The notes: generated by a model not told the origin, from the sequence alone. Positions 1 through 64,000 are shown, counted from the first letter of the stretch. The stretch is 64,000 nt of DNA from Candidatus Poseidoniaceae archaeon (GCA_028356125.1 JAOMTZ010000004.1:1-64000), one strand, 5' to 3'. Numbers and translations are program-made.

Positions 1-1
1 T

Positions 2-1096
2 TTGAGCACTGTCGAAGAAGTTGAGAGTGGATGGATAAGTTGGGCCGACCGTTTCGGATGTCTTGACATCGACATGGATGGTTATTCTAATCCTGATGAT
101 TGGTGGATTTCACATCCGGATGGTTTCGCTGATGCCTTCCCGACAGACGAAAGTCAATGGCATGATACTGATGATGATGGTTATGGAGACAATCTCGAGT
201 ATTTCGATGGAGATACTTGGAGAGAAGCTTGGAGAGGAGACGGCTGTATTGCTACTGAAGGGAATTCAGCAATGGATAGATGGGGTTGCCCAGATACCGA
301 TGGCGACGGTTGGTCCAACCCTACTACTCATTGGTTAGCAAGTCCCGGTGGACTTGCAGATGCTTGGCCTTCAGACGAAACTCAATGGCACGACAGTGAC
401 GGTGATGGTCGCGGAGATAACCCACGCGGAACTACCGCTGATGTTTGTCCAAATGTTCCAGGGACCTCTCTTGGTCCAACAAAGGGTGGTGACCGTTGGG
501 GTTGCCACGATACAGATGGTGATGGATGGTCTGACCAAGGAGATCAATTCGTACACGAACCATCACAGTGGCGTGATGAAGACGGCGATGGATTCGGAGA
601 TAATTCAGATGGCCATGAAGGAGACGCATGTCCAAATGAACGTGGCCAATCATTCTTCGACAGATTAGGATGTCGAGATTCTGACGGCGATGGATGGTCA
701 GATCCTTCTCAGAATTGGCTAGCCTCACCGTGGGGTGAAGCAGATGCTTTCCCAACCGATAGACTACAGTGGCAAGATACCGATGAAGACGGCTTTGGTG
801 ATGTAGGAATGGGTTCGAGAAGAGACGATTGTCCTGATGTTCCAGGCACTTCAACCAGAGATATTCAAGGATGCCCAGATGAAGATGGTGATGGATGGTC
901 TGATGAATACGGCGGTTGGAATTCCGCAGTATCAGTAATGGGCGAAGAACCAGCATCAAGTTGGCTATCATACATGATTCTCGGAGCAGTAATGCTAATT
1001 TCATCAGGACTAGCAATGTTAGTTCGCTCAACTCGTTCAGTATCCTCATTGGAAAAGGGTATTCAGTCTAATGAAGGGGGTGAACAAAATGCGTGA
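2..1096 (+). CDS. Thrombospondin type-3 repeat surface protein, C-terminally membrane anchored (5' partial)
   Basis: The reading frame is open from the window edge, so the true N-terminus probably lies upstream; a TTG at position 2 is only the first possible start. The protein is built from repeats of the type D-x-D-x-D-G-x-x-D alternating with Trp- and Cys-containing segments (for example DTDGDGWSNP and RWGCPDTDGDG), as in calcium-binding thrombospondin-3 repeats. About residues 322-343 form a hydrophobic helix (SYMILGAVMLISSGLAMLV) followed by a short basic tail. This is the layout of an extracellular calcium-stiffened stalk with one membrane anchor and a small cytoplasmic end. Its stop overlaps the start of the next gene by 8 bp, suggesting co-translation. 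Ligand and exact role are unknown. Confidence 0.85.
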   Translation: MSTVEEVESGWISWADRFGCLDIDMDGYSNPDDWWISHPDGFADAFPTDESQWHDTDDDGYGDNLEYFDGDTWREAWRGDGCIATEGNSAMDRWGCPDTDGDGWSNPTTHWLASPGGLADAWPSDETQWHDSDGDGRGDNPRGTTADVCPNVPGTSLGPTKGGDRWGCHDTDGDGWSDQGDQFVHEPSQWRDEDGDGFGDNSDGHEGDACPNERGQSFFDRLGCRDSDGDGWSDPSQNWLASPWGEADAFPTDRLQWQDTDEDGFGDVGMGSRRDDCPDVPGTSTRDIQGCPDEDGDGWSDEYGGWNSAVSVMGEEPASSWLSYMILGAVMLISSGLAMLVRSTRSVSSLEKGIQSNEGGEQNA

Positions 1097-2348
1097 GTGG
1101 TTTTTGATTGCTCTAATGTTCTCACTTTGCTTCACGGGACAAGTTGTTGCTGAAGAGGAAGAATCTGACCCATTTGTCGCAGCTGGGTTGAATTTAGTTG
1201 CGCTTAGAAATGATAGTCTAGATAGTAACCAAGATGGAATGATGGATGCGATTAGAGTAGTAGTAGTACTGAATTCAACCCAACAATGGATTGACTTAAC
1301 TCTCACATTAATTGGAGAGCATTCAGGATTTACTGTACAAGAAGAGGTTTTGATGGCCTTCGAAGATCAAGAAAATGCTTCTCTAACATACGATTCATGG
1401 GCTGTAGGTGAGCATCGATTAGTTCTCGAAATAAGTGATGCAGATGGTCGACTTCTCAAGTCGATAAACATTGGAGTCTTTGACTTAAGTCCTGCTTTAG
1501 CAGTACCTTCAGCAGACCTAGTATTGTCCGGCTCAGAAATAATGCAAACCGGCGATGCATGTGAAATAACTAGGAACTTCATTGATGAAACCGGACCTAG
1601 ATGGAATTTTGTAGGCACTCGATCTATTATCGGCACTCCATTCAAAGTCTTAGATGATGATACTGTTTTGGATTGTAGTAACTGGCCTGCAGGAACATAT
1701 GTTGTAAGCGAGACTTACCAGAATGGTCTTGGACAGACAACATCGGATACTCTTGAACTCGTTATTGTCAACAAACCTCCTCCACATTTTACCATTGAAA
1801 TCGATGGGGACCAACAACTAGCTGGAACTCCTTGTACTGTTTCTCACTTACAGGCAACAGGCGAAGACCATTTCGGATATACCAAAGATTGGACAATTAC
1901 TCCTTCAATTGGAGTAGTTGCTAACTCTAGCACATTAGACTGCTCGAAATGGAGTTCAGGAGTTTACAAGATTCTGTTAACGGTTACCAATGATGAGGAG
2001 ATAAGTACCACAGGTGGAACTATGCTAATCAGAATACCATCTCCTGATTCAGAAGTTGAAGATGATGACGCTCCGGTACTATCCCGTGGCGAGGAAACAG
2101 AAACTTCATCTGTTGGGATTTATGGAATTATAGTACTATCATTAGTCTTGGGAATTGCAGTATTCGTACTGATGATGAAGGGCCCAGAAGATGATGAAAT
2201 GGGAAGAAGTATGCTAAATGAGATTGGTGAGCCTGATTCTGAAGGTCTACCTACTCATGTCGATGAAAGCGGTATGCTTTGGCGCCGTCATGAGGATGGT
2301 GAAGTCGACTGGTGGGATCGTGCCTCTTTGATGTGGAAGAGGTGGTGA
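1089..2348 (+). CDS. Secreted Ig/PKD-like membrane-anchored protein
   Basis: The chosen ATG at 1089 follows a purine-rich GGGGGTG site and gives an N-terminal signal peptide (MREWFLIALMFSLCFTG). A start 18 bp upstream is possible but weaker. The ectodomain is rich in beta-strand patterns, with two similar segments each bearing a paired Cys and a D-C-S-x-W motif (near residues 190 and 295), so probably tandem Ig- or PKD-like domains with internal disulfides. A single transmembrane helix near residues 345-365 is followed by a roughly 50-residue cytoplasmic tail rich in Trp and charged residues (WRRHEDGEVDWWDR). It overlaps the preceding TSP3 gene and is 1 bp from the following gene, so all three are probably one transcript. 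No enzymatic motif is visible. Confidence 0.82.
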   Translation: MREWFLIALMFSLCFTGQVVAEEEESDPFVAAGLNLVALRNDSLDSNQDGMMDAIRVVVVLNSTQQWIDLTLTLIGEHSGFTVQEEVLMAFEDQENASLTYDSWAVGEHRLVLEISDADGRLLKSINIGVFDLSPALAVPSADLVLSGSEIMQTGDACEITRNFIDETGPRWNFVGTRSIIGTPFKVLDDDTVLDCSNWPAGTYVVSETYQNGLGQTTSDTLELVIVNKPPPHFTIEIDGDQQLAGTPCTVSHLQATGEDHFGYTKDWTITPSIGVVANSSTLDCSKWSSGVYKILLTVTNDEEISTTGGTMLIRIPSPDSEVEDDDAPVLSRGEETETSSVGIYGIIVLSLVLGIAVFVLMMKGPEDDEMGRSMLNEIGEPDSEGLPTHVDESGMLWRRHEDGEVDWWDRASLMWKRW

Positions 2349-2349
2349 G

Positions 2350-3210
2350 TTGCTTCGTGACATTGCGTTTTGGACAATGATAATCAGCGGAACAGTTTTG
2401 CTGATGATGTTAATTAAAGCAATTTGGAAAAGGTATGTTCACCTCCAATCTCAAATCCCCGGTTTAGAAAAAAACTGGGTTGCAGATAATGCTCACCACG
2501 CCATAGCCTCCTACAAAGGCTCGAAAGTTGGCCTGAAAAATGTTAGAGATTTCACGTGGAGTGGTAAAAGAGACCACGACTCAAAGTGGATAGACACTAG
2601 TGTTGACACCGATGAGATCACAGATGTCTGGTATGTAATCGACCACTTCCACAAAATAAAGGCGCTTGCCCATACAATGTTAACATTCGAATTTAGTGAT
2701 GGTCAATTCATTACCTTCTCTTTCGAAACTCGTAGAGAAGTAGGGGAGAGATATGACCCATGGCAAGGTATGTGGCGTGCATTTGAGTTGTACCTACTTG
2801 TGGCCACAGAAAGAGACGCCCTGCACTTGAGAACTAACGGAAGAAAGCACAAGGTTCACCTCTACAGAGTTCAGACTCCTCCTGGCAAAGACAAGGCATT
2901 ATTCAACGCTTTATGTGACCGACTAAATTCTCTTGGAGAGAATCCCGAGTGGTACCACACATTTGGTAAGACCTGTACAACCTCGATTGTTGACCAAGTC
3001 AATCTAATCACTCCGGGTCGGATTCCAAATATGTGGAGGACTTTGTTCCCTGGCCATTCAGCCAAAGCAGCATGGAAGCTCAAGTTGATTGAGGATTGGG
3101 GTGGATACGAATCTACAGTTGAAGCCTCAAGAGTTGATGAAAGGGCAAGAACTTGGGATGGTAAAGAAGAGTATTCACGATTTATCAGGGCGCATTTGCC
3201 TCCCAAATGA
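2350..3210 (+). CDS. DUF4105 (Lnb N-terminal periplasmic domain-like) membrane protein
   Basis: Starts at TTG 2350 directly after a GGTGGTGA ribosome-binding site that includes the stop codon of the preceding gene. One N-terminal transmembrane helix (residues 5-25) is followed by a soluble domain. The order of motifs matches the DUF4105 family as I know it: WVADNAHH, NVRDFTW, a conserved AHTMLTFEF segment, SFETRRE, ERDALHLRTN, HLYRV and a late Cys motif KTCTTS. The family includes the N-terminal domain of bifidobacterial lacto-N-biosidase and is often described as a probable cysteine hydrolase. The reaction here is unknown. The last 26 bp overlap thiamine pyrophosphokinase on the opposite strand. 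Confidence 0.75.
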   Translation: MLRDIAFWTMIISGTVLLMMLIKAIWKRYVHLQSQIPGLEKNWVADNAHHAIASYKGSKVGLKNVRDFTWSGKRDHDSKWIDTSVDTDEITDVWYVIDHFHKIKALAHTMLTFEFSDGQFITFSFETRREVGERYDPWQGMWRAFELYLLVATERDALHLRTNGRKHKVHLYRVQTPPGKDKALFNALCDRLNSLGENPEWYHTFGKTCTTSIVDQVNLITPGRIPNMWRTLFPGHSAKAAWKLKLIEDWGGYESTVEASRVDERARTWDGKEEYSRFIRAHLPPK

Positions 3211-3763
3211 AGAGTAGATCTCCCCCTTCATGTGAGATATTTACGGCCTCTTCAGTCACTCTATTTCCAACACCTCTTGTTCCCGTTGATATATCCTCAT
3301 TTTCAAGAATAAATTCTACTCCGTTCCATGTCACATTATTGACATTTCCAAACGGCATTAAAGAACAAATTGTTCCTACCGCTAAATCAATTTGTAAACC
3401 ATCAGGGTGGACTCTACACGCTCTCCATCCGTCAAAATATAGAATTGCATCAGAGTTAGTTTCGAATAAAGATGTGTACGCTGCGATTTGATGATCTAAT
3501 CTTCCTCCAGCAACTCCGACAACCGCATCAACATCATACATTTCCAGAGCTTTAGCAAGGTCAGAATAATTCTGGTTTGGGGCAGGCACGTGATGTTCAG
3601 GATTAGAGATTGAGTCCATGTCGCCAACCACCACATCCCATGTGTCAAATCGGTCTGCGGCTCCATCCAATGCAATCTTGAAAGTTGAAGTCTCAATCAT
3701 AGTTTCAACTAATCCTGAGTCGCTCCACTCGCCATTCGCAACGACCAGCACCATGTCCGCCAT
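3185..3763 (-). CDS. thiN: Thiamine pyrophosphokinase
   Basis: Transfers pyrophosphate from ATP to thiamine to make the cofactor thiamine diphosphate. The hallmark motifs are present: ALDGAADR (residues 31-38), the metal-binding GDMDS (47-51), and GGRLDH (86-91). Its 192 residues are close to the usual size of prokaryotic enzymes (about 210). It stands alone on the reverse strand and overlaps the 3' end of the DUF4105-like gene convergently by 26 bp. Thiamine diphosphate made here would serve the KorAB oxidoreductase encoded later in the window. The start used is ATG 3763; an ATG three codons in is an alternative. Confidence 0.88.
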   Translation of the reverse strand: MADMVLVVANGEWSDSGLVETMIETSTFKIALDGAADRFDTWDVVVGDMDSISNPEHHVPAPNQNYSDLAKALEMYDVDAVVGVAGGRLDHQIAAYTSLFETNSDAILYFDGWRACRVHPDGLQIDLAVGTICSLMPFGNVNNVTWNGVEFILENEDISTGTRGVGNRVTEEAVNISHEGGDLLFIWEANAP

Positions 3764-3815
3764 ATTGGGGCCATGAGATTCACCGATTCAAGCGGTTCGA
3801 TTAGATTGTATTTAC

Positions 3816-3835
3816 CGGCCCCCTATAGGGGGCCG
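3816..3835. promoter_or_regulatory. Perfect 20-bp GC-rich palindrome upstream of giant surface-protein gene
   Basis: CGGCCCCCTATAGGGGGCCG is a perfect inverted repeat in an otherwise AT-rich intergenic region between the divergent thiN and giant surface-protein genes. It lies about 40 bp before the start codon. It could be an operator or an RNA hairpin near the 5' end. Shorter CCCC-TAC-GGGG relatives lie upstream of two other genes in the window (18669 and 56506). Confidence 0.5.
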
Positions 3836-3876
3836 TAATCATTTGTTGGGAATAGTAATGTAGGGTGGGGGGCGTG

Positions 3877-6800
3877 ATGGGGGATATGTCATGGCGAAGC
3901 AAGGGTCTTCCACTAGCAATTTCCGCCATTTTCATCATCCAAATTATATCTCCACTATTCGTTTTCCCTGTAGAAGAATCGTTGGATGAGGAATCAGAGA
4001 AATCGAACTCAGTAGGCTTCTCTAGTGGCTCTGGTCATGATCTTGAAGGTGACTTGATTTCCGTAGATGGTAAAAATTGGGTAGTTCGTGGTGAATCGGT
4101 TTTAGATTATTGGAACGCCTCTTCATATGGTGAGATGTCAGACAAACCTATGGATTTGGTAGTAACCGACGTTGGCATTGGTTATGCTTGTTCTCTAAAT
4201 TCATCCGATGTCAACCTCCATACAATACATTTGGATGGTACAATGGACACTCTACTTGTAGAGACATTAAGCAATGGTTTGAATCCAGATGAATGTGCAG
4301 TTGCTATAGGTGCCAACAATCGAATTCAGGTGGTTTACAATATCGGAGATGACTTGCGCCTAGCACGATTAGCCGAAGAAAACTCAGTTTACCTTGAAAG
4401 GACTTGGCACTTACGTACAATCGCTGAAGATGTATTCAACAGCGGTCTTAAGATTTCATTCGACTCGGAATTCAAGAGCCACATAATGTTCCAAGATTTA
4501 GACCAGGCATTACATCACCTTTGGTTCAATAAAGCATTTTGGAATCAAACCATCCTGGATGTTGGTCCAATCGGTGATGATATCGAAGTGGCTATTGATT
4601 CAGACGATATGATTCACGTGGTTTACACTAATTCCGCTGAAGGAGAAGTCCGCTTAATCAAGTTCAATGATACCATGGAGGTTAGACAAATACTGGCAAG
4701 AGGAAGCACAGTTTCATCAGCCATAGGTATGGATTTAGACATCAACGACATTGAACAGATAACCTACTCAAAATCAGATGGGTTAGGAAATAACACACTC
4801 TCTTTGTTACGAAGTCTCGCAGGAAAAGACACAGGTAGGATAGACCCTGACTCCAACTGGGTCATCAACTATGATGATGATTCAGTAGAAGGTGAACTCC
4901 TTGCTGGAGATATAAATGGTGATGGCAAGGACGATATCGTCTACACAGACCCTGAAGGCAATGGAACGATCTCAATTCATTACGGCTCATCAGACGGACC
5001 TGGAGCATTAGCTGACAGAATCCTTGTTGGCTCATACAGTGATTCCATGCTTGGGTTTGGAATCGCAATTGGAGATTTCAACTGTGATGGTTTTGACGAC
5101 ATTGCTTCCAGTGAGCCAGGTCTTGGTGTGAACAATTCTGGACATATTTCGATAAGATTAGGTTCTGCTTCAGGAATCTCGACCTCTACTTGGTGGGAAA
5201 TGAATGGAAGTGATGATGATAACCTTGGATGGTCATTGACCTCACTAGGAGATGTAGAATCAGATGGATGTACAGATTTAGCCGTCGTTGCAGACAAGAT
5301 GATTCTCGAAAATTCAGTAGCTAACCTTGCACAAAATGGTTTAGTTATGATTTTGAAAGGAAATAACACATCAATGGTTCACCATGCTAACATTACTCAA
5401 ACTGGTTCAGGGACTATGTTTGGTCGCCAAGTTATCGGTAATGGAGACATCAACGGTGATGGATTCATGGATATGGCAGTTTCAAACACAGATTCAATCG
5501 ATAGCCCTACTGGTTATTCTTCAGTTGAATTTTTCATGGGTAATTCTAGCGGTATTAATACAACTGCAGCAAGCACCTATTCTCCTTTAGACACAGGAAA
5601 ATTATATGGCGTTGAAATGTCCTTTGTTGGAGATGTAGATGGAGATGGTTTCGATGATATTTTGGTCAGTGAATTATTTGCTACCACAACTCCTTATCAC
5701 TCTGGAAAGATCTACATGTGGGCTGGTTCAAGTTCAGGACCTGTCAAACATACCTGGTCTGACAAAGGTAGTTCTGCAAACGCCCTTCTAGGACAAACAA
5801 TATCGCCTGCTGGCGACATTAACGAAGATGGTTATTCCGATTTCCTAGTTATGGCTCCATCATCATCTAAGGCCGGTAAAGTACATCTTTACTTGGGTTC
5901 ACAAAACGGTCCTAGAACCGAGACTCAAATATTTGCTCAAGGTTCTAGTGGACAGAATGTAGGATTGAATCTTCTCACTGGAATAGATGTAAATGGAGAT
6001 GGGATGGGTGAGTTGATTTATTCATCTAGAGACTTAAATCTAGGAGAAAGTTTTGGCCCAGTTTTGACAATAATGTCCGAAAGGGATTGGGAATACATCG
6101 ACTTTGATTTTGACCAACCAGTCGTAGGAATTGAGATGCATACTCCATTGAGAGGGACACCTTTGATCATGGCTATGTTGGATGATTCTAGTTTGCTATT
6201 GATGGAGAATACTCGAGATGGAACTCCATCAGGGCGTTGGCTAACTCGTGAATTAACCAATGCACATCAAGCGAATATCGGGATTTCAAATGCGGGTAAA
6301 CCTACAATCCTATTCCATTCTTCCAGCGAAATAATGTCTCTCTCGCTCTCCGGTAATACGGCAATAGAGTTCGCATTAGGTTCAGGTAACGGACTAGGTG
6401 AGCAAATGGATTCGATAGTCGATTCAAATGGTCATCAGAGATTGGGTCACTTCTCATCAGGTTTCTCCTCAATCTTTTACACTGAAGAATCTTCTACTGG
6501 ATTCGCCACCACTACGGTCAAAAGTTCAATCGACTTAGCTTATCCAATTGGAATACATCTCGATTCTGAAGATTTGACTCGAATGGTGTATGTTGATGAC
6601 GATGACTACATGGTAAGAATGGGCACTCTAAATGGGACATGGACTGAGACTTCAATCCTTAACACGACAATCGGAGATGATTTCGAATCCGCATTTGAGG
6701 GCGATGTGCTGATGTTCGTACAGGTTGCAGTCTCTAATAATTCAACAATGTTACAATTTGTAGAATACGAAAATGGCAACACTACCGCTACTGACATAAT

Positions 6801-9800
6801 CGGCGCAAATACAACTTCACAATTCGAGATTGAATTATTCGATGAGAAAATTGTAATTTCTCTGATAGATTCAGACCGATTAATCGTCTTAGAACGTTTG
6901 ATGAGTGGTGGAAACTGGACAGTAGTTAGTGATACATGGCTATTGGGGGTTACCGAGGGGCACAGTTTGGCTATGTCTGGACAAGTCATTCTATTCGATG
7001 CCAATAATACAGTACAAGGGTTGCTAATCGAAGACGGTGCGGGTTCCTGGAATTATACGGCTGCTGACATCCCAGACACCAATTCAAGTGTTGAACTATT
7101 AGTCGATGCAGGAAGATGGCATGCTACCAGTACAAACGAACATAATCATCTAGTGTGGACCACAGGATTAGTTCAATCTAGTAATCTGCCTGTAATGTCA
7201 ACTTCATTCCCCGCTATCACTACAGAATATCCAGTGCCTCTGAACAGGCAAGAAGATGGTACGCTCATGTTTGCTTACTCGCAATCATCGAACGGAGATT
7301 TCTATGCAATGAGGTTAATGCAGGACACAGACAGAGATTTGATTCCAGATTCTCATGATAACAAGCCACAAATCGGTAACCAGTGGGCAGACTCAGATTC
7401 AGATGGATACGGTGACAACCCTCTAGGTCCAGCACCCGATGCTTGCCCTTCGGAAAACGGCGAATCTTACATCGACAGGTTTGGTTGTGATGATTATGAC
7501 GAAGATGGTTGGTCAGATGTGATTGATGATTGCGTTAACGACGATGGAATGTCTTGGTGGGCTTTGTTTGGATGCGATGATCTAGACCAGGACGGCTGGG
7601 CAGATAACACTGCCACTTTCGTAAATGGCGACAGATTCCCTACTAATTGGAAACAAGCTTTAGATTCCGATGGAGATAGAATCGGCGACAACCATGGCCC
7701 AGATTGCTGCAATGTCACGGTTCTTGGAATTTCAGAACAAAGTATGCCTGACTTATTCCCTTACAACAGCAAACAATGGAAGGATGATGACAACGATGGA
7801 TATGGTGATAATGACTCCGACCAAGAATCTGGAGACAAGTGTTGGTGGATTCAAGGATTCTCATATAGAGATCGTCTAGGCTGTGTAGACACAGATGGCG
7901 ATGGCGCATCCGACCCATCTGATTTCGGAACTTCCAGAGAATGGACTGAAGAAGATGGCGCAGATTGGTGGCCTAATGATGGCACCCAATGGGCCGATTC
8001 TGATGGTGATGGCTATGGTGACAACTCATCTGACGGGGCGACCTTACCAGACAAATTCCCAACCAACCCAGCTGCTGCAAATGATACTGATAACGACGGT
8101 TATCCAAACAATTGGACTGCACTAGAGAATGCTAATAATCGAGCAGGCTTATACCTTGATAACTGTCCAAACGAATACGGTAATTCCACTACATCAGTTG
8201 ACATCTTAGGTGCAGTTGTAGCATATTATGGCTGCACTGACAGTGACGGAGACGGTAGAGAAGATTCAGCAGATGCTTTCCCAGATGATGGCACTCAGGT
8301 GGCAGATTTTGATGGAGATGGTTGGGGGGATAACCAACAAGGAAACGAACCAGACAAATGCCCTTACGACTATGGAGTAATCAATGGAACTATAGGTGTT
8401 GGTTGCCCGATTGTTGGAGATGAAGTTGATTCAGACAATGATGGTATTTCTGATGAATTAGATGACTGTAACAATACCGCAGAAGGTCAGGGTGTTGACA
8501 GTGTTGGTTGTTCTGAATACCAGAAAGATGACGACCAAGATTTCGTATCAAATGCTGAAGATATGTGCCCAAGTACTCCAGTTGGCGAAACAGTTGATGG
8601 CATTGGGTGTTCCGATAGTCAGAACGAAGTAGATTCAGATGATGATGGAATATTTGATCCATACGATTCATGTCCAGATTCAAACCCAGAATTGACTATC
8701 GATGAAAATGGCTGTAACTTAGCTCAGAAGGATTCAGACGATGATGGAATCAATGACTTGATGGATGAATGCCCTGGAACAGAGATTGGAATCCCTGTTC
8801 TTTCAAATGGATGTCTTGACGAGGCAGCCCTTGCTGAAGATATTGATGGTGATGGTTACAAAGGGCCATATTCTTACAATCCAGACACAGATACTCATGA
8901 AGGGGATGCTTTCCCTCTAGATGTCACTCAATGGGAAGATATGGATGGTGATGGATATGGGGATTCACAAGCACCTGGTGCAAACGAATCTGATGATTGC
9001 CCAGAAGTTTGGGGCAACTCAACAATGAAATCCCGGTTCGGATGTTTGGATTCTGATGGTGATGGATATCATGACTTCCTAGGTGATGACAAATTCCCAC
9101 AAGAAAGTACTCAATGGGAAGACAAAGACCTGGATAGTTGGGGTGACAACCCAAACGGAGTTGATGCCGACCAATGCCTGAATACAAGTGCTGCAGGGGA
9201 TAGAACAGCGCAAGCGCGAATCAATTATGGCTGTGCAGATTATCAATCTGATAATGACGGAGATGGAGTCTTTGATGACATTGATGCCTGTTTAAATACA
9301 GAACCGGGTGCCGAAGTTTCTCCGAGAGGATGTAAAATCGAAGAAGTTCAAAGTACCGATGGTGGAGAGGAATTAATCCTAGGAATGAATGCAAATCTAT
9401 TCCTAGCTATTTCAGGAATCGGTGGCATTTTTGTTATAGTTCTAGTTGTGATAATAATTCGAAGATTAGGAGGCAATAGTCTCGATCTAGAAGATGATGA
9501 CTGGGATGACGATGACGATGATGACGATTTCATGCCCAGTGCCTCAGGTAGAACCCAATCAAGAGGCCCACCAGGCGGAGCAAGCCCAAGTCGAGGCCCA
9601 CCAGGCGGAGCAGGTCCAAGTCGAGGCCCACCAGGCGGAGCAGGTCCAAGCCGAGGCCCACCAGGCGGACCAGGTCCAAGCCGAGGCCCACCAGGCGGAG
9701 CAAGTCCAAGTCGAGGCCCACCAGGCGGACCAAACCGAGGACAACAACCATCTCTTGATCCAAGAGGTCCAGCAAGAGGGCCATCAACAGGCAAGAAGGT

Positions 9801-10023
9801 TGCAAAGAGAAAGCCTATTGGAGATAAAGTTCGCAAGTCTAAGTTAGTAATCGATCCTGATTTATTCTCACAAGATGAATTAGGAGACCGTGTAGCTGCG
9901 GTTGATTGGACTAAGGGTGCTTTGAAAGGTGGAACCGATGAGCGCTCAATCCTTATGCAATTACAAACAACAGGTTGGTCGGCTCCTCAATCTAGAGCAA
10001 TAATCGATTTGTCAAAGCAATAG
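3877..10023 (+). CDS. Giant FG-GAP / thrombospondin-3 surface protein with collagen-like cytoplasmic tail
   Basis: A 2,048-residue protein (GTG 3865 would add 4). An N-terminal signal or anchor helix (LAISAIFIIQIISPLFVF) precedes a long ectodomain. Residues about 345-710 carry seven FG-GAP-type calcium loops (GDINGDGKDDI, GDFNCDGFDDI, GDVDGDGFDDI and others), predicted to form an integrin-alpha-like beta-propeller. Residues about 1150-1820 are a long run of thrombospondin-3 repeats with many Asp and paired Cys. A transmembrane helix (about 1840-1865) follows, then an acidic stretch, six 10-residue RGPPGG(A/P)(G/S)PS repeats and a roughly 60-residue globular C-terminus containing WTKGALKGGTDER. 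The architecture suggests a calcium-dependent adhesion or scaffold protein with a structured cytoplasmic end. The next gene, 65 bp downstream, encodes an EF-hand protein that could be a partner. Confidence 0.88.
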   Translation: MGDMSWRSKGLPLAISAIFIIQIISPLFVFPVEESLDEESEKSNSVGFSSGSGHDLEGDLISVDGKNWVVRGESVLDYWNASSYGEMSDKPMDLVVTDVGIGYACSLNSSDVNLHTIHLDGTMDTLLVETLSNGLNPDECAVAIGANNRIQVVYNIGDDLRLARLAEENSVYLERTWHLRTIAEDVFNSGLKISFDSEFKSHIMFQDLDQALHHLWFNKAFWNQTILDVGPIGDDIEVAIDSDDMIHVVYTNSAEGEVRLIKFNDTMEVRQILARGSTVSSAIGMDLDINDIEQITYSKSDGLGNNTLSLLRSLAGKDTGRIDPDSNWVINYDDDSVEGELLAGDINGDGKDDIVYTDPEGNGTISIHYGSSDGPGALADRILVGSYSDSMLGFGIAIGDFNCDGFDDIASSEPGLGVNNSGHISIRLGSASGISTSTWWEMNGSDDDNLGWSLTSLGDVESDGCTDLAVVADKMILENSVANLAQNGLVMILKGNNTSMVHHANITQTGSGTMFGRQVIGNGDINGDGFMDMAVSNTDSIDSPTGYSSVEFFMGNSSGINTTAASTYSPLDTGKLYGVEMSFVGDVDGDGFDDILVSELFATTTPYHSGKIYMWAGSSSGPVKHTWSDKGSSANALLGQTISPAGDINEDGYSDFLVMAPSSSKAGKVHLYLGSQNGPRTETQIFAQGSSGQNVGLNLLTGIDVNGDGMGELIYSSRDLNLGESFGPVLTIMSERDWEYIDFDFDQPVVGIEMHTPLRGTPLIMAMLDDSSLLLMENTRDGTPSGRWLTRELTNAHQANIGISNAGKPTILFHSSSEIMSLSLSGNTAIEFALGSGNGLGEQMDSIVDSNGHQRLGHFSSGFSSIFYTEESSTGFATTTVKSSIDLAYPIGIHLDSEDLTRMVYVDDDDYMVRMGTLNGTWTETSILNTTIGDDFESAFEGDVLMFVQVAVSNNSTMLQFVEYENGNTTATDIIGANTTSQFEIELFDEKIVISLIDSDRLIVLERLMSGGNWTVVSDTWLLGVTEGHSLAMSGQVILFDANNTVQGLLIEDGAGSWNYTAADIPDTNSSVELLVDAGRWHATSTNEHNHLVWTTGLVQSSNLPVMSTSFPAITTEYPVPLNRQEDGTLMFAYSQSSNGDFYAMRLMQDTDRDLIPDSHDNKPQIGNQWADSDSDGYGDNPLGPAPDACPSENGESYIDRFGCDDYDEDGWSDVIDDCVNDDGMSWWALFGCDDLDQDGWADNTATFVNGDRFPTNWKQALDSDGDRIGDNHGPDCCNVTVLGISEQSMPDLFPYNSKQWKDDDNDGYGDNDSDQESGDKCWWIQGFSYRDRLGCVDTDGDGASDPSDFGTSREWTEEDGADWWPNDGTQWADSDGDGYGDNSSDGATLPDKFPTNPAAANDTDNDGYPNNWTALENANNRAGLYLDNCPNEYGNSTTSVDILGAVVAYYGCTDSDGDGREDSADAFPDDGTQVADFDGDGWGDNQQGNEPDKCPYDYGVINGTIGVGCPIVGDEVDSDNDGISDELDDCNNTAEGQGVDSVGCSEYQKDDDQDFVSNAEDMCPSTPVGETVDGIGCSDSQNEVDSDDDGIFDPYDSCPDSNPELTIDENGCNLAQKDSDDDGINDLMDECPGTEIGIPVLSNGCLDEAALAEDIDGDGYKGPYSYNPDTDTHEGDAFPLDVTQWEDMDGDGYGDSQAPGANESDDCPEVWGNSTMKSRFGCLDSDGDGYHDFLGDDKFPQESTQWEDKDLDSWGDNPNGVDADQCLNTSAAGDRTAQARINYGCADYQSDNDGDGVFDDIDACLNTEPGAEVSPRGCKIEEVQSTDGGEELILGMNANLFLAISGIGGIFVIVLVVIIIRRLGGNSLDLEDDDWDDDDDDDDFMPSASGRTQSRGPPGGASPSRGPPGGAGPSRGPPGGAGPSRGPPGGPGPSRGPPGGASPSRGPPGGPNRGQQPSLDPRGPARGPSTGKKVAKRKPIGDKVRKSKLVIDPDLFSQDELGDRVAAVDWTKGALKGGTDERSILMQLQTTGWSAPQSRAIIDLSKQ
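9562..9741 (+). repeat. Six tandem 30-bp repeats encoding RGPPGGAGPS-type decapeptides
   Basis: Six in-frame 30-bp units with small changes at the seventh to ninth codons encode a Pro/Gly/Arg-rich, collagen-like stretch just inside the membrane. Conservation at nucleotide level suggests recent slippage or recombination, so unit number may differ between strains. Confidence 0.9.
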
Positions 10024-10088
10024 GGAATTTATTAGGCATCAGACTCAATAAGTGCAGACCGTTGGGATTAGAAAGGGAGAGATTAATC

Positions 10089-11528
<1,440 letters not shown>

Positions 11529-12644
11529 TTACCCGACAAATACTCCATCATCGAGAACTTGTGTGTCGTCAAGCCAAACAGATGGTTTGGTAATTACTCC
11601 AGGGATATGAATTCCAACTGCAGCATTACCTCCTAAACTTGTATTATCTCCTATTGAGAAGTAGCATGTTCCCAACTGTTTCTCATCTTCAAGTACGTGA
11701 CCTGTCATTTTTGCGTTAGGGTTCATCCCAAATCCAAATTCGGCAACAGTCCAGACTTGTTCTCTATCTTTTGATTTCAATCTAGATGCTGCTTCTCCAA
11801 ATTGTTGTCGGATATGCGATGCGGTAGAATCGCCTTTGATGTCGATTACAATACCGTTTTCGACAACTAATTCAAGAGGTTCCTCGAGCATTGTAGATTC
11901 CCATGTACCATCAATTACAATAGTTCCATTCATGCTACCTTCACGAGGTAAGACAAATGCTTTGCCTGCTGGCAAATTAGTAATCATACGAGGTCTATTA
12001 CAAATCCCATTGTCATCCAATTTCCAATCTCGCCAGGAGACTTCGAATTCGATATCTGTGCCATTTGTATCCTTTACGTGAATCAAACGTTTTCTTCTCA
12101 ATGTACTGGACAATTCTGAAAGGTTCTTTTTTATTTCATTAAAGTCAGCAGTCATTCCACCACTTACGAACATCTCAGGCGTCATTCCAGGCATTGTAGC
12201 AACTCTTGCTCCCTCTTTTACAGCAGTACGAATCGCTCTAGTATGGGTAAGTGAATATCTGGTCGGAGCGATCACAATTTGTTGCTGACGCATCAAATTA
12301 GCAACAGGAGACGGGGGCTCTTCGCCATGATGGCGGCTTTTAGGCATTACAATTAGAAGAACTCTGTCTGAACGCTCGGTTGCTGAACGATGAAGGGCTT
12401 GTCCGATTTCTCCTGTTGTTGGATCACAAACAATTAGGACATTTTCTCCTCTTCGTATGTCCATACATGTGTGAGTGACTCGTTTAGCAGATTCCATTAA
12501 CGCTATTTCTATGTCGATTTCACTGGGAGAATTATCGAGTTCCTCTTCTGGAACTTCGGCTAAAACAACTTCCTCAATCTCTAAATCATCTTCTTCATTT
12601 TTGGCTTTTTCATCCTTCGATTTGCGGCGGAAGGGAGAGGCCAT
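11529..12644 (-). CDS. Aminopeptidase T-like leucyl aminopeptidase (peptidase family M29)
   Basis: Probable metal-dependent aminopeptidase that removes N-terminal residues from peptides in the cytoplasm. The C-terminal half has the family's metal-site segments: VAEFGFGMNPNA, HVLEDEKQLGTCYFSIGDNTSLGG and VGIHIPGV. The N-terminal 45 residues are a charged, low-complexity extension (KSKDEKAKNEEDDLE) not usual in the family. The start used is the second ATG (MASPFRRK); an ATG 15 bp upstream is also possible. The 3' end abuts the stop of the zinc-ribbon gene with no gap. At 371 residues it is near the family length of about 370-410. Confidence 0.8.
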   Translation of the reverse strand: MASPFRRKSKDEKAKNEEDDLEIEEVVLAEVPEEELDNSPSEIDIEIALMESAKRVTHTCMDIRRGENVLIVCDPTTGEIGQALHRSATERSDRVLLIVMPKSRHHGEEPPSPVANLMRQQQIVIAPTRYSLTHTRAIRTAVKEGARVATMPGMTPEMFVSGGMTADFNEIKKNLSELSSTLRRKRLIHVKDTNGTDIEFEVSWRDWKLDDNGICNRPRMITNLPAGKAFVLPREGSMNGTIVIDGTWESTMLEEPLELVVENGIVIDIKGDSTASHIRQQFGEAASRLKSKDREQVWTVAEFGFGMNPNAKMTGHVLEDEKQLGTCYFSIGDNTSLGGNAAVGIHIPGVITKPSVWLDDTQVLDDGVFVG

Positions 12645-12709
12645 GTTAAGCGGATGCACGACTACGACTTGAAATTGTGCCCAGCAAGCGCTGAAAAATT
12701 GAAGACTAA

Positions 12710-14215
12710 ATGACTACTCGAATGTATATGGGCGACAAAGAAGAATTCATGTCTAGGGTCAATGATTTATACAGATTTGAAGCAATTCAGGGACATTTAG
12801 GCTGGGACCAAGAGACAATTATGCCGACTAAGGGAGCTAAAGCACGAGGAGAAATACTTGCTTGGCTAGCAGGGGAACGCCATAGTAGACTAATCGACCC
12901 AGAATTAGGTGAATTGATTTCCAAATTAGAAGGAGGAGAGTATGACAACTTTTTTTCAGCCAATGTAAGAGAAATGCGAAGAAAATACGACGAGGCTGTG
13001 AAATTACCTACTGAGTTTGTTTCTGAACTAACCAAAGCCCGTAGTGAAGCACTCATTGCATGGCAGAAAGCCCGCAGTGAGAGTGATTTCTCTCAGTTTG
13101 CTCCTCATCTTGAAAACATGATCCAATTGACTCATCAGCGAATCGAATACCTTGGTAGTCAGCATACGCCATATGATGTACTTCTGGATGAATACGAGGT
13201 TGGCATGACTGTTGAAGATTATGACCCCTTATTTTCGGGCTTGAAAGATAGACTTGTACCCCTGTTGTCGAAAATAATGAATTCTGATGTAGAGATTCCA
13301 CGATTGCCTGAAACTATGACATTCCCTATTGATGCACAAGAAGAATTCTGCAATCGTGTCAGTAAGGCGATGGGTTTTGATTTCGAAGCAGGAAGAATGG
13401 ATCGCTCAACCCATCCATTCTGTGCAGGCTTGTGGCCTGATGATACGAGGTTCACTACCAGGTTTGATGAAAAGGACCCATTTTCTTGTCTCTATGCAGT
13501 CATGCATGAATCCGGTCACGGCTTGTACGAGCAAGGCCTACCTAGAGAATACAGCTATTCTCCTGTGGGGATGGCTGTGTCACTTGGAGTCCATGAATCT
13601 CAAAGTAGGTTTTGGGAAAACCAAATCGGTCGAACTGCAGAGTTTTGGAAAATCTCCATGCCATGGTTCAGAGAACAATTCCCTGACTGTCCGGATTGGG
13701 ATTTCGAAACGTTGGATTTAGTGGCGAATGAAGTGAAGCCGGATTTCATTAGAGTTGAAGCAGATGAGGTTACATACAACCTTCACATTATGATTCGTTA
13801 TGAAATTGAGAAGATGATATTCAACGAAGGACTTCAAGTTGCAGATATTCCTGCAACATGGAATAAGATGATGATGGACTGGTTTGGAATAGAAGTTCCT
13901 AATGATTCAATGGGCTGCTTACAAGATATCCATTGGTCTATGGGCGCATTTGGATATTTCCCTACCTATACTCTAGGGAATCTATACGCTGCACAATTAC
14001 TCGACAAGATGTCTGATGATTTAGGGGATGTAGATCAGATAATCGGTTCTGGTAATTGGTCCAGTATGCTTGACTGGTTACGCAAAAATATACATCAGCA
14101 AGGCTCAGTAATGACGCCTGCTGAACTCATTGAGTTCGCTACAGGCAAAGCACCAAGCCCTGAGCCATTCCTTGATTACGTCGAAAGAAAATATTCCAAA
14201 CTTTACAAGTTGTGA
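12710..14215 (+). CDS. Carboxypeptidase Taq (peptidase family M32)
   Basis: Zinc carboxypeptidase that trims C-terminal residues from peptides, probably in the cytoplasm as no signal peptide is present. The catalytic HEXXH is HESGH at residues 266-270. The family signatures ATG-to-HPF (RSTHPF), DDTRFTTR and the downstream Glu ligand region (SLGVHESQSRFWEN) are present. At 501 residues it matches the family's usual 490-510. It is divergent from the M29 peptidase 65 bp away, so the pair may serve peptide recycling. The downstream reverse-strand gene begins at the very next base. Confidence 0.92.
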   Translation: MTTRMYMGDKEEFMSRVNDLYRFEAIQGHLGWDQETIMPTKGAKARGEILAWLAGERHSRLIDPELGELISKLEGGEYDNFFSANVREMRRKYDEAVKLPTEFVSELTKARSEALIAWQKARSESDFSQFAPHLENMIQLTHQRIEYLGSQHTPYDVLLDEYEVGMTVEDYDPLFSGLKDRLVPLLSKIMNSDVEIPRLPETMTFPIDAQEEFCNRVSKAMGFDFEAGRMDRSTHPFCAGLWPDDTRFTTRFDEKDPFSCLYAVMHESGHGLYEQGLPREYSYSPVGMAVSLGVHESQSRFWENQIGRTAEFWKISMPWFREQFPDCPDWDFETLDLVANEVKPDFIRVEADEVTYNLHIMIRYEIEKMIFNEGLQVADIPATWNKMMMDWFGIEVPNDSMGCLQDIHWSMGAFGYFPTYTLGNLYAAQLLDKMSDDLGDVDQIIGSGNWSSMLDWLRKNIHQQGSVMTPAELIEFATGKAPSPEPFLDYVERKYSKLYKL

Positions 14216-14521
14216 TTATTCTTCTTCGCCAGAACTGCCTGTAACCTTTGCTTGAAGTGTGTTCAACATTCCAGTTAGTTCAGATATTGCGTCTTGCAAA
14301 TCATTTGTTCTATCTTCTTCATTATCTGTACCAAATGATATACCTAACAGTGTTATCATTGCACCAGACAACATGATTACTGCCGACACGAAAAGATCTT
14401 TCAAATCAGTATCTTCTCCGTTAGCTAACATGATGCCCCAAAGTGCGCCTGCTGCGAATATTAGCAAGCCAAGTATTATCTGTTGATGCCCAGGTCCAAG
14501 TTTTTCTTCTAGTCCACTCAT
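14216..14521 (-). CDS. Small two-helix membrane protein
   Basis: A 101-residue protein with two predicted transmembrane helices (about residues 14-33 and 44-63) and an acidic C-terminal segment with heptad-like Leu and Ile spacing (LQDAISELTGMLNTLQAKV), probably a short coiled coil. Not recognised as a named family. Its stop codon abuts that of the M32 peptidase. Confidence 0.65.
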   Translation of the reverse strand: MSGLEEKLGPGHQQIILGLLIFAAGALWGIMLANGEDTDLKDLFVSAVIMLSGAMITLLGISFGTDNEEDRTNDLQDAISELTGMLNTLQAKVTGSSGEEE

Positions 14522-14595
14522 TGTGTTTCCCCGCTTGGAAGATAACTCTTCTAGTAAAAAACTTAGCGGAAAATTTTTCTATTTTTCACCGATAT

Positions 14596-15999
14596 TTAAT
14601 TCCACGGCGTCATGACCAATGGTTTTCCTGCTTGACCTGGTTCAACAATGCATCTCCCTTTTGGCCCTGTTGAGTCATTTCTTTCAAACACAGGGATACC
14701 TGCAATAACAGTTAGAATTGGCCATCCGACTAATGTTTTGCCAGCGAATGGGTTCCATCCAACAGTTGACCATGCATTCTTATCTTCAACAAGTAGTTCT
14801 TTCTTCAAATCCACTAGAACAATATCTCCGTCATACCCTTCCTCAAGTTTTCCTTTACCTATCATTCCGTAACATTCTGCAACATTACTGGACATCCATT
14901 GAACAACTTGTTCGATTGTACATTCCCCATTTGCAGCGTGAGTTAGCATTACTGGAAGGGATGTTTCTACTCCTGGCATTCCACTATATGCGTGAGGGAA
15001 GCCTTTCGCCTTGTTTTCAAGGGTATGAGGGGCGTGGTCCGTTGCTATGCAATTTACAGTTCCATCATGCAACCTCTTCCATAATATCTCCTTGTCCTTT
15101 TGATATCTAATAGGCGGGTTCATCTTTAATCGAGTTCCAAGAACTTCAACATCTCTTTCATCAAATGTCAAATGTTGAGGTAGTACTTCTGTGGTAATGT
15201 GTGCTTGACCTTTTTCACCAGTAAGTGAAGTCAAACCGTTCAACCAATCAGCTTCTATTCCAGAAGTTAAGTGAAGAATATGTAATCTATGACCACTATC
15301 TTGAGCATATCCAACCGCTCTCTTTGTGGCGATTAATGCTGTTTCTTCGTCTCTCCATTCAGCATGAGCGGCCATATCTGTGCGGCCTTCAATCATCTTC
15401 TTCCTTTCGATCATCCTCGTCTCATCTTCAGCATGAACTGCGATTAGCCCCGCTGTATTATCGAAGATAGTCTTCAATGCACTTGATTCATTGACCAATA
15501 AATCACCAGTCGATGAGCCCATGAATATTTTGATTCCACATATTCCTGGGATTGCAATAGGAGCCTCGGGTGTTCCTACAGCCTTCTGTAACTCCTCTAC
15601 ATTTGATTCTGTAGCACCGATAAAGAATCCATAATTTGTAACACACCGGTTCGATGCAGTTTCTAACTTGTTATACATCGATTCTAATGTTGTCTGGCTA
15701 GGAACATTGTTTGGCATGTCTAAGAAAGATGTGACTCCACCACTCGCAGCAGCACGGGAACCTGTGTGTAAGTCCTCTTTTTCGGGCTGTCCTGGGTCTC
15801 TAAAGTGAACTTGCGGGTCGATGATGCCAGGGAGCAGGTGTAGTCCAGCAGCATCATGAATTAATTCTCCATCTTGTGGCTTGAGACTTCCATCTGTGGA
15901 GATTTCCGAAATTGCTCCATCAGTTATTCTCAAGTCACCGGTTACAATTCCATTGGGAAGAACCATTTTAGCGCCAGTTATCAAAATATTTCCGTTCAT
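14596..15999 (-). CDS. pyrC: Dihydroorotase (class I amidohydrolase)
   Basis: Cyclises N-carbamoyl-L-aspartate to dihydroorotate in pyrimidine synthesis. The amidohydrolase metal motif is GIIDPQVHFRDPG (residues 59-71, with H65 and the substrate-contacting R67). Further signs are the IKIFMGSST segment holding the candidate carbamylated Lys, HAEDE, HILHLTS and the catalytic Asp in CIATDHAPHT. At 467 residues it matches class I enzymes (about 430-470). The chosen ATG (15999) has a GAAGGTGA ribosome-binding site inside the end of the upstream mogA-like gene, 4 bp away, so the two are co-transcribed. Allantoinase is a less likely alternative. Confidence 0.87.
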   Translation of the reverse strand: MNGNILITGAKMVLPNGIVTGDLRITDGAISEISTDGSLKPQDGELIHDAAGLHLLPGIIDPQVHFRDPGQPEKEDLHTGSRAAASGGVTSFLDMPNNVPSQTTLESMYNKLETASNRCVTNYGFFIGATESNVEELQKAVGTPEAPIAIPGICGIKIFMGSSTGDLLVNESSALKTIFDNTAGLIAVHAEDETRMIERKKMIEGRTDMAAHAEWRDEETALIATKRAVGYAQDSGHRLHILHLTSGIEADWLNGLTSLTGEKGQAHITTEVLPQHLTFDERDVEVLGTRLKMNPPIRYQKDKEILWKRLHDGTVNCIATDHAPHTLENKAKGFPHAYSGMPGVETSLPVMLTHAANGECTIEQVVQWMSSNVAECYGMIGKGKLEEGYDGDIVLVDLKKELLVEDKNAWSTVGWNPFAGKTLVGWPILTVIAGIPVFERNDSTGPKGRCIVEPGQAGKPLVMTPWN

Positions 16000-16003
16000 T
16001 ATT

Positions 16004-16552
16004 TCACCTTCTTTTTGCATTCTTAGGGCGGAATGCATCGCATACAGTATCGTTCATATCGATGTATGGACCATCCAACAAATCGACACAATAAGGAACA
16101 GCCTTCCAAATTTCATCAATCGTTTCTCTGATTGCTTTTGGTCTACCCGGCAAATTGAATATAACGCACTGACCTCTTGTGCCACCTATTTGTCTTGATA
16201 GAATTGCAGTTGGGACGAATTCTAGCGATATAGCGCGCATCTGTTCTCCAAACCCAGGCATTATCCTATCGCATACCATTTCAGTCGCTTCGGGAGTTAT
16301 ATCTCTCACAGCAGGTCCTGTTCCACCTGTTGTGACTATCACATTGCAGCCTAGTGTATCTACCATCTCAATCAATGTATTTGATATGGCTTCAATTTCG
16401 TCAGGTACTACTCTGTAATGATGACTCCATTCAGATAAAATAGCCTCTTCGAAAAAGCCTAGAATTGCCGGGCCTCCTTCGTCTTGATACTCCCCTTTAG
16501 AGGCTCTATCCGACACGGTTAGTATGCCAAAAGTAGCAGGATCTCCAACCAT
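16004..16552 (-). CDS. mog: Molybdopterin adenylyltransferase, MogA/MoaB family
   Basis: Probable activation of molybdopterin by AMP transfer before metal insertion. Motifs are the N-terminal ILTVSDRAS, TTGGTGPAVRDITPEAT (TTGGTG at residues 74-79) and the late FNLPGRPKAIRE. Its 182 residues fit MogA/MoaB size (about 160-200). MogA and MoaB cannot be separated by eye. It is the first gene of a pair with dihydroorotase and lies 9 bp after the large membrane protein gene, so all three may be one transcript. Confidence 0.85.
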   Translation of the reverse strand: MVGDPATFGILTVSDRASKGEYQDEGGPAILGFFEEAILSEWSHHYRVVPDEIEAISNTLIEMVDTLGCNVIVTTGGTGPAVRDITPEATEMVCDRIMPGFGEQMRAISLEFVPTAILSRQIGGTRGQCVIFNLPGRPKAIRETIDEIWKAVPYCVDLLDGPYIDMNDTVCDAFRPKNAKRR

Positions 16553-16561
16553 TGAATCGCC

Positions 16562-18664
16562 TCACTGATTACCGTACTTGTCCCTTATATCGGCGTGGAA
16601 CGAATCCAGTAGAGTATCTTCGAATAGTTCAGCTTGTCTCCTAATCTTGGTTGACCTCATGTGCAGGAATGCCATGCCAATGAATGCGATAATTGCGATA
16701 GGAATTGCAGCTTCGAGTTTGTATTTGTGCATCACAGTAACAATACCTTCAGCAGTATATGCCCACGTCAGAGATGCGATTGAACCGCCAACAAATGTCG
16801 CCCAAAGTACACGCATGAACTTCATACGAGAAAGCAAACCTAGCATTGCGCCAACTAGAACTCCTGATGCCATAAATGGAATCCAAACGAATACTATCAG
16901 CCCCCAGAACCCCCATTTGTTAATCATTTCACGCTTTTCATTTGCAGTATACTCTACGGTTGACAGAATATCTCCGAATAACTTGGTCTGTAGAACTCTA
17001 CCGCCCAGACCATCCTGTTTTGCAACAGCGGCAACACGGGCATCTTTGCTGCCCTTAGTCGATAACGTCTCAACCCTTCCTGCTCCAGACCGGTCTGCTA
17101 GAGTCGATACCAGGTTTCGACCCTTGACAATCAATTCTTGAGACCCAACCAGTTCAGGGTTCTCTCGGGAAATATACTTCCTTAGGTGCTTTTCTATATC
17201 TGTATTCGAATCTTTGAATCTGAAGAAAGCAAATCTCTGATTTGGCTTGTAAGCGACTCTAACGAAGATGATAGAGTCCTCGCTGGTAACTGTTGCCATT
17301 TGCAGAAGTAACTCATTCTTCGAACGGAAATATCCCTTGACAGATTCTCTAACTTCGTCTTCAACTTTAGACAACATGTGCAGATCTCTGAAGAATGATG
17401 TATAATCCTGGTCTTCCTGTTCTTCATCTTCAACCATACCACTACCAACACCGATGCCAGTCTCGAAATCAATCGCTTGGTTATCTCCTATTGACCGAAC
17501 AGTCAATTGAACAGGCTTGAAAACTCTGAATAATGCGAACTCTTCAAGGACTTCTCTCAAGATATCGGACCTGACATCGGCTGAGTCAGAAAAAGTACCG
17601 TCTGTGTTGGAGTAAGGTACCATGATGTCAATCGATAAATCCCGGACCTCTATCTTGTATAAATCCCAATCCATCGAGATGTGTAGCCTTCTCTCTGTAT
17701 TACGTAAAACATCAGCAACAACCTTTCTAATGTGAGTTCTAGATAGCATATCGTCAGTTTCTTGATGATATAATTTGTACATTACTGGGTAAGCCAAGAA
17801 TAACGAAATAACAGACAAAGACAGTGAGATGAAAGCCATCCACCAAGCAGGAATTCCTGCAGCTCCACCAGTTAGCATAGCAGTTTCTCTACCTCCTCCT
17901 AATTCAGCACCCATCAGAACGAATCCCCAATTCCCTAGATCGGTTACAGACCAACAGGAACGAGGTCCATCCTCGACAAGTTCAGCTTCACGCTTAACTT
18001 CAGAATCAACAAATGGTAGGAATGAGAGCGCATTTTCAGAAGTGGTTATCTCGAATTCTAGAGTTTTAGTAATTCTTTCAGTGCCGTTGACACGGTCATC
18101 ATCCGTTTTGTTGCTCATATTGGTTTGGAGTTGGTATACATCGATTTTCACAACAACTTCATAGACGCCTATGTCCCATTCTTCGAAGTCGACCCGTGTT
18201 GATTTCTTCTCAACTTCACCTTGTGAAGGTTCAGGATTATCTGCATCGCCAACCGCCGTCACTGTCCAATTCAGTACAGCAATACCCTGTGCTAAATTAC
18301 GACCAGATATCTTCAATTCTTCAGCGTCATTATCCGGATAGGCGTGTATCCATGGAGTATCAATGACCTCTTCACATTGGTCTCCTGAATCTAGGAATGT
18401 TCCGCTCGCCCAATGGTCTAAGGAGGTGGATTCTCCAAAAACTCCACCTGACATTCCAAACAGTAGCATTGCATATAATGCGCCGTATCCAAGGCCAGCG
18501 AGTAATGTCCAATCTTCAATGGCAGAAGGGAATCTTCTCTTTGAATCAGAATTTCTTCTTTTCCTTATCCCTGCCAATTCCTTGGAAACCTTGTCAATAG
18601 GTTTGTTTTCTGCAGCCTCTTCTGCAGTGGAGTGATTATCACTATCGATATTTTTCGACCCCAT
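16562..18664 (-). CDS. Large membrane protein with C-terminal small multidrug export-like domain
   Basis: A 700-residue protein. An N-terminal cytoplasmic stretch leads into a helix (LLAGLGYGALYAMLLFGM), a roughly 170-residue external domain with beta-strand patterns, a second helix (FISLSLSVISLFLAYPVMY), a soluble domain of about 300 residues, and three or four C-terminal helices. The segment from WGFWGLIVFVW through VLVGAMLGLLSRMKF resembles the small multidrug export family (PF06695/COG2426), a tentative call. The start used is ATG 18664 because the upstream part of the open frame is occupied by a GC-rich palindrome that leads straight into this ATG. Function is unknown. Confidence 0.7.
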   Translation of the reverse strand: MGSKNIDSDNHSTAEEAAENKPIDKVSKELAGIRKRRNSDSKRRFPSAIEDWTLLAGLGYGALYAMLLFGMSGGVFGESTSLDHWASGTFLDSGDQCEEVIDTPWIHAYPDNDAEELKISGRNLAQGIAVLNWTVTAVGDADNPEPSQGEVEKKSTRVDFEEWDIGVYEVVVKIDVYQLQTNMSNKTDDDRVNGTERITKTLEFEITTSENALSFLPFVDSEVKREAELVEDGPRSCWSVTDLGNWGFVLMGAELGGGRETAMLTGGAAGIPAWWMAFISLSLSVISLFLAYPVMYKLYHQETDDMLSRTHIRKVVADVLRNTERRLHISMDWDLYKIEVRDLSIDIMVPYSNTDGTFSDSADVRSDILREVLEEFALFRVFKPVQLTVRSIGDNQAIDFETGIGVGSGMVEDEEQEDQDYTSFFRDLHMLSKVEDEVRESVKGYFRSKNELLLQMATVTSEDSIIFVRVAYKPNQRFAFFRFKDSNTDIEKHLRKYISRENPELVGSQELIVKGRNLVSTLADRSGAGRVETLSTKGSKDARVAAVAKQDGLGGRVLQTKLFGDILSTVEYTANEKREMINKWGFWGLIVFVWIPFMASGVLVGAMLGLLSRMKFMRVLWATFVGGSIASLTWAYTAEGIVTVMHKYKLEAAIPIAIIAFIGMAFLHMRSTKIRRQAELFEDTLLDSFHADIRDKYGNQ

Positions 18665-18668
18665 TTTT

Positions 18669-18681
18669 GCCCCTACGGGGC
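18669..18681. promoter_or_regulatory. GCCCC-TAC-GGGGC palindrome abutting a start codon
   Basis: A 13-bp inverted repeat (arms GCCCC/GGGGC around TAC) ends four bases before the ATG of the large membrane protein gene on the reverse strand. Read on that strand it supplies AGGGG as a possible ribosome-binding site within a hairpin. Compare the palindromes at 3816 and 56506. Confidence 0.4.
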
Positions 18682-18783
18682 ATAAGCACATGAAGGCTAT
18701 GCTGTTTCAGGCAAAGCAAATCCCCAAAAGTGGATTTTTTGAGAGGATTCAAGGTTTGAAATACAAACAAATCAGTATCGAAT

Positions 18784-18859
18784 TGGTGGGTTAGGCCGGA
18801 CTTGAACCAGCGACCTCGGCATCTTCAGTGCCGCGCTCTCCCAACTAAGCTACTAACCC
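18784..18859 (-). tRNA. tRNA-Phe (GAA), CCA encoded
   Basis: Read on the reverse strand, the acceptor stem is GGGTTAG paired with CTAACCC. The anticodon stem CGGCA/TGCCG encloses the loop CTGAAGA with anticodon GAA. The T stem GCTGG/CCGGC encloses TTCAAGT. A 3' discriminator A is followed by a genome-encoded CCA. No intron is seen. It lies between the RNase PH gene and the large membrane protein gene. Confidence 0.95.
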
Positions 18860-18906
18860 GGGATAACCTCGCCACACGCATCAGCATTTCAAGCCTTACG
18901 GCTCAT

Positions 18907-19731
18907 TCACTCGATATCATCGAGCACTACTGCCTGCATTTCAGCTAATTTTGCGAGTCCATTTCGGGACATATCAAGCAATGCTTGCAATTCATCATAA
19001 GAGAAAGTAGACTCTTCTCCTGTTCCTTGAACTTCGACGAACTTTCCATCTGATGTTCCTACAACATTCATGTCAACATCAGCATTAGAATCTAGAATGT
19101 AATCAAGGTCTAGGAATACATCTTCTCCAATTAATCCGACAGATATAGCCGATAGGTCGTGAGGAATAACCTTGTTTTCGTGATTACGTGCTTCTGTTTC
19201 CGATAGTTGAGGGGCAGTCCATCCGTTATCACGGTCATCACGAGTTGGGCGCAGATCGATTGGCAGGCAGTCACCGCTAGCAATCAATCTTCTAACCGCT
19301 AATCTAAGAGCAATATTTGCTGCAGTGATCGAGGCACATCGAGTACCACCGTCCGCATTTAGAACGTCACAATCAACAGTGAGTGCAATTGGCCCCAATG
19401 CTTCAAGGTCGATTGCTCCTCTAAGTGAGCGGGCAATCAATCTCTCAATTTCTTGAGTACGTCCTTTTGCACCTCTGCGCTCTCGACGGAAGCGGGAATC
19501 AGTAGAGCCAGGTAGCAGTGAGTATTCTGCATGAACCCAGCCTTTAGTGGCATCTCTAGGGAACCAGCCAGGAAGTCTAGCTTCTTTGGTTACACAGCAT
19601 AGAATGTGAGTCTCACCTTGCCTGTATAGAATACTTGCAAGGGCGTTTGGAGTGAAGTCGATTTCAACCTCAATATTTCTCATTTCATCTTTAGGACGGT
19701 CGGTCTCAATCCCGGTCTTGAACTTGGCCAT
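18907..19731 (-). CDS. rph: Ribonuclease PH, bacterial type
   Basis: Phosphorolytic 3'-5' exoribonuclease expected to trim tRNA 3' ends. Bacterial-type RNase PH motifs are clear: GWVHAEYSLLPGS, RGAKGRTQEIERLIARSLR and DCDVLNADGGTRCASIT. Length (274 residues) is slightly above the bacterial norm of about 240-255. The start used is ATG 19731; one 18 bp upstream is open. An archaeal exosome subunit Rrp41 is the alternative, but no Rrp4 or Rrp42 gene is adjacent and the motifs look bacterial, which would suggest ancient transfer. The tRNA-Phe gene lies immediately downstream. Confidence 0.8.
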   Translation of the reverse strand: MAKFKTGIETDRPKDEMRNIEVEIDFTPNALASILYRQGETHILCCVTKEARLPGWFPRDATKGWVHAEYSLLPGSTDSRFRRERRGAKGRTQEIERLIARSLRGAIDLEALGPIALTVDCDVLNADGGTRCASITAANIALRLAVRRLIASGDCLPIDLRPTRDDRDNGWTAPQLSETEARNHENKVIPHDLSAISVGLIGEDVFLDLDYILDSNADVDMNVVGTSDGKFVEVQGTGEESTFSYDELQALLDMSRNGLAKLAEMQAVVLDDIE

Positions 19732-19808
19732 GTTCGGGCGAGCAACCACTACACAAGAACACTTCCGTTCGCGCGCAGGTTGAAGAATCGCCTCTTGTTG
19801 GGACGGCT

Positions 19809-20954
19809 ATGTCAAGAGTCGCAATATGTGGTGTCGCTCGTACTCCAATTGGTAAATTCAGAGGCAGCCTCTCCAATTTGAGTGCTGTAGAGTTAGGCAT
19901 TCGTTCGGTTAAGGAATTGCTGAGTCGATGCAATATTGACCCGTCAAGCGGTGTAATCGATGAGGTATTATTCGGCCAAGTTCTCCAGGCTGGAGCTGGC
20001 CAAGCACCAGCGCGTCAGGTTGCATTAGGTGCCGGACTACCAAACTCTACTGCCGCAACTACCATCAACAAAGTATGCGGCTCTTCACTGAAAGCTGCAA
20101 TGATAGCTGCCAACAGTATCAAGGCTGGAGAATACAAGGCTATCATCGCTGGTGGAATGGAGAGCATGACAAATGCTCCTAAGTTTGAGAAGCGCAATGG
20201 CGAAGAAAAAGAAATGGTTTCAACTATGGTTCACGATGGATTATGGGATGTTTACAACGATGTTCACATGGGTAATACTGGAGAAATTGTTGCCAATGAG
20301 TGTAATATCTCTAGAGAAAAAATGGATGCTTTCGCAGCCAGTTCTCAAAACAAAGCAGCAGAGGCTGAAGCAAACGGCTGGTTTGACTGGGAAAGGTTCG
20401 ACATGCCTGAACTCTCCACAGATGAGGGAGTTCGTGCAGGAACAACTGCAGAAAAATTAGCAGGCCTCAGGCCAGTATTCCAAGATGATGGGATGGTTAC
20501 AGCAGGTAACGCATCAACTCTCAATGACGGTGCTTCTGCAGTATTGGTTGCTGACGAAGATTTCGCTAAGGAAAATGGCTGGGAAATAATTGCAATTATT
20601 GAGGACTACTGCACCGCAGGTGTGGAACCTCACCGTGTAATGTATGCCCCAGTTCCAGCGATCAAGATGTTACTTGAGAGAGCGAATATGGATGTAATGG
20701 ATGTTGATGTTTACGAACACAATGAAGCATTTGCAAGCGCATCATGCGCAGTTGCCCAAGACGTAGGAATCCCAGATGACAGATTCAATCTTCACGGTGG
20801 AGCCGTTGCTCTGGGCCATCCGCTCGGAAGTAGCGGAACTCGCTGTCTGATCACAATGATTGGAGTAATGCGCAGACTTGAGGCTAAGAGCGGAATTGTT
20901 TCTCTTTGCCTTGGCGGCGGGAATGCAGTAGCAATGAGAATTTCACTCGCATAA
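19809..20954 (+). CDS. atoB: Acetyl-CoA C-acetyltransferase (thiolase)
   Basis: Condenses two acetyl-CoA or cleaves 3-ketoacyl-CoA. The nucleophilic Cys is C90 in NKVCGSSLKA. The catalytic His and second Cys motifs are NEAFA, GGAVALGHPLGSSGTR and CLGGGNAVA. At 381 residues it is the usual length for degradative or biosynthetic thiolases (about 390). Whether it feeds the mevalonate route or fatty-acid breakdown cannot be told from context. It is the last ordinary housekeeping gene before the accessory island. A T-rich run follows its stop. Confidence 0.92.
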   Translation: MSRVAICGVARTPIGKFRGSLSNLSAVELGIRSVKELLSRCNIDPSSGVIDEVLFGQVLQAGAGQAPARQVALGAGLPNSTAATTINKVCGSSLKAAMIAANSIKAGEYKAIIAGGMESMTNAPKFEKRNGEEKEMVSTMVHDGLWDVYNDVHMGNTGEIVANECNISREKMDAFAASSQNKAAEAEANGWFDWERFDMPELSTDEGVRAGTTAEKLAGLRPVFQDDGMVTAGNASTLNDGASAVLVADEDFAKENGWEIIAIIEDYCTAGVEPHRVMYAPVPAIKMLLERANMDVMDVDVYEHNEAFASASCAVAQDVGIPDDRFNLHGGAVALGHPLGSSGTRCLITMIGVMRRLEAKSGIVSLCLGGGNAVAMRISLA

Positions 20955-20990
20955 ATCGAGGGCAGTCGGCTTTTTAGTAGTAGATGTCCT

Positions 20991-21009
20991 TATATCGAGT
21001 AGCGATATA
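20991..21009. promoter_or_regulatory. Inverted repeat at the promoter and start of the ATPase/TOPRIM cassette
   Basis: TATATCG-AGTAG-CGATATA has 7-bp arms around a 5-bp centre and ends 3 bp before the first ATG of the ATPase gene. The left arm sits in a TATA-like TTATAT element. It could be an operator overlapping the promoter. If the TATA element is used, a leaderless start at the second ATG (21019) becomes likely. Confidence 0.45.
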
Positions 21010-21012
21010 GCC

Positions 21013-23229
21013 ATGGATATGGTCAGTCGTTTTGAAAAGATTGTCATCGAAGGGCTCTTCGGTAGCAAAGAACCCGTGCAAATTGATTTCGATAAAAGAG
21101 ATCCAGTTAGGATTCTATACGGACTTAATGCCTCAGGTAAGACTACGGTAATGAAAATAATTCAACATTCATATTGTTGGAACCCCTTAGAACTACTAAA
21201 ATTGCCATTCAAATCGATTACTTATTCTCTTAACAAACGAGGCGGCTATAGTGCGGAATCCTATTTGAAAGGGTATGAGTCTGCGGGTACTACTGATTCA
21301 AAACCACCGCCTAAGTTCGATGAATCAGAACCAGCTCAAGATAAATTGCAACAGGATTTAGATGAGTTGAATCAAATTTTGGATGATATTGAATCAAACG
21401 AAGAGCAAATGAAAAAATTACATGATTTATTGAATAGCGGAGATTTTCCTACTAATCTTGATAGAAAATCTGTAAAAACAGATTATTTCAATACTCAATC
21501 CCAACAGAAGAATCTCAGGCAGATGGTGCCAGATTTCGAGCTTAGCACTAATTTTTGGCTACATCAACTTATGGAGCAATTGCCTATTCCTCAAAATAAG
21601 CCTCACGAAGATAATCCATCTAATTCGTACAATGATTATACATGGGGAGATAACGTTGAGTTATTCGAAGATACAGGAGACATTGATCTCAGAATATCAG
21701 CACAGTTTGATCATTCTATCAAGTTGAAGGTTGGAAAAATCGAGCAAGAACCTGAACAAATTTATTTCTCTCAGTTCCAAGACTTCCGTACACAAAAGGT
21801 AGGGAAATATTTCAGAATAACTCAAACATCAGAACCAATTATAGACTTTGAAAACAGAGTAATAAAATCCTTGTTGGACACTTGGTCCCGAATAATTTCG
21901 TTGAGAAGTCTTCACAGATTAGAGGGCTGGACGGGATGGAAATTTCAAAAGTTATACTTCGGCGAAGAGGAAGAAGAATTGTTGCGAATGCCAGATCTTT
22001 ATGATCTGTGGGAAAGTGATTGGGAGAAGATTGAATCGAGATTGACCGATTATAGTATCTCTAGAAATTATAGTGGTGATGGAAGTCTAAAACCAGATAT
22101 TGAAAATTATATTCAAATTCTACACAATAGCACTCAACAGGTAATTGATGCAAATGAATTCTTAACACACCATATTTCTGCTGATTTGAATATACACGCT
22201 AAAAAGGGAATGAGGGAAATTAAAAGAGGTTCTCCGAGGGCCAGGGATGGGGGGCATAGAAATTTTTCTCCAATCATGAAAACTCCAAATCTAATATCGT
22301 CCTTTTTTGATTACAGGAAAACAAAGCTAGCAGAGTTTGATTGGGGCGATGATAGAACAAAATTTTATGTTTTACCTCCTAAAATCCTCAATATTTCTAC
22401 AGAAAGAAAGAATGATGATGTTTACTACCACAAATTCTGTAAGGACTTCAAACGGACAATAAACGGTCACGAGGATACTATTGAGCGAATGGAATCCAGA
22501 ATCTCTGCAAAGAAGTCAGCAATGCATTTACCGCATGATAGAACTTATAATTCTAGGTCAAGAGATGATATTAATGATGTTCTTAAGCGAGGTTTTGATA
22601 TAGACTATGGAAAGTTTTTTCAGTTTGACGAGTGGGAAAAAAAGTATGGCTTTTTATCTCGATTCATTGGGGATGCACCGGTTAGTTCAGAATTCGATTT
22701 AGGTAGGTATGCGCAAGAAAACAATCTTTGGGAGAATGAAGCAGAAGGTACTGACATCATAACTTTGCATGAAATATCTGAGTGTTTTAATTCAATAGTT
22801 AAACAGCAAGAATTGGATAATTTAAACCAGTATCTAAATGACAATTTCGAGAATATTTCTTTTGATATAGAGAATGGAATTATCATACAAAATGAGCAAC
22901 AACTCAGGTTCTCCCAATTATCATCCGGAATAAGACAGAAATTCCGTATTTTCACTAGTGTTGCAATGCAGGTCATCTCTGCTGCAAAATCGTTGATCTT
23001 AATCGATGAGCCCGAAATTTCGTTACATTTGTCTTGGCAACGAACATTCGTTGATGACATAACCTCATTTCTGAAAGATTTAGTTTCAGATGCCAGAGTT
23101 CAATTTGATGAAGAAGAGGATTTAGAAAGTGTAATTTCAATAATAATTTCTACACACTCACCTGCGATTTTAGCTAATCATTATCATCGAGGTCAGCAAG
23201 TAGGGGAGAGTGATTTCGAAGATGAATGA
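21013..23229 (+). CDS. AAA/SMC-like ATPase of a PARIS-like two-gene defence cassette
   Basis: A 738-residue ABC/RecF-type ATPase. Walker A is GLNASGKT (residues 37-44), after a short IDFDKRDPVRILYG strand. An ABC-like signature FSQLSSGIRQKF is near 635-645. Walker B is LILIDEPEISLH (661-672), followed by a switch-like STHSPAIL motif. The roughly 580-residue middle carries charged, helical stretches, probably a coiled-coil or dimerisation arm. It overlaps the TOPRIM-like gene by 8 bp. ATPases of this kind paired with a DUF4435/TOPRIM partner are known as AriA in PARIS phage-defence systems and are related to OLD nucleases; the assignment is inference. It is longer than typical AriA. ATG 21019 is an alternative start. 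Confidence 0.8.
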   Translation: MDMVSRFEKIVIEGLFGSKEPVQIDFDKRDPVRILYGLNASGKTTVMKIIQHSYCWNPLELLKLPFKSITYSLNKRGGYSAESYLKGYESAGTTDSKPPPKFDESEPAQDKLQQDLDELNQILDDIESNEEQMKKLHDLLNSGDFPTNLDRKSVKTDYFNTQSQQKNLRQMVPDFELSTNFWLHQLMEQLPIPQNKPHEDNPSNSYNDYTWGDNVELFEDTGDIDLRISAQFDHSIKLKVGKIEQEPEQIYFSQFQDFRTQKVGKYFRITQTSEPIIDFENRVIKSLLDTWSRIISLRSLHRLEGWTGWKFQKLYFGEEEEELLRMPDLYDLWESDWEKIESRLTDYSISRNYSGDGSLKPDIENYIQILHNSTQQVIDANEFLTHHISADLNIHAKKGMREIKRGSPRARDGGHRNFSPIMKTPNLISSFFDYRKTKLAEFDWGDDRTKFYVLPPKILNISTERKNDDVYYHKFCKDFKRTINGHEDTIERMESRISAKKSAMHLPHDRTYNSRSRDDINDVLKRGFDIDYGKFFQFDEWEKKYGFLSRFIGDAPVSSEFDLGRYAQENNLWENEAEGTDIITLHEISECFNSIVKQQELDNLNQYLNDNFENISFDIENGIIIQNEQQLRFSQLSSGIRQKFRIFTSVAMQVISAAKSLILIDEPEISLHLSWQRTFVDDITSFLKDLVSDARVQFDEEEDLESVISIIISTHSPAILANHYHRGQQVGESDFEDE

Positions 23230-24244
23230 AATCAGAACCCGGCCGGAGATGGAAGAGGACTTTCTGAATATTACCAAAGCAGAAATTAGAATGGGGCAAT
23301 ATGATATTGAACAACCAGTTGTTATTGTTGAAGGGATATTAGATTCTAAGGTGTTTGGAAAAATAAGGTCGTCTAATTTGAATGTCATTTCAATAGAAAA
23401 ACTAATTCGAGCAACGCTCAAAAAGAAAACATCAGAACGAAAGAAATTAACAAAAGTTGTTCTACATAAATTTGAAAACAAAGAAAGGGTAAATTTGACT
23501 AAAAAGCATGGAGTCAAGGAACTTGTGGGTGCTATATGCGATTTATTTATCGAGAAAGGTTTCACATTTGTTTTTGGTATACAGGATGCTGACAAAGAAG
23601 GCATTACTAATCTGATCAGATCAGGGAAATTCGAATCCAGGAACAAAAAACCATTTTTATTTCAAACATTGCCATCTAGAGACATTGAAATGTTGTTATA
23701 TTCTCAACTGCGGAGTGGAGATATTTTCCAACCAGGTTTCCCTAAAGATTTCTTGAATTGCACAGAAAGAGCAAACCAACTTGCATTCATGGGCTTTGGC
23801 CTTGAGAAATTCAATAAGAAAAAAGTAATCAAAGGAGAATATTTTGGTCTAAAATCATTCTCAGGAACAGAGAGTTCAAACAGTAAAAGATATTTCGAGT
23901 CATGTATTTCAACGGATTCAATAATTGACAGTTTTGTAGAGTTTTATGACGATAAATTTGATCAAGACTCCAAAGAAAAATTGAAGTTAATAGTTGAGAC
24001 AAAGAAAGAACAACTAACCAGTCTTAATTTACACTGGTCTAGTCTCGGGCGAGGTCATGATTTAGAAAAGTTACTTCAATATCCTAATCCTGGCTGGACT
24101 GAAAAAGAGTTTAACACACTTATGATCTGTCTGCTTGACTATGGCTGTCTAAAGGACCATAAAATGTTTCAATCCATAGAACATTGGAGGAAGCAAAATA
24201 ATTCACCCCGACTATTTGTCTCTTCTAAAATAGAAGAGGAATAG
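23222..24244 (+). CDS. TOPRIM/DUF4435-like effector of the ATPase cassette
   Basis: A 340-residue protein. An early strand followed by VIVEGILDSKVF (E37-G38, D41) and a later FVFGIQDADKEG (D122, D124) reproduce the E...DxD metal-binding arrangement of TOPRIM nucleases and of DUF4435 proteins such as PARIS AriB. The C-terminal half is helical and unrecognised. The ATG at 23222 lies inside the end of the ATPase gene, so translation is coupled; an ATG 12 bp upstream is open. The stop lies 2 bp from the convergent beta-propeller gene. In PARIS the partner is a nuclease released when the ATPase senses infection; that role here is inferred from family and gene order. Confidence 0.7.
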   Translation: MNEIRTRPEMEEDFLNITKAEIRMGQYDIEQPVVIVEGILDSKVFGKIRSSNLNVISIEKLIRATLKKKTSERKKLTKVVLHKFENKERVNLTKKHGVKELVGAICDLFIEKGFTFVFGIQDADKEGITNLIRSGKFESRNKKPFLFQTLPSRDIEMLLYSQLRSGDIFQPGFPKDFLNCTERANQLAFMGFGLEKFNKKKVIKGEYFGLKSFSGTESSNSKRYFESCISTDSIIDSFVEFYDDKFDQDSKEKLKLIVETKKEQLTSLNLHWSSLGRGHDLEKLLQYPNPGWTEKEFNTLMICLLDYGCLKDHKMFQSIEHWRKQNNSPRLFVSSKIEEE

Positions 24245-24246
24245 CA

Positions 24247-25146
24247 TCATTCAGATATTAGTTGTTGGATTGAGAATATTTTTCGGGTTTCCGACATACT
24301 GACTTCTAACTCAAAGGTTTCAGAGTTTTTATTGAATGGGATGTAGCAAATTTTAGCACCAGTTCTTTCAGTAGGTGAGTCAGTAATCACCTTGTAATAA
24401 TCCTGATTACTTTCTCTAATTGCTGTCGTTCCAACATACATTCCTTCATCGGTAACAGCTAACCCTCTCGTCCAACCCAATTCAGATTGGTAATCTGCCA
24501 AATTCCAAAATTCCTCAGAGTTTGAAATCGTGCCACCTACGGTAGTGAACCAAATTTTCCCATCAATGTATTCTACATCATGCACGGGGCTAGAGTGCTT
24601 GCCGCCTATCCATTCCCACTTACCTAAATTGAGAATTCTTTGTTGTCTTACTAGCCCAATAATCACATCTCCTTCTTCATCAATCGTCACACTAGATATA
24701 TGATGGAGATGGGGCTTAGTATCCTGGTCTTGAGAATATAGTGGGCGCAACTTACGCATCCCTTCTCCGAGAAGATCAAATCGCACAAGTTCCCTAGTTT
24801 CTAAATTGATGATGTCTACAGATTCGTTTCCTGTATTTGCAATGTAAAGGTGATTATGGCGAATCTCAATACTGTGAAGGTCATTGAAATATTCATTTTC
24901 AATCATGTCTTGAATCGAGAAATCATCCAAGGATATCTTCACAATTACGTTAGAAAAACAAGCCCAAACATAGTCGCCATCAATAGCGATTCCAGTGATT
25001 CCTTTACCCAAAACTGCAATTTCTGGCTTAGGGTGTTGTATTTCTTTATCTGAGACAACTACCAATCCTTCAGTGGTCTTTTCGATAACTGTAAGTAGAC
25101 CCAATGTTTGGTCGAAAAATCCTCCTGATACCAGCAATATTTGCAT
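24247..25146 (-). CDS. Beta-propeller-like protein, last gene of six-gene operon
   Basis: A 299-residue protein with no signal peptide. Repeated strand-turn patterns ending in phrases such as GITGIAIDGDYVWACF, LHSIEIRHNHLYIANTGN, SSVTIDEEGDVIIGL, HDVEYIDGKIWFTTVGG and RGLAVTDEGMYVGTT are typical of NHL- or SMP-type beta-propeller blades; I count about five or six. A histidine cluster (KPHLHHIS) may mark a metal or active site as in SMP30-like lactonases, which is speculative. It begins 4 bp after the NodB-like gene, the only junction in the operon without overlap. Molecular function unknown. Confidence 0.65.
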   Translation of the reverse strand: MQILLVSGGFFDQTLGLLTVIEKTTEGLVVVSDKEIQHPKPEIAVLGKGITGIAIDGDYVWACFSNVIVKISLDDFSIQDMIENEYFNDLHSIEIRHNHLYIANTGNESVDIINLETRELVRFDLLGEGMRKLRPLYSQDQDTKPHLHHISSVTIDEEGDVIIGLVRQQRILNLGKWEWIGGKHSSPVHDVEYIDGKIWFTTVGGTISNSEEFWNLADYQSELGWTRGLAVTDEGMYVGTTAIRESNQDYYKVITDSPTERTGAKICYIPFNKNSETFELEVSMSETRKIFSIQQLISE

Positions 25147-25150
25147 ATAT

Positions 25151-25921
25151 TCAACTCCAAATCTGCCGTGTTATCAGGTCAGGATGGCTAACATTCCCCG
25201 ATTCGATATCGAGGCCAAATTGTTTGGTAAATCCTGCTTGCTTAGCGATGTTGCAAGTTCGCATTGTACATCTTCCTTCAGGCCATGCTAGCCATGGCTC
25301 ACCACCTGCTCTTTCAATTTCAATTCGAGCCTGAGTCAAACCCTGCAACAACTGCTCATCTTTGTCAAATCGCATATCATGATGGTCGTGCGCATGTGAG
25401 GCAATAATCCACCCCTCATCAACTAATTTTTCAATTTCTTCTGTGCCCAAAACCTGAGCTGAAGAATTAGTCTTTGGAATTTCTAAATCATCTAGTATCG
25501 AGTGTTGAAGATTTTCAGAAAGAGATTTGAGACCTTCCCTGGTTATACCTAATTCCGGAATTGAGTTTATGTCAACAGACCAATGGTCGCACCAGGCGTA
25601 CAATCTTGATAGAGGGAGTAGTCTAGAATTACCTAGAATTTGGTCATGAGTTAGGAACAGAACTGGTTGCAACTTCTTCGCTTGACGAAAATAATCAGTC
25701 AAAGACAGAACATCAGACCAACCATCGTCGAATGTTATCAACACAGAGTTATCGGCATAGCCTCTTGATGTAGCAGTTGAGTTCAGCGAATCAAGTCTGA
25801 TAATTAGATCGCTTAGTTCTACAGACATTCCTATCTTGTGACTAATGTTATGATTTACTCTTGGTGAGCCCTGATGTATTCTATGAAGACAAGGTATTTC
25901 AATGCTAAAATTAGTGATCAT
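25151..25921 (-). CDS. NodB-like polysaccharide deacetylase (CE4)
   Basis: A 256-residue predicted hydrolase of acetamido or related amide groups. The motif-1 signature is TFDDGWSD (FDDGW at residues 64-68). The metal-binding motif-2 counterpart is SHAHDHHDMRF, and WPEGRC resembles the conserved Arg/Pro region. The ATG overlaps the upstream NAT-like stop as ATGA, so translation is coupled; an in-frame ATG 15 bp upstream was not preferred. No signal peptide, so the substrate is likely cytoplasmic and small rather than wall polysaccharide. Confidence 0.78.
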   Translation of the reverse strand: MITNFSIEIPCLHRIHQGSPRVNHNISHKIGMSVELSDLIIRLDSLNSTATSRGYADNSVLITFDDGWSDVLSLTDYFRQAKKLQPVLFLTHDQILGNSRLLPLSRLYAWCDHWSVDINSIPELGITREGLKSLSENLQHSILDDLEIPKTNSSAQVLGTEEIEKLVDEGWIIASHAHDHHDMRFDKDEQLLQGLTQARIEIERAGGEPWLAWPEGRCTMRTCNIAKQAGFTKQFGLDIESGNVSHPDLITRQIWS

Positions 25922-26715
25922 GCAACGACCTCCCAAAGTTTAGAAATTCTAGAATTAACTCCAAGGAAGTCATTGATTTTGATTGGATGGATGTTCTCCT
26001 CAATCCAGTGATTTAATTCATCTTCATTTTGTAATTCAACTGTTGTTGTTTGTGTATTTACCCTCTTGTCTCGCAAAATAATCCAATCTTCTTCGGCCCA
26101 CTTGTTGAAACGTATTCCTGTCAAAAAAGGACCATATCCTGGTACCGTGTAATGCTGCAGATAAGTTTGTTCAAAGTAACTCAGTTCTACAAAGTTCAAG
26201 TCAAAATGATAGTTAGTATACCAGTCCTTGTTTCCAATTAAATGCTGAATCTCCCATCTACCATTAGCCTCGACAAGTCGATACTTTAGGAATGGATGAG
26301 ATTGAACAGATTCATCTCCTATCCTGATTATTGAGAAATATGGGAAACCATTGCCTGGGTCACACCACCAATCTTCATCGTCGATTCTAACTACAATAGC
26401 AATGTGACAATCTGGTTGCATAATTGTGGCAGCTACTAATTTTGCATCATAGCCAAGTTTCACTAATACCTGGTGAATGAATGGATTTCTTACAGTGCAA
26501 ATGCCACCTACTGCCGACAACATTTGCCCTTTGATATCATCCCATGTTGGTACTTCTCTAGCATTACTTAGCATTGTCAAATTTTGAAATGGAATCTTCT
26601 CTATTGTTTTTGAAATAATTTCAACTAAGAAAGGTAGGTTACATTCGCTCCTCGACAAATCTAGAAGTTTCAAGAATTTATCAACTTCAGAATCTGATAA
26701 CCAATCTTGGGTCAT
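25918..26715 (-). CDS. Arylamine N-acetyltransferase-like acyltransferase
   Basis: A 265-residue member of the NAT family with an intact Cys-His-Asp triad: C73 in GGICTVRN, H104 in DCHIAIVV and D119 in CDPGNG. Family members move acyl groups from CoA to amines; relatives act as amide synthases that release or cyclise natural products. It has ATGA overlaps with genes on both sides, so production is coupled to the M20-like and NodB-like enzymes. The N-terminal RxPFxN region is present as KIPFQNL. Substrate unknown. Confidence 0.8.
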   Translation of the reverse strand: MTQDWLSDSEVDKFLKLLDLSRSECNLPFLVEIISKTIEKIPFQNLTMLSNAREVPTWDDIKGQMLSAVGGICTVRNPFIHQVLVKLGYDAKLVAATIMQPDCHIAIVVRIDDEDWWCDPGNGFPYFSIIRIGDESVQSHPFLKYRLVEANGRWEIQHLIGNKDWYTNYHFDLNFVELSYFEQTYLQHYTVPGYGPFLTGIRFNKWAEEDWIILRDKRVNTQTTTVELQNEDELNHWIEENIHPIKINDFLGVNSRISKLWEVVA

Positions 26716-27539
26716 GCCAAAGCCTCCTCAAAAACAACCTTCAGATGCGAAGCACAAAGTGGAAGGTAACTCATGTCTATCGCTTCATCAGTGCCATGAA
26801 CTCTTACTGAGTCATCATTCGGACCTATTGCAAGATACGCCTTTCCCTTTAGTAAGTGAGCAATACATGGACACCTATTTTCTCCAAATGCCTTCGACAT
26901 CACTCTATTTCGGACCTTAGTCTCCTTATTTTCTACTTGATTTATATCAGATAGTCTGAGGTTTATTCTGTCAATAGTGTCGTTCTGTCCAACATATAGT
27001 ACTCTCTGGTCACCATTCTTGAAGAAGTAACCAGTCTCATCAATCCAGAAGTCAACATCAGGCAATTCCAATGTTGGATAGACCTGATGGGCCCAAGGTG
27101 AGCCAATCTCCTCTTCTCCCTGGATAACAAATAACAATCCAACATCTGGCATATTTTCTTCGATATAGATCAACCGCTGAACAAATGGTCCAATGTTGTC
27201 CGCAATACCTCTTCCGAATAGCATACCATCTCGAACTTCTGCATTCCAAGGATCTGTATTCCATTCATCTACATCCGCAGGCTCAACATCATAATGGTGG
27301 AAGAAGCCAATCCAATTATCTCCTGAATTAGGAGGCTTAGATGCTACAATTACCGGTCTGTAAGATGCTTGAGGGTCAACATGAGTTACAATGTCAAAAC
27401 CAATCCTTTCCATCCAATCAATCAAGTTCTTTGATGCCACTTCTAAGCCAGAAGGATTGGTCTCTATCGCCTTCATAGAAATCCATTCAGATGACTTTTC
27501 AATCCATCTAATTTGCATCTCTTCAGTCCATTCACTCAA
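26712..27539 (-). CDS. Short M20-family metallohydrolase (ArgE/DapE/ACY1-like)
   Basis: A 275-residue protein with the catalytic-domain motifs of M20 peptidases and deacylases: HHYDVEP (H82, D84), GRGIADNIGP (bridging D114) and the general-base pair GEEEIGS (E142-E143). Most M20 enzymes have 350-450 residues because a lid or dimerisation domain is inserted; here the segment after the Glu pair is very short, so that domain seems mostly lost. The last part (GENRCPCIAHLL and later residues) may hold replacement metal ligands. Overlaps by 4 bp at both ends with its operon neighbours. Probably removes an acyl or aminoacyl group from a small molecule. Confidence 0.75.
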   Translation of the reverse strand: MSEWTEEMQIRWIEKSSEWISMKAIETNPSGLEVASKNLIDWMERIGFDIVTHVDPQASYRPVIVASKPPNSGDNWIGFFHHYDVEPADVDEWNTDPWNAEVRDGMLFGRGIADNIGPFVQRLIYIEENMPDVGLLFVIQGEEEIGSPWAHQVYPTLELPDVDFWIDETGYFFKNGDQRVLYVGQNDTIDRINLRLSDINQVENKETKVRNRVMSKAFGENRCPCIAHLLKGKAYLAIGPNDDSVRVHGTDEAIDMSYLPLCASHLKVVFEEALA

Positions 27540-28948
27540 GCTTCCACCTCCTCATGTTGAATCGCATCATGGAAGATTACAAATTGACTCTTAACTGCCA
27601 AATGGTATGTCTCAAAGACATCTGGATTCATCTTCAATTGTGAAGTTACATCTATTCCCTTCTCTATGAACTTAGTCAATGGTATTCTAAGTTCATCTTG
27701 TAGATTGTTTACCAGATTTAGAGAGTTTCTAAAAGATTCAAGCTGTCTCTCACATCTTTCGATCAAGATATCTTCTGCACCAATTGAATTATTATTGGCA
27801 TAGTGTCTTTGAAAGGACGCTCCAATTAGATCAACCTTTAACCTCCTCATCCAATTATGTAGTCCAGAATCCGGAGTCCAATTCTCAGCAAAATTATCAC
27901 GAATGTGCCTAAGAGGTAATGGGAAGTGTCCCAGGCAACCTCCTCGCTTTTGCACCATAAGGGACCATATTGTATCGCCCCTACGTGGTATCTTCGGGTG
28001 GTCAGTTTCATGCAACAAACCGTGATTGAAAATTATGGTATTACCTCCTCTAATGTAGCGGTTTTCTTGGATTGGAAAATTCGAACACGTTGCAACCAAA
28101 GGTCTAGCAAGTATTCCGACTTCAAGTAGATTCCAGAGGATTTCATCACTACCAACACTATTAGAGTCCAATTTCCATGGCTGATTATTTCTACTAACGT
28201 CTGAAAGATCGTAATAGTAATCCCTCTCACCCCATCTTTCCTTGTCAGACCTAGCTGCTATGCCGGAAATGTTAGCATTTAGATCTACCAAGTTTGTGTT
28301 AAGTGTAGATGATGCGGGTAATGGTGGTGCACCAGTAACGTCTCCAAGGCCAATATCAATCCTTGGATACATCTCATGGAATCTCCATATTTCATGGAAA
28401 AACGACCAAGGCCTGCTAAGTTGTACTTCACCATTCTGCGTGACCAGTGCATCAAATGCAAGGTCATCATCTAACCACAGAATGATTGGGTCATCGTCCT
28501 TTGGAAGGTTACGAATAAATTGCATAGCACATTCTCTAGCATTGGTTAATTCTGAAATTCCGCTAGATGAATTGCATTCTTCATAGGTGAACTTAACTCC
28601 CGAATTCTCCAATCTTTGGATATGGCCATCATTCTCTTGTATAATCTTAACAGAACGTTCGCCACGCAACTGCAGATGAAACCGGACAATTGGTTGCCCG
28701 TCACATTGAGCTTGAAGCAAACCAGTTCCTTCAGCTGACAAAATCATCGAATCAATGATGTCACCGAGTGGACAAAAACGATCGGTAGCAATCACGATTT
28801 GGAAAGGTCTTCTCTTTCCATTAGCAGCCTCGTAAGTCAATCTTCTAGCGATAGCTAGATTTTCCAAATCTTGTTGCCAATCTGAGCACCCATATTGCTC
28901 AAAGCAAATGCTACTAAGCGGGCTGAAATAAGGCTCGTTGCAGCTCAT
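27536..28948 (-). CDS. Glycosyltransferase-like protein with DDD motif
   Basis: A 470-residue soluble protein. Features that fit a GT-A type glycosyltransferase are an early strand QIVIATDRFCPLGD, a SELTNARECA helix like the nucleotide-binding region of GT2 enzymes, the acidic ILWLDDDLAF (D160-D162) as metal/UDP-sugar motif, and later RGGNTIIFN and PRRGDTIW. The C-terminal third is helical. The family cannot be named with certainty. It shares ATGA overlaps with both neighbours. It would supply the glycosidic step of whatever the operon makes. Confidence 0.6.
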   Translation of the reverse strand: MSCNEPYFSPLSSICFEQYGCSDWQQDLENLAIARRLTYEAANGKRRPFQIVIATDRFCPLGDIIDSMILSAEGTGLLQAQCDGQPIVRFHLQLRGERSVKIIQENDGHIQRLENSGVKFTYEECNSSSGISELTNARECAMQFIRNLPKDDDPIILWLDDDLAFDALVTQNGEVQLSRPWSFFHEIWRFHEMYPRIDIGLGDVTGAPPLPASSTLNTNLVDLNANISGIAARSDKERWGERDYYYDLSDVSRNNQPWKLDSNSVGSDEILWNLLEVGILARPLVATCSNFPIQENRYIRGGNTIIFNHGLLHETDHPKIPRRGDTIWSLMVQKRGGCLGHFPLPLRHIRDNFAENWTPDSGLHNWMRRLKVDLIGASFQRHYANNNSIGAEDILIERCERQLESFRNSLNLVNNLQDELRIPLTKFIEKGIDVTSQLKMNPDVFETYHLAVKSQFVIFHDAIQHEEVEA

Positions 28949-29838
28949 GCTGCCACCGCCTTTGAGTTGTTTAATGTCATGGGTTGAGGAAGATTTGGCT
29001 TGGCGCCACCCACTTCCCCAGGGTTGTATAGCGGTTGAGCCTCATCTACTAAAAGTTTGAGGATATTACCACTTAGTTCATTTGAGGCTGAAAGAACATC
29101 GTTTATTTTGAACAGAATATCATAGCTATTTGAGGTGTCAAATGCAGGCGAGTAATCCTCGCTCTTCAAAATTAATCGTGCCCCATCGAGGTCGAAATAT
29201 GCGATTTGATAATAGTAATATGTTGTGATCGAGTATTCTGTCATACCATCAGAATCTTCACTCCAATAAGTTTGAGTCTCACTCCCTTGCATATTTTTGT
29301 GATCAATGCACTTCAAGTTCTTCAAGAAGTAAACTCCTTCCTTTGTAATGATTTCAGGAGATATTTCAATTCTATCACCCTTGTTTAAATCATCAGTATG
29401 TAGTCGATTCACATAACCAATCTTTGATATCCATCTTGGCTCATCCAAAACAATATTTCGTCCATTATAGAATTCTTCAACTAGCTTATTTTCTCTGTTT
29501 CTCCTAATCATTCCTGGCGTGGTAAAGAATAATTCCACAAGCAGAACAACTGGTAGATACTTAACCGTGAATACTGCAGTCATTACGACTTCTAGAAAAC
29601 CATCTGCCGACATCTCTGAAACCTCACCGAATATGAGTTCGATAAAGAAAAAAAGTGAGTTAATACAGAATAACAACATGATAAAGAATGTAGAAACGAT
29701 TCCGAAAAAGCAACTAAAGGGCAAAAAGAATATCCTTTTCTTCTTGTATAGTGAAAAATGTTCTGACTTTACATTCTTGTCCAGAAACTCTCTATCAGAA
29801 TATTGTGCGTATCCTGCGAGGGGGCCAGTAGCCGACAT
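28945..29838 (-). CDS. Membrane protein heading the six-gene operon
   Basis: A 297-residue protein. A cytoplasmic N-terminus leads to two or three hydrophobic helices between residues 38 and 110 (LPFSCFFGIVSTFFIMLLF and VKYLPVVLLVELFF). A soluble domain follows with a run of Tyr and beta strands (SITTYYYYQIAYFDLDGARLIL). The C-terminal 22 residues are low-complexity (VGGAKPNLPQPMTLNNSKA). Not recognised. ATG 29838 is preferred over TTG 29841. First gene of the operon; its stop overlaps the glycosyltransferase-like start (ATGA). It may be the membrane exit or sensor of the pathway. Confidence 0.6.
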   Translation of the reverse strand: MSATGPLAGYAQYSDREFLDKNVKSEHFSLYKKKRIFFLPFSCFFGIVSTFFIMLLFCINSLFFFIELIFGEVSEMSADGFLEVVMTAVFTVKYLPVVLLVELFFTTPGMIRRNRENKLVEEFYNGRNIVLDEPRWISKIGYVNRLHTDDLNKGDRIEISPEIITKEGVYFLKNLKCIDHKNMQGSETQTYWSEDSDGMTEYSITTYYYYQIAYFDLDGARLILKSEDYSPAFDTSNSYDILFKINDVLSASNELSGNILKLLVDEAQPLYNPGEVGGAKPNLPQPMTLNNSKAVAA

Positions 29839-29841
29839 CAA

Positions 29842-29934
29842 AACGCCTTAGACGGAAATAACTATCAATGTGGCTGTGAAAAAAGTATTTAATAGAGGAA
29901 AAATTGATATATTTTACATATTTTATATGAAATT
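29842..29934. promoter_or_regulatory. Divergent promoter region of operon and CARF-like regulator
   Basis: A 93-bp AT-rich gap between divergent genes. For the forward gene, GATATATTTT at 29905-29914 lies about 26 bp before the ATG, the distance expected for a TATA box of a leaderless archaeal transcript. For the reverse operon, TTAAATA (complement of 29887-29893) lies about 46 bp before the start. The compact layout would let the regulator control both directions. Confidence 0.5.
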
Positions 29935-30795
29935 ATGAGGGAGAGAGTAGTTCTACTTGCGCCGGTGATGTCGCGACTCGATCACGTTAGGCCAGCATTG
30001 CATAGGCTGAGTAAGATTGATGATAAGGATGTAGACGTAAGATTAATTCCTCTCCAAAACCATACAAATTCTAAGTTACAAATATTCTGTGATTTTCTAA
30101 AGAAACAAACATCGTATGGAACACTACCTGGTAGTCATACAGTCGAATTAATTCCTACTAAAGACGATTTTTTAATGTCGAACAATTGGTTTTCAAATTG
30201 GAATCTATTTCTTCATTCGATGTCTCCTCTATTGTTGAATGAATCAGGAAAAAATCGTAGTCTGGTTATTCTGTTATCTGAAACAATTCCGACTGGTATA
30301 ATTCTAGCTTCATCTATTGCAACACTGACTATACCTAATGTTCGCTTAATTGAATTCCCAGTTGGTTATGATCTAAATTCACAAGGTGACAATTTCGACC
30401 CTTCAAGGCAAATAATGGAACAGATGATAGAATTTCAAACATGGACTGGAGCCGGTATTCGTGAACCAATTATCGAATTAGCATCAAAGGCAGAAGTCTT
30501 GAAAGTCCTAGATATCATTAGAGAACTAGCAGAACTGAAAGCAATCCCATCCAAAGATAATGAATTGAATAATTTATCACTCGAGGTGTTGAAAGTTTCA
30601 GAAATAAAAGACAAATTAAATGCAAAAGAGTTTTCTCAAAACAAATCCAAAAAAACATCACCAAATATACTCTCAAATCGATTGAAGGTATTACGTAAGA
30701 ACTTAATTATTGAGAAGGTAAGCGGAAAAGCAGCATACAGAATTACAGAAACTGGGCTGGTAGTTTCTGGGTTACTTTCTAATGCCAATCAATAA
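29935..30795 (+). CDS. CARF-like domain plus winged-helix transcription regulator
   Basis: A 286-residue protein. The N-terminal half alternates hydrophobic strands and helices (RVVLLAPVMSRLDHVRPAL; SLVILLSETIPTGIILASS; VRLIEFPVGYD), a Rossmann-like order similar to CARF domains of Csa3 and haloarchaeal DUF6293-type regulators, with ETIPTG in place of the usual NxTGGT-like loop. A charged linker leads to a C-terminal winged helix (LSNRLKVLRKNLIIEKV and YRITETGLVV). It is divergent from the six-gene operon with a 96-bp intergene and probably controls it. CARF identity is moderate; no CRISPR locus is in the window. A TIGR00725/SLOG gene follows 24 bp downstream. Confidence 0.6.
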   Translation: MRERVVLLAPVMSRLDHVRPALHRLSKIDDKDVDVRLIPLQNHTNSKLQIFCDFLKKQTSYGTLPGSHTVELIPTKDDFLMSNNWFSNWNLFLHSMSPLLLNESGKNRSLVILLSETIPTGIILASSIATLTIPNVRLIEFPVGYDLNSQGDNFDPSRQIMEQMIEFQTWTGAGIREPIIELASKAEVLKVLDIIRELAELKAIPSKDNELNNLSLEVLKVSEIKDKLNAKEFSQNKSKKTSPNILSNRLKVLRKNLIIEKVSGKAAYRITETGLVVSGLLSNANQ

Positions 30796-30819
30796 ATATG
30801 GAATCGAGAGTGTGCAATT

Positions 30820-31329
30820 ATGGCAATAATATCAGTCTTTGGTTCGAATGGCGACCTCGATGAAGAGGTTCTTCAGATGGCTGAGCAAGTCGGCAAACTA
30901 ATCGTTGACATGGGCCATAGAGTCTGCTGCGGCGGTCGTGGAGGAGTAATGGAAGCTGTTGGGAAGGGCGCTAGATTGAGCGACAAATGGACTGGTGACC
31001 AAGTAATCGGTTTGATGCCTGAATCAGATGATAGTAGAGCAAACCCGTATCTTGACTTGGTTATGCCCACTGGTCTTGGTTTGTTTCGTAATACGCTTGT
31101 CGCTCAATGCGCAGAGGCGTGTATTTCTATTTCTGGCGGGGCAGGAACACTATCCGAGATTGCATTCGCTTGGCAGATTGGAAAGCCAATTGCGGCGATG
31201 GCTAATTCAGGCGGATGGTCTGAGAAACTTGCAGGCACGCATCTGGATCATAGATTTCCAGATAGGCCAATTGCTAAATTGGAAAATATTCAACAAACTA
31301 AGCAATGGATTGATTCACTGTTTGCTTGA
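30820..31329 (+). CDS. SLOG/TIGR00725-family nucleotide-binding protein
   Basis: A 169-residue Rossmann protein of the LOG/lysine-decarboxylase-like superfamily. Motifs are VFGSNGD at the N-terminus, GGRGGVMEAVGKGA and SGGAGTLSE, the nucleotide or nucleoside-monophosphate binding signatures of the family. It lacks the fully canonical PGGxGTxxE of cytokinin-activating LOG enzymes, so a sensing or hydrolase role for a small nucleotide is possible. It begins 24 bp after the CARF-like regulator and may be co-transcribed with it, or may be the first core gene after the island. Confidence 0.75.
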   Translation: MAIISVFGSNGDLDEEVLQMAEQVGKLIVDMGHRVCCGGRGGVMEAVGKGARLSDKWTGDQVIGLMPESDDSRANPYLDLVMPTGLGLFRNTLVAQCAEACISISGGAGTLSEIAFAWQIGKPIAAMANSGGWSEKLAGTHLDHRFPDRPIAKLENIQQTKQWIDSLFA

Positions 31330-31371
31330 CTAGCAACCTTTAGCAATGCGTATTTCAAGGAAATGAGTTAT

Positions 31372-32283
31372 TCAATTCTCATTAGTCTGGTACACGTAAT
31401 CGAAAGATATCTTTGAGATAGCAACAATCCCGAAGACTATTGCAGAAACTAACGCAATCATTGAACCACTACCTGCATTCAATTCTGAAGACAGGTACAG
31501 TCCTATGAATACCGAACTTATACCAAATACCTGTGTCCAAATCAAGCAAGAACGGAAACTTCGTCCAATCAGTTGCGCTGTTGCTGCTGGCGTAACTAAC
31601 AAAGCCGTCACTAATAATGTCCCAACTACTTGGACCATACTCACTACAACCGCTGCAGTAATGATACTGAAAAGAAGACCGATACCCCTAACCGGAAGTC
31701 CTTGAACTCTGGCTGCCATTGGATCGATTGTACAAGCAAGAAGTGTTGAGCGAATTGAGGCCAAGAACACTATAGAAACAATACAAATCATAGCAATCAT
31801 GTCAAGGCTATTTTCATCGATTAGCAATAGGTTTCCAAAGAGATAACTGTGAATTTCAGTTGTAATTCCTCCTCCACTAACCCGTAAAATTACAAGACCT
31901 AACGCAAGCATTCCAGTTAGAAATATTGCAATAGATGCATCACCAGTGAGAATTTCTCTCGATTGGAGTTCATGAATTAGTATCGATGCCGTTATACTGA
32001 AAACAAGTGCATACCAAAGAGGCGACGTAGCTCCAAGAACAACCCCTACAGCCACGCCTCCGAATGATACATGCGCTAGTCCATCTCCAATCAAAGCAAG
32101 ATTTTGAATTAGAAGGAAAACGCCAAGCAAACCTGCTACAATCGTCACCATAATTGCAGCAACTAATGCTCTCTGGAACATTTCTAGTTTGAAGATGTAA
32201 GGAAACGTTTCCCCCGGTATGATTGGAGCAACAAACTCCAAGAATGGTGCAACAATTTCCAAAATGAATACTCCAATGCCCAT
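31372..32283 (-). CDS. znuB: Zinc/manganese ABC transporter permease (ZnuB-like)
   Basis: A 303-residue ABC-3 family permease with about eight or nine transmembrane helices. The family signatures include HVSFGGVAVG (helix 2-3 region) and PAATAQLIGRS before the late coupling helix. It forms the membrane channel for divalent metal import with the ATPase encoded immediately upstream (no intergenic base) and the His-rich binding lipoprotein. Metal choice is inferred from family and the linked regulator. Confidence 0.88.
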   Translation of the reverse strand: MGIGVFILEIVAPFLEFVAPIIPGETFPYIFKLEMFQRALVAAIMVTIVAGLLGVFLLIQNLALIGDGLAHVSFGGVAVGVVLGATSPLWYALVFSITASILIHELQSREILTGDASIAIFLTGMLALGLVILRVSGGGITTEIHSYLFGNLLLIDENSLDMIAMICIVSIVFLASIRSTLLACTIDPMAARVQGLPVRGIGLLFSIITAAVVVSMVQVVGTLLVTALLVTPAATAQLIGRSFRSCLIWTQVFGISSVFIGLYLSSELNAGSGSMIALVSAIVFGIVAISKISFDYVYQTNEN

Positions 32284-33141
32284 TCACTCTTCCTCCTTGG
32301 AATGGTTGTGTTCGTTTGGATCTCCACTGCCATGGACTGGTTCAATTCCTCGCAATTCTGCAAGTGTATCCAAATCTGGGAAATCGTTTGCGTCCCCATC
32401 AAATCGAATAACTTCCTCTAGGAAAATCATCCTATGAGCGGTTTGACGTATTGCGGTCAAATCATGAGATACCATCAAGATTGTTTTTCCTTCATCATGG
32501 CAGAGTTTGTCTAACAATTTCAATAGAGAATTCCGTGATCCTCGATCAATCCCGACCAACGGTTCATCGAAAAGGATTAAATCGGCGTCTGAGGCTAGGG
32601 CTCGTGCGATAACTGCTCGTTGCCTTTGACCTCCTGAGAGCCTAGCGATATCTGTTGTTTGAACATCGGTTAACCCGACCATTTCTATTGCTTTATCAAC
32701 AAGTTCTTTCTGTTTACTATTGGCCCAGAAGAACATGTTACTTGCATTTCTAGTTCCAAGTTGGACTAATTCTCTGACAGTTATTCGAATGTCTCTAGGT
32801 AAATTTGAAGCAGCTTGCGATACCCAACCAATTTTCCCGTTAAGTTTCCTAGACATTGGAGGGTGCCCATAGATACTTACAGTTCCCGTTTTCGATTTCA
32901 ATACCCCGAGAATTGCCAGTAGTAGTGTTGACTTTCCACTTCCATTAGGTCCTACCAAGCCAACAAATTCTCCTTTGTTGATCTTCAAATCAATATTCTT
33001 GATGATTACCCTTCCTGAACGCACTACAGTAATATTTTGTACATCCAAGACTGATAGTCCCTCGTCAGAATGTGGAACTTCCACTCCCTGGTCGGACAGA
33101 CCTCTCTTTGGAGGTGTAACTTCTATTTTGACTGATTGCAT
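32284..33141 (-). CDS. znuC: Zinc/manganese ABC transporter ATPase (ZnuC-like)
   Basis: A 285-residue ABC ATPase: Walker A GPNGSGKST (64-72), Q-loop WVSQAAS, signature LSGGQRQRA, Walker B DLILFDEP and the H-loop MVSHD. An extra 35 N-terminal residues precede the core, and the C-terminus is His-rich (DPNEHNHSKEEE), possibly buffering metal. It energises the ZnuB-like permease; the genes abut. The preceding 58 bp separate it from the 33-residue membrane peptide gene. Confidence 0.9.
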   Translation of the reverse strand: MQSVKIEVTPPKRGLSDQGVEVPHSDEGLSVLDVQNITVVRSGRVIIKNIDLKINKGEFVGLVGPNGSGKSTLLLAILGVLKSKTGTVSIYGHPPMSRKLNGKIGWVSQAASNLPRDIRITVRELVQLGTRNASNMFFWANSKQKELVDKAIEMVGLTDVQTTDIARLSGGQRQRAVIARALASDADLILFDEPLVGIDRGSRNSLLKLLDKLCHDEGKTILMVSHDLTAIRQTAHRMIFLEEVIRFDGDANDFPDLDTLAELRGIEPVHGSGDPNEHNHSKEEE

Positions 33142-33199
33142 TTCGACACATCGCGTCCAATTAGGTCAATGGATTATAATAGCCGCTAGACTATTTCAT

Positions 33200-33301
33200 C
33201 TAAACCTTCCTAGCCTTTGCAAACTCAAATAGCAAGTAACTTATTGCAATTACTAACGTGCCTATAACAAAAGCTAGAGGTATGATGTCAATTGTGTGCA
33301 T
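33200..33301 (-). CDS. 33-residue single-helix membrane peptide in the metal importer operon
   Basis: A small ORF read on the reverse strand, from ATG 33301 to TAG 33200. A GGTGATAG ribosome-binding site sits just before the ATG. The peptide starts MHTIDIIPLAFVIGTLVI, forming one 20-residue transmembrane helix, and ends with a positively charged FAKARKV tail. It lies between the binding-protein gene (47 bp upstream) and znuC (58 bp downstream) on the same strand. It may be a small accessory subunit of the importer. No homologue is recalled. Confidence 0.6.
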   Translation of the reverse strand: MHTIDIIPLAFVIGTLVIAISYLLFEFAKARKV

Positions 33302-33348
33302 GCTATCACCTAATTATACTGCGAATAAGGGAACAAATCTCAGCCTGG

Positions 33349-35988
33349 TTAACAGCTCATACCTGATACCAGATTCTCAAGGTTCTTGTTCATCATCGAC
33401 ATATAGTCGTCATCAGAATCACTAGGTGCCATTTCCATTGTGTAGAGGATTTTTATGCTTACGCCTGTCTCTTCGACAATACTATCAACCGATGATTGGT
33501 CAGTGTATTCTTCAACGAATAGAACTGTAATTCCTTCTTCATTAATGTGGTTAACGACCTTTGCGATGTCTTCAGGGGAAGGTTCACCTTCTGGATCTAG
33601 TCCATGAACTGTTACGAATTCAATATCGTACCTGTAAGCCATGTAAGAGTAAGCATTGTGATTTGCAACTACTGTCTTGTCGGTACATGTTCCGTCGTTT
33701 AATTTAGTATCAAATTCAACATGCAGTTTATCCAGGGCTACCTTGAAATCTTTCGCGTTTTCTGTGAAAACATCTTCACCTTCAGGGAAGACTTCGATTA
33801 GGTGTTCTAGGATAATGTCGACTTGTACTTTGACCGCAAGAGGGTCTAGCCAGCTGTGAGGGTCATAAGCCAATTCTTCATCATGGCCTTCTTCATCATG
33901 GCCTTCTTCATCATGACCTTCCTCATCATGGTCTCCTTCTTCACCGTGGTCATCATCAGTGTTTGAAGCGGTCCACATTAAACCAGCATCCTTACAATCT
34001 TCTTCTGTAGTGATTTCAGAATTGATGGTGTGTGAGGACATGTCGTAACAAACCATGGATTCCTCACCATGGTCATCGTGGTCACTATGATCGTCATGGT
34101 CACTGTGGTCATCATGGTTGTCATTCATCAGAATGAACATCTCTAATTCAGCGGAGTGGGCAAATCCGTAATCTCCTTCAGCTTCGATGTGGATGGTTGC
34201 GTATCCCATGACGTCTTCATCATGCTCATCGTGGTCATCGTGGTCATCATGGTCATCATCCATTTCAAACATCATTCCAAGTTCTGAAGCGTTGATGTAA
34301 CTGTCATTATTCATGTCCATGTGGGCAAACATTCCTTCCAACATTTCAGTTTCGTTGTGCTCTCCATCGTGATCGTCGTGTCCATCATCATGGCCATCTT
34401 CACCGTGGTCATCATGTTCATCATGGTCGTCATCTTCCATTGCTTCCATTTCTTCCATCATGTGCATGAATTCACTCATTGATAATGCGCCATCTTCGTC
34501 TTCATCATAGGCAGTGATCATAAATTCGTTTGAAAGCGATTCCATGTTATCCATTACACCATCAACAGATTCTATGAAAGAAGGAAGTTCTGATAGTTGC
34601 AATAATGCATCACCGTCTGCATCGGAATCATTGAATGCCATCATCATCTTTTCCATCATGTATTCTTCTACTGCTTCCTCAAAGGCGCTATGCTCTTCAT
34701 GGCTATCATCGGAGTCATTATCGTCATGAGTATCATTGTGGTCGTCATGGTCATCGTCGTGGTCATCGTCTTCTGTCATTATTGCCCAGAATTCATCCCA
34801 AGATATTGCACTATCATTGTTGGCATCAAAATCTTCTATCATTTCTTCAGGTGTTGGAGGCTCTTCATGGTGGTCATCGTCTTCTTCCATCCAAGCGTGA
34901 CCTGCTGCTTCACATTCCTCTTCAGTTGAGTCATAGTTCTCGTGAGTGGATGTGTTGTGGCATTCTCCGTCATGTTCGTCATGGCCATCTTCGTCGTGGT
35001 CGTCATGTCCTTCTTCCATCCATGCGTGACCTGCAGCTTTACATTCTTCTTCAGTTGAGTCATAGTTCTCGTGAGTGGATGTGTTGTGGCATTCTCCGTC
35101 ATGTTCGTCATGACCGTCTTCGTCATGCTCATCATGGCCTTCTTCGCCATGATCACCATGGTCATGGTGTGCATGGCCGCCAAGCATCTTTAGAACAGCC
35201 ACGTTGAACTTTTCATCGTGGTGCTTGCTTTCGAATTCAATAACATATTCTCCTTCTTTTAGGTGGTAAATTGAAATTACTGAATCTGTAGGGCAGCCTT
35301 CCGGATTCATGATTGTCTCTTCTGCTTCACCGTGGCCGTGTCCCTCGTGGCCGCTGTGGTCATCATGCCCATCCTCATCGTGTCCATCTTCATCATGGTC
35401 ATCGTGTCCATCTTCGTCATGGCCGTCTTCTTCGTGGTCATCATGTTCGTCTTCATCGTGCTCTTCTTCAGCAGCTTCTACCTTGTGAGTTACCTTTTCA
35501 GCATGGAACTCATTCAATTCATCATCTAGGTGAGAGAGATGTAGGTCTTGGTAAGGACCAGATGTAAGTAATTCACATAGGTCTGTAATTAGCATTGACT
35601 CGTAGTCAAGATCAACTTCACCAGTTGGCATTGCGTGTGTGCTTCCAAATGCAGGAGCATCGGAGCCCATGGAATCCAATGTGTCTTCTGCCCACGGTTC
35701 AAGTCCTAGTCCGTGATATAGGAATAGATCAACTTCACCCAGTCTTACTATGTCTTCCAGTGTAGGAGAATAGTCGTGAACTGGAATGTTGTTCTTACTT
35801 ATCATTTCAACATTTACTGTATCTCCAGTAATTGCAGAAACCATTTGGCCTACGTGATATGTGGAAACCATTACTGTACCGTATTTCCCTTCCATTTTTT
35901 CGTCATCATCGTTATTCAAACATCCAGCAAGGCTAGATGTAATCAGTACAAAACTCACAAGCAGTGCCTTATGCCAATTGGTGCGCAT
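33349..35988 (-). CDS. znuA: ZnuA-like metal-binding lipoprotein with giant His/Asp-rich EF-hand insertion
   Basis: An 879-residue lipoprotein; the lipobox is LAGC (C23), followed by an acidic linker. The ZnuA fold is split. The N-terminal part (about 35-125) has VPVHDYSPT with the first metal His. The C-terminal part (about 700-879) has YDPHSWLDP, ANHNAYSYMAYRYD and VEEYTD. Between them lie over 500 residues of HDDHDEDGH-type repeats, four EF-hand loops with canonical spacing (DANNDSAISWDE, DADGDALLQLSE, DEDEDGALSMSE, DMNNDSYINASE) and three Cys modules of form C...TEE(E/D)CKxAGxxW. Family members have about 300 residues and only a short His loop. It delivers zinc or a similar metal to ZnuBC. 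Probably controlled by the divergent NikR-like gene. Confidence 0.88.
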   Translation of the reverse strand: MRTNWHKALLVSFVLITSSLAGCLNNDDDEKMEGKYGTVMVSTYHVGQMVSAITGDTVNVEMISKNNIPVHDYSPTLEDIVRLGEVDLFLYHGLGLEPWAEDTLDSMGSDAPAFGSTHAMPTGEVDLDYESMLITDLCELLTSGPYQDLHLSHLDDELNEFHAEKVTHKVEAAEEEHDEDEHDDHEEDGHDEDGHDDHDEDGHDEDGHDDHSGHEGHGHGEAEETIMNPEGCPTDSVISIYHLKEGEYVIEFESKHHDEKFNVAVLKMLGGHAHHDHGDHGEEGHDEHDEDGHDEHDGECHNTSTHENYDSTEEECKAAGHAWMEEGHDDHDEDGHDEHDGECHNTSTHENYDSTEEECEAAGHAWMEEDDDHHEEPPTPEEMIEDFDANNDSAISWDEFWAIMTEDDDHDDDHDDHNDTHDDNDSDDSHEEHSAFEEAVEEYMMEKMMMAFNDSDADGDALLQLSELPSFIESVDGVMDNMESLSNEFMITAYDEDEDGALSMSEFMHMMEEMEAMEDDDHDEHDDHGEDGHDDGHDDHDGEHNETEMLEGMFAHMDMNNDSYINASELGMMFEMDDDHDDHDDHDEHDEDVMGYATIHIEAEGDYGFAHSAELEMFILMNDNHDDHSDHDDHSDHDDHGEESMVCYDMSSHTINSEITTEEDCKDAGLMWTASNTDDDHGEEGDHDEEGHDEEGHDEEGHDEELAYDPHSWLDPLAVKVQVDIILEHLIEVFPEGEDVFTENAKDFKVALDKLHVEFDTKLNDGTCTDKTVVANHNAYSYMAYRYDIEFVTVHGLDPEGEPSPEDIAKVVNHINEEGITVLFVEEYTDQSSVDSIVEETGVSIKILYTMEMAPSDSDDDYMSMMNKNLENLVSGMSC
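34884..35141 (-). repeat. Tandem 129-bp duplication in the metal-binding lipoprotein
   Basis: Two nearly identical in-frame copies (34884-35012 and 35013-35141) with a period of 43 codons encode a His/Asp-rich stretch followed by ECHNTSTHENYD and TEEECKAAGHAWMEE. High nucleotide identity implies a recent duplication. Confidence 0.8.
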
Positions 35989-36074
35989 GGTCCTGCGCTA
36001 ACTATTAACTATTTAATTAAAACTAATAAATAGGTGTTTTAAAATTATTAATACCCGTGCCTATTCGGAGTACC
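35989..36074. promoter_or_regulatory. Divergent promoter/operator between znuA-like and NikR-like genes
   Basis: An 86-bp, very AT-rich region. A TTAATTAAATAG element (reverse strand, near 36012-36023) could be the TATA box of the importer operon. TTTTAAAATTA at 36037-36047 could serve the regulator. An imperfect 23-bp dyad beginning GGTGTT and ending TAATACC (36033-36055) overlaps the latter and is a candidate operator for the regulator. Confidence 0.45.
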
Positions 36075-36500
36075 ATGAGCACAATTATTTCATTCAGTTC
36101 TGATGCAGACTTCAGTGATAGCCTAGATGAACTTATTGAAAAATCAGGTTACAAGAATCGAAGTCGCTTCATGCGAGATGCTGCCCTACACTTTGCTGAA
36201 TACAACCAGAGAGGCGAATTAACGGACATGGACGATAATGAAATTCTTGAGGGGCATCTAGTCATTTATTATCAGCATGGAATCGAGAGAAAATTGCTAG
36301 ATCTCAGACATTCAAATGAACTCGACGTTTCAAGTTATAATCACAGTTGTCTAAAACATAGTCACACATGTGTTGATTTGCTACAAGCGATTGGTTCTGC
36401 TGCTAGTTTCCGTAAGATTATGGCGCAACTCAATGATACTGCCTCAGTAGACAAGGTTTCATTCATCAGTGCTCCGATGAGGGATGATGGCTGTTGCTGA
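36075..36500 (+). CDS. NikR-like ribbon-helix-helix metalloregulator with variant metal site
   Basis: A 141-residue regulator. The N-terminal 45 residues form a ribbon-helix-helix (TIISFSSDADFSDSLDELI, then NRSRFMRDAA). The C-terminal ACT-like domain has candidate metal ligands H79 (LRHSNE), H90, C92, H95, H97 and C99 (YNHSCLKHSHTC), plus a terminal CC pair. In E. coli NikR the nickel site is three His and one Cys; here a Cys appears where the third His would lie. Divergent from the ZnuA-like operon, it probably represses it when metal-bound. The ATG at 36075 is preferred over GTG 36057. Confidence 0.78.
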   Translation: MSTIISFSSDADFSDSLDELIEKSGYKNRSRFMRDAALHFAEYNQRGELTDMDDNEILEGHLVIYYQHGIERKLLDLRHSNELDVSSYNHSCLKHSHTCVDLLQAIGSAASFRKIMAQLNDTASVDKVSFISAPMRDDGCC

Positions 36501-36557
36501 TTATAGTTACAAACTGTAGCGAAAATGTATATTTGTAATCGATTTGTCTGCTAGAAT

Positions 36558-37220
36558 ATGCAGCCTCAACCCATTGAGTACACTCAGCCTGTCCAATATA
36601 CTCAGCCTGTCCAATATACTCAGCCAGGGCAATATCCACAGCCTAATCAATACGCACAACCTGCTACGCAGTATATTCAACCACAACAACAGCAACCAGC
36701 TCAATTTGTGCAACCAGGGCAACCTATGATACAAATGCCAGCTCAACAAATTGTGTATGTGACACAAGAAAAGTCTTCGAATAAAGCCTTACCTTGGATA
36801 GGAGTTGTCTTGATTCTAGTTTCGTTATTTATGCCTTATTTATCATTCATGGGAGAGCATGTGAGTGGTTTTGATCTGATTGCTGAAATCGGTGATTCAG
36901 ACTTTTCAAGCGATGGGGAAAGCCCTGATGATGATAGTGATCTTCCCCCAGAGTTCGTATTTTTCGGTATTGCATTACTCATGATTGGTTTAGGACCAAT
37001 ATTTTTCATAATTAGTACGATAATATCTTCATTAGTTCTTATGAGTGGTAAATCTCCCAAAATAATGGGTATCTTTCATCTCTCTTATGGGGTAATATTC
37101 CTAGTTTTCGCCGCTATAGGAACAATAGATTTTGGATCTGAATCCTTTTCTGCTTATGATATAACAGGAATTGGATTTTATTTGGGTGCATTCGCATCGG
37201 TTCTATTCCTTTTCAAGTAG
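36558..37220 (+). CDS. Four-helix membrane protein with Gln/Pro/Tyr repeat N-terminus
   Basis: A 220-residue protein. The first 70 residues are a QP-rich low-complexity tract (QPVQYTQPVQYTQP). Four predicted transmembrane helices follow (near 78-95, 130-155, 160-180 and 195-218), with an acidic loop (SDGESPDDDSDLPPE) between the first two. Not recognised; Gln/Pro/Tyr heads on small membrane proteins are common in these archaea and probably lie in the cytoplasm as interaction tracts. The last 18 bp overlap the convergent cyclotransferase gene. Confidence 0.7.
   Translation: MQPQPIEYTQPVQYTQPVQYTQPGQYPQPNQYAQPATQYIQPQQQQPAQFVQPGQPMIQMPAQQIVYVTQEKSSNKALPWIGVVLILVSLFMPYLSFMGEHVSGFDLIAEIGDSDFSSDGESPDDDSDLPPEFVFFGIALLMIGLGPIFFIISTIISSLVLMSGKSPKIMGIFHLSYGVIFLVFAAIGTIDFGSESFSAYDITGIGFYLGAFASVLFLFK
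36567..36690 (+). repeat. Short tandem repeat encoding YTQPVQ-type hexapeptides
   Basis: An 18-bp unit reading CAATATACTCAGCCTGTC occurs two to three times nearly exactly, then degenerates into related QYxQP codons. It encodes the cytoplasmic low-complexity head of the membrane protein. Confidence 0.75.
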
Positions 37221-38093
37221 ATTGGTTGTCTTTCTTAGCCAACTTCCAGATTCGATTTTTTCAAACGACTCTATTGGTCTAGCATAATGGTAAACATATG
37301 CCCAAACCTTACCTTTCTCTGAATCTATGAGTTGGATTCTCCTATCAAATAATGGATTATCACCAACGTTTCCTTCTATTTGGTCAAGGTGCTGAATAAA
37401 TTGGAACATATCACCTGCTTTGTACACTTCACCATGAACATCCCCTTCTCCAAGTTTCAATCCCGGATAGTCACCTAGGTCGTACAAATCTCCTTTCGCT
37501 GAGCCACGACAATACATTTCAGAACCGTCGCTCATCATGTCTTCTCGAATCATTCCATTCATCAGAGTTCCATAGACAAACACGTACCCGAATCTAGGGT
37601 TTACACCTTTACGCAATGCATAATCTAGCCAAGTCGTGGGTAGATCTAGTCTTGTCAGTCCGTTACGAATTAATTCTTCGTATTCATCAGATGGTTCATG
37701 AAATTCAGAATTCGATGATTTGTGTATGTAGGTGTAAGCTAGATGACATTGCCCATCGCTTGTGTAGACTACTTTTTCCACTCTGACGTAGTGGTTAGGG
37801 TGCCCTTCTTTGCGGTCTAGCGCATCTCTAGTGTACTCATCAATCTCAAACAATGCACCAGGGGTTGCAGCCATGCCGGGGGCTATCCATGTTAGATTTG
37901 CAGCACCGGCCCCTCTCGACCTTGAATAGTAATTGAAATCTAAAACATAACCGTCAATCCAAGCAGGTCCGATTTCTTTCAATCCAGATGGCTCAAGACC
38001 CTTCCTTGAACACCATTTTTCCCAATCATCCCTGTCAAGGTTAGACCCGTATCCAAAGTATAGCATGGGGGCTGAATCAGTATTTTCTTCCAT
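37203..38093 (-). CDS. Tandem gamma-glutamylcyclotransferase-fold protein
   Basis: A 296-residue protein with two GGCT/AIG2-type domains in one chain. The N-terminal copy has the substrate-cradle motif YFGYGSNL (residues 12-19) and covers about 1-160. The C-terminal copy has VFVYGTLMNG (about 172-181) and a Glu-bearing segment near HLDQIEG. Single-domain relatives release 5-oxoproline from gamma-glutamyl compounds or act on gamma-glutamylamines. The fusion suggests a pseudo-dimer or two activities. Overlaps the preceding forward gene by 18 bp. Confidence 0.8.
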   Translation of the reverse strand: MEENTDSAPMLYFGYGSNLDRDDWEKWCSRKGLEPSGLKEIGPAWIDGYVLDFNYYSRSRGAGAANLTWIAPGMAATPGALFEIDEYTRDALDRKEGHPNHYVRVEKVVYTSDGQCHLAYTYIHKSSNSEFHEPSDEYEELIRNGLTRLDLPTTWLDYALRKGVNPRFGYVFVYGTLMNGMIREDMMSDGSEMYCRGSAKGDLYDLGDYPGLKLGEGDVHGEVYKAGDMFQFIQHLDQIEGNVGDNPLFDRRIQLIDSEKGKVWAYVYHYARPIESFEKIESGSWLRKTTNLLEKE

Positions 38094-38137
38094 AGGCGGA
38101 ACTTCGACTAGGGGCTAATAAACCCTTAGACTATCAC

Positions 38138-39109
38138 TTACTTTTTCCTTCGCATTACTACGAATAATATGAGGAGGAGGATTACTCCTGCGCCGCCTCC
38201 ACCGTAAACCAACGTTTTGTTATCCATTGAATTTGATATAACTCCTGATTTTGAATCACTTTCTTCTGGGTCACTTGGTTCTGCATAAACGGTTATCCTA
38301 GTATTTGCGGTTTCACTATTACAGGAACTTTCGTAACTGCAACTAAATTGACTATTTGCAATAAACTCTAATTTGAATGTCTTTTCATATTGTCCTTCAG
38401 AATTCATCGGCCAATCTTCTGAGACTTTAGGTGTTTTAATCAATATTCGTGCTGTGGTAGGTGCGGCCATAGATTCGATTTCAACCTTAACAAGAGGTAT
38501 ACTGATGGAAAAACCAGCATACTCTAACTCCTGTAGGGAGTCTTTTGTTAAACCTAAAGAGAACTGATCAGCCCAATTTCCTTGATTGTAAACCTTGAAT
38601 TCTACCTCTTGTTCAAATTCTGATTCCAGAGTTAGTGACGCTTCAACAGCTTCAACTTGCAAACCTGAAAATTGTAGGATGCTTACAATCATACTCACTT
38701 CCGCTTCAGCAAGATTTGGAGGGGGGGCACCCATGACTTCAGTTACTGTTGCTGTAACCCTAAGATTTCTGCTAGACATCGTCATTCTTTCATCCGCTTT
38801 TACAGTTACAGTAAATTCTTCTTCCGCATTAGGCCCAAGCGTAATCGAGCCAGGGTGTGCCACTACTAAACCATCAGCAGTAACCTGAATGTCTATTTTT
38901 TCCTGATATGAATTTGGATTGCTTACAGTACAATACGCATTACCAGTCAAAGTAGCTCCAGGATATACTTCAATATCCACCGCTCCAGATGGATCGAGTG
39001 ACATACAACTCAAGTTTACAGCAGGTGTGCCAACTTGTGCGTCTGCAGGAGTTATTGGTAAAACAGTGAGACTGAATATCATACAGATTAGGATGGCTTT
39101 CAATCTCAT
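38138..39109 (-). CDS. Secreted Ig-like protein with C-terminal anchor
   Basis: A 323-residue protein with a clear signal peptide (LKAILICMIFSLTVLPI, cleavage likely after ADA). Two beta-sandwich-like regions follow (about 30-130 and 140-270), reminiscent of NEW3/CARDB-type archaeal surface domains, with Cys pairs at about 35-57 and in FSCSYESSCNSE. A terminal transmembrane helix (VYGGGGAGVILLLILFVVM) ends in MRRKK, the stop-transfer tail. Probably an outer-face structural or adhesion protein; no enzyme motif. Starts alone with short flanking gaps. Confidence 0.75.
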   Translation of the reverse strand: MRLKAILICMIFSLTVLPITPADAQVGTPAVNLSCMSLDPSGAVDIEVYPGATLTGNAYCTVSNPNSYQEKIDIQVTADGLVVAHPGSITLGPNAEEEFTVTVKADERMTMSSRNLRVTATVTEVMGAPPPNLAEAEVSMIVSILQFSGLQVEAVEASLTLESEFEQEVEFKVYNQGNWADQFSLGLTKDSLQELEYAGFSISIPLVKVEIESMAAPTTARILIKTPKVSEDWPMNSEGQYEKTFKLEFIANSQFSCSYESSCNSETANTRITVYAEPSDPEESDSKSGVISNSMDNKTLVYGGGGAGVILLLILFVVMRRKK

Positions 39110-39172
39110 GAATATCCCTCGTCTATGGTAGTATTAACATTTTGCGGGGTTTTTCGGCTTGTGAGGTTCTGA

Positions 39173-39787
39173 TTAGTTTTTGATAAAATGTAATCTTACG
39201 ACGTGTGCAGTTCCTCTGTGTAAGTCGGATTCATCCAATTCCACAGTTTCGACTTTAGCATGGATTATTGTGAAACCTTCACTAATTATTTCCATTACTT
39301 CATCGAGGTCCCAGAGTAAATCTAGACTCTTAGGGCCACCACTAGTCATATCCATTTGGCTTGTATGATACCCTTCACAGATGAATTCTCCACCCGTTTT
39401 TAGTGAAGAAAGCATACGTGGATAATGTTCACAAAACATAGTCCAAGGAACATGGAACCACGAACATGCAATTAGATCATATGTCTCTGGAGTGAAATTC
39501 CGTAAAGTGAGGTCATCTACTTCATAGCGAACTTCAACACATCTTTCTTTTGCAAGCAGAGCACACTTTTCCTTTCCAACATCGGATAGGTCGAATACGG
39601 TAGTTTCGTATCCTTGGGATGCTATCCAAACTGCGTTTCTTCCTTCACCATCTGCTGGAACTAGGGCCTTGCCATTACCCGGTTTGATTGTTTCAGCCAA
39701 CCACACATTAGGCTCTTTTCCATAAGCCCAACCATCGCCAGAAAATCTAGCATTCCAGCCATCAGCACCAAATTTCACATTACTCAT
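39173..39787 (-). CDS. SAM-dependent methyltransferase, TehB-like
   Basis: A 204-residue class I methyltransferase with a single Rossmann domain: motif I region KALVPADGEGRNAVWIASQGY (shown here across residues 42-62), an acidic motif II FDLSDVGKEK, then DDLTLRNF and the motif IV-like YDLIACSWFHVP. It resembles TehB and thiopurine methyltransferase-type small-molecule enzymes. The ATG at 39787 (MSNVKFG) overlaps the NFACT gene by 8 bp; the longer open frame is inside NFACT. Substrate unknown. Confidence 0.78.
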   Translation of the reverse strand: MSNVKFGADGWNARFSGDGWAYGKEPNVWLAETIKPGNGKALVPADGEGRNAVWIASQGYETTVFDLSDVGKEKCALLAKERCVEVRYEVDDLTLRNFTPETYDLIACSWFHVPWTMFCEHYPRMLSSLKTGGEFICEGYHTSQMDMTSGGPKSLDLLWDLDEVMEIISEGFTIIHAKVETVELDESDLHRGTAHVVRLHFIKN

Positions 39788-41852
39788 CGTTCTCAACCTT
39801 CTTGAATTTGATAAGGCCAACATCTTCGATGATGTCACAGTTACCCGGGAGGATTGGAAGTATGTCATCTACAGAAAGGCCGGTTGACTTGTAAATTCGA
39901 TTTGCTACGGTTTCTTTCTTTTCTCTTCCAGGGGAAACCACAATGTAACGATTGCAAATACTCGCAATATGTTCTGGTGTTGAACCCATTAACAATGGAA
40001 TACCATTTATTGCCACGAGACCAATTCCCATTTTCAAATCAATATCCTTGTACCAAGTTCTCTTTCCTCTGATGACGAATGCTCCCTTGCCAACATATTC
40101 GCCAGTCACTGCAGACTTCGAAACCTGGCCTGGCTTTACCCAGAAAACAGTCCCATGGGCGCCACCACCATTCCATGCTCTACTCCAAGCAAGAGCCATA
40201 GTAGCTGCGATTTCAGTAGTCTCATCGTCTAGTTCAGCCTCAACTTTATCGGCAAGACGGAAAGCTGGAATATCCTCTCCAATGTGAGGAGGAGGGTGTG
40301 TGTCTACAACAAATCCTTGATTATTTCGTAGTGAACAAGAAGGAGCCCCGTGAAGGTCAGCGTGAAGGTACCGATCGCCTAGTGACATGTGCTTCTTAAC
40401 AACAGAATCGTTTCCTTTAGCATCGCGTCCCCCAACCATTAGGTGGCCACTTGGAAGCATTGTCCATTTGTGGTTTTCAAACCATAGGCGTTTTGCTCTT
40501 TTAACACGAGCAATTTGGCCACTAGCCTCTCTTTTAGCATGTTTTTTCCTTGCTCTCGAAAGTTCTAATTTTGTATCTTCAAGGGCTTGAATTGCACCGG
40601 CTGATTTGTCCTTTTGTTTACGCCCAGATTGGAAAAATCTCTGAGCGTTCTGGTGAACAGTTTCGTTCAAATGTAGTGTGACCTGATTCCCAGGTTTACC
40701 TTCATCGTCAGGCATAAATGCAACAAAAGTACTCTCTGCAGCATTCACTGATTGAATCCATTCGATTTCTTTGACAGCCTTCTTTACTCCATCCCAGCCT
40801 AGACTTTCAACCGCCTCTTTGATTTGAGCCAACAATTGCTCGACATGAGTCCAATTTTCTTGAATTATATGACCGATTTCTTGTTGCTTTTCGACCTTAG
40901 TACCAAATCCTTCCAATGCCTTTTCTTGCTGTGCTAGCCTTCTTTCAAGGCGGTCAACATCAGTTGAATATCCTCTTCCAGGTGATGCAACATCCAGTGC
41001 TTCAGCTTCTCTACGCGCTAATGCATGGGCGTCATATTGGCCCATCCATTCATCTACAGCCTCACTCATTGTGGGGAAGTCTTTCCTTTCATAGTCTGTA
41101 AGTGTGGCAGGAATTACCGGCCAGGCTTGCTCAATTCCACCTTCTTTGAGGAATAAGTGCCCTTTCCAATCTCCTTGTAGAATCGATTGAAGTGAATCCC
41201 AAACTTTCTGTAAATCAGCGTCTTTGATTTCAGCATCAGCGCTATGCTCAGCTTCAACACAAACTGCTGTAGCAAGAGCTCCACCTAGATTCAGACCGCC
41301 TCCTAATGTGCGGCCCAGGTTTCTATCACTATCATTCATTAATTCACAAAATGAATCGTAATCAAGTTCGTAAGGGTTTGTAGCGGCAGGAGGTGGAGTG
41401 TAGACGACGCCTCTTTTCAGTACCCTATCTGCGTATGATTTGTGTGTTAAAGGTTGAATGATAACATCATCGCCATCCGTCAAAATGATATTTCCATCTC
41501 TAAACACTTCAACGTAAATGTGAAACATTCCAAATGGCTTCTCAAAAACGAATTTTAGAATTCGATCATATCCTATTTGTTCAATAGTCCTTAGCCGTGC
41601 ATTAGACAACGACTTTCGTAACACCATTGCAAATGGAGCCGGATTTTGAGGCATAGGTCGGTCTCTCTTACTCAGGTAGATACGCTTTCCTCGAATCAAA
41701 ACTAAATCGGAGTTGCCCCCTTCTTTAGTTCGTAAACGTAATACTACTTGCTCATAATGGGGCTGGTAACTTTTCCTGCAATGAGCACCGACCATGACTT
41801 GTAATTCGCTAGCAATAGCGCGCAAGTCAAGTCCACTCATCACATCCTTCAT
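39780..41852 (-). CDS. NFACT-family ribosome quality-control protein (Rqc2/RqcH-like)
   Basis: A 690-residue archaeal NFACT protein. The NFACT-N start has SGLDLRAIASEL with the D-x-R triad (D9, R11) linked to tRNA and CAT-tailing function in relatives. A central coiled coil spans about 300-370 and 420-470, and the NFACT-R domain bears the RYLHADLHGAPS motif near residue 490. Relatives bind obstructed large ribosomal subunits and recruit tRNA to extend stalled chains. It forms an ATGA overlap with the Nudix-MBL gene upstream and overlaps the methyltransferase downstream. ATG 41840 is an alternative start with a good ribosome-binding site. Confidence 0.9.
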   Translation of the reverse strand: MKDVMSGLDLRAIASELQVMVGAHCRKSYQPHYEQVVLRLRTKEGGNSDLVLIRGKRIYLSKRDRPMPQNPAPFAMVLRKSLSNARLRTIEQIGYDRILKFVFEKPFGMFHIYVEVFRDGNIILTDGDDVIIQPLTHKSYADRVLKRGVVYTPPPAATNPYELDYDSFCELMNDSDRNLGRTLGGGLNLGGALATAVCVEAEHSADAEIKDADLQKVWDSLQSILQGDWKGHLFLKEGGIEQAWPVIPATLTDYERKDFPTMSEAVDEWMGQYDAHALARREAEALDVASPGRGYSTDVDRLERRLAQQEKALEGFGTKVEKQQEIGHIIQENWTHVEQLLAQIKEAVESLGWDGVKKAVKEIEWIQSVNAAESTFVAFMPDDEGKPGNQVTLHLNETVHQNAQRFFQSGRKQKDKSAGAIQALEDTKLELSRARKKHAKREASGQIARVKRAKRLWFENHKWTMLPSGHLMVGGRDAKGNDSVVKKHMSLGDRYLHADLHGAPSCSLRNNQGFVVDTHPPPHIGEDIPAFRLADKVEAELDDETTEIAATMALAWSRAWNGGGAHGTVFWVKPGQVSKSAVTGEYVGKGAFVIRGKRTWYKDIDLKMGIGLVAINGIPLLMGSTPEHIASICNRYIVVSPGREKKETVANRIYKSTGLSVDDILPILPGNCDIIEDVGLIKFKKVENDE

Positions 41853-43315
41853 ACCCGCACCCAGCCACCGTCAGTGGTTCTTACCTTTCCACCTTTTTCA
41901 TGTGAGAGTAAGTGAGAAAGAGTCTGGTCGACTGCTAATCCGGGGTGAGCATCCGGTGTGTCTTCATAGGATACCCTAGCAATATCTTCGAGGATATTAT
42001 GGCCTGCTTCAACTGCTGCCAATACCTTATCATGACGTGATGAACGGTGCTTAATGTAGTGCTCTAATGTCATAAACGGAAGAGGAATAACAGGTCCATG
42101 GGATGGGAACATTAGGTGTGGGTCCAAGTCCAGTAAACGCTCTAATTGTTCGATGTAAGTCATCATGTCTCCTTGTCCTGGTGGAATAAGAATTGTACCA
42201 ATTCCGGCCACCATGTCCCCTGCAATAAGGCCGGACTCCGAAATTAAACACAGGTGTTCAGGATGGTGTCCAGGAGTATGAAGTACGGTCCATTCTTGAT
42301 TACCAAGTTTGAGAACCTCTCCATCTTTGAGCATTCGGTCAGCGGATGTTGATGCTGACCAAACGGGAACATCAAACGCTTCTTTTAGCAACCCTACATC
42401 TGCCATGTGGTCACTATGACCATGTGTGTAGAATACGGCTACTAGTTCCCCTTTGTGTCTTTCAACCGCTTCAGCTACATCTTCCATTCCTTCTCTATGT
42501 CTAAACGCAGGATCGACAACTATGAACTCGCCTTCAGGGTCGCCCACGAGGTAACAATTTGTGTGGTCGGCAGGTGGTAGAGTTGCGGTTTTTACCGGTA
42601 CTACTTCTACACCTTGGGCGAATAGAATTGAGCGACGACCAGGCATCCTTGTTTCTAAATCCATAGCAACTTTTTCCATATCTTGTTCCATCAATCCAAG
42701 ACATCTTTCAACCTCCATCAACAGTGTGACAACAGGTGGTGCAACTTTGATAGCATTATGTTGCCAAGCACCTATTACATCGCATGGACGCATCCATCTA
42801 GCATTTTCAAACTCGGTTTGACCTACAAGCGAGAACTCATCATGGTCTTGTGAATGAATGTGGAAAAATGTATTTTCAAATCGCATTGGACCAAAAGGAG
42901 GAGTTGTACGCATCGAGATAATTCGCATACCAGTTGTGTCTGCAGAAATATCTCCATCCAGGGCAAGTGGAAACCAGTTTGCTTTGTCATCAACAACCAT
43001 TCTTCTGAAGTCTTCTTCAACCGAAACTAACCTTCCATCCTCGGGCGCTAACCCCAATTCTTCAACTAACTCTCTCAGAATCGCACAGTGTTGGAATGAG
43101 ATTCCAATTACTTCACTTGCCGCTTTATCGACACGTGATACTCCACCTCCAGGAAACGCCCAGTAACCAGGGAATGAAGGCATTGTTTCGCATCTGTGGC
43201 CGAGTAGAACTTCAACGCCTTTCTCGCCATCTCTAGTTATCATCAATGTCGCTGATGGACGAGGAGGTCTTCGTTCCAAATCTGGCATAGATAGGCCACT
43301 CGGGACTTCGCTCAT
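41849..43315 (-). CDS. Nudix hydrolase-metallo-beta-lactamase fusion
   Basis: A 488-residue two-domain enzyme. The N-terminal Nudix domain (about 18-215) has a GGGVSR start (56-61) and RELVEELGL end (81-89) of the Nudix box, with the spacing enlarged by roughly ten residues, as in NUDT19-like enzymes. The C-terminal metallo-beta-lactamase domain (about 230-485) has THGHSDHMAD, HTPGHHPEH and the late SHGP. Such fusions might hydrolyse CoA or nucleotide conjugates in two steps. Start at ATG 43315 is preferred over 43354. Co-transcribed with NFACT through an ATGA overlap. Confidence 0.82.
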   Translation of the reverse strand: MSEVPSGLSMPDLERRPPRPSATLMITRDGEKGVEVLLGHRCETMPSFPGYWAFPGGGVSRVDKAASEVIGISFQHCAILRELVEELGLAPEDGRLVSVEEDFRRMVVDDKANWFPLALDGDISADTTGMRIISMRTTPPFGPMRFENTFFHIHSQDHDEFSLVGQTEFENARWMRPCDVIGAWQHNAIKVAPPVVTLLMEVERCLGLMEQDMEKVAMDLETRMPGRRSILFAQGVEVVPVKTATLPPADHTNCYLVGDPEGEFIVVDPAFRHREGMEDVAEAVERHKGELVAVFYTHGHSDHMADVGLLKEAFDVPVWSASTSADRMLKDGEVLKLGNQEWTVLHTPGHHPEHLCLISESGLIAGDMVAGIGTILIPPGQGDMMTYIEQLERLLDLDPHLMFPSHGPVIPLPFMTLEHYIKHRSSRHDKVLAAVEAGHNILEDIARVSYEDTPDAHPGLAVDQTLSHLLSHEKGGKVRTTDGGWVRV

Positions 43316-43368
43316 ATTGCGGCCCAACACACAAATGGTTTCAAGACATAACATGGTCTGGCACCATC

Positions 43369-43539
43369 ATGGTCACAATTGAGGAGGATCTCGAGATGTT
43401 GGCCACAGCTATAGACATGGGAATTGATCCATTCCCGCCAAAGAAAGAAAAGAAGCCATGGGCGAAGTATGCAATCGCATCATTCATGAGTATCATGATG
43501 ATAAGTTGGGTCTCAAAGTTCTTGATTCGATTCGTTTGA
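43369..43539 (+). CDS. 56-residue small protein with C-terminal membrane helix
   Basis: An ORF from ATG 43369 to TGA 43539. The N-terminus is acidic (VTIEEDLEMLATAIDMG), a KKEKKPW basic patch follows, and a hydrophobic helix (YAIASFMSIMMISWVSKFLI) ends the protein, so a tail-anchored peptide is likely. It fills the gap between the divergent Nudix-MBL gene and the convergent photolyase, whose stop begins at the very next base. This exact fit supports a real gene. No family recognised. Confidence 0.5.
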   Translation: MVTIEEDLEMLATAIDMGIDPFPPKKEKKPWAKYAIASFMSIMMISWVSKFLIRFV

Positions 43540-45159
43540 TCATGCTTTAATTCTTTCAAGGATTTCAGGATCTAATTCCATTCCTTGAGACATTTGTGTT
43601 CTAACATATTCTGTAACTTCTCTGGCTGTATCTTTGGCTTGTTGAGTTCTTTTGGCTAAACTGCGCATAGGCATTGCCATACGGTGATTCTTGGGAAAAT
43701 GCATTTGGTTTTCTTCTAAGAAGTTCCAATACATGTCTGAAATGGGGCAGGACTTTTTGAAATGAAGTGAACAATCTCCACAATAATCTCCCATCTTTTT
43801 GATGTATGGTGTACCGCTAACATACGGTTTAGTTGTCATAACATCTCCAACGGCATAGGTTCCCATTGCAAGCACGTTCGGCTCAACTACCCAATCATAT
43901 GCGTCCGTAAACATAGCCCAAAACCAATCTGTTAACTCACGAGGATTGATTCCCAAGAGATTTCCAATATTTGCCAGAACCATGAGGCGAGGAATGTGAT
44001 GCGCATAACCAGTTTCAACTACGTCTGAAACAGCAGTATCTAGGCATAACATTCCACTTTTCTCTCCCCAATAAGTAGGAGGGAGTCCTAGATTATTCTC
44101 TAGAACATTGGGTGTAATTCGGGACTTACTCCATTCTCCTTCCCATCCTGCACCATTGCGAGCAGGAATATCTTCCTTTTCTATTTCGAACCCATCCGTC
44201 AATTCGTGAACATGTCGTACAAATTCTCTCCAGCCAATTATTTGCCGCACAAAACCTTCTTTCGAATTAAGCGGAATTTCTAATTTCAAAGTATCGTCAA
44301 GAAGAGTTTTTGGCATTAATCGATTGAGGTTTAGAAGCGATGAAACCGTTGTATGAAACAGTGTTTTGTGTTCTTGTGTCATCGCATCTTCGTAAGGTCC
44401 AAACCAGTGCATAACCGAAGATTTCGCCCATTTCCAAAGTCGATTCGCATCAGTTATTGACGTTGGGAGATTAGAAGGAATAATTTTTCCGGGATGGTGT
44501 GAATATTTTTCCTCAATCATTTGGATTACTTCGGTTGTGATATTATCTGGCTTGAATTCAGGATTACTTGGCAACTCTACAGCACCATCCCACGGCAATC
44601 GGTTTTGATCATCCAGTGACCATGAACCGCCGACTGGCTTGCCGTCTCCATCGAGCATTATACCTCGACTCTTTCTTAGATGGCGGTAGAATTTATCCAT
44701 TCTCCAAGGTGGACTATCTCCAACACTTGATATGAAATCTTCAGAAGTTGTTAGCCAGCCTTTGTGATCTAATATCTTGATTTTATTTTCGCTGATAAGA
44801 TTCGAAATCGATTTTCTGAGAGTTAATTCTGCAGGTTTAGTAACAGTAATCTCCCCATATTCTTTTACGATTTCTTCTAAAATTAGCGAATATTCTTTTT
44901 CGCTAAAGACGTAACTAATCGGGTGGCCAAGTTGCTGCATCTCCAATGCAAAATGTCTTTGATTGGACAACTGTAGGGCTAATTTTTGTTTGTGATATGG
45001 CAACTGTTTTGCTTTCCAAGAAGTTTCTATGAATATCAATCCCAATGACTCGGGTTCGGCTTCAGGCAAGAGTTCCTGGTTCAGTTGGTCATATGCTACG
45101 AAGTGCCAGCGCTCCACCCCGTTCGGAATGTCTAGTAAAGACGAAGAGAACGCTGACAC
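43540..45159 (-). CDS. Prokaryotic iron-sulfur photolyase/cryptochrome-like protein
   Basis: A 539-residue protein of the deoxyribodipyrimidine photolyase-related family (COG3046, FeS-BCP group). Features are LIFIETSW and DYCGDCSLHFKKSCPISDMY, whose Cys residues with the earlier MLCLD Cys are the expected 4Fe-4S ligands, plus PYxSGxxYIKKMGDYC and HHIPRLMVLANIGNLL of the FAD domain. Known members repair (6-4) photoproducts or act as light sensors. Placed back-to-back, 90 bp apart, with the Nei glycosylase, forming a small DNA-repair pair that suits a sunlit habitat. Confidence 0.88.
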   Translation of the reverse strand: MSAFSSSLLDIPNGVERWHFVAYDQLNQELLPEAEPESLGLIFIETSWKAKQLPYHKQKLALQLSNQRHFALEMQQLGHPISYVFSEKEYSLILEEIVKEYGEITVTKPAELTLRKSISNLISENKIKILDHKGWLTTSEDFISSVGDSPPWRMDKFYRHLRKSRGIMLDGDGKPVGGSWSLDDQNRLPWDGAVELPSNPEFKPDNITTEVIQMIEEKYSHHPGKIIPSNLPTSITDANRLWKWAKSSVMHWFGPYEDAMTQEHKTLFHTTVSSLLNLNRLMPKTLLDDTLKLEIPLNSKEGFVRQIIGWREFVRHVHELTDGFEIEKEDIPARNGAGWEGEWSKSRITPNVLENNLGLPPTYWGEKSGMLCLDTAVSDVVETGYAHHIPRLMVLANIGNLLGINPRELTDWFWAMFTDAYDWVVEPNVLAMGTYAVGDVMTTKPYVSGTPYIKKMGDYCGDCSLHFKKSCPISDMYWNFLEENQMHFPKNHRMAMPMRSLAKRTQQAKDTAREVTEYVRTQMSQGMELDPEILERIKA

Positions 45160-45249
45160 AATTGCAAGATTGTAGTTCTGCTTTTGAAAACTTGTTGCTA
45201 GTCATAGAATAATACAGACATTATTAATCAGATAGAATGAGATTAATCC

Positions 45250-46071
45250 ATGCCAGAAGGGCCTGAAATCCATCGTGCTGCGAATAAGATTCGCAAAGCA
45301 TTGGAGGGAATGGTCATCGAAGATGTTGAAATCACAGTGCCACGATTCTTTGAAGCAAGACAAGATTTCATTGGAAAAACAGTCAATCGTGTTGAAGCTC
45401 GTGGAAAAGCAATGCTGATTCACTTTGACAATTTTGTTATGTATAGTCACAACCAATTGTATGGACGATGGACTGTAAACCTAAAAGAAACGGCTGCTAA
45501 GAAGTGGAATCGTTCTCTTAGAATCTCGTTAACAACTGAAAAACACACTTGCCGTCTATGGTCTGCAACCGATATTTTGTTGATGGAACCTTGGGAATTA
45601 TCAGGCCACTCATATCTCTCAAAGTTAGGGCCAGATGTTGTCATTCCTGAAACTACGGTCGAGGAATTGGTTGAACATATGAACCAGAAAAAGTTCCAAA
45701 GAAGGCGTTTGAAGGTTCTGTTATTGGATCAAGGTTTCTTTGCAGGAATTGGTAATTATCTACGCAGTGAAGTCTTATTCACTTCTGGTCTCCACCCTGA
45801 TAGAACAGTATCTTCACTTAGTGATGAAGAGAAGAAAAGGCTTGCTGAACAAGCCTTATTCCTGTCTCGTCAATCATATGATGTTCCAGGTATTACCGTC
45901 GATTTAGACCTGTATGACAAACTCAGAAGCGTTGGCCAGTCTCGAGGAAGAGCAAGGCACTGGGTATTTACTCGTAATGACAGAGAATGCCACAATTGTG
46001 GGCATCTAATCATTCACACACGTCCTGGGCGTAGAAGGTTGGACTATTGTCCAAATTGTCAACCTGAATGA
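45250..46071 (+). CDS. nei: Endonuclease VIII / formamidopyrimidine-DNA glycosylase family
   Basis: A 273-residue bifunctional DNA glycosylase/lyase that removes oxidised bases. The N-terminus MPEGPEIHRAA carries the nucleophilic Pro2 and catalytic Glu3 typical of Nei; K53 (EARGKAML) is the conserved beta-turn Lys. The helix-two-turn-helix (DQGFFAGIGNYLRSEVLF) and the C-terminal zinc finger (CHNC...CPNC) are complete. Divergent from photolyase. Substrate range (oxidised pyrimidines) is inferred from the Nei-type start. Confidence 0.9.
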   Translation: MPEGPEIHRAANKIRKALEGMVIEDVEITVPRFFEARQDFIGKTVNRVEARGKAMLIHFDNFVMYSHNQLYGRWTVNLKETAAKKWNRSLRISLTTEKHTCRLWSATDILLMEPWELSGHSYLSKLGPDVVIPETTVEELVEHMNQKKFQRRRLKVLLLDQGFFAGIGNYLRSEVLFTSGLHPDRTVSSLSDEEKKRLAEQALFLSRQSYDVPGITVDLDLYDKLRSVGQSRGRARHWVFTRNDRECHNCGHLIIHTRPGRRRLDYCPNCQPE

Positions 46072-46174
46072 ATTGCAAAACAGCCGAACTTAGATGTATT
46101 CAGATATCACAATAACTGGGATTTATGCAACTCCACATCCGCTGAATATCTTTTCTTGAATTAGATAAAATCAT

Positions 46175-47296
46175 TCAGTTTTGCTCTTCAGTATCTTCTG
46201 AATGTTCAGGGAATAATGCCATTACTTCCTCTGCGGGCTGAGCAAAGAACGTGTAAAAATCTGCAAGATATTCATCCTTGGTCTTGTTGAAGTTATTCTC
46301 AAATGCAACCTCAAACCCTAACTCATCTAGGTCTCCATAGAATCCATCAATGAACGCAGATTCTCCTTCATTATGAATCAGATAAGCGATGAACCAAGCA
46401 CCAACGTCGTAAGCATTCACTTCAGAATTGTATCCAAGTTGATCTAACTCTTCATCTTGAGAATTATATCCTTCTTGTGACATTTCCAACTTACGCTGCA
46501 TAACTTCTCGAAGATAGTTTTCACCTACTCCATCTTGAGTAGAATACAATGATTGAGCCATGAATTCAGCTCCGCCTTCTGCGAACCAGGGTTTGTCTTT
46601 TCCTCCCATCTTCGGGTCTCTCTCACAGGTATCTCTACTGTCTCCGCTGCACTCATCACTAATCTGTGAATGTTGGAAAATATGGAAGTATTCGTGAAGA
46701 GTAACCGGCTTGTAGTCATCTTCTTCTGGCCCCGGATACTTAGCAGACATGATCATCATCATGAAGTCATAATCGAGGTATGTTCGCTTGAAAGTACTGA
46801 TAGCGGCTCCTCCTTCATCGACATACCTTGTGAAAATTTGATAGTTCTCATTTGCACAATCCCACTCTTCATTCCAGTTGGAGTCCAGTGCCTTGTGGCG
46901 TTCACAGTACATATCTTCCAAGTCTTTTGCAGCATCTAGGTCTTCACCTATTACGTATATTTCAACAGGGCCGTAGTTACCCCATTCTGTTGCTGCAATA
47001 TTGTACCATTCTAGTGTGAGGTTAACCGTTTCATTGGAGACATCTGCAGTCCTGAATATTTCAGGCGCAGCGCAAGTTTCTACGCTCCATTCCAGCGTTC
47101 CATTAGTACCGTCTGGGCAAATTATTGCATAAGGAGAAACATCAGGTCCAGTGGTTGAGTTTCCTGGTTCGTTGTCCGAGTCTTGTGCGATGTCATCTTC
47201 TTTGTCAGAATTAGAATCGTCATCACTACCTAAGCATCCTGCTATGGACCCGAGAACAAAGGTTAGGGATAGGAAGAAGGCCAAGTGTTTCTGCAT
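46175..47296 (-). CDS. Secreted gluzincin-type metalloprotease lipoprotein
   Basis: A 373-residue lipoprotein with lipobox IAGC (C21) and an Asp/Ser-rich linker. A catalytic HEXXH is present as LHEYFHIFQHS, followed about 30 residues later by WFAEGGAEFMAQ with the candidate third-ligand Glu, as in peptidase-MA-like and other gluzincin families. Cys pairs in the ectodomain probably form disulfides. Likely digests protein or peptidoglycan-like debris outside the cell; substrate unknown. A 126-bp gap separates it from a divergent larger lipoprotein gene that also carries an HEXXH. Confidence 0.8.
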   Translation of the reverse strand: MQKHLAFFLSLTFVLGSIAGCLGSDDDSNSDKEDDIAQDSDNEPGNSTTGPDVSPYAIICPDGTNGTLEWSVETCAAPEIFRTADVSNETVNLTLEWYNIAATEWGNYGPVEIYVIGEDLDAAKDLEDMYCERHKALDSNWNEEWDCANENYQIFTRYVDEGGAAISTFKRTYLDYDFMMMIMSAKYPGPEEDDYKPVTLHEYFHIFQHSQISDECSGDSRDTCERDPKMGGKDKPWFAEGGAEFMAQSLYSTQDGVGENYLREVMQRKLEMSQEGYNSQDEELDQLGYNSEVNAYDVGAWFIAYLIHNEGESAFIDGFYGDLDELGFEVAFENNFNKTKDEYLADFYTFFAQPAEEVMALFPEHSEDTEEQN

Positions 47297-47422
47297 GTTC
47301 TTTGCAAGTAGTGGAGATTAATGAGGATAATCTAAATCAGACACGCTCCATTTGTCTCATCTTTCCCCAAAGCGAAACAAGTTGACCGTAATGATAATGT
47401 AATCAATGTTAAATTAAAGTAT

Positions 47423-50400
47423 ATGCGTAAGGCTCTATACCTCAGTAAACCCATATTTATATCATTGATAATGGTGCTTTCTACCACTCTAGTACCTGGC
47501 TGTCTTGACGGTTCGAGTGAGGATGAAGATACCGGTGTAAATGCAACTGCTCCAGCCACTCCAAGAGAAGCGATGGGATTGTGGCTGCCAACGATTGATG
47601 GTCATATAGGGCAACAGTCAGGAACTTTGTATGGAGAGTGGATGGATTCTTACAAACAAGACATTGAATTAAAAGATCAAGATGGTAATTCAGCATTTGC
47701 AAGATTAATGGTCAAATCTGTCGACCATTCGATTTCTCTGGCAATTACATCAAGTGATTTTGATGTTTCTCCTGCAAATATCTTAGTACATTTGAATGAC
47801 AGAACATTGGTTAGTCAGGTTGAAGGTAACCCTGCACTGAGTTACATGTCAATGGATTGTGAATTGGTTGATTGCGGAATAATGACACCCGTTGCTTCAG
47901 ATGCTGAGGGAAGAAGCATTTCTAATCTTGATTCGCTAGTCCCTATGGCACCTGTAAACTCAATCGCTTCCACATTTACCTTCATGACAAAAAATCTTGT
48001 CACTGAAGCAACAGCACTAAATTTCTTCACAGATTCGACACAGGCTGATGTGAAGATTGAGATTATGGTTAATGGAAAAGAGTGGATGTACGAACAAGCG
48101 TTCAATTTCGATTGGGTTTTGCCACTTATTTATCCAATCACAGATGTTTCTGTAGAAAGAATTGAGGTTACTCAAGCAATTCAAACAGCGAATAATGATG
48201 TCCGATTAGTCGAAGGGAAAGATACCCTGGTACGAGTGTTTATCGATAGTGGAGATTTTGCAACTGTTGATGTAAAGGTTACATTGCAGTACTGCATCTT
48301 AGTATTCTGTACTAAATCAATCGAAAAGATACACACTGCAGTCCAGAATCCACAACGTAAAAATTATCTCGATAGTGCTAACTTCCAATTACCTGCAGAT
48401 TGGGTAACGCATCCGGGAATTGATGACCCAATTCCAATTGGATTGTTTGCTAAAATTGAGCATATTTCTCCAGACGGAGAAATCGCCTATTTAGATACAA
48501 ATACGGCTAATGACAAGTTATTCCATGTGGCTTGGTTTAACGCAACTCACGATCTAAACTTGCATTACGTACCAATTACATTTGATGGATCTATACCCTC
48601 TGCAACAATGATTTCAAAGGGAACCGAGGGGCTAGATACTGTTTTCCCTACTAATGTAAATCCAGTTGAGATTGATACTAGACTATTCAGAACTGCATCT
48701 GATTATAATGCAGGTGATTTCAAAGTTCAAGGAATTGAGTTGCTTAATATTCTAATGATTTATTCTGAAATGACGGGTAATATTCCCTATCCTGACCAAT
48801 TAGCCTTACTTTTCCCAAACGGAGAAACGCTGATTTCTGAAAGTTCAGGTGATGGAATATGCGGTTCGAGTACACCTGAGTGGGCTTCTGGCAGCGAATT
48901 AGACATCAATAGTTTTGTGACGATTTCCAAATTATCAAATGCTTGCTTAAAAAAACATGTAGTTGCTCATGAATTAAACCATAATTTGGGACCTTTAGGG
49001 GGTACTTATGTTGAAACTTGGCCTTGGATAAACTGTACTACGGGAGTTGTTGATGTAAACGATAATGGCGTTTATGACCCTGGCATTGATGAATGTGAAG
49101 AAGAAGAAATCGGAACTGCTAGTGAAACTATTGCTTGGGGTGTAGGAGATGGAACGTGGGGAGGACATATTGGCCCTGAGTGTGGGGCGGATGGTGATGA
49201 TACTACGTGGAATGATTTGTACGGTTCTGATAGAACCATTGAAGATTTAGGGTGGACTTCTTGGTTCCCAGATACGGAAACTAATACTGAGTCGTTAATT
49301 AGTCCGGATATCCGAGAACTGCAGGGATATTGTTCTGGCGGTGGCGACAACATTTACTTCGTAAGATGGGTTTCAATTTACAGGTGGGACCATCTATTTG
49401 ATTTGTTCAGCGATTGGGAAGTTGGAAACCCAACTGGACGCTCTGATGATGGCAAGACAAGAATTGTAGCTTTATCCGTCGGCGATAATGCTACTGGCAA
49501 ATTACACTACACCTACACTATGGATAATTCAGCAATAAAGCCGAAAGAAAGTGAGATAGATGGCCGAGGTCAGAGGTACGAGGTCAGAGCTTTCGATGAG
49601 AATAATGATCTTATTGAGACCGCTGTAATCGTAAAAAACCCACACGAATTACACCACAAGCATGAAGGCTTGGAAGTCGAGGAATACACTTCGTTAGTTT
49701 TGTTTAAAGAAACAACACAAATGAGTGAAATTCATTTAGTTCATATCGATAATAACGGAACCGAAACATTAGTTGATGCATTTTATGATGGTTCAAAACA
49801 GCCTCAAATTTCAGTTGATAGAATACCTACTGAAATTAATTCTAGAGATGAAAAAGTAACTATCTCATGGTCTATTGCTGATGCCACAGAAATGCCAGAC
49901 GTGTTGTATCAGTTAGAATATTCATGGGGCCATGATATTTGGCTCCCCATTGGAATACCAGATAGAAACAATTCTGTAACTATGGACTTTGGAATCTTAC
50001 CAGGTAGTTCACAGGCCGCATTTAGAATAAAAGCAATGAATGGAATGGTGACATCTTATGCTACGAGCAATTCATTTAGTCTACCATTCCAAAATCCAAC
50101 TGCTGAACTTAGCGTTTCAGAAAATTTGCAAGATGGAAAACTGAACTATGGAGAAGCGTTCGACTTTGAAATTAAGTTCACTGATCCTGATTGGGCCGCT
50201 CCTAACCTGAACAGCTGCAAGGCACACCTAGTCAATGATGAAGGCATTGTTGTTTGGGGAGAAGGTTCTCAAACCTCAAACCGGCTAATCACGAAGAATA
50301 TTCCTAGTGAATCATATGACCATCATGATGGATGTTTATCAATCATAGGACATAGCGAAGTTGGTATCAGTTTCCCTAATGAACAAATTTTGAATGCTGA

Positions 50401-50767
50401 GCTTACACCTGGTGTTTACAAACTCGAAGTAGAATATACTGACGAGCATGGTGGAATGGTTACTGAGAAGTTCGAGTTCGTAATCGAAGTTGGTCCTAAA
50501 CAGACAGTAGAATATCGAGAACGGCTATTGGAAAACTACCGCAATGACTTGGTTCAACCAGGGGAAGGGTTTCCTGATCTAGGTCAAAAAGAATTACAGT
50601 ACGTTGTGACTTTACAAATGGTAGAAGCAGGGTTTCCTATTGCCATGAAAGATTTCTCAGCAGTTGAATTGGGTGAGATGATGATGATTCCAGAATCAAG
50701 GCGTGATGAGTTGATAAAACTGGGTGACGATTTGAGTGATGATTTCCTTGATGGACTTAAAGATTAG
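47423..50767 (+). CDS. Large HEXXH-containing lipoprotein with C-terminal beta-sandwich domains
   Basis: A 1,114-residue secreted lipoprotein, lipobox VPGC (C27) with an acidic linker. The central part has HELNHNLGPLGG (residues 516-520 for HEXXH) in a segment recalling M66-type metzincins, though the usual third His of HEXXHxxGxxH is replaced by Gly. The protease domain is followed by Fn3- or PKD-like domains (about 800-1035) and a helical C-terminus with a repeated short motif ending DDLSDDFLDGLKD. The upstream region has domains with SVERIEVTQAIQ, common before such peptidases. Divergent from the other metalloprotease lipoprotein. Confidence 0.78.
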   Translation: MRKALYLSKPIFISLIMVLSTTLVPGCLDGSSEDEDTGVNATAPATPREAMGLWLPTIDGHIGQQSGTLYGEWMDSYKQDIELKDQDGNSAFARLMVKSVDHSISLAITSSDFDVSPANILVHLNDRTLVSQVEGNPALSYMSMDCELVDCGIMTPVASDAEGRSISNLDSLVPMAPVNSIASTFTFMTKNLVTEATALNFFTDSTQADVKIEIMVNGKEWMYEQAFNFDWVLPLIYPITDVSVERIEVTQAIQTANNDVRLVEGKDTLVRVFIDSGDFATVDVKVTLQYCILVFCTKSIEKIHTAVQNPQRKNYLDSANFQLPADWVTHPGIDDPIPIGLFAKIEHISPDGEIAYLDTNTANDKLFHVAWFNATHDLNLHYVPITFDGSIPSATMISKGTEGLDTVFPTNVNPVEIDTRLFRTASDYNAGDFKVQGIELLNILMIYSEMTGNIPYPDQLALLFPNGETLISESSGDGICGSSTPEWASGSELDINSFVTISKLSNACLKKHVVAHELNHNLGPLGGTYVETWPWINCTTGVVDVNDNGVYDPGIDECEEEEIGTASETIAWGVGDGTWGGHIGPECGADGDDTTWNDLYGSDRTIEDLGWTSWFPDTETNTESLISPDIRELQGYCSGGGDNIYFVRWVSIYRWDHLFDLFSDWEVGNPTGRSDDGKTRIVALSVGDNATGKLHYTYTMDNSAIKPKESEIDGRGQRYEVRAFDENNDLIETAVIVKNPHELHHKHEGLEVEEYTSLVLFKETTQMSEIHLVHIDNNGTETLVDAFYDGSKQPQISVDRIPTEINSRDEKVTISWSIADATEMPDVLYQLEYSWGHDIWLPIGIPDRNNSVTMDFGILPGSSQAAFRIKAMNGMVTSYATSNSFSLPFQNPTAELSVSENLQDGKLNYGEAFDFEIKFTDPDWAAPNLNSCKAHLVNDEGIVVWGEGSQTSNRLITKNIPSESYDHHDGCLSIIGHSEVGISFPNEQILNAELTPGVYKLEVEYTDEHGGMVTEKFEFVIEVGPKQTVEYRERLLENYRNDLVQPGEGFPDLGQKELQYVVTLQMVEAGFPIAMKDFSAVELGEMMMIPESRRDELIKLGDDLSDDFLDGLKD

Positions 50768-50800
50768 TTACACAAATAGACAAGGGCCACGGTGTGTCAA

Positions 50801-50929
50801 TCAATTCTCCAAGCTACTTGCCCAGGTATACAAGATTCCACTCAATACACAACATGCATAGAAAACAGTCCGAATTGGGTGGTACTTCATAGCCCTAAAC
50901 CAATACTTCGGATTCAATAGATACAACAT
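50801..50929 (-). CDS. Possible 42-residue small membrane protein
   Basis: An ORF on the reverse strand in the 292-bp gap between the large lipoprotein gene and the small membrane protein gene. The peptide begins MLYLLNPKYWFRAMKYHP and continues with a hydrophobic helix (TVFYACCVLSGILYTWASS). Composition is protein-like, but no clear ribosome-binding site is seen. Nothing else was recognised in this gap. Confidence 0.3.
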   Translation of the reverse strand: MLYLLNPKYWFRAMKYHPIRTVFYACCVLSGILYTWASSLEN

Positions 50930-51059
50930 GATAGTTACTCTGACTTAGTCGATTGTAATACTATCGCTTGAATTGTGGATAATCAATGCACAACCAAATA
51001 TGTTGATTTTCATTTTCAAAATTACATCAATTCTTAAGCAGTCCTGCTTTCGACGAATT

Positions 51060-51440
51060 ATGCATTTCTACGTTCCAGGTGCGATTGCGGGAATTATTAT
51101 TTTCCAGGTTGCTATTATCATTCCAACACTTTCGAAAAAGTTGGCTGCAAATGAATTTGGTAAAGCGATTAGAGGATTATGGCCTAAATTTTTCATATTC
51201 ATAGCGGTATTAGCAGCGACCAGTTTAGCGATTATGATGATTACCGGCGATGGTGGAAATTACCACTTAGCCATTTCAGGATTTACTTTACTTGCTTCCT
51301 CAATTTGTTATCTGATTACCCCAGCAACCAACCGCGCTAAAGATGAGAATAATATGAAGAAGTTCGATCTGTTACACAAACTAAGCGTTTGGCTAACAAT
51401 CACAATACTGCTGACAAATATCGCCTTCCTATTCATCTAA
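51060..51440 (+). CDS. Small four-helix membrane protein (DUF4149-like)
   Basis: A protein of 126 residues from ATG 51060; ATG 51000 or TTG 50973 would extend it by 20 or 29 residues. Four transmembrane helices (about 3-19, 38-57, 66-82 and 104-124) enclose a cytoplasmic RGLWPKFF loop and a C-terminal KKFDLLHKLS, an arrangement like DUF4149 proteins of unknown function. The N-terminus is uncertain because no ribosome-binding site distinguishes the starts. Intergenic spacing suggests it is transcribed alone. Confidence 0.6.
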   Translation: MHFYVPGAIAGIIIFQVAIIIPTLSKKLAANEFGKAIRGLWPKFFIFIAVLAATSLAIMMITGDGGNYHLAISGFTLLASSICYLITPATNRAKDENNMKKFDLLHKLSVWLTITILLTNIAFLFI

Positions 51441-51540
51441 TCACAGTGAAGTTGTTTTTTGTAGGATTGATGAAACACTGTTTCTGAAATCTGGCTGGTG
51501 AGAATCAAGATTCTAAAAGTAGAACCTCGATAGCACTACC

Positions 51541-52182
51541 ATGAGGAGAATCCTAATCCCGGTTCTATTGGTTGTTTTTTTCTCTGTAACTGTAAGTGCA
51601 GAGTCTTACATAATCACTGGGCGAGCCACATATGCCGACAATTCTCAAGTCCAACTTTACGACATTGGAATAGATTGTGAGGATGGTGAAAATGATTGCC
51701 TGAAGTTCCGTGGTAACACAGCTCAAACCGATAGATACGGCAACTACACAATGGTTTTGTCTGTTAATGAAGAAGATAATGGTACAAGGATTCTCCTAAC
51801 ATTAAGAGGTGAAGAATTCGTTCACAACATCGACTTGGGACTCCTTGAATCATCACAAGGTACGATCACTCAAAACATCAAACTCTCTCAATATCCATCT
51901 CCTGCAGGTTCAGGATTCAGTTCGGGATGTTGTTTACTGCTATTCGTAATCATGGCCGTTTACATCCTTGCAAAGACAGCTAGAATGCTTTCCACCAAGC
52001 AAGGCAGGCTTCACTTTAGAGGGTACAAACCAGTGAAGACCCTAGAGTGTCCAAAGTGCAACCTAGTAGTGTCCCAATCTCAACTCCTACGTCATCTCGT
52101 GGTAGAGCACGACATGGACATTACTGATGCTGGGCAACTTACTGGTAAAACGATGAGAAAGACCTGGTCTGAAGAAGAATGA
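51541..52182 (+). CDS. Secreted-domain membrane protein with cytoplasmic C2H2 zinc finger
   Basis: A 213-residue protein. A signal peptide (RILIPVLLVVFFSVTVSA) precedes a small beta domain (about 22-115) like the carboxypeptidase regulatory-like fold, with a Cys pair. After a transmembrane helix (CCLLLFVIMAVYILAKTA, about 128-147) comes a cytoplasmic tail with CPKCNLVVSQSQLLRHLVVEH, a C2H2-type zinc finger near residues 170-190. The combination would let an outer-face domain signal to nucleic acid or protein inside. No family name recognised. Followed 42 bp downstream by the aldo/keto reductase gene. Confidence 0.72.
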   Translation: MRRILIPVLLVVFFSVTVSAESYIITGRATYADNSQVQLYDIGIDCEDGENDCLKFRGNTAQTDRYGNYTMVLSVNEEDNGTRILLTLRGEEFVHNIDLGLLESSQGTITQNIKLSQYPSPAGSGFSSGCCLLLFVIMAVYILAKTARMLSTKQGRLHFRGYKPVKTLECPKCNLVVSQSQLLRHLVVEHDMDITDAGQLTGKTMRKTWSEEE

Positions 52183-52224
52183 TGCCGGATTGCATTTTAT
52201 CAATGAGTTTGGTTTAGGGCAATC

Positions 52225-53061
52225 ATGCGAATCAGTCACAGCACTCCAAACGGGGGCGAAGAATTTGTTCATGAAGTCCCTCAATTCGGCCTAGGGGTCT
52301 TCCTAATGTCTGAAGAAGGTGAATGTAAAAGTTCAGTTCTCGCAGCACTAGAGGCAGGCTACACTCACATCGATACCGCACGTGCTTACAATAACGAACA
52401 TGAGGTTGGTGAAGCGATTAAGGAGTCTGGAGTAGACCGTGAATCATTGTTCATTACTACAAAATTACGTCGAGGTCACGCAACTGGATACGAAGAGGTT
52501 CTAGAGCATTGCAAGAAATCTCTTGAACTCCTTGATACAGATTACATCGACTTGTATCTTGTCCACGCTCCGCCAGAGAATTCAGAACACAGAGCTCCTG
52601 TTTGGAAAGGAATGGAGTACTGCCTTGAACAAGGCTGGGTCAAAGCAATCGGTGTTTCAAATTACGGCGCAACCCATCTTGAAGGCATGAAAGAATACGC
52701 ATCTTACATGCCAGCAGTTAACCAAGTCGAGTTCAACCCGTGGCTACAGCGTCCACAATTATTCCAGGCCACAGAAGGAATCGGTGCCAAAGTCATGGCC
52801 TATTCTCCTTTGGCTAGAGGTCACAAAGTCGATGATCCAGAACTTGCAACAATTGCACAAAGGCTTGGATGCACTCCTGCCCAAGTAGCGATAAAGTTCT
52901 GTTATGATAGTGGCTGTATCACAATTCCAAAGTCTAGCAGACCTGAACGGATTGTTGAAAATCTAGCATCTTTAGAAGTCGATATTTCTAGTGAGATGGA
53001 AGCGATAAAGGCCATGGAATGTAATTACGTTTCAGGCTGGGATCCAACGAGCGAGCCTTGA
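52225..53061 (+). CDS. Aldo/keto reductase
   Basis: A 278-residue NADPH-dependent carbonyl reductase. The catalytic tetrad is present: D50 and Y55 in THIDTARAYNNE, the Lys in FITTKLRRG (near 81) and the His in LYLVHAPP (near 111). The cofactor region GVSNYGATHL, QVEFNPW, AYSPLARG and IPKSSRPERI is typical of the 2,5-diketo-gluconate reductase branch. Co-transcribed with a cupin gene 9 bp downstream. Substrate unknown. Confidence 0.9.
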   Translation: MRISHSTPNGGEEFVHEVPQFGLGVFLMSEEGECKSSVLAALEAGYTHIDTARAYNNEHEVGEAIKESGVDRESLFITTKLRRGHATGYEEVLEHCKKSLELLDTDYIDLYLVHAPPENSEHRAPVWKGMEYCLEQGWVKAIGVSNYGATHLEGMKEYASYMPAVNQVEFNPWLQRPQLFQATEGIGAKVMAYSPLARGHKVDDPELATIAQRLGCTPAQVAIKFCYDSGCITIPKSSRPERIVENLASLEVDISSEMEAIKAMECNYVSGWDPTSEP

Positions 53062-53070
53062 GGTGAGGAT

Positions 53071-53430
53071 ATGAAAAGCATCAACTTTGCAGATAAACTT
53101 AGTAAATTTTCAGACCACTGGTCGCCTAAAGTAATCGCAGAGATGAACGATTACCAATTCAAACTAGCCAAGCTCGAAGGAGAGTTTGTGTGGCATAATC
53201 ATCCAGATACTGACGAGGTTTTTATCGTGATTGAAGGCTCTATGAAAATAGAGTTAGAAGATGGAGTAGTCGAGTTAGGTGCTGGTGAAATGTATGTTGT
53301 TCCCAAAGGGGTAATGCACAAACCGGTTGCAGAAAAAGAGTGTCAAATTATGCTGGTTGAGCCACGTGGAGTAGTCAATACAGGTGAAGCAGATAGTGAC
53401 CTAACTGCTGAAAACGATGTCTGGATTTAG
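53071..53430 (+). CDS. Small cupin-domain protein
   Basis: A 119-residue single cupin. Motif 1 is WHNHPDTDEVFIVIEG with metal ligands H42, H44 and E49; motif 2 is GEMYVVPKGVMHKP with the fourth ligand His near 82. A GAGGTGAGG site sits just upstream of the ATG. Such cupins bind a metal and act as mannose-6-phosphate isomerase-like enzymes, dioxygenases or storage folds. Its pairing with the aldo/keto reductase suggests sugar or carbonyl metabolism. Confidence 0.85.
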   Translation: MKSINFADKLSKFSDHWSPKVIAEMNDYQFKLAKLEGEFVWHNHPDTDEVFIVIEGSMKIELEDGVVELGAGEMYVVPKGVMHKPVAEKECQIMLVEPRGVVNTGEADSDLTAENDVWI

Positions 53431-53531
53431 AACTCAAAGTTCTGGCTACAACTCGGATATTAGTACAAGTAGTCTTCATCTGTACCCACATTAACTTCCG
53501 ATCACAATTCGGGAACAGACGAAATTTAAGG

Positions 53532-53604
53532 TAGTCTCTCCCGGATTTGAACCGAGGTCTGCGGGACCAGAACCCACAATGATGGACCGCTACACTAAGA
53601 GACT
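53532..53604 (-). tRNA. tRNA-Gln (CUG), CCA not encoded
   Basis: Read on the reverse strand the acceptor stem is AGTCTCT/AGAGACT. The anticodon stem GTGGG/CCCGC encloses TTCTGGT with anticodon CTG. The T stem CTCGG/CCGGG encloses TTCAAAT. The discriminator is A. The following bases are CCTT, so the final CCA must be added after transcription, unlike the tRNA-Phe gene. No intron seen. Confidence 0.93.
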
Positions 53605-53650
53605 AGCAGATGGCCCAAAAGCCTCTCATTCTTCAAGTAAACGGTGCTAA

Positions 53651-54697
53651 TCAACCACGTAATTGTGCAATTACGTCATCAAGTTTAGCAGCACTAGGCC
53701 TAAGAATGTCATCTCCCATCTCGACTATCGGGGTATCATGTAGTTCTAGGTCGTCTTCTAGAGCAGGTTTTTCTCCGTCGAAGTAAAGCAATCCCATTAC
53801 GTGCTTTTTGTCAGCATCTGCTTGATGAAGAGCACCTAGTGCAGCAACGGCATCTGAGATGTCGTGGTCCTCGGAAATAGTTTCCAAGCGCATAGTTGAG
53901 CCATCATGCAGAGTAATGTCTCTAAAGGAACCAGCAGGTACTTCCACTTGTTCTAGCGGTGAGAAGTGCGGAATATATCCTACAGAGTGTAACTCGGCTT
54001 GGTTATCCTTGACATATCCGTATGAGCGAAGAGATTCATCGTTGTTGTTGAAAGTAACACAAGGGCTGATTACATCGATCAATGCAAATCCTTTGTGAGA
54101 CATTGCAGCCTTGATAATTGCAGTCAATTGTTTCTTGGAACCGCTGAAAGAACGTGCTACGAATGAGCAACCCAGGTTGATAGCCATTGCACACAAATCG
54201 ATAGGCTGTGTTTCATTAGTCGCTCCTTTCTTCTTCTTCGAACCCACGTCTGCTGTAGCAGAATATTGGCCCTTAGTCAGACCATAAACACCATTGTTTT
54301 CAATGATGTAAACCATGTTGACATTTCGCCTTATTGCGTGAATAAGTTGACCAATTCCAATAGATGCAGAGTCTCCATCTCCTGAAACACCAAGGTATGT
54401 TAGGTCCTTGTTGACAACATTAGCTCCAGTAGTTACCGAAGGCATTCTGCCGTGGACCGTATTGAATCCGTGAGATTGACCTAGGTAGTAAGCAGGAGTC
54501 TTGGATGAACAACCGATTCCACTCATCTTTGCAATTCTGTGTGGTTCCAGACCATTTTCCCAAGCGGAGTTTACAATCACGCTAGAAATCTGGTCGTGTC
54601 CACATCCTGGGCAAAGCGAAGATTTCCCGCCAGTGTACGAATCCTTAGGCTCGTTGATAACATTGAGTTTGATTGCTTTTACAGGCTTTTCACTCAT
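53651..54697 (-). CDS. korB: 2-oxoacid:ferredoxin oxidoreductase, beta subunit (KorB-like)
   Basis: The thiamine-diphosphate-binding subunit of an oxidoreductase that decarboxylates 2-oxoacids and reduces ferredoxin. Cluster Cys ligands are C29 and C32 (LCPGCGH), the Cys of SGIGCSSK, and a later SPCVTF Cys. The thiamine motif is GDGDSASIGIGQ with NNGVYGLTKGQ. Length is 348 residues, longer than the usual 280-300. The start overlaps the KorA stop by ATGA. 2-oxoglutarate specificity is assumed from the KorA/KorB architecture and the nearby aconitase. Confidence 0.92.
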   Translation of the reverse strand: MSEKPVKAIKLNVINEPKDSYTGGKSSLCPGCGHDQISSVIVNSAWENGLEPHRIAKMSGIGCSSKTPAYYLGQSHGFNTVHGRMPSVTTGANVVNKDLTYLGVSGDGDSASIGIGQLIHAIRRNVNMVYIIENNGVYGLTKGQYSATADVGSKKKKGATNETQPIDLCAMAINLGCSFVARSFSGSKKQLTAIIKAAMSHKGFALIDVISPCVTFNNNDESLRSYGYVKDNQAELHSVGYIPHFSPLEQVEVPAGSFRDITLHDGSTMRLETISEDHDISDAVAALGALHQADADKKHVMGLLYFDGEKPALEDDLELHDTPIVEMGDDILRPSAAKLDDVIAQLRG

Positions 54698-56481
54698 GCA
54701 CCCACCTCCTTTAGAACTTCCATGATACGCTCAGCATACAATCTTGCACGAGGTGGCATTCCATCACTGTATGCAACGCTGTGCATCTTGTTTAGTAGAT
54801 GGTTTGGATACTCTTTACGCATGATTCCATTCATTTGTGCATCGCGATTTATTTCTAGAATAATCACTGTGTTGTGCCTCTCTATGAATGCTTGAACTTC
54901 ACTGTGAAGTGGTAGCGCCCTTACTCTACAAGTGCTTACTTTCTTTCCAGTCATTCCTTCTAGAATGTCATCGATTTCTTCGATGGTGTTCTCCATTGAA
55001 CCATAGAATACAATCCCAATATCTTGTTCTTCTTCTTCTCGCATAACTGGTGCTGGTAACTTATCGCGTGCTCCGTCAATCTTACGCTTCAAGCGCTGCA
55101 TTAACTTGTAGTAGACATCAGGCTTTTCTGAATAAGCGCCATCTTCATCGTGCCCAGTACCTCTGTAGAGTATCGGATCTAATCCTGAACCAGGTAGTGT
55201 TCTGTATGGGATTCCATCGCCATCAACATCTCTGTAACGGCCATAATTTTCGATTGAATCCAGTTGCTCTTTGGTAAGAACAACCTTTCCTCTATCCATT
55301 GGTACATCAGGGTATTCAAATCCATGAGATGCCCATCTGTTCATTCCTAAATCTAGATCAGAGAATCCGAAGACAGGTGTTTGATATCGCTCTGAAGCAT
55401 CAAACACTCTCCATCCAAACTCAAAGCACTCTTCAACAGTTCCCGGTATGAAAACGATGTGTTGTGTATCTCCATGGCTTCCTTCGTAAAGCATTGCCAA
55501 ATCTCCTTGTTGGGTTCTAGTTGGCAATCCAGTGGACGGTCCGACTCGGTTAACATCCCAAAATACAGATGGTACTTCTGCGAAATATGCTAGGCCAATA
55601 AATTCCTGCATTAGAGAGATTCCAGGTCCGGATGTAGCCGTTATTCCACGAGCCCCAGCCCAGCCTGCTCCAATGACCATTCCCGCAGCGGCCAATTCAT
55701 CTTCTGCTTGTAATACTGCATAGGTTGCCTTACCTTCATGAGTTCGTAATTCAGGTAACCAAGCAATAATTCCTTCAGCTAAACTAGATGATGGTGTAAT
55801 TGGATACCAAGACAACATTTGGACTCCTCCAAATATTGAGCCAAGAGCCACTGCTTCGTTACCTTCAACGAAGAATCCACCTTCTTTTCTTTCTCTAGCC
55901 TCAACAGTGTAAGGGTCTGACTTTGTGAAATTTTCAGCACAGTAGCTACGGCCTAAACGGGCTGCTTCAGAGTTCAATTCAATTGCTTTTGCTTTACCAC
56001 CGAATTGTTTTGAGATTGCTTCTTCCAGAACCTGTTGGTCCATTCCTATTAACTCAGCAATAACTCCGACATAAACTACGTTCGCAATCATTCTCGCAAG
56101 TTTTGGATTTAAGCCACGGGCGATTTTTGTCATCGGTACCGGGTAAGAGATTATGTCTTCTCGATTCATTTCCATCTTAGAGTCTGTATTCCAAATGACT
56201 ACTGTTCCTGGCTCTAAACCTGCCAAATCTTCATCCCATGTTGCGGGGTTTACAAGAACCTGAATATGTGTTCTATCACCTGGTGCTTGGTACCCTAAAT
56301 CGGAGAGGCGAACGATGTACCAAGTCGGCAATCCTGAGATATTGGAAGGGAATAAATTCTTTCCACTTACAGGGATTCCCATGTCAAATAATGTCTGTAA
56401 AAGAATTAGGTTCGCAGATTGAGAACCGGTTCCATTTGCTGTTGCTATGTTGATGGTGAAATCGTTTACGACCTTGTCCAT
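54694..56481 (-). CDS. korA: 2-oxoacid:ferredoxin oxidoreductase, fused gamma-alpha subunit (KorA-like)
   Basis: A 595-residue subunit. The N-terminal gamma domain (about 1-190) starts VNDFTINIATANGTGSQSANLIL, and the alpha domain (about 205-595) includes MLSWYPITPSSSLAE, ATSGPGISLMQEFIGLA and GPSTGLPTRTQQGDL, the thiamine and substrate contacts of the 2-oxoglutarate branch. It pairs with KorB through an ATGA overlap. The start used is ATG 56481, where homology begins; the 40 residues of open frame upstream are read through a GC-rich palindrome and are unlike the family. Confidence 0.92.
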   Translation of the reverse strand: MDKVVNDFTINIATANGTGSQSANLILLQTLFDMGIPVSGKNLFPSNISGLPTWYIVRLSDLGYQAPGDRTHIQVLVNPATWDEDLAGLEPGTVVIWNTDSKMEMNREDIISYPVPMTKIARGLNPKLARMIANVVYVGVIAELIGMDQQVLEEAISKQFGGKAKAIELNSEAARLGRSYCAENFTKSDPYTVEARERKEGGFFVEGNEAVALGSIFGGVQMLSWYPITPSSSLAEGIIAWLPELRTHEGKATYAVLQAEDELAAAGMVIGAGWAGARGITATSGPGISLMQEFIGLAYFAEVPSVFWDVNRVGPSTGLPTRTQQGDLAMLYEGSHGDTQHIVFIPGTVEECFEFGWRVFDASERYQTPVFGFSDLDLGMNRWASHGFEYPDVPMDRGKVVLTKEQLDSIENYGRYRDVDGDGIPYRTLPGSGLDPILYRGTGHDEDGAYSEKPDVYYKLMQRLKRKIDGARDKLPAPVMREEEEQDIGIVFYGSMENTIEEIDDILEGMTGKKVSTCRVRALPLHSEVQAFIERHNTVIILEINRDAQMNGIMRKEYPNHLLNKMHSVAYSDGMPPRARLYAERIMEVLKEVGA

Positions 56482-56505
56482 TTCGGGTTTTCCCCTTAGG
56501 CTGGG

Positions 56506-56518
56506 CCCCCTACGGGGG
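56506..56518. promoter_or_regulatory. CCCCC-TAC-GGGGG palindrome upstream of korA
   Basis: A 13-bp inverted repeat with 5-bp arms around TAC lies 24 bp before the korA start. A smaller CCC-TAA-GGG element is at 56583-56591, near the divergent cyclophilin gene. It resembles the elements at 3816 and 18669. Confidence 0.4.
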
Positions 56519-56625
56519 ATTACCATTGCGCACCTGCGTTGGCTTACGCTCTTTGAATGTGTTGATGATATTTTCACAATTCCCCTAAGGGTAGGCCTCA
56601 AAACTGTTAGCGGTTTCGGATTATC

Positions 56626-57762
56626 ATGGCCGATGAAAAGATTGCTGATGGTTGGAAGGATGTAGAGAAGCTTCTAACCAAAGGTAAAACCAATGGAGCG
56701 CTAGATATTCTTCGGAAAATCGATCCTGATGGAAAAGAAGCTACAACGCTTCGTTTAGCAGGACAAGCAACATTCATGCAGGCTAGTAAAAGTAATTCAA
56801 GTTCAGATTACCGTAAAGCCGCAAAGTTGCTTCGAGATGCAGTAAAAATGAACCCTCGAGATAAGCAATCTAGCGCACTCTATAACCAAATACTGAATGA
56901 GATGCAGGATAACTCCATTTCAGAAACAATCTTTCCAAGGCTGACCAATGATGGCACTCCTACTCCTGCTGGACTTTTTGCAATTGTAGCAGCGCTATTG
57001 ATTATCTTGGCAGCTATACAGTTTGTCCAAACCGATGATGAATTTGAAGATGCAGAAGCAGTAATGAGAATAACCTGGACAGATGATTCAGGTATTCTGC
57101 ATGACGAGAAGGTAACAATTGCATTACATCGTGCTGAAGCTCCATTACATGTCGAGAACTTCATTCTCTTGGCAGAAGATGGTAAGTACGACAATGTCAT
57201 TTTCCATAGAGTAATTGGTGACAACCCGCAAACTCCAGAGAATGACCCCTTCATGATTCAAGGTGGCGATTTTGAACTAAATAGCGGTGCTGGAGGTTAT
57301 ACTGCAAAATGGTACGGTTACTGTAATGGTAAAACTACAAACTCAGAAGGGGTCGAATACACTGCGGAGACCTGTCAATTGAATCAATGGTCTCTACCAA
57401 GCGAGCACACTAATGGATTAAGACACGGTGTAGGTTCTCTTGCTGCAGCGCATGCAGGTCTAAACACAGATGGAAGCCAATTTTACATCGTACCTTCCGA
57501 TTCAAACCCTTGCTGGTTAGATGGAGACCAAGAACAGGCGCCTAATGGAGGCGGTTGTGTTGAAAACAAGAACAAAGATTGTTCATCAAGTTCCTGCCAC
57601 ACAGTCTATGGAACGGTTACAGATGGACTCGAATACATAGATGCAATTTCTAATGTCAACACAGGAGCGAACGACAAACCATCGTACGACGTCACCATTG
57701 TGTCTATCGAAATTACCGATTACGGAGTCGTTGACGGTGAAGCATGGTACAAATTCTGGTGA
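56626..57762 (+). CDS. Membrane-anchored cyclophilin-type peptidyl-prolyl isomerase
   Basis: A 378-residue protein. Residues 1-100 are helical with TPR-like pairs (KTNGALDILRKID; RKAAKLLRDAVKMNPRDKQ). A transmembrane helix (LFAIVAALLIILAAIQFV, about 115-132) follows. The cyclophilin domain (about 145-370) has NVIFHRVIGD, FMIQGGDFE, GSLAAAHAGLNTDGSQFYI and HTVYGTVTDGLEYID, plus a Cys-containing insertion (CVENKNKDCSSSSC). The catalytic Arg of FHRV is present. Likely orientation: TPR part inside, isomerase outside, helping fold exported proteins. Divergent from korA, 144 bp apart. Confidence 0.87.
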   Translation: MADEKIADGWKDVEKLLTKGKTNGALDILRKIDPDGKEATTLRLAGQATFMQASKSNSSSDYRKAAKLLRDAVKMNPRDKQSSALYNQILNEMQDNSISETIFPRLTNDGTPTPAGLFAIVAALLIILAAIQFVQTDDEFEDAEAVMRITWTDDSGILHDEKVTIALHRAEAPLHVENFILLAEDGKYDNVIFHRVIGDNPQTPENDPFMIQGGDFELNSGAGGYTAKWYGYCNGKTTNSEGVEYTAETCQLNQWSLPSEHTNGLRHGVGSLAAAHAGLNTDGSQFYIVPSDSNPCWLDGDQEQAPNGGGCVENKNKDCSSSSCHTVYGTVTDGLEYIDAISNVNTGANDKPSYDVTIVSIEITDYGVVDGEAWYKFW

Positions 57763-57809
57763 ATGTTTCCCTAGTTATGTTGATATGATTTGGCATGCCG
57801 CATCGCTCT

Positions 57810-60464
57810 ATGAGCGACTCGGGCCACTTCTCTTCGAAGAGAGAATTTTCATTAGGTGGACACTACCATTCTTTGGATTCTCTTGATGAAGCCGGATTAG
57901 ATACATCTTCTCTTCCTTATTCTATTCGAGTATTGCTGGAAGGGGCACTAAGGAACTGTGATGGCTTCTTAATCACAGAAAAAGATGTTAGGAACATCGC
58001 TAATTGGACAGCGAACGGTGAGCGTGGAGAAATTCCTTTCAGACCTTCCAGAGTTATCCTTCAGGACTTCACGGGAGTTCCTGCAGTTGTAGATTTAGCG
58101 GCTCTGAGAGATGCAATGGTTGAGATGGGCGGCGACCCGGAAAAAGTAAATCCTCAAGTCCCAGTAGATTTGGTAATCGACCATTCTGTCCAAGTAGATG
58201 TTTCAGGGTCTAGTGCAGAAGCACTTGAAATGAACTTAGATATCGAATACCATCGAAATATGGAAAGATATACTTTCTTGAAGTGGGGGCAACAATCACT
58301 AGAAAATTTCCGAGCAGTTCCTCCTTCCAGAGGAATTGTGCATCAGGTAAATCTAGAATGGATCGCTACAGTAGCTCGCCAAGAAAACGGAATTTGGCTA
58401 CCAGACTCTCTGGTCGGGACAGACTCTCACACTACTATGATCAACGGACTCGGCGTCCTTGGTTGGGGTGTTGGTGGAATTGAAGCTGAGGCTGTTATGC
58501 TAGGGCAACCAATCTACATGCTATCTCCTGATGTCATAGGTTTCCGCCTGAATGGCATTCTAAACCCTGGCGTCACTGCTACGGATATGACATTAAGAAT
58601 CGTAGAATTACTTCGTGAACACGGTGTAGTTGGAAAGTTCGTAGAATTTTTCGGAGAAGGTATGGCTGCTCTATCATTGCCTGACCGTGCAACTATTGCT
58701 AACATGGCGCCTGAATACGGGGCAACTTGTGGTTTCTTCCCAGTTGATGACAATACTCTATCTTACATGCGATTATCTGGACGAGAAGAGGAACATATTG
58801 CAGGGGTTGAAGCATACTGTAAAGCCCAAGGTTTGTGGTACGACTCGTCTACTCCAGAGAAGAGTTACACAGCCCTTCTTGAATTGGACTTGTCAACAGT
58901 CCAACCTGCTCTTGCAGGTCCAAAACGCCCTCAAGACAGAGTGGATTTATCGAAAATGGCTTCACACTTCGAAGAGTCACTGACTCACGAGTTAGGTCAT
59001 CAGGGGCATGGTCTTTCTGAATCTGACCTTTCCAAGTCCTCATTGGTAGGAGATGAGTATGACTTGAATCACGGTGATGTTGTTATTGCAGCAATTACCT
59101 CATGTACTAACACTTCAAACCCAGGGGTTATGTTAGCTGCAGGCTTGTTAGCACGTAATGCAAGAGAGCGTGGCCTAATGGTCAAGCCATGGGTCAAGAC
59201 ATCACTTGCTCCTGGTTCAAGAGTTGTAACAGAATACTACGAAGCAAATGGTTTGGATGTAGATTTAGCAGCATTAGGATTCAATAACGTAGGATACGGT
59301 TGCACAACTTGTATTGGTAATTCGGGACCTCTTCCTGAAGACATAGAGGCGGCGATTGATGATTCTGGTTTGATTGTAGGTTCCGTAATCTCCGGGAACC
59401 GTAACTTCGAAGGTAGAGTCCATCAGAAAGTAAAGGCCTCTTATCTTGCAAGTCCTCCGTTAGTAGTTGCATATGCAATCGCTGGAAGTTTGAATGTAGA
59501 CCTGACTAGAGACCCACTTGGTATTGGCAACGATGGTAATCCCGTCATGCTTTCAGATGTTTGGCCAGATGACGAGCAGTTATCTGCTGCAATGGCTAAC
59601 ATTACTCCCGAGATGTTTAGAGAAAGATACTCCACTGTAATGCAGGAACCAAGATGGGATTCCATTCCAAGCGAAGCATCTCCTCTTTACCCGTGGCAAG
59701 ATGACTCTACTTACATCAGACTTCCGAGTTTCTTCCAAGGTCTATCCAAGAATGCACAACCTATTGAATCAATTTCTGGAGCGAAGGTATTGCTCAAGTT
59801 AGGTGACTCGATTACTACAGATCACATTTCTCCAGCGGGGGCATTCCCAGATGATGGGCCAGCCGGCAAATGGCTTACTGAAAGAGGAGTTCAGAAAGGA
59901 GATTTCAATTCATTTGGTAGTCGCCGTGGAAACCATGAAATCATGATGCGTGGCACATTTGCGAATGTCAGAGTTCGCAACCAAATGGCGCCAGGAACAG
60001 AAGGAGGATTCGCAATGAATCACAAAACTGGGCAAATCGAATCAGTATTCGATGCGGCCATGGATAGCGAATCTCCAATGGTTGTTTTAGCAGGTTCACA
60101 ATACGGCACAGGTAGTAGTAGAGATTGGGCTGCGAAAGGCACATATTTACTAGGTGTGAAGGCAGTTATTGCAACATCTTTCGAAAGGATTCATCGCTCT
60201 AACCTAGTTGGTATGGGTGTTCTTCCACTGACTTTCAAGGACGGTGAAGATGCCGATGTCCTTGGCCTGGATGGAACAGAATCCTTCGACATACCTGTTA
60301 CGGACGATGTCAAGGCTCTACAAGAATTGACAATTACTGCTAACAAATCAGATGGTAGTAGCGTTAGTTTCGTTGCAGATGTGCGCCTAGACACTCCAGT
60401 TGAAGTTGATTATTATCGAAACGGAGGAATCCTCCACACAGTGCTGAGGAATCTGGCACAATAA
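57810..60464 (+). CDS. acnA: Aconitate hydratase (AcnA type)
   Basis: An 884-residue TCA-cycle enzyme interconverting citrate and isocitrate with a 4Fe-4S cluster. Cluster Cys ligands are C432 (ITSCTNTSNP), C498 and C501 (GYGCTTCIGNSGPLP). Further sites are DLVIDHSVQVD, VGTDSHTTMINGLGVLGWGVGGIEAEA, GDSITTDHISPAG and AGSQYGTGSSRDWAAKG of the swivelling domain. Length is typical of bacterial AcnA/IRP1 proteins (about 890). ATG 57810 is chosen; an ATG 15 bp upstream is open. A gene for an unrecognised protein follows after a hairpin. Confidence 0.94.
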   Translation: MSDSGHFSSKREFSLGGHYHSLDSLDEAGLDTSSLPYSIRVLLEGALRNCDGFLITEKDVRNIANWTANGERGEIPFRPSRVILQDFTGVPAVVDLAALRDAMVEMGGDPEKVNPQVPVDLVIDHSVQVDVSGSSAEALEMNLDIEYHRNMERYTFLKWGQQSLENFRAVPPSRGIVHQVNLEWIATVARQENGIWLPDSLVGTDSHTTMINGLGVLGWGVGGIEAEAVMLGQPIYMLSPDVIGFRLNGILNPGVTATDMTLRIVELLREHGVVGKFVEFFGEGMAALSLPDRATIANMAPEYGATCGFFPVDDNTLSYMRLSGREEEHIAGVEAYCKAQGLWYDSSTPEKSYTALLELDLSTVQPALAGPKRPQDRVDLSKMASHFEESLTHELGHQGHGLSESDLSKSSLVGDEYDLNHGDVVIAAITSCTNTSNPGVMLAAGLLARNARERGLMVKPWVKTSLAPGSRVVTEYYEANGLDVDLAALGFNNVGYGCTTCIGNSGPLPEDIEAAIDDSGLIVGSVISGNRNFEGRVHQKVKASYLASPPLVVAYAIAGSLNVDLTRDPLGIGNDGNPVMLSDVWPDDEQLSAAMANITPEMFRERYSTVMQEPRWDSIPSEASPLYPWQDDSTYIRLPSFFQGLSKNAQPIESISGAKVLLKLGDSITTDHISPAGAFPDDGPAGKWLTERGVQKGDFNSFGSRRGNHEIMMRGTFANVRVRNQMAPGTEGGFAMNHKTGQIESVFDAAMDSESPMVVLAGSQYGTGSSRDWAAKGTYLLGVKAVIATSFERIHRSNLVGMGVLPLTFKDGEDADVLGLDGTESFDIPVTDDVKALQELTITANKSDGSSVSFVADVRLDTPVEVDYYRNGGILHTVLRNLAQ

Positions 60465-60468
60465 GACC

Positions 60469-60487
60469 GGTGGGTTGATTTCCCACC
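60469..60487 (+). terminator. Hairpin between aconitase and the next gene
   Basis: GGTGGG-TTGATTT-CCCACC can form a six-pair stem and seven-base loop starting 5 bases after the aconitase stop and ending 17 bases before the next ATG. No T-run follows, so it may be a processing or attenuation element rather than a true terminator. Confidence 0.35.
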
Positions 60488-60504
60488 ACCATTAGGGTGA
60501 TTAC

Positions 60505-61152
60505 ATGCAGGAGTTGAGAGGATACGTTCGCTATCGCTTCCGCAGTGAGGAAGAAGACATAGATGTCTTGCTTGAAGGGGACGCTGATTGGGTAAGAGGC
60601 ATTGTTGCTGAACTCGGCCTAAGGAAGGTCGGTTGGATGATGCCTATGGCAGTTGACAGCACCAAGATTTCTAATTCAGGAATAGCTAGTGATCCTGATG
60701 TAATGCCTTCGGGTAAACCAAAAGATATGGGCCCGGAGCCAGACCCTTCTCGAATTCCAATCATTCGTCGACCTATTGGGCAACTCGACTTAACTGCCAA
60801 ATTAATCGAGGTTGGTCTTGAAAATCCCGTCCGCCCCAACTCAGACGAGTTAAGAGAACAGTTGGATGAACTTGAGGAACCGCACCCTGCTCAAGGCCCC
60901 ATGGTCAAAGATCCAATGGCAGAATCTTGGTTGAAGGAATTACTGCGAATTGTTGTTAGGAAATACGGGGTAACTGCAATTTCAACTGAAACAATCGCAC
61001 TCGCTGCAAGCGATTACCTCGGGGACAGGGAAGGTCTAGAACTTGAATTATTCTTGGAGAGTATGTTTAGGGCTGGAAAAATAGTGAAAGTTCACGGTGG
61101 AGATGCTACCGGATGGGGACCTTCTCCTGCTTGGTTATCCTCTGGACTATGA
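60505..61152 (+). CDS. Conserved protein of unknown function with winged-helix-like C-terminus
   Basis: A 215-residue cytoplasmic protein without signal peptide. The N-terminal 60 residues (ELRGYVRYRFRSEEEDIDVLLEGD and DWVRGIVAELGLRKVGW) form a compact alpha/beta unit. A Pro-rich linker follows, then a helical C-terminal part (about 135-215; ESWLKELLRIVVRKYGV, TETIALAASDYL, LELFLESMFRAGKIVKV) that reads like a winged-helix or tri-helical domain. Not recognised. It lies 40 bp after aconitase and may share its transcript. Confidence 0.65.
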   Translation: MQELRGYVRYRFRSEEEDIDVLLEGDADWVRGIVAELGLRKVGWMMPMAVDSTKISNSGIASDPDVMPSGKPKDMGPEPDPSRIPIIRRPIGQLDLTAKLIEVGLENPVRPNSDELREQLDELEEPHPAQGPMVKDPMAESWLKELLRIVVRKYGVTAISTETIALAASDYLGDREGLELELFLESMFRAGKIVKVHGGDATGWGPSPAWLSSGL

Positions 61153-61295
61153 TTTAATTTATCAGTTTCAGCGTTATTCGGCTATCCGTTGCACTGCGTG
61201 GCTATTTCTCTATTTTAGAAAACTCACCTTCCCAAAGGAATTAAAGTGGTAATTGAACTCCGAAGAAGCGAGTGATGATGATGCTTTGGAAGACT

Positions 61296-63608
61296 ATGAA
61301 TAAAGACGGACGCGCTAGAGCGCTACTCCTTGTCTTAGTAATGCTACTTTCAACGACTGCCGCGAACCTTGTTTCCGCATCGACTTCAAGAACATATACA
61401 ACAGACACAGACCCTGTAGATGTTGCTCTTGGAGACTTCGATTGTGACGGAGACCTAGATATCGTAACAGCCAATGACCGTAGTACGAAAATAACTGTAT
61501 TGTGGAACGAAAATGGACAATTCCAGAAGCGTTCTGATATTTGGACATCGGCCAATGCGAATCAGGATGCGAATTTCGAAGATCATTCCAACACTCAGCA
61601 AGTCGAAGTCGGTGAATTCACCGGAGACGACGCAATCGACATCGTAATTTATGCTCGTAACAGGCCTTTGAAGCAGGATGCATCTGGCGCAATCGTTGTT
61701 GACAAGCCAGGTAACGTTACAATCATAGAAAACGATGGATGCAGCGTTGACACATTCTCAATCGGACAGCAGTTCGATGTTGTTTGGATGTGGGATCTTG
61801 CTGTAGCAGACTTGAATGATGACGACAACGACGATATCGTCACTTTAGAATTGCTAGCCGATCTTAAGAATCAACGCACAGTCACTTACATGGGCCCAAT
61901 CACCTCAAGCACTCAGGGGCAGATTACCAGCCTAGGCGACTCAACTCAGAACTCTTACACAGAACTGGAATTGGGAGATTGGGGAGAACCTAGTCAAACA
62001 AACCCAGTTAGTGGAAATTGTGATGACGTAGACATGTGGCTAGTTCGCAATCAAGGTGTAGACTATCTTACAGGGGCGGCAACCAATCCAGGTAAGTCTG
62101 ACAACGTTACAGTAGTGGAATTCAACTGTTTAACTAACTCATTCCCTGCCACAGTGACATGGAGCCCAACAGGAGGAGCAGGTCTTCACGTACACGCTCT
62201 TGGACCTGATTTCGGTGGATTTGACATCGCGGATATTGATAACGACGGAATTATTGATGTTGTAGCAATCAACGATGAAAACACTGAGAACGTCACCTAT
62301 GCAACAATCACCCAATCTACACACACATACAGTAATTCAAAGACTGTATATTTCGGTCCTTACATTGCGTGGGAAGTAACTGTTGGAGAATTGAATGGTG
62401 ACGGGGAGCCAGATTTCATTCACGCTGCTAAGTTCAAGCAATCCAACTCTACGTCCTCTACTGGTGACACAACTACCAACTATTATCTGAACCTGCCAAC
62501 TAGCGTTCAAGTTACACTTTCAAATGGTAACGGTGGACACATGAATCCTCTAGAGTACTTTGGTGCTATGAGACCTACAACAGTTGCAATCGGACAAGTG
62601 ATTGGCGGACCTAACAGTGCCCCTGACTTAATCGTAGGCCACGGCGCTTACGACCAGTTCACCTATGATGACAACTTCGGATGGGACGGCTCATATGACC
62701 GAATCGTTGTTATCGAAATGGACAACAAGGACCTTGCAGTATCTGGAATTGATATTTCTCCTACCGATGCATATATCGGCGCTCTTGGTGAAGGTAACCG
62801 TGAAGTCGAAGTTACTGTAACAAACACAGGAATGGATGTTCTAAATGGGCAAGCTACACTTGATGTAGAAATCAAGGAGGTTGATGAAACAGCATCCACT
62901 AACGTCACAGTCTATGCAATGGACTGGGACAATCCAGAAGACACATCTGGATGTGGAACTGGTTGCAGTTGGACTACTGAAGCATATTACGGTGTAAGTC
63001 ACTGGCACGAAGAAGTTGCTGCTAACAGCACAGTAGGCCACACATCCGGTAACAATGCAGCATCAGAATCTGCTAACGCAAACAACCCAACAGACTTCAT
63101 GTGGTCTGGTGTAATGAAGACCAACTCCAGTGGAGACACATGGTCTGGTTACGAACCTAACTGGGACGAAGGACTTGTCCTGAATGATGTTGACTTGACC
63201 GGTGCAGACCGTGCATACATGAGTATTGAAATATTCAGGCACTTGGGTCTAGCAGATCTATACACTCAAGACCAAAATGGGTTCGTTCTTGCTGAAGTCT
63301 GGGATGATGCAGCAATGATTGAAGTATTCTCTGAAGACTTAGGATGGGTGACAATTTCTTGTCCAACGAGCGCTTACTTCGCTAACCAATGCCACTCTCA
63401 AACCAGTTACTGGGGCGGTTATGATAACGGCCGACTAGACAGCCAACAGAACACTGGCCTGGATGCTGCAATATACCGATATGGTGGTGCAATTCCTGGT
63501 ACTCAGTACGGTTGGGGTAACTTCACCGAAGAAGACCTTGGTTCATTCGATCTATCCCGCTTCTCTGGAGAAACTGTTGATATCCGTTTCAGATTCAAGT
63601 CTGAATGA
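61296..63608 (+). CDS. FG-GAP/CARDB secreted surface protein, interrupted by an in-frame TGA
   Basis: ATG 61296 begins a good signal peptide (ARALLLVLVMLLSTTAANLV); GTG/ATG codons at 61272-61281 would add up to 8 residues. Residues 30-470 carry five FG-GAP-like loops (GDFDCDGDLDIV, ADLNDDDNDDIV, ADIDNDGIIDVV, GELNGDGEPDF) forming a propeller. A CARDB-type Ig domain (about 475-555; LAVSGIDISPTDAYIGAL) and a MAM- or immune-inhibitor-like jelly-roll region (about 560-770; FSEDLGWVTISC, DIRFRFKSE) follow. The TGA at 63606-63608 cuts the jelly-roll before its usual closing strand, yet the same frame stays open and homologous-looking beyond it. Probably one larger gene with a nonsense codon, recoding event or sequence error. 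Confidence 0.8.
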   Translation: MNKDGRARALLLVLVMLLSTTAANLVSASTSRTYTTDTDPVDVALGDFDCDGDLDIVTANDRSTKITVLWNENGQFQKRSDIWTSANANQDANFEDHSNTQQVEVGEFTGDDAIDIVIYARNRPLKQDASGAIVVDKPGNVTIIENDGCSVDTFSIGQQFDVVWMWDLAVADLNDDDNDDIVTLELLADLKNQRTVTYMGPITSSTQGQITSLGDSTQNSYTELELGDWGEPSQTNPVSGNCDDVDMWLVRNQGVDYLTGAATNPGKSDNVTVVEFNCLTNSFPATVTWSPTGGAGLHVHALGPDFGGFDIADIDNDGIIDVVAINDENTENVTYATITQSTHTYSNSKTVYFGPYIAWEVTVGELNGDGEPDFIHAAKFKQSNSTSSTGDTTTNYYLNLPTSVQVTLSNGNGGHMNPLEYFGAMRPTTVAIGQVIGGPNSAPDLIVGHGAYDQFTYDDNFGWDGSYDRIVVIEMDNKDLAVSGIDISPTDAYIGALGEGNREVEVTVTNTGMDVLNGQATLDVEIKEVDETASTNVTVYAMDWDNPEDTSGCGTGCSWTTEAYYGVSHWHEEVAANSTVGHTSGNNAASESANANNPTDFMWSGVMKTNSSGDTWSGYEPNWDEGLVLNDVDLTGADRAYMSIEIFRHLGLADLYTQDQNGFVLAEVWDDAAMIEVFSEDLGWVTISCPTSAYFANQCHSQTSYWGGYDNGRLDSQQNTGLDAAIYRYGGAIPGTQYGWGNFTEEDLGSFDLSRFSGETVDIRFRFKSE

Positions 63609-64000
63609 GAAGGCTCCCTTGGTGCAAATGAAACCCAGTGGTCTGGACGCGATGGATTCGCAATCGACAATGTAACAATCTGGAAGCAGAACACTGCATT
63701 CACATCGAACGTTCAAAACCAACAATCGACCATTAACATGAACAACCTTGCTCCAAACGAAGATTACACAACAACAATCACTGCAGATTTCGTTAATGGA
63801 ACAACTTACAGAATTTCTGCTGTATTGAATTTCGCTCAGGACGAGCAGCCTGCAAATGATGAGATTGTAGGTTACATTACAGCATTCAACATCTTTGACC
63901 CTGCTGTCTTAGGAATTGAATCATTCAAACCAGGTAGTTTGTATGCAGAAGGTAACTTCCCAATCGAAGTTCTTGTAGAACATCTTGGAAATACAAATGT
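63609..64000 (+). CDS. In-frame continuation of the FG-GAP surface gene beyond TGA (3' partial)
   Basis: Directly after the TGA, the same frame remains open for the 392 bases to the window edge with no further stop. It resumes with EGSLGANETQWSGRDGFAID and NVTIWKQ, the segment that normally closes the jelly-roll begun upstream (a GF-x-IDNVxI-type ending), and then starts another Ig/CARDB-like domain (LGIESFKPGSLYAEGNFPIE). No start codon or ribosome-binding site precedes it, so it is best read as the remainder of the same protein. A single change (for example GGA to TGA) would explain the break. Confidence 0.75.

Follow-up and report, generated by a model that had tools for sequence, protein, structure and literature searches.

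An apparently undescribed, mobile gene cassette of Poseidoniales archaea and bacteria that may make a glycosylated, N-acylated small molecule

The window analyzed here, a 64,000-nucleotide stretch from Candidatus Poseidoniaceae archaeon (GCA_028356125.1, JAOMTZ010000004.1:1-64000), carries a real, rare and mobile gene cassette that is apparently undescribed. In our main reading, to which we assign a probability of about 0.55, it is a reduced copy of a cassette, rare and horizontally mobile, whose product is a soluble, glycosylated and N-acylated small molecule formed in the cytoplasm. The cassette and the island that carries it comprise the following features:

20955-31342, no strand: inserted island, 10.4 kb; GC 0.383 (flanks 0.442 and 0.423); empty sites in relatives
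21013-23229, (+): AriA/PtuA-like AAA ATPase, outside the operon; AriA model E=3e-19
23210-24244, (+): partner of the ATPase, 344 aa, overlapping the ATPase gene; no family found, TOPRIM-like by eye only
24247-25146, (-): beta-propeller-like protein, distant to DUF4915/TIGR03032; weak Pfam match, 64% identical orthologue in G031
25151-25936 (ATG at 25921), (-): NodB-type (CE4) polysaccharide deacetylase-like protein; PF01522 E=1.6e-14; TFDDGW, H-x3-H and WPEG motifs
25918-26715, (-): arylamine N-acetyltransferase (NAT)-fold protein with C73/H104/D119; PF00797 E=1.1e-21
26712-27539, (-): short M20 metallohydrolase without a dimerisation domain; PF01546 E=1.6e-10
27536-28948, (-): DDD-domain protein, called GT-like in an earlier note; D-x-D, RGG-T and RR-x-D-x2-W kept
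28945-29841, (-): membrane protein, first operon gene; three hydrophobic segments by hydropathy
29935-30795, (+): divergent gene, probable regulator; C-terminal part winged-helix-like by eye
30820-31329, (+): SLOG cluster 4 (LOG-like) protein; PF18306 E=1.7e-31; GGAGTLSE motif
31343-31366, (+): remnant of the thiolase 3' end, at the island's right edge; 23/24 identical to the G019 thiolase end

The six operon genes all lie on the (-) strand at the positions given by the earlier note, which had described them as coupled by ATGA overlaps with the last gene following after 4 bp. Four stop/start overlaps and the 4-bp gap (NodB/propeller) were indeed found, three of the overlaps being ATGA (membrane protein/DDD, M20/NAT and NAT/NodB), but the DDD/M20 overlap is TTGA and the start codon of the M20 gene is TTG and not ATG. 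The six genes stand as a co-transcribed biosynthetic set, although the true unit is wider: it adds the SLOG gene and the regulator and, in relatives, PhyH, epimerase, AsnB and NDP-sugar dehydrogenase genes. The SLOG cluster 4 gene, which is absent from the earlier note, belongs to the cassette unit, as it adjoins or is fused into every copy with flanking sequence covered (adjoining in the window, G112, G151, G223, UBA1959 and G418; fused to NodB in G130 and in Poribacteria); the G018 contig ends too early. The regulator has a homologue in the corresponding position in G112 (L015:3292-4143, E=4e-22), and a regulator of the Flavobacteriales locus L038 was dropped as a homologue. Counterparts of the membrane protein occur by position in G018 and G112, where they are homologous to each other and weakly similar to the window protein.

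Pfam searches placed the NAT, NodB-type and M20 proteins above their cut-offs; neither the DDD protein nor the membrane protein has a Pfam family, and the propeller matches DUF4915 weakly, below the cut-off (E=8e-4). All the catalytic motifs that had been picked out by eye are present and conserved. The NAT protein (PF00797, 78.2 bits against a cut-off of 22.8) has its intact triad C73, H104 and D119, which is invariant in the alignment of homologues. Its relatives in the PDB include NATs and the amide synthase GdmF, so an amide-synthase role is as possible as acetyl-CoA-dependent arylamine acetylation. In the NodB-like protein (PF01522, Polysacc_deac_1, 54.4 bits against 23.1) the FDDGW motif is found as TFDDGW and the Asp-His-His metal site is complete, D65/D66 and H176/H180 being invariant across seven relatives. 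The HxD...D...EE pattern of the M20 protein likewise belongs to a full set of two-metal ligands (H-x-D, D, EE, D/E, H), and H82-x-D84, D114, E142-E143-E144, E168 and H248 are invariant. This protein has only 275 aa, its stretch from E168 to H248 is too short for the dimerisation (lid) domain, and its PDB profile matches are limited to the N-terminal catalytic part. No signal peptide or membrane segment was found in the NodB, NAT, M20 and DDD enzymes, none of which has a hydrophobic segment by hydropathy, and the chemistry is therefore probably cytoplasmic. The cassette comes without an exporter or a resistance gene.

The acidic motif of the DDD protein was found to be conserved as D160-x-D162 in nine homologues. 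Its earlier label, GT-like, calls for revision: homologues carry this domain on the C-terminal side of a GT2 domain, but no Pfam glycosyltransferase family matches any of nine members, the DDD alignment found nothing significant among PDB profiles, and profile comparison with GT2 was not significant (probability 2%). Structure prediction, which the earlier note had suggested, was uninformative for this protein; the AlphaFold model from a six-sequence alignment is of low confidence (pLDDT 48), at which fold matches are meaningless, and the fold search returned none that was significant. A glycosyltransferase role, suggested by the GT2 fusion in homologues, is therefore putative.

The operon lies within a mobile genomic island, as seen both from the empty site in relatives and from the repeat at its edge. 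In the window, the thiolase gene (19809-20954) and znuB (31372) are kept apart by 10.4 kb, whereas the thiolase end lies within a few bases of znuB in G019, G020, G007 and G018, and in five more relatives the spacing from thiolase to znuC leaves space for znuB alone. The 24-nucleotide leftover of the thiolase end at the right edge compares with a next best match of 16/24 elsewhere in the window. The thiolase ends in RISLA in both island-bearing genomes (the window and G031), unlike in the nine island-free relatives read. Neither an integrase among the island open reading frames nor a recognisable tRNA at the island edge was found. The ATPase and its partner (21013-24244) are a candidate PARIS-like or OLD-type defence pair; the AriA model fits the ATPase, and no model fits the partner. 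The cassette of the window probably arrived together with this pair, as an island at the thiolase 3' end. Further along, the window encodes an unusually long binding protein of zinc-ABC-transporter type (33349-35988, 879 aa) with long His/Asp/Glu-rich repeats.

Poseidoniales are abundant archaea of the surface ocean, for which, to our knowledge, few biosynthetic clusters have been described. The set of DDD, M20, NAT and NodB genes was also found in four other Poseidoniales genomes (G018, G112, G130 and G151), a frequency of about 2% among 319 genomes of the order, and in two Flavobacteriales and one Poribacterium; the genes thus co-occur elsewhere, and the earlier note withstands the refutation by missing co-occurrence that it had itself proposed. 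Relatives of the DDD protein occur in 10 of the 319 genomes, of the NAT in 6 and, strongly, of the propeller in 2, and strong NAT homologues within the order are confined to this gene setting. The gene order is MEM-GT-M20-NAT-PhyH-NodB-epimerase in G018 (MEM, membrane protein; GT, DDD protein), and NDP-sugar dehydrogenase-GT-M20-NAT-PhyH-SLOG/NodB fusion-epimerase in G130, followed by a RelA/SpoT-like gene and AsnB. In G112 (MEM-GT-M20, then NAT-PhyH-NodB-epimerase) and G151 (GT, then NAT-PhyH-NodB) the halves stand on either side of a contig break across which we infer them to be joined. In G031 the thiolase is accompanied by an epimerase and by the propeller of 64% identity. Compared with these relatives, where the extras are an asparagine synthetase, an NDP-sugar dehydrogenase, an epimerase and a dioxygenase of PhyH type, the window copy looks reduced, because PhyH is absent from the assembled 65% of its genome and its operon has no epimerase.

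A scan of GTDB contigs returned only three Poseidoniales contigs, one from Flavobacteriales (L038) and one Poribacterial (L039), the M20 alignment used as query under-sampling copies that lack M20. L038 carries M20, NAT, PhyH fused to NDP-sugar dehydrogenase, the DDD protein and SLOG, and L039 carries GT2+DDD, a sulfotransferase, M20, a small PhyH, NAT, PhyH, a SLOG-NodB fusion and an epimerase; a search of 85 Poribacterial genomes gave a single copy. A more distant Flavobacteriales locus (L044), found by searching around L038, contains DDD, SLOG, NodB, two methylase-like genes, a short M20, AsnB, NAT and a propeller-like gene, the last being a counterpart by position with no significant alignment to the window propeller. 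A plasmid search with M20 gave generic M20 matches only, and no relative was found in phage records searched with the DDD protein and the SLOG-NodB fusion or in IMG/VR contigs searched with the M20, NAT and DDD proteins. The novelty proposed in the earlier note stands so far as a literature search of partial coverage reaches, in which no cluster combining these families was found.

Whole clusters appear to cross domains, because the G130 and Poribacterial proteins group together in five families (M20, NAT, PhyH, NodB and SLOG) with support of 0.94-1.00, in unrooted trees of few sequences. Contamination of G130 with bacterial DNA was rejected, as a dehydrogenase neighbouring the cluster is 84% identical in the Poseidoniales genome G020 and the contig is genuinely Poseidoniales; transfer of the whole cluster between domains would be the simplest reading.

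A sister form was found in G082, G030, G132 and G117, over the length that their contigs cover: GT2+DDD comes first, then a fusion of GTP cyclohydrolase II with NADAR, then AsnB, and last a small NAT-like protein and an epimerase. Its four genes without the epimerase also occur on a mobilizable plasmid of Pseudoalteromonas donghaensis (NZ_CP032092.1, 116683-123205; L060 13989-20511), where the operon (GT2-kinase-like-DDD, RibA-NADAR, AsnB, NAT) sits inside the tra region between traC and a LysR gene. The plasmid DDD domain matches the family profile with E=1e-79 in a two-sequence search; a Salinivibrio plasmid match (H14) was rejected, as it has GT2 domains and lacks the DDD domain. Nucleotide-handling families are represented in both forms, by SLOG in the first and by RibA-NADAR in the sister form, and because of this parallel we suspect that the cassette product is possibly nucleobase-derived. 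The motif GGxGTxxE (GG-x-GTL-x-E) was present in all eight SLOG proteins aligned; both LOG phosphoribohydrolases and molybdenum cofactor carrier proteins are among the closest relatives of known structure. Either nucleotide hydrolysis or the binding of a nucleotide-like cofactor is possible for SLOG, hydrolysis not being assured because SLOG cluster 4 also holds cofactor carriers.

From the gene content, motifs, recurrence, island with its edges and cross-domain grouping observed, we infer a chemistry, an order of steps and a product. The SLOG protein would supply or handle a nucleotide or nucleobase precursor upstream of the other steps, and the DDD-domain enzyme would join a sugar or aminosugar to an acceptor. 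The NodB protein could then strip an N-acetyl group from the sugar conjugate and the NAT-fold protein add another acyl group to the freed amine, or form an amide, while the short M20 enzyme may trim an amide or peptide bond. In the fuller copies, the NDP-sugar dehydrogenase or epimerase would ready the sugar, PhyH would hydroxylate and AsnB would amidate. The earlier proposal of building, deacylating and re-acylating a glycosylated molecule is a reasonable one and is in part supported, its glycosyltransferase step being putative.

The strongest rival is a surface-glycan module, in which the enzymes would synthesize or alter a sugar, amino or uronic, for a variable cell-surface polysaccharide or protein glycan. 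It owes this rank to the G130 copy, which is embedded among several glycosyltransferases, a setting that suits a surface glycan as well. Also counting against the main reading are the want of a recognised fold for the DDD protein, the missing exporter and resistance genes, the missing PhyH of the window copy and the cofactor carriers within SLOG cluster 4. Surface-glycan clusters also often contain NodB, AsnB, NDP-sugar dehydrogenase, epimerase, sulfotransferase and glycosyltransferase genes. We nevertheless regard this reading as doubtful. Against it stand the gene content of the island (20955-31342), which includes no flippase, no polymerase and no polyprenyl-phosphate transferase, none having been recognised by eye around the other copies either, and the sister plasmid cassette, whose four genes stand alone among tra genes; moreover, enzymes free of signal peptides and membrane segments fit it poorly, and SLOG, M20 and NAT are unusual as glycan genes. 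A chance run of unrelated metabolic genes is exceedingly improbable and is refuted by recurrence: Poseidoniales genomes are compact and tight gene overlaps are common in them, but seven additional genomes, from three phyla, hold the same families in an arrangement that is for the most part kept, and strong NAT homologues within Poseidoniales are found in this setting only.

An anti-phage system, in which a nucleotide-derived product of the cassette would block phage or activate an effector encoded nearby, seems quite improbable to us. AriA-like ATPases flank the cassette in the window, G018 and G112, a prokaryotic viperin lies near the G112 copy, SLOG, NADAR and RelA/SpoT-like domains handle nucleotides, and island and plasmid cargo are locations that suit defence. 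Islands, however, commonly carry accessory genes alongside defence genes, so that island neighbours are weak evidence, and no recognised defence gene was seen near the Poribacterial and G418 copies. A bolder version of the small-molecule reading, which we hold to be unlikely, would see a new mobile cassette family of archaea and bacteria whose nucleobase- or GTP-derived glycoside is deacetylated, re-acylated and used in chemical or anti-phage conflict, with a new family of glycosyltransferases in the DDD proteins and with base suppliers, SLOG and RibA-NADAR, that could replace each other.

The soluble small-molecule reading has parallels in known systems. In the Nod-factor (nodABC) and mycothiol (mshABCD) pathways, glycosyl transfer is followed by N-deacetylation and then by N-acylation or amide formation, MshB being of another family. 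The step logic proposed here is the same, with N-deacetylation by the NodB family, but a NAT fold replaces NodA/MshC/MshD and there is no chitin synthase. GdmF-type amide synthases (PDB 8OOM) are among the best solved relatives of the NAT-fold protein, although no polyketide synthase was seen in any locus examined. The plasmid operon NZ_CP032092.1 shares a homologous DDD domain, NAT and AsnB, but RibA-NADAR replaces SLOG, NodB and M20 are missing, and the DDD domain is fused to GT2 and a kinase-like region. The cytosyl nucleoside pathways of blasticidin S and gougerotin, with their release of a base, uronic sugar, glycosyl transfer and amide formation or amidation, resemble the proposed steps of the cassette by pathway logic only. 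The angustmycin (agm) cluster of Streptomyces likewise places a LOG/SLOG-family gene in a small-molecule cluster, its LOG enzyme AgmA supplying the free base adenine for the nucleoside product (PMC8599513). It differs in having a phosphoallulosyltransferase and an epimerase/phosphatase, and no NodB, NAT, M20 or DDD protein is among its described genes (PMC8599513).

Three protein types come to light with the cassette: an unassigned DDD-domain family, a subfamily of M20 proteins without the lid, and a fusion of SLOG with NodB. Since it is spread over archaea, Poribacteria and Flavobacteriales, with a plasmid sister in a culturable Pseudoalteromonas, its product is directly testable in a cultured host.

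Several other genes were noted beside the copies. In G018, an AriA-like ATPase and a 245-aa partner (L014 10511-13820) lie 22 bp after the epimerase and share its strand, which makes them look like an extension of the operon. Near the cluster end in G112 (L033 6818-10205) are an AriA-like ATPase, a gene resembling nucleoside-monophosphate kinases and a prokaryotic viperin (padloc pVip E=3e-80). RelA/SpoT-like proteins with weak Pfam scores are found beside AsnB in the G130 and G112 copies (L016 345-1163 and L033 5765-6664), and NYN-domain nuclease-like genes adjoin the cluster in one Flavobacteriales (L038 5063-5902) and one Poseidoniales genome (L017 12094-12600).
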